Below the pieces are notes generated by a model that saw only the letters and a program-made list of their open reading frames with translations, was not told the DNA's origin and searched no databases. Positions 1 to 11,264 of a stretch of DNA of 11,264 bases are shown in pieces (within the stretch, counting starts at the first letter, position 1; every line of letters starts with the position of its first letter). The position numbers were made by a program, and so were the translations under genes. The DNA is from Streptomyces katrae (lineage in GTDB: Bacteria; Actinomycetota; Actinomycetes; Streptomycetales; Streptomycetaceae): positions 1 to 11,264 of the forward strand of contig NZ_JZWV01000651.1 in the NCBI RefSeq assembly GCF_000966975.1, read 5' to 3'.

Positions 1-2444
1 GTACCGAGGGCATCCTCGGCGGCCAGGCCCGGGTGCGGGACGTGGACGGCACCTGGCGGGACCTCACCGAGTCCGTGAACGAGATGGCCGGCAACCTGAC
101 CCGGCAGGTGCGGGCCATCGCGGCCGTGGCCACCGCGGTGACCCGCGGGGACCTGAGCCTGAAGGTCGACGTGGACGCGGCGGGCGAGATCCAGGCCCTC
201 CAGGACAACATCAACACGATGATCGCCAACCTGCGCGACACCACCCTGGCCAACAAGGAGCAGGACTGGCTCAAGGGCAACCTCGCCCGGATCTCGGCCC
301 TGATGCAGGGCCGGCGGGACCTGGACGACGTGGCCGGGCTGATCATGAGCGAGCTGACCCCGGTGGTCGCGGCGCAGCACGGCGCCTTCTTCCTGGCCGT
401 GCCGACCGGCGGGAGCAGCGAGATCGGGACGGACGGCGGCGCGGAGGGCTCGTACGAGCTGCGGATGCGCGGCGGCTACGCGTACGCGGGCGGGCAGATG
501 CCGATCTCCTTCCGGCCGGGGGAGGGCCTGATCGGGATGGTCGCCGAGGAGAAGCGGACGGTCCTGGTGGAGAACACCCCGCCGGGCTACCTGAAGATCT
601 CCTCGGGGCTGGGCGAGGCCCCGCCGGCGCACGTGATCGTGCTGCCGGTGCTGTTCGAGGGCAAGACGCTCGGGGTCATCGAGCTGGCCGGCTTCCAGCC
701 GTTCACGCAGATCCAGAAGGACTTCCTGAGCCAGATCGCCGAGATGATCGGGACGAGCGTCAACACCATCTCCGTGAACTCCAAGACGGAGATGCTGCTC
801 AAGCAGTCCCAGGAGATGACCGAGCAGCTGCGCGAGCGCTCCGACGAGCTGGAGAACCGGCAGAAGGCGCTCCAGGCCGCGAACGCGGAGCTGGAGGAGA
901 AGGCGGAGCTGCTGGCCCAGCAGAACCGGGACATCGAGGTGAAGAACACCGAGATCGAGGAGGCCCGGCAGGTCCTGGAGGAGCGCGCCGAGCAGCTGGC
1001 GGTCTCGATGCGCTACAAGAGCGAGTTCCTCGCGAACATGTCGCACGAGCTGCGGACCCCGCTGAACTCGCTGCTGATCCTGGCGAAGCTGCTCGCGGAC
1101 AACGCGGACGAGAACCTGTCGCCGAAGCAGGTGGAGTTCGCGGAGACCATCCACGGCGCGGGCTCGGACCTGCTCCAGCTGATCAACGACATCCTCGACC
1201 TGTCGAAGGTCGAGGCCGGGAAGATGGACGTCTCCCCGACGCGGATCGCGCTGGTCCAGCTCGTGGACTACGTGGAGGCCACCTTCCGGCCGCTGACCGC
1301 GGAGAAGGGCCTCGACTTCTCGGTGCGGGTCTCCCCGGAGCTGCCCGCGACCCTGCACACCGACGAGCAGCGGCTGCTGCAGGTGCTGCGCAACCTGCTG
1401 TCCAACGCGGTGAAGTTCACCGACAACGGGGCGGTGGAGCTGGTGATCCGGCCCGCCGGGGCCGATGTGCCGGCGGCGATCCGCGAGCAGCTGCTGGAGG
1501 CCGGGTCGCTGCGCGAGGCGGACGCGGACCTGATCGCCTTCTCGGTGACGGACACCGGCATCGGCATCGCGGCGAGCAAGATGCTGGTGATCTTCGAGGC
1601 GTTCAAACAGGCGGACGGGACGACGAGCCGCAAGTACGGCGGCACGGGGCTCGGGCTGTCCATCAGCCGGGAGATCGCCCGGCTGCTGGGCGGTGAGATC
1701 CACGCGGCCAGCGAGCCCGGCCGCGGCTCGACGTTCACGCTGTACCTGCCGCTGCACCCGAGCGAGCTGCCCCCGCAGGGGTACGCGCCGCCCACGCCGG
1801 GCGGGGCCCGGGCGGAGTACCGCAGGACGGAGGAGGCGCCGCAGCCCGTCCCCATGGCGGCGCTGCCCGTGGCCCCGAAGGACGCGGTCCCGGTGCGGCA
1901 GGCGCTGCCGGCGGCGGAGCCGGCCGGGCAGGGTTCCCCGTCGCTGTTCCGCAGGCGGCGCAAGCCGGTGCCCGGTCCGCTGCCGCGCACCGAGGTGCCG
2001 GGGCAGCCGGACGGGGTGGCGTGGGAGGAGCAGGAGGTGCTGCAGGCGGCGCCGCGTACCTACGACTTCCACGGCGAGCGGGTGCTCATCGTGGACGACG
2101 ACGTGCGCAACGTCTTCGCACTGACGAGCGTGCTGGAGCAGCACGGGCTGGCGGTGCTCTACGCCGAGAACGGCAGGGAGGGCATCGAGGTGCTGGAGCA
2201 GCACGACGACGTGGCGGTCGTGCTGATGGACATCATGATGCCGGAGATGGACGGGTACGCGACCACGTCGGCGATCCGGCGGATGCCGCAGTTCGAGGGG
2301 CTGCCGATCATCGCGCTGACGGCGAAGGCGATGAAGGGGGACCGGGAGAAGGCCATCGACTCCGGGGCTTCCGACTACGTCACCAAGCCGGTCGAACCCG
2401 ACTACCTACTGTCGGTCATGGAGCAGCACATGCGCGGAGAATGA
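1..2444 (+). CDS. osaA: Hybrid sensor histidine kinase OsaA, 5'-truncated by the window edge
   Basis: Cytoplasmic signalling part of a hybrid histidine kinase. The first full codon is at 3 and 813 residues are visible; the frame is open upstream, so the GTG at 33 is internal. Counting from codon 3: HAMP repeats about 1-82; GAF about 95-255; a long coiled coil about 260-340; HisKA with phospho-acceptor H348 in SHELRTPLN; HATPase with N-box N464/N468, G1 motif DTGIGI at 517 and G2 motif GGTGLGLS near 546; a Pro/Ala/Arg linker about 585-690; and a C-terminal receiver with acidic D698-D700, phospho-acceptor D743 ([10 protein letters not shown]) and K795. All catalytic residues are present. The neighbouring single-receiver gene supports OsaA, which in Streptomyces acts with OsaB in osmotic adaptation. 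The name rests on domain order plus synteny; the stimulus cannot be read from the sequence. Confidence 0.88.
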
Positions 2445-2678
2445 CCGGCGGCCGCAGCGTGACGGGAGGCGCAGGGGGAACCTTCTGCCCTCCCGCCACG
2501 TTTCTGCTTCGTGCACAGTGACATCTTGGTGACAGGGTGTGGCGATCTCGGGACTGGGGCTACGATGACCGGCACAAGGACGGACGGCGCGAAGACGCCG
2601 TCCTCTGGGGCGGGCCCCGGCACACAGGCCGGCGCCCGGAGCCGGGGAGGCCCCATGCCGGGGCGAGGAGGACAGGGC
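2445..2678 (+). promoter_or_regulatory. osaA-osaB spacer / putative structured osaB leader
   Basis: This 234-base spacer holds no convincing gene. Features seen are a promoter-like TACGAT at 2561-2566 without a good -35, a possible ECF-type pair (AAC 2479-2481, 17 bases, CGT 2499-2501), an 8-bp hairpin (2582-2589 with 2596-2603, 6-base loop), and an arm GCCCCGGC (2614-2621) complementary to GCCGGGGC (2657-2664), just before the osaB Shine-Dalgarno. The spacer length suggests osaB can be transcribed separately from osaA. The promoter assignment is an inference. Confidence 0.35.
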
Positions 2679-3359
2679 ATGGTGCAGAAGGCCAAGATCC
2701 TCCTGGTCGACGACAGGCCGGAGAATCTGCTGGCGCTGGAGGCCATCCTCTCCGCGCTCGATCAGACACTGGTCCGGGCGTCGTCGGGGGAGGAAGCGCT
2801 CAAAGCGCTGCTGACGGACGATTTCGCGGTCATCCTGCTGGATGTCCAGATGCCGGGTATGGACGGGTTCGAAACCGCCGCGCACATCAAGCGGCGCGAG
2901 CGCACCCGGGACATCCCGATCATCTTCCTCACCGCGATCAACCACGGTCCGCACCACACCTTCCGCGGTTACGCGGCGGGCGCGGTGGACTACATCTCGA
3001 AGCCGTTCGATCCCTGGGTGCTGCGCGCCAAGGTCTCGGTCTTCGTCGAGCTCTACACCAAGAACTGCCAACTGCGGGAGCAGGCGGCCCTGCTGCGGCT
3101 CCAGCTGGAGGGCGGCGGTTCCAACGGCGACGGCAGCAAGGAGGCGGCCGGGCTGCTGGCCGAGCTCTCCGCCCGGCTCGCGGCGGTCGAGGAGCAGGCC
3201 GAGGCGCTGACCAAGCAGCTCGGCGAGGACTCCGCAGACGCGGCGGTGGTGGCGACGGCCGCGCACCTGGAGCGCAAGCTGACGGGGCTGCGCCGCGCAC
3301 TGGACGCGCTGGAGCCGGGAGCCGGCGGGACCGCGCCGGTCCTGCCCGCCCAGGGCTGA
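2679..3359 (+). CDS. osaB: OsaB: receiver-domain regulator with coiled-coil C-terminus, no DNA-binding domain
   Basis: Response regulator of 226 aa. The receiver (about 1-125) has D11/D12, phospho-acceptor D55 (LLDVQMPGMDG), T85 and K108 (ISKPF), so it should be phosphorylatable. The rest (about 125-215) is Leu/Ala/Glu/Arg-rich and predicted coiled coil. No helix-turn-helix or enzymatic output domain is visible, so it probably acts by protein-protein contact. The ATG at 2679 is chosen because AGGAGG (2666-2671) lies 7 bases upstream; the in-frame ATG at 2655 lies before that site, and the frame stays open to 2511. In S. coelicolor, disruption of the orthologue osaB links osmoadaptation with aerial growth and antibiotic production. 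The upstream kinase is the expected partner, although that kinase also carries its own receiver. Confidence 0.88.
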   Translation: MVQKAKILLVDDRPENLLALEAILSALDQTLVRASSGEEALKALLTDDFAVILLDVQMPGMDGFETAAHIKRRERTRDIPIIFLTAINHGPHHTFRGYAAGAVDYISKPFDPWVLRAKVSVFVELYTKNCQLREQAALLRLQLEGGGSNGDGSKEAAGLLAELSARLAAVEEQAEALTKQLGEDSADAAVVATAAHLERKLTGLRRALDALEPGAGGTAPVLPAQG

Positions 3360-3395
3360 CGGGCCCCGGCCGGGGGCCCGCTGGCGGGCCGTCAG
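3356..3395 (+). terminator. Putative intrinsic terminator after osaB
   Basis: The inner stem GGGCCCC (3361-3367) pairs with GGGGCCC (3373-3379) around a 5-base loop. Outer bases CTGACGG (3356-3362), which overlap the stop codon, can alternatively pair with CCGTCAG (3389-3395). There is no U-tract, as is common for Streptomyces terminators. Confidence 0.45.
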
Positions 3396-3482
3396 GTCTG
3401 CCGGTGCGTCACGGCGCGTACGGACGGGGCGACACGAACGGGTGAAGGGGTGGGCACGCGTGTCCACCGGCACGCACACCGG

Positions 3483-3496
3483 TAACCTCGGGCCCA
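3483..3496 (+). promoter_or_regulatory. Putative -10 element of a leaderless ftsK promoter
   Basis: TAACCT at 3483-3488 fits the actinobacterial TANNNT -10 box. It ends 7 bases before the ATG at 3496, which would place the transcription start at or next to the start codon. No Shine-Dalgarno precedes that ATG. The -35 match is weak (TGTCCA at 3461-3466, 16-base spacing). Confidence 0.4.
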
Positions 3497-6264
3497 TGGC
3501 CTCACGTACGTCCGGCAAGGGTTCCCAGAGTGATGCGGGCGCCGCGAAGGGCCGCCCCGGCCGTACGACGGCGCCGGCCAAGAAGACGGCCGCGCCGCGC
3601 AAGCCTCCCGCGAAGAAGGCCGTGGCGGCCAAGCGCGCCCCGGTGAAGAAGACCGCCCCCAAGGCGGCGCCGTCCCCGACGGGGGGCGTGGTGTGGCTCG
3701 TGCGCGGCTGCTGGCTGGGGCTCGCGCACCTCGTCGGCAAGGCCTTCCGCGGTATCGGCCGGGGTGCGAAGAACCTCGACCCGGCCCACCGCAAGGACGG
3801 TGTCGCGCTGCTGCTGCTCGCCCTGGCGCTGATCGTCGCCGCCGGGACCTGGTCCAACCTGAGCGGGCCCGTGGGCGACCTGGTCACCATGCTGGTCACC
3901 GGCGCCTTCGGGCGCCTGGACCTGCTCGTGCCGATCCTGCTCGGGGTCATGGCGGTACGTTTCATCCGCCACCCCGAGCAGAGCGACGCCAACGGGCGCA
4001 TCGGCATCGGCCTGTCCGCCCTGGTCATCGGAGTCCTCGGGCTGGTGCACATCGCCTGCGGGGCCCCCGGCCGCGACGAGGGCACCACCGCCATGCAGAA
4101 CGCGGGCGGGCTGATCGGCTGGGCCGCCTCCAAGCCGCTGATCTTCACCATGGGCGCGCCGCTGGCCGTGCCCATGCTGGTGCTGCTCACCGTCTTCGGC
4201 CTGCTGGTCGTCACCGCGACCCCGGTCAACGCCATCCCGCAGCGGCTGCGCCGGCTGGGGATCCGGCTCGGGATCATCGCGCCCAACGAGTACGACGAGG
4301 CGGCGTACGGGCAGCCCGGCGGCGCCGGCCGGCCCGACCGGCACGACGCCGAGCAGTGGCGGGCCCGTACGGCCGGCGCCGCCGGACCGGGCGACCCCGC
4401 CGACGCCGCCGAGGAGGCGGCCCTGGCCAAGCGGCGCCGGCCCCGGCGGGCCGCCGCCCGGCCGGGGGAGCGGGAGATGGACGCCGTCGACGTGGCCGCG
4501 GCGGCCGCCGCCGCGCTGGACGGGGTGGTCTACGGAGGGCTGCCCCCGAACCCGCTGGTCGCCGACCTGACCCAGGGGATCACCCCCCAGCGGGACGGGG
4601 TGGAGGTCACCGCGCCGGTGCCGCCCGCCCGCGAGGAGCAGCCCGCCGCCCCGGTCGCGGAGGACCCGGCCGACGCCCCGCACGAGCGCACCGCCGCCGC
4701 CTCGGGGACCCTGTCGGTACCGGACCTGACGAAGGCCCCGCCCGAGACGCAGGCGCTGCCGCCCCGCGCCGAGCAGCTCCAGCTGCGCGGGGACATCACG
4801 TACTCCCTGCCCTCGCTGGACCTGCTGGAGAAGGGCGGACCCGGCAAGACCCGCAGCGCCGCAAACGACTCGGTGGTGGCCGCGCTGACCAACGTGTTCA
4901 CCGAGTTCAAGGTGGACGCGCAGGTCACCGGCTTCACCCGGGGCCCGACGGTGACCCGTTACGAGGTGACGCTCGGCGCCGCCGTGAAGGTCGAGCGGAT
5001 CACGGCGCTGGCGAAGAACATCGCCTACGCCGTGGCCTCCCCGGACGTGCGCATCATCAGCCCGATCCCGGGCAAGTCGGCGGTCGGCATCGAGATCCCG
5101 AACACCGACCGCGAGATGGTCAACCTGGGCGACGTGCTGCGGCTGGCGGACGCCGCCGAGGACGACCACCCGATGCTGGTCGCGCTGGGCAAGGACGTCG
5201 AGGGCGGCTACGTCATGGCCAACCTCGCGAAGATGCCGCACGTGCTGGTCGCCGGCGCCACCGGTTCCGGCAAGTCCTCCTGCATCAACTGCCTGATCAC
5301 CTCGATCATGGTCCGGGCCACCCCGGAGGACGTCCGGATGGTCCTGGTCGACCCCAAGCGGGTCGAGCTGACCGCCTACGAGGGCATCCCGCACCTGATC
5401 ACCCCGATCATCACCAACCCCAAGCGGGCCGCCGAGGCCCTGCAGTGGGTGGTGCGCGAGATGGACCTGCGGTACGACGACCTGGCCGCCTTCGGCTACC
5501 GGCACATCGACGACTTCAACCAGGCGATCCGCGACGGCAAGATCAAGCTGCCGCCCGGCAGCGAGCGGGAGCTCAGCCCGTACCCGTACCTGCTGGTGAT
5601 CGTCGACGAGCTCGCGGACCTGATGATGGTGGCCCCGCGCGACGTCGAGGACTCCATCGTCCGCATCACCCAGCTGGCCCGCGCGGCCGGCATCCACCTG
5701 GTGCTCGCCACCCAGCGGCCCTCGGTGGACGTGGTGACCGGTCTGATCAAGGCGAACGTGCCCTCGCGGCTGGCCTTCGCCACCTCCTCGCTCGCCGACA
5801 GCCGGGTCATCCTCGACCAGCCCGGCGCCGAGAAGCTGATCGGCAAGGGTGACGGACTGTTCCTGCCGATGGGGGCGAACAAGCCGGTCCGCCTCCAGGG
5901 CGCCTTCGTCACCGAGGACGAGATCGCCGGGATCGTCCAGCACTGCAAGGACCAGATGGCCCCCGTCTTCCGGGACGACGTCACGGTCGGGCAGAAGCAG
6001 AAGAAGGAGATCGACGAGGAGATCGGCGACGACCTGGACCTGCTGTGCCAGGCGGCCGAACTGGTGGTCTCCACCCAGTTCGGCTCCACCTCGATGCTCC
6101 AGCGCAAGCTGCGCGTGGGCTTCGCCAAGGCGGGCCGGCTGATGGACCTGATGGAGTCCCGCGGGGTCGTGGGCCCCAGCGAGGGCTCCAAGGCCCGCGA
6201 CGTGCTGATCAAACCCGACGAACTGGACGGGGTGCTGGCCGTGATCCGGGGCGAGGAGCCGTAG
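3496..6264 (+). CDS. ftsK: DNA translocase FtsK
   Basis: Membrane-anchored, ATP-driven DNA pump that clears chromosomal DNA from closing septa; in Streptomyces this matters mainly at sporulation septation. 922 aa from ATG 3496. Order: Lys/Ala/Pro-rich N-terminal tail (1-60); four membrane helices near 102-118, 136-156, 169-187 and 220-241; an acidic Pro/Ala linker to about 435; translocase alpha/beta domains (about 436-840) with Walker A GATGSGKS at 587-594 and Walker B ending in D704/E705 (LLVIVDELADL); and a winged-helix gamma domain (about 845-915, containing VVSTQFGSTSMLQRKL), which in the family reads oriented DNA motifs. In-frame GTGs at 3442 and 3460 also exist; the ATG is preferred for the well-placed -10 box upstream and the typical basic N-terminus. 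Only four TM helices and full-length catalytic parts are seen, as usual for Gram-positive FtsK/SpoIIIE. Confidence 0.95.
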   Translation: MASRTSGKGSQSDAGAAKGRPGRTTAPAKKTAAPRKPPAKKAVAAKRAPVKKTAPKAAPSPTGGVVWLVRGCWLGLAHLVGKAFRGIGRGAKNLDPAHRKDGVALLLLALALIVAAGTWSNLSGPVGDLVTMLVTGAFGRLDLLVPILLGVMAVRFIRHPEQSDANGRIGIGLSALVIGVLGLVHIACGAPGRDEGTTAMQNAGGLIGWAASKPLIFTMGAPLAVPMLVLLTVFGLLVVTATPVNAIPQRLRRLGIRLGIIAPNEYDEAAYGQPGGAGRPDRHDAEQWRARTAGAAGPGDPADAAEEAALAKRRRPRRAAARPGEREMDAVDVAAAAAAALDGVVYGGLPPNPLVADLTQGITPQRDGVEVTAPVPPAREEQPAAPVAEDPADAPHERTAAASGTLSVPDLTKAPPETQALPPRAEQLQLRGDITYSLPSLDLLEKGGPGKTRSAANDSVVAALTNVFTEFKVDAQVTGFTRGPTVTRYEVTLGAAVKVERITALAKNIAYAVASPDVRIISPIPGKSAVGIEIPNTDREMVNLGDVLRLADAAEDDHPMLVALGKDVEGGYVMANLAKMPHVLVAGATGSGKSSCINCLITSIMVRATPEDVRMVLVDPKRVELTAYEGIPHLITPIITNPKRAAEALQWVVREMDLRYDDLAAFGYRHIDDFNQAIRDGKIKLPPGSERELSPYPYLLVIVDELADLMMVAPRDVEDSIVRITQLARAAGIHLVLATQRPSVDVVTGLIKANVPSRLAFATSSLADSRVILDQPGAEKLIGKGDGLFLPMGANKPVRLQGAFVTEDEIAGIVQHCKDQMAPVFRDDVTVGQKQKKEIDEEIGDDLDLLCQAAELVVSTQFGSTSMLQRKLRVGFAKAGRLMDLMESRGVVGPSEGSKARDVLIKPDELDGVLAVIRGEEP

Positions 6265-6401
6265 AACGGGGATCCGCCCGGCTCACCCGGCCGTAGGGGG
6301 ATCGGCGGGCAACCGTTTCCCTTGGGCCTGCGTCAAGTTGAGGGAGGCAGCGGCGGGTGGCGCCCTCGCCATTCGGATGGCGTAGGAAGCGGACCCTCCG
6401 G

Positions 6402-6432
6402 TTGCCCCACCCTTTCGTCACCCCCCTAGACT
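6402..6432 (+). promoter_or_regulatory. Putative housekeeping-type promoter of the rodZ-like gene
   Basis: TTGCCC (6402-6407) and TAGACT (6427-6432) are separated by 19 bases and resemble the HrdB consensus TTGACN / TANNNT, with slightly long spacing. It lies about 40 bases before the start at 6473. The rest of the ftsK-rodZ spacer (6265-6401) shows no gene and no clear terminator. Confidence 0.5.
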
Positions 6433-6472
6433 GGACATCCAGCAGGTGGCTACACGCTCGAAAGGCGCCCTT

Positions 6473-7375
6473 GTGTCCATCGGCAACTCCAACTCCCCCG
6501 AAGAAGAGCGGCCTTCGACCGACGATCGGTCCGAGGACCGGCTCGTCGAACGTTCCGTCGAAGGACCGTCCATCGGGACGGCCCTCAAGAAGGCCCGGAT
6601 CGCCGCCGGGCTCACAGTCGACGACGTCTCCTCCACGACGCGCGTGCGCATTCCGATCGTGCACGCGATCGAGGAGGACGACTTCACGCGGTGCGGCGGC
6701 GACGTGTACGCCCGCGGCCACATCCGTACGCTCGCCCGCGCCGTTCACCTCGACCCGGTACCCCTGGTCGAGATGTACGACGCGGCCCACGGCGGACGGC
6801 CGGCGCCCACCCCCGCCGCGCCGATGTTCGACGCCGAGCGGATCCGCCCCGAACGGCAGCGGCCCAACTGGACCGCCGCCATGGTCGCCGCCATCGTCGC
6901 CGTGATCGGTTTCGTCGGGTTCACCGCCTTCAGCGGCGACGACGAGAAGGCCAAGCACCCGGTGGCGGAAGGTTCCGTCGCCCCGCAGCCCGCGCCCAAG
7001 CAGTCGGCCGGCAAGCAGCAGCCCCCGGCCCAGACCCCGCAGGCGCCCCAGGCCCCCAAGCCGGAGCCCTCGGACAGCGCCATCGCGGCCGCGCCCAAGG
7101 ACCTGGTCACGGTGGTCCTGACGGCCGACGTCGGCGAGAGCTGGATCTCGGCGAAGGACCACAGCGGCCGCCTGCTCTTCGACGGCACCCTCGCGCAGGG
7201 CGAGTCGAAGACCTTCACCGACAAGGAGTCCGTGGACCTCGTCCTGGGCGACGCGGGCGCCGTCAAGCTGTTCGTGAACGGCAAGGAGATCAAGGACAGG
7301 TTCGAGTCGGGTCAGGTCGAACGGCTCACCTACACCAAGAACGACCCCCACCAGGGCCAGGCCCAGGCGGGCTGA
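6473..7375 (+). CDS. RodZ-like membrane protein (HTH_25 - TM - DUF4115)
   Basis: Bitopic membrane protein of 300 aa. A disordered acidic N-terminus (1-32) is followed by a RodZ-type helix-turn-helix (about 33-102, IGTALKKARIAAGLTVDDVS), one membrane helix at about 133-154, a Pro/Gln/Ala/Lys linker (about 158-205), and an extracytoplasmic DUF4115 beta domain (about 210-289). In rod-shaped bacteria RodZ ties the MreB cytoskeleton to wall synthesis; in actinomycetes its job is less clear, so no symbol is given. The GTG at 6473 is chosen because GAAAGG ends 7 bases upstream (6460-6465); the upstream GTG at 6446 has only a poor ribosome site. Cys74 lies just after the HTH core. The gene has its own promoter and a strong hairpin behind it, so it is probably monocistronic. 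Confidence 0.85.
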   Translation: MSIGNSNSPEEERPSTDDRSEDRLVERSVEGPSIGTALKKARIAAGLTVDDVSSTTRVRIPIVHAIEEDDFTRCGGDVYARGHIRTLARAVHLDPVPLVEMYDAAHGGRPAPTPAAPMFDAERIRPERQRPNWTAAMVAAIVAVIGFVGFTAFSGDDEKAKHPVAEGSVAPQPAPKQSAGKQQPPAQTPQAPQAPKPEPSDSAIAAAPKDLVTVVLTADVGESWISAKDHSGRLLFDGTLAQGESKTFTDKESVDLVLGDAGAVKLFVNGKEIKDRFESGQVERLTYTKNDPHQGQAQAG

Positions 7376-7402
7376 CCGGCCCCGATCCCCGACGACCGGC
7401 GC

Positions 7403-7464
7403 GGAATAAAAAATTCCGGATCCCCGGGACCCGTGCGGCACCTGCCGCCGGCTCCCGGGGATCT
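7403..7464 (+). terminator. Tandem hairpin / intrinsic terminator after the rodZ-like gene
   Basis: Two adjacent inverted repeats are seen. The first is CGGAAT (7402-7407) with ATTCCG (7413-7418) around five A's. The second is an 11-bp perfect stem GATCCCCGGGA (7419-7429) with TCCCGGGGATC (7453-7463), whose loop holds a further 5-bp stem (7435-7439 with 7444-7448). A short TTGT follows. This fits termination between the rodZ-like gene and the rimO operon. Confidence 0.65.
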
Positions 7465-7507
7465 TGTCGTGGGGGGACACGGGGCGGGGGCCGGCGCCGG
7501 GACGAAG

Positions 7508-7521
7508 TAGTCTTGAGTCCA
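7508..7521 (+). promoter_or_regulatory. Putative -10 element of a leaderless rimO promoter
   Basis: TAGTCT at 7508-7513 matches TANNNT and ends 7 bases before the ATG at 7521, placing the predicted transcript start at the start codon. No Shine-Dalgarno is present before that ATG. I see no good -35 at the usual distance. Confidence 0.4.
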
Positions 7522-9035
7522 TGCCCGAACGCCGTACCGTCGCCCTTGTCACTCTTGGCTGCGCCCGTAACGAGGTGGACTCGGAGGAGCTCGCAGGCCG
7601 CTTGGCGGCGGATGGCTGGGAGCTCGTCGAGGACGCCGCCGACGCGGACGTAGCCGTCGTCAACACCTGTGGCTTCGTCGAAGCCGCCAAGAAGGACTCC
7701 GTAGACGCCCTGCTGGAAGCCAACGATCTCAAGGATCACGGCCGGACCCAGGCCGTCGTCGCCGTCGGCTGTATGGCCGAGCGCTACGGCAAGGAGCTCG
7801 CCGAAGCGCTCCCCGAGGCCGACGGCGTGCTCGGCTTCGACGACTACGCCGACATCTCCAGCCGCCTCCAGACCATCCTCAGCGGCGGCAACGTCGAGGC
7901 CCACGCCCCGCGCGACCGGCGCCAGCTGCTGCCGATCAGCCCGGCCGAGCGCCAGGGCGCCTCCGTGGCCCTGCCCGGACACGCCCAGGAAGCCGCCGAG
8001 GCGCCCGCCGAAGCCCCCGCGGACCTGCCCGAGGGTGTCGCCCCCGCCTCCGGCCCGCGCGCCCCGCTGCGCCGCCGCCTGGACAAGAGCCCGGTCGCCT
8101 CGGTGAAGCTCGCCTCCGGCTGCGACCGCCGCTGCTCCTTCTGCGCCATCCCGTCCTTCCGCGGCTCCTTCATCTCCCGCCGCCCCTCCGACGTGCTGGG
8201 CGAGACGCGCTGGCTCGCCGAGCAGGGCGTCAAGGAGATCATGCTGGTCTCCGAGAACAACACCTCGTACGGCAAGGACCTCGGCGACATCCGCCTGCTG
8301 GAGACCCTGCTGCCCGAGCTGGCCGCCGTCGACGGCATCGAGCGTGTCCGCGTCAGCTACCTCCAGCCCGCCGAGATGCGGCCCGGCCTGATCGACGTCC
8401 TCACCTCGACCCCCAAGGTCGCCCCGTACTTCGACCTGTCCTTCCAGCACTCGGCCCCCGACGTGCTGCGCGCCATGCGCCGCTTCGGTGACACCGACCG
8501 CTTCCTGGAGCTGCTGGACACCATCCGCTCCAAGGCCCCGCAGGCCGGCGTCCGCTCCAACTTCATCGTCGGGTTCCCCGGCGAGACCGAGGAGGACTTC
8601 GCCGAACTGGAGCGTTTCCTCACCCACGCCCGCCTCGACGCCATCGGCGTCTTCGGCTACTCCGACGAGGACGGCACCGAGGCCGCCACGTACGAGAACA
8701 AGCTGGACGAGGAGACCGTCGCCGAGCGCCTGGCGCACATGCAGCGGCTCGCCGAGGAGCTCACCTCCCAGCGTGCGGAGGAGCGGATCGGCGAGACCCT
8801 TGAGGTACTCGTCGAGACGGTCGTCCCGTTCGACGAGGCGGAGGAGGGCGAGGGCGCCTACGGGCGCGCCGCCCACCAGGCCCCAGAGACCGACGGCCAG
8901 GTCGTCTTCACCGACGGCACCGGCCTGGTCCCCGGGCGCATCGTCACCGCGAAGGTGGTCGGCACGCTGGGCGTGGACCTGGTGGCCGAGCCCCTCGGCA
9001 CGGAGTTCTCGGAAATCCAGGAGGCGGCCGGATGA
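7521..9035 (+). CDS. rimO: Ribosomal protein S12 methylthiotransferase RimO
   Basis: Radical-SAM enzyme that adds a methylthio group to a conserved aspartate of ribosomal protein S12, using two iron-sulfur clusters. 504 aa. The N-terminal methylthiotransferase domain has cluster cysteines C14 ([12 protein letters not shown]), C50 (VVNTCGF) and C84 (VGCMAERYG). The radical-SAM core has CxxxCxxC at C201, C205 and C208. A C-terminal TRAM domain lies at about 422-492. The SAM-core text ([18 protein letters not shown]) and the signature ARNEVDSE favour RimO over the tRNA enzyme MiaB. An Ala/Pro/Glu-rich insert (about 143-182) separates the first two domains. The ATG at 7521 is chosen because homology begins at once ([14 protein letters not shown]) and a -10 box sits at leaderless distance; the frame is open to 7464. 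It is first gene of the rimO-pgsA-cinA-clgR run, and its stop overlaps the next start (ATGA). Confidence 0.95.
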
Positions 9036-9688
9036 GCGGAGTCCCGGCATCTGCGGCGGGCGGGACCGGCCGCCGGCCCGCGCCCGGCGCGAAGCTCGGG
9101 ACTGCGGCCGTCAGCCAGGCCGGCCTCTGGAACATCGCCAACATCCTGACGATGGTCCGGCTGGTCCTCGTGCCGGGATTCGTCCTGCTGCTGCTCGCCG
9201 ACGGGGGCTACGACCCCGTCTGGCGGGCACTGGCCTGGGCGGCCTTCGCCATCGCCATGATCACGGACATCTTCGACGGGCACCTGGCCAGGACGTACAA
9301 CCTGGTCACGGACTTCGGGAAGATCGCCGACCCCATCGCCGACAAGGCGATCATGGGGTCGGCGCTCGTGTGTCTCTCCTGGCTCGGCGACCTGCCCTGG
9401 TGGGTGACCGGAGTGATCCTCGGACGGGAGCTCGGGATCACGCTGATGCGGTTCTGGGTGATCCGCTACGGGGTGATCCCCGCGAGCCGCGGCGGCAAGC
9501 TGAAGACCCTGGCCCAGGGCACGGCGGTGGGCATGTACGTGCTCGCGCTGACCGGGCCGCTGGCGACCTTGCGCTTCTGGGTGATGGCGGTGGCCGTCGT
9601 GCTGACCGTGGTGACCGGTCTGGACTACGTCCGGCAGGCCGTGGTGCTGCGCCGCGCCGGCCTGGCGGCGGAGCGTGCCGCGAAGTGA
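9032..9688 (+). CDS. pgsA: CDP-diacylglycerol-glycerol-3-phosphate 3-phosphatidyltransferase
   Basis: Integral membrane enzyme that makes phosphatidylglycerophosphate from CDP-diacylglycerol and glycerol-3-phosphate, the committed step towards phosphatidylglycerol and cardiolipin. 218 aa. The CDP-alcohol phosphotransferase signature is perfect: D79-x2-D82-G83-x2-A86-R87-x8-G96-x3-D100-x3-D104. Several hydrophobic helices flank it (about 40-57, 64-80, 105-130, 160-200). The first 30 residues are Gly/Ala/Pro-rich and extend beyond the usual N-terminus. The start overlaps the rimO stop by four bases (ATGA), implying translational coupling, with AGGAGGCGG in the rimO tail as a possible ribosome site. 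Actinobacteria carry several paralogues of this family (PgsA, phosphatidylinositol phosphate synthase, cardiolipin synthase); pgsA is preferred because of its place before cinA and clgR. Confidence 0.9.
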
Positions 9689-10245
9689 CGAACGGGGTGG
9701 GGGAGGCACCGGAATCCGTGGGAGCGGGGGAAGGTGCTGCGGGAGTGGCCGAAGAAGTGCTGCGCCTGCTTGCGGAGAGTGACCAGAGCCTCGCCGTCGC
9801 GGAGTCGCTGACCGGGGGGATGGTGGCCGCCGAGCTCACGGCGGTGCCGGGGGCCTCGCGCTCCTTCCGCGGGTCGGTCACAGCGTACGCCACTGAACTC
9901 AAGCACCGGGTCCTCGGGGTGGACGCCGGGCTGCTCGCCGCCGAAGGCGCGGTGAACGCACAGGTCGCGGCCGAGATGGCCGGCGGCGTACGGCGCGTGA
10001 TGGGCGCCACGTGGGGGATCGCGACGACCGGAGTGGCCGGTCCGGACCCCCAGGACGGGCAGCCCGTCGGCACCGTTTTCATCGCCGTGGCGGGTCCGGG
10101 GGGCAGGAAAACGGCCCGGCTGCGGTTGAACGGCTCCCGTACGGAAATCCGTAGGGAGAGTGCACGCACAGTGCTCGAACTGCTCTCGAGCGAACTCCGC
10201 GAGAATCTGCGGGGGCAGGATACGGAACAGAACGGGGGGATTTGA
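9685..10245 (+). CDS. cinA: CinA C-terminal family protein / nicotinamide-nucleotide amidase PncC
   Basis: Soluble enzyme family that deamidates NMN to nicotinate mononucleotide, recycling NAD breakdown products. 186 aa, a stand-alone CinA C-terminal domain without the N-terminal MoaB-like half of long CinA proteins. Family motifs are AESLTGG (39-45), RGSVTAYA (62-69) and TTGVAGPDPQDGQPVGTVFI (114-133). GTG 9685 overlaps the pgsA stop by four bases (GTGA); an in-frame GTG at 9697 is an alternative, since residues 1-20 are low-complexity Gly/Glu/Ala. The tight junction indicates co-transcription and coupled translation with pgsA. The enzyme role is inferred from characterised short relatives; annotations calling it a competence protein are historical. 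Confidence 0.9.
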   Translation: MTNGVGEAPESVGAGEGAAGVAEEVLRLLAESDQSLAVAESLTGGMVAAELTAVPGASRSFRGSVTAYATELKHRVLGVDAGLLAAEGAVNAQVAAEMAGGVRRVMGATWGIATTGVAGPDPQDGQPVGTVFIAVAGPGGRKTARLRLNGSRTEIRRESARTVLELLSSELRENLRGQDTEQNGGI

Positions 10246-10354
10246 TGTTTGCAGCCCTGAGTGAACACGACATCGCTCCCCGCACGGCCGCGGCGCGAGG
10301 CGGTACGGTGGGGCGTGAAGGTTACGGCTACACGGTCAGAGGAGGGAGCCACCG

Positions 10355-10735
10355 ATGATTCTGCTCCGTCGCCTGCTGGGTGACGTGCTGCGTCGGCAGC
10401 GCCAGCGCCAGGGCCGTACTCTGCGCGAAGTCTCCTCGTCCGCCCGAGTTTCGCTCGGCTATCTCTCCGAGGTGGAGCGGGGGCAGAAGGAGGCATCCTC
10501 CGAGCTGCTCTCCGCGATCTGCGACGCGTTGGACGTACGGATGTCCGAGCTGATGCGCGAAGTCAGTGACGAGCTGTCGCTGGCCGAGCTCGCGCAGTCG
10601 GCAGCCGCAAGCGAACCGGTGCCGGCACCGGTGCGCCCGATGCTCAATTCGGTCTCCGTGGCCTCGGTCACGGGCGGACCCGAGCGGGTGACCATCAAGG
10701 CGCCCGTGGAAGCGGTGAACGTCGTAGCCGCTTGA
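10355..10735 (+). CDS. clgR: ClgR, XRE-family transcriptional activator of clp/lon protease genes
   Basis: DNA-binding regulator of 126 aa. A helix-turn-helix of the XRE/Cro type covers about residues 10-66 ([21 protein letters not shown]). The tail is Ala/Ser/Val-rich and ends in VVAA. In Streptomyces and Corynebacterium, ClgR activates clpP/clpC and lon and is itself a Clp substrate; a C-terminal Ala-Ala fits that kind of degron. The start is fixed by a strong ribosome site (AGGAGG 10340-10345, 9 bases before ATG 10355). It lies 109 bases after cinA, where a TACGGT at 10304-10309 could be a -10 box but has no matching -35; it may be read from the rimO operon, from its own promoter, or both. 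The gene position behind pgsA and cinA is the same in Corynebacterium, which supports the name. A disrupted hairpin follows. Confidence 0.9.
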
Positions 10736-10792
10736 GTACCGCGAGCTGGACACGTGGGTGTGGCGGGAGCCCCGGGTGGTGCGTGAAGCACC

Positions 10793-10829
10793 GGCCGGGG
10801 CAGATGTGTATAAGAGACAGGGCCGGGGC
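10793..10829 (+). repeat. 9-base direct repeats (GGCCGGGGC) flanking the adapter
   Basis: GGCCGGGGC occurs at 10793-10801 and again at 10821-10829, immediately on either side of the 19-base mosaic end. Nine bases is the length duplicated by Tn5 transposase, so the repeat is best read as the trace of a tagmentation event and not as native sequence. Confidence 0.85.
10802..10820 (+). other. Nextera/Tn5 mosaic-end adapter sequence (contamination)
   Basis: AGATGTGTATAAGAGACAG is identical over all 19 bases to the Tn5 mosaic end used in Nextera tagmentation libraries. It is AT-rich in a context otherwise well above 70% GC. Translations across it give MCIRDR on the + strand and VSYTHL or LLYTSA on the - strand, strings typical of adapter-derived spurious proteins. 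No transposase or second mosaic end is present, so it is not a Tn5 element. Confidence 0.97.
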
Positions 10830-10943
10830 TCCCTGCCGTTCCGGGCCCTCTCGTGCGGTCGTGCGCCCGGTGTTCTGGGTGCGGGGGCCCGGGGTGTGGG
10901 GGAGGATGGGCGCGACCGGGAACCGGCCCTCTGGGAGGTGGCC

Positions 10944-11264
10944 GTGCGGCTGTTACTCCGCATACCTGTGGCTCTGCCCGTCGTGCTCGCCCTGCCCCTC
11001 GCGCTGGCGCTGGGGGCGCTGTGGTGGTGGGCCGTCCTGAGGCTGGCGGTGGTGCCGGCCCAGGCGGGGCCCGTGGAGGGGGCGATAGCCATGGGCGGCT
11101 GGGGGCTGGGACTGCTGCCCGTGCACTGTGTGCCGGAACCCCTCCGCAGGGCCCGGGGCGGGGATCCGGACGCACCCCCGGACGCGGCCGGGGGCGGCCC
11201 GCCGCAGGCCGGGGACGGTGCTGCGGGTCTGGCGGGGGCTACCAGGGCATCGACACCCCTCCGT
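10944..11264 (+). CDS. Small membrane protein of unknown function, 3'-truncated by the window edge
   Basis: I do not recognise this protein. It starts at GTG 10944 with GGGAGG (10933-10938) 5 bases upstream, and 107 codons are open to the last base. Residues 4-36 form a long hydrophobic stretch rich in Leu/Val/Ala with a WWW cluster, either a membrane helix or an uncleaved signal anchor. A second hydrophobic patch lies at about 45-62. The rest is Gly/Ala/Pro/Asp-rich and probably disordered. Codon 4 is TTA (10953-10955), rare in Streptomyces and dependent on the bldA tRNA, and codon 7 is the rare ATA. A GTG at 10938 is an alternative in-frame start. Because the true end is not visible and the upstream sequence is damaged by the adapter, the call is moderate. 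Confidence 0.5.
   Translation, partial: MRLLLRIPVALPVVLALPLALALGALWWWAVLRLAVVPAQAGPVEGAIAMGGWGLGLLPVHCVPEPLRRARGGDPDAPPDAAGGGPPQAGDGAAGLAGATRASTPLR

Follow-up and report, generated by a model that had tools for sequence, protein, structure and literature searches.

A Nextera mosaic end between two copies of a nine-base sequence in a Streptomyces katrae contig, read as a library and assembly artefact

The window, that is, the whole stretch of DNA analysed here, is the entire contig C72 (11,264 bases) of a Streptomyces katrae assembly that comprises 1873 contigs and 8,047,724 bases in total. On its forward strand, positions 10355-10735 code for a helix-turn-helix regulator (Pfam HTH_3), which is ClgR-like and scores 121.9 bits against the NCBIfam ClgR model, under the cut-off of 170. 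The gene is followed, on the same strand, by a strong hairpin (10762-10837), recognised by folding. The 3' arm of this hairpin is split, as written, by a stretch that includes AGATGTGTATAAGAGACAG, the 19-base mosaic end (ME) of Tn5/Nextera, which is present as an exact match at 10802-10820 on the forward strand. With up to three mismatches allowed, no second match to the ME was found in the window, and none in 200 shuffles. The ME is flanked by two copies of GGCCGGGGC, also read on the forward strand, at 10793-10801 and at 10821-10829. An exact nine-base repeat over a 19-base spacer occurs at only one of 11,227 window positions, the ME site itself; from base composition, the chance of such a repeat is about 2e-5 per position. 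A preliminary description of this DNA had placed an exact ME between identical nine-base copies at 10793-10829, and was correct in all of this.

Four relatives align with the window on both flanks of the site: L057 (S. goshikiensis JCM 4640), L066, L073 and L028. All four carry GGCCGGGGC once, followed directly by TCC, without the ME; the single-copy check covered 11 loci, in which the end of the gene upstream was sought, and seven of these did not fit the pattern. The exact ME is absent from all of the 109 loci of relatives, and among these loci GGCCGGGGC forms an arm of the hairpin in the same four and in L108, as a single copy in each. L106 aligns only to the left of the site and also has one copy. 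In the remaining 103 loci the arm is missing in this exact form, and they are uninformative on the site. We found no second copy of the site in the S. katrae assembly, as searched with contigs shorter than about 3,000 bases reading as N. A version shorter by 28 bases had been expected in close Streptomyces genomes, and this is what the four relatives with an alignment on either flank possess. The true genome should carry one GGCCGGGGC and no ME at the site.

The native stretch forms the hairpin's 3' arm, and in the sequence as written the stem is interrupted by the ME. When the window sequence was folded without the 28 bases, the hairpin was formed by 20 pairs over 62 nt, with an energy of -47.3 kcal/mol; the three relatives that were folded gave -41.9 (L057), -54.6 (L066) and -44.3 kcal/mol (L073). 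Dropping the 28 false bases restores, behind the ClgR-like gene, a hairpin that near relatives have in common. The hairpin is predicted to be a transcription terminator; downstream of it there is no long run of T. The preliminary description had also warned that any gene or terminator called across the site is unreliable. This applies to the hairpin, split by the ME, and to the open reading frames that cross the artefact on the forward (10732-11040 and 10758-11264) and reverse strands (10328-11092, 10328-11263 and 10459-11175), which are partly adapter. Frames over 10802-10820 thus call for caution in annotation, while the regulator gene is untouched.

That the ME is a remnant of adapter, as first supposed, is borne out by its distribution across the assembly. 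The genome holds the exact ME at 24 places and its core (the last 12 bases) at 38. Most of the core copies (33 of 38) lie at contig ends with the insert facing inward, a contig-end copy being one in which the core starts no more than 22 bases from the end and the insert is on the inner side. The remaining five, in C72, C863, C1100, C1552 and C1660, are internal; the copy in C1100 differs at two ME bases. At six contig ends the ME is preceded by remnants of tags, and two different tags are represented, the first by CTCGNGCCATCAG, TCGCGCCATCAG and, with one base changed, CGCCATGAG, and the second by GCCCGCTCAG, GCTCAG and CTCAG. The copy in C72 has no kit tag ahead of the ME, tags being found only at the six other copies. 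The tags suggested the 454 platform, but contig ends also hold bases upstream of the 454 key, provided that the key stands where we place it. The published tags of the Epicentre Nextera kit end in GCCTCCCTCGCGCCATCAG and GCCAGCCCGCTCAG, and identical tags belong to that kit as used with Illumina (PMC3699833); the 454 platform was therefore dropped as unproven.

Because copies of the ME and kit tags recur across the assembly, and because the relatives have one GGCCGGGGC and no ME, we conclude that the 28 bases are spurious as written, and that the ME and the nine-base duplication in C72 are not a genuine genomic feature. We regard it as practically certain that the ME at 10802-10820 and the doubled nine bases are an artefact of the library or of the assembly, ordinary in kind. 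The order of repeat, ME and repeat does look like an insertion with target duplication, and the nine-base duplication is shared with insertion of Tn5/IS50 in vivo. However, a real insertion into the chromosome, as a scar left by a transposon of the Tn5 type or by mutagenesis in the laboratory with an element that carries the ME, is hardly conceivable. The ME in C72 is single and without cargo, where an insertion has a pair of inverted ends that enclose DNA. The site thus differs from a Tn5/IS50 insertion in having no transposon and only one end, which, moreover, is the hyperactive ME and not the wild-type end; the hyperactive ME is reported to have taken the place of the wild-type IS50 ends in vitro (PMC4248319). 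The position of the 33 core copies at contig ends, with kit tags at six, also argues against insertion. Where a single ME lies inside a nine-base repeat, a contig join is the reading to consider first, ahead of the scar of a transposon.

As with Nextera adapter found in public assemblies, the ME is the exact 19-base sequence, is located at contig ends and has tag remnants; the copy in C72 differs in being internal and flanked by a duplicated nine-base site. Exact MEs were present in 25 of 392 sampled Streptomyces genomes, S. katrae included, so that the same check should be useful elsewhere. When the first ME places of each genome were taken, 180 distinct exact places were obtained, of which 170 were within 100 bases of the end of a contig or locus and pointed inward, and nine were internal; the last is the copy in C1552, with 99 bases beyond the ME. 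Among the nine internal places, only the copy in C72 has a perfect nine-base flanking repeat. A scan of viral contigs gave at least 120 stretches. Longer Nextera adapters were seen inside contigs in L152, L153 and L172 (each at 1501) and in L183 (2168-2186), which come from three further Streptomyces assemblies and a viral contig; we take these adapters to be the ME with the tags of newer kits. A long contig of another Streptomyces (G364, contig C1) holds six exact MEs, and in L171, drawn from it, the ME (at 1501) follows sequence of no recognised identity and precedes a GC-rich repeat.

How could the ME have come to lie inside C72? The DNA would have been cut up with a Nextera transposome of the Epicentre generation, and what lay on the right of a Tn5 cut would have been assembled with the ME still attached. 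The left-hand sequence, which ends with the first copy of GGCCGGGGC, would reach nine bases past the cut, into the right-hand sequence, of which the second copy forms the first nine insert bases past the ME and is a probable Tn5 target duplication. The two contig ends would then have had just nine bases in common, masked by the ME, and would have been set one behind the other with no N in between. This differs in part from the preliminary description, in which the assembler joined the fragments through untrimmed adapter. One Tn5 cut yields two fragments whose MEs face each other, and a genuine bridge would read as an inverted ME followed by an ME. Since only the right-hand ME is present in C72, it does not act as a bridge; the most plausible reading is that the right-hand contig kept it, untrimmed, at its left edge. 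Thus, the untrimmed adapter stands but the bridging does not, and end-to-end placement of neighbouring contigs, with the ME still on the right one, is a better fit than an adapter bridge.

Two further observations bear on the end-to-end placement. Seven S. goshikiensis stretches that lie upstream of ME-bearing contig ends were searched for in the S. katrae genome. Three gave strong matches, each at the facing end of the next-numbered contig; for the four without a strong match, the neighbours by number read as N. Contig numbers run in genome order. In addition, a single N stands immediately ahead of the ME in C1552 and in C1660, both of them among the four internal copies outside C72, and a single N is the mark that a scaffolder leaves for a negative gap. 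The join was thus probably made by software rather than present in a chimeric molecule. A physical chimera, with the left and right fragments fused during preparation or amplification of the library, should also leave a single ME between the flanks, but we consider it very improbable, as we see no workable annealing route by which GGCCGGGGC would be fused to the 5' end of the ME, and as the single Ns at the two other junctions indicate a software join.

None of the other four internal copies, in C863, C1100, C1552 and C1660, has a perfect nine-base duplication, which weakens the case for a cut shared by the two flanks in C72. Relative to four relatives, about 31 bases are missing at the junction in C863, and about 9-11 bases are missing at the junction in C1552. 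At C1100, nine of ten flanking bases are alike, and none of the relatives tried aligned across the junction. In eight relatives, 6.4 to 18.6 kb separate the two sides of the copy in C1660 (L300, 1307-1907), and their orientations are opposed, so that C1660 seems to be misjoined at the ME. The ME in C1660 adjoins a repeat present at many places in relatives. Near the region equivalent to the C863 junction, one relative (G012; L315, 1475-1495) matches the ME and the two bases preceding it at 19 of 21 positions, probably by chance.

Do the two copies of GGCCGGGGC represent the two sides of one Tn5 cut? The preliminary description had stated so. The nine-base duplication and the single native copy stand, and we consider it likely, though not certain, that both flanks end at the same Tn5 cut, within the 3' arm of the hairpin. 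The uncertainty arises because short unmerged overlaps are common at the contig ends of this assembly. The neighbour was readable for 19 distinct contig junctions that bear the ME, and an overlap is present at seven of these and absent at 12; 13 of the 33 ME contig ends were left out, as their neighbours read as N (contigs shorter than about 3,000 bases). The seven overlaps are of 9 (C128|C129), 8, 7, 11, 22 (with one mismatch), 23 and 17 bases, the overlap of 11 being over-long for a shared nine-base site. For comparison, 58 ordinary neighbouring pairs were fetched, of which 35 read as N and 23 were readable; two of these bore the ME and were moved to the ME set. Overlaps were found at eight of the 21 ME-free junctions; their lengths ranged from 14 to 40 bases, and three included one mismatch. 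Among 1214 pairs of non-neighbours there was no overlap of seven bases or more.

These overlaps lend substance to a variant of the artefact, in which the nine-base duplication is an ordinary short overlap of contig ends and not the two sides of one cut. Unmerged overlaps at ME-free ends and the spread of lengths at the other ME junctions, from 7 to 23 bases, are as this variant would have it, and we hold it possible but rather unlikely. The overlap is of exactly nine bases both at the C72 site and at C128|C129, and of eight and seven at two more junctions, whereas the shortest ME-free overlap found is not below 14. Overlaps of 7-11 bases make up five of eight at ME junctions, the C72 site included, versus none of eight at ME-free junctions (Fisher p 0.026, unchanged with the C72 site excluded), in a comparison that is small, was devised after the data had been seen and had limits that differed between ME and ME-free junctions (near matches from 15 versus 14 bases, exact overlaps from 5 versus 7). 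This excess favours a shared cut at the C72 site. The situation is akin to that of neighbouring tagmentation fragments in BIGseq, in which two sequences have the exact nine bases of one cut in common; in that work, mapped fragments are joined where they overlap, whereas C72 keeps the adapter and both copies (PMC8460729).

Possibly, the break is not random, in that molecules spanning the very strong hairpin, which would resist amplification, were lost from the library and only those cut by Tn5 within the stem survived, with the ME overlaps close to nine bases arising from single tagmentations. We put this forward as a speculation, and a doubtful one. Compared with 600 random windows of 80 bases, the folding energy at the C72 site ranks in the lowest 0.3%. 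None of the seven other ME junctions with an overlap is extreme (energy fractions of 0.115 to 0.857), and the five of the eight ME-free overlapping junctions that were folded gave 0.287 to 0.988. Drop-out at hairpins was therefore rejected as a general cause; it may apply at C72 but is not a rule. Among the literature matches listed for Nextera adapters in assemblies and for hairpins and assembly gaps, none was on this pattern.

The facing ends of C1840 (L376, last 12 bases) and C1841 (L389, 1-21) both bear ME sequence, and their inserts do not have the bases at the cut in common. G is reported to be favoured just inside the Tn5 cut (PMC8460729); the first base of the 38 inserts is C in 19, G in 17 and A in two, which is little informative at this G+C content. 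Finally, the end of C72 (window 11249-11264) overlaps the start of C73 (L408, 1-16) by 16 bases, unmerged and free of adapter.
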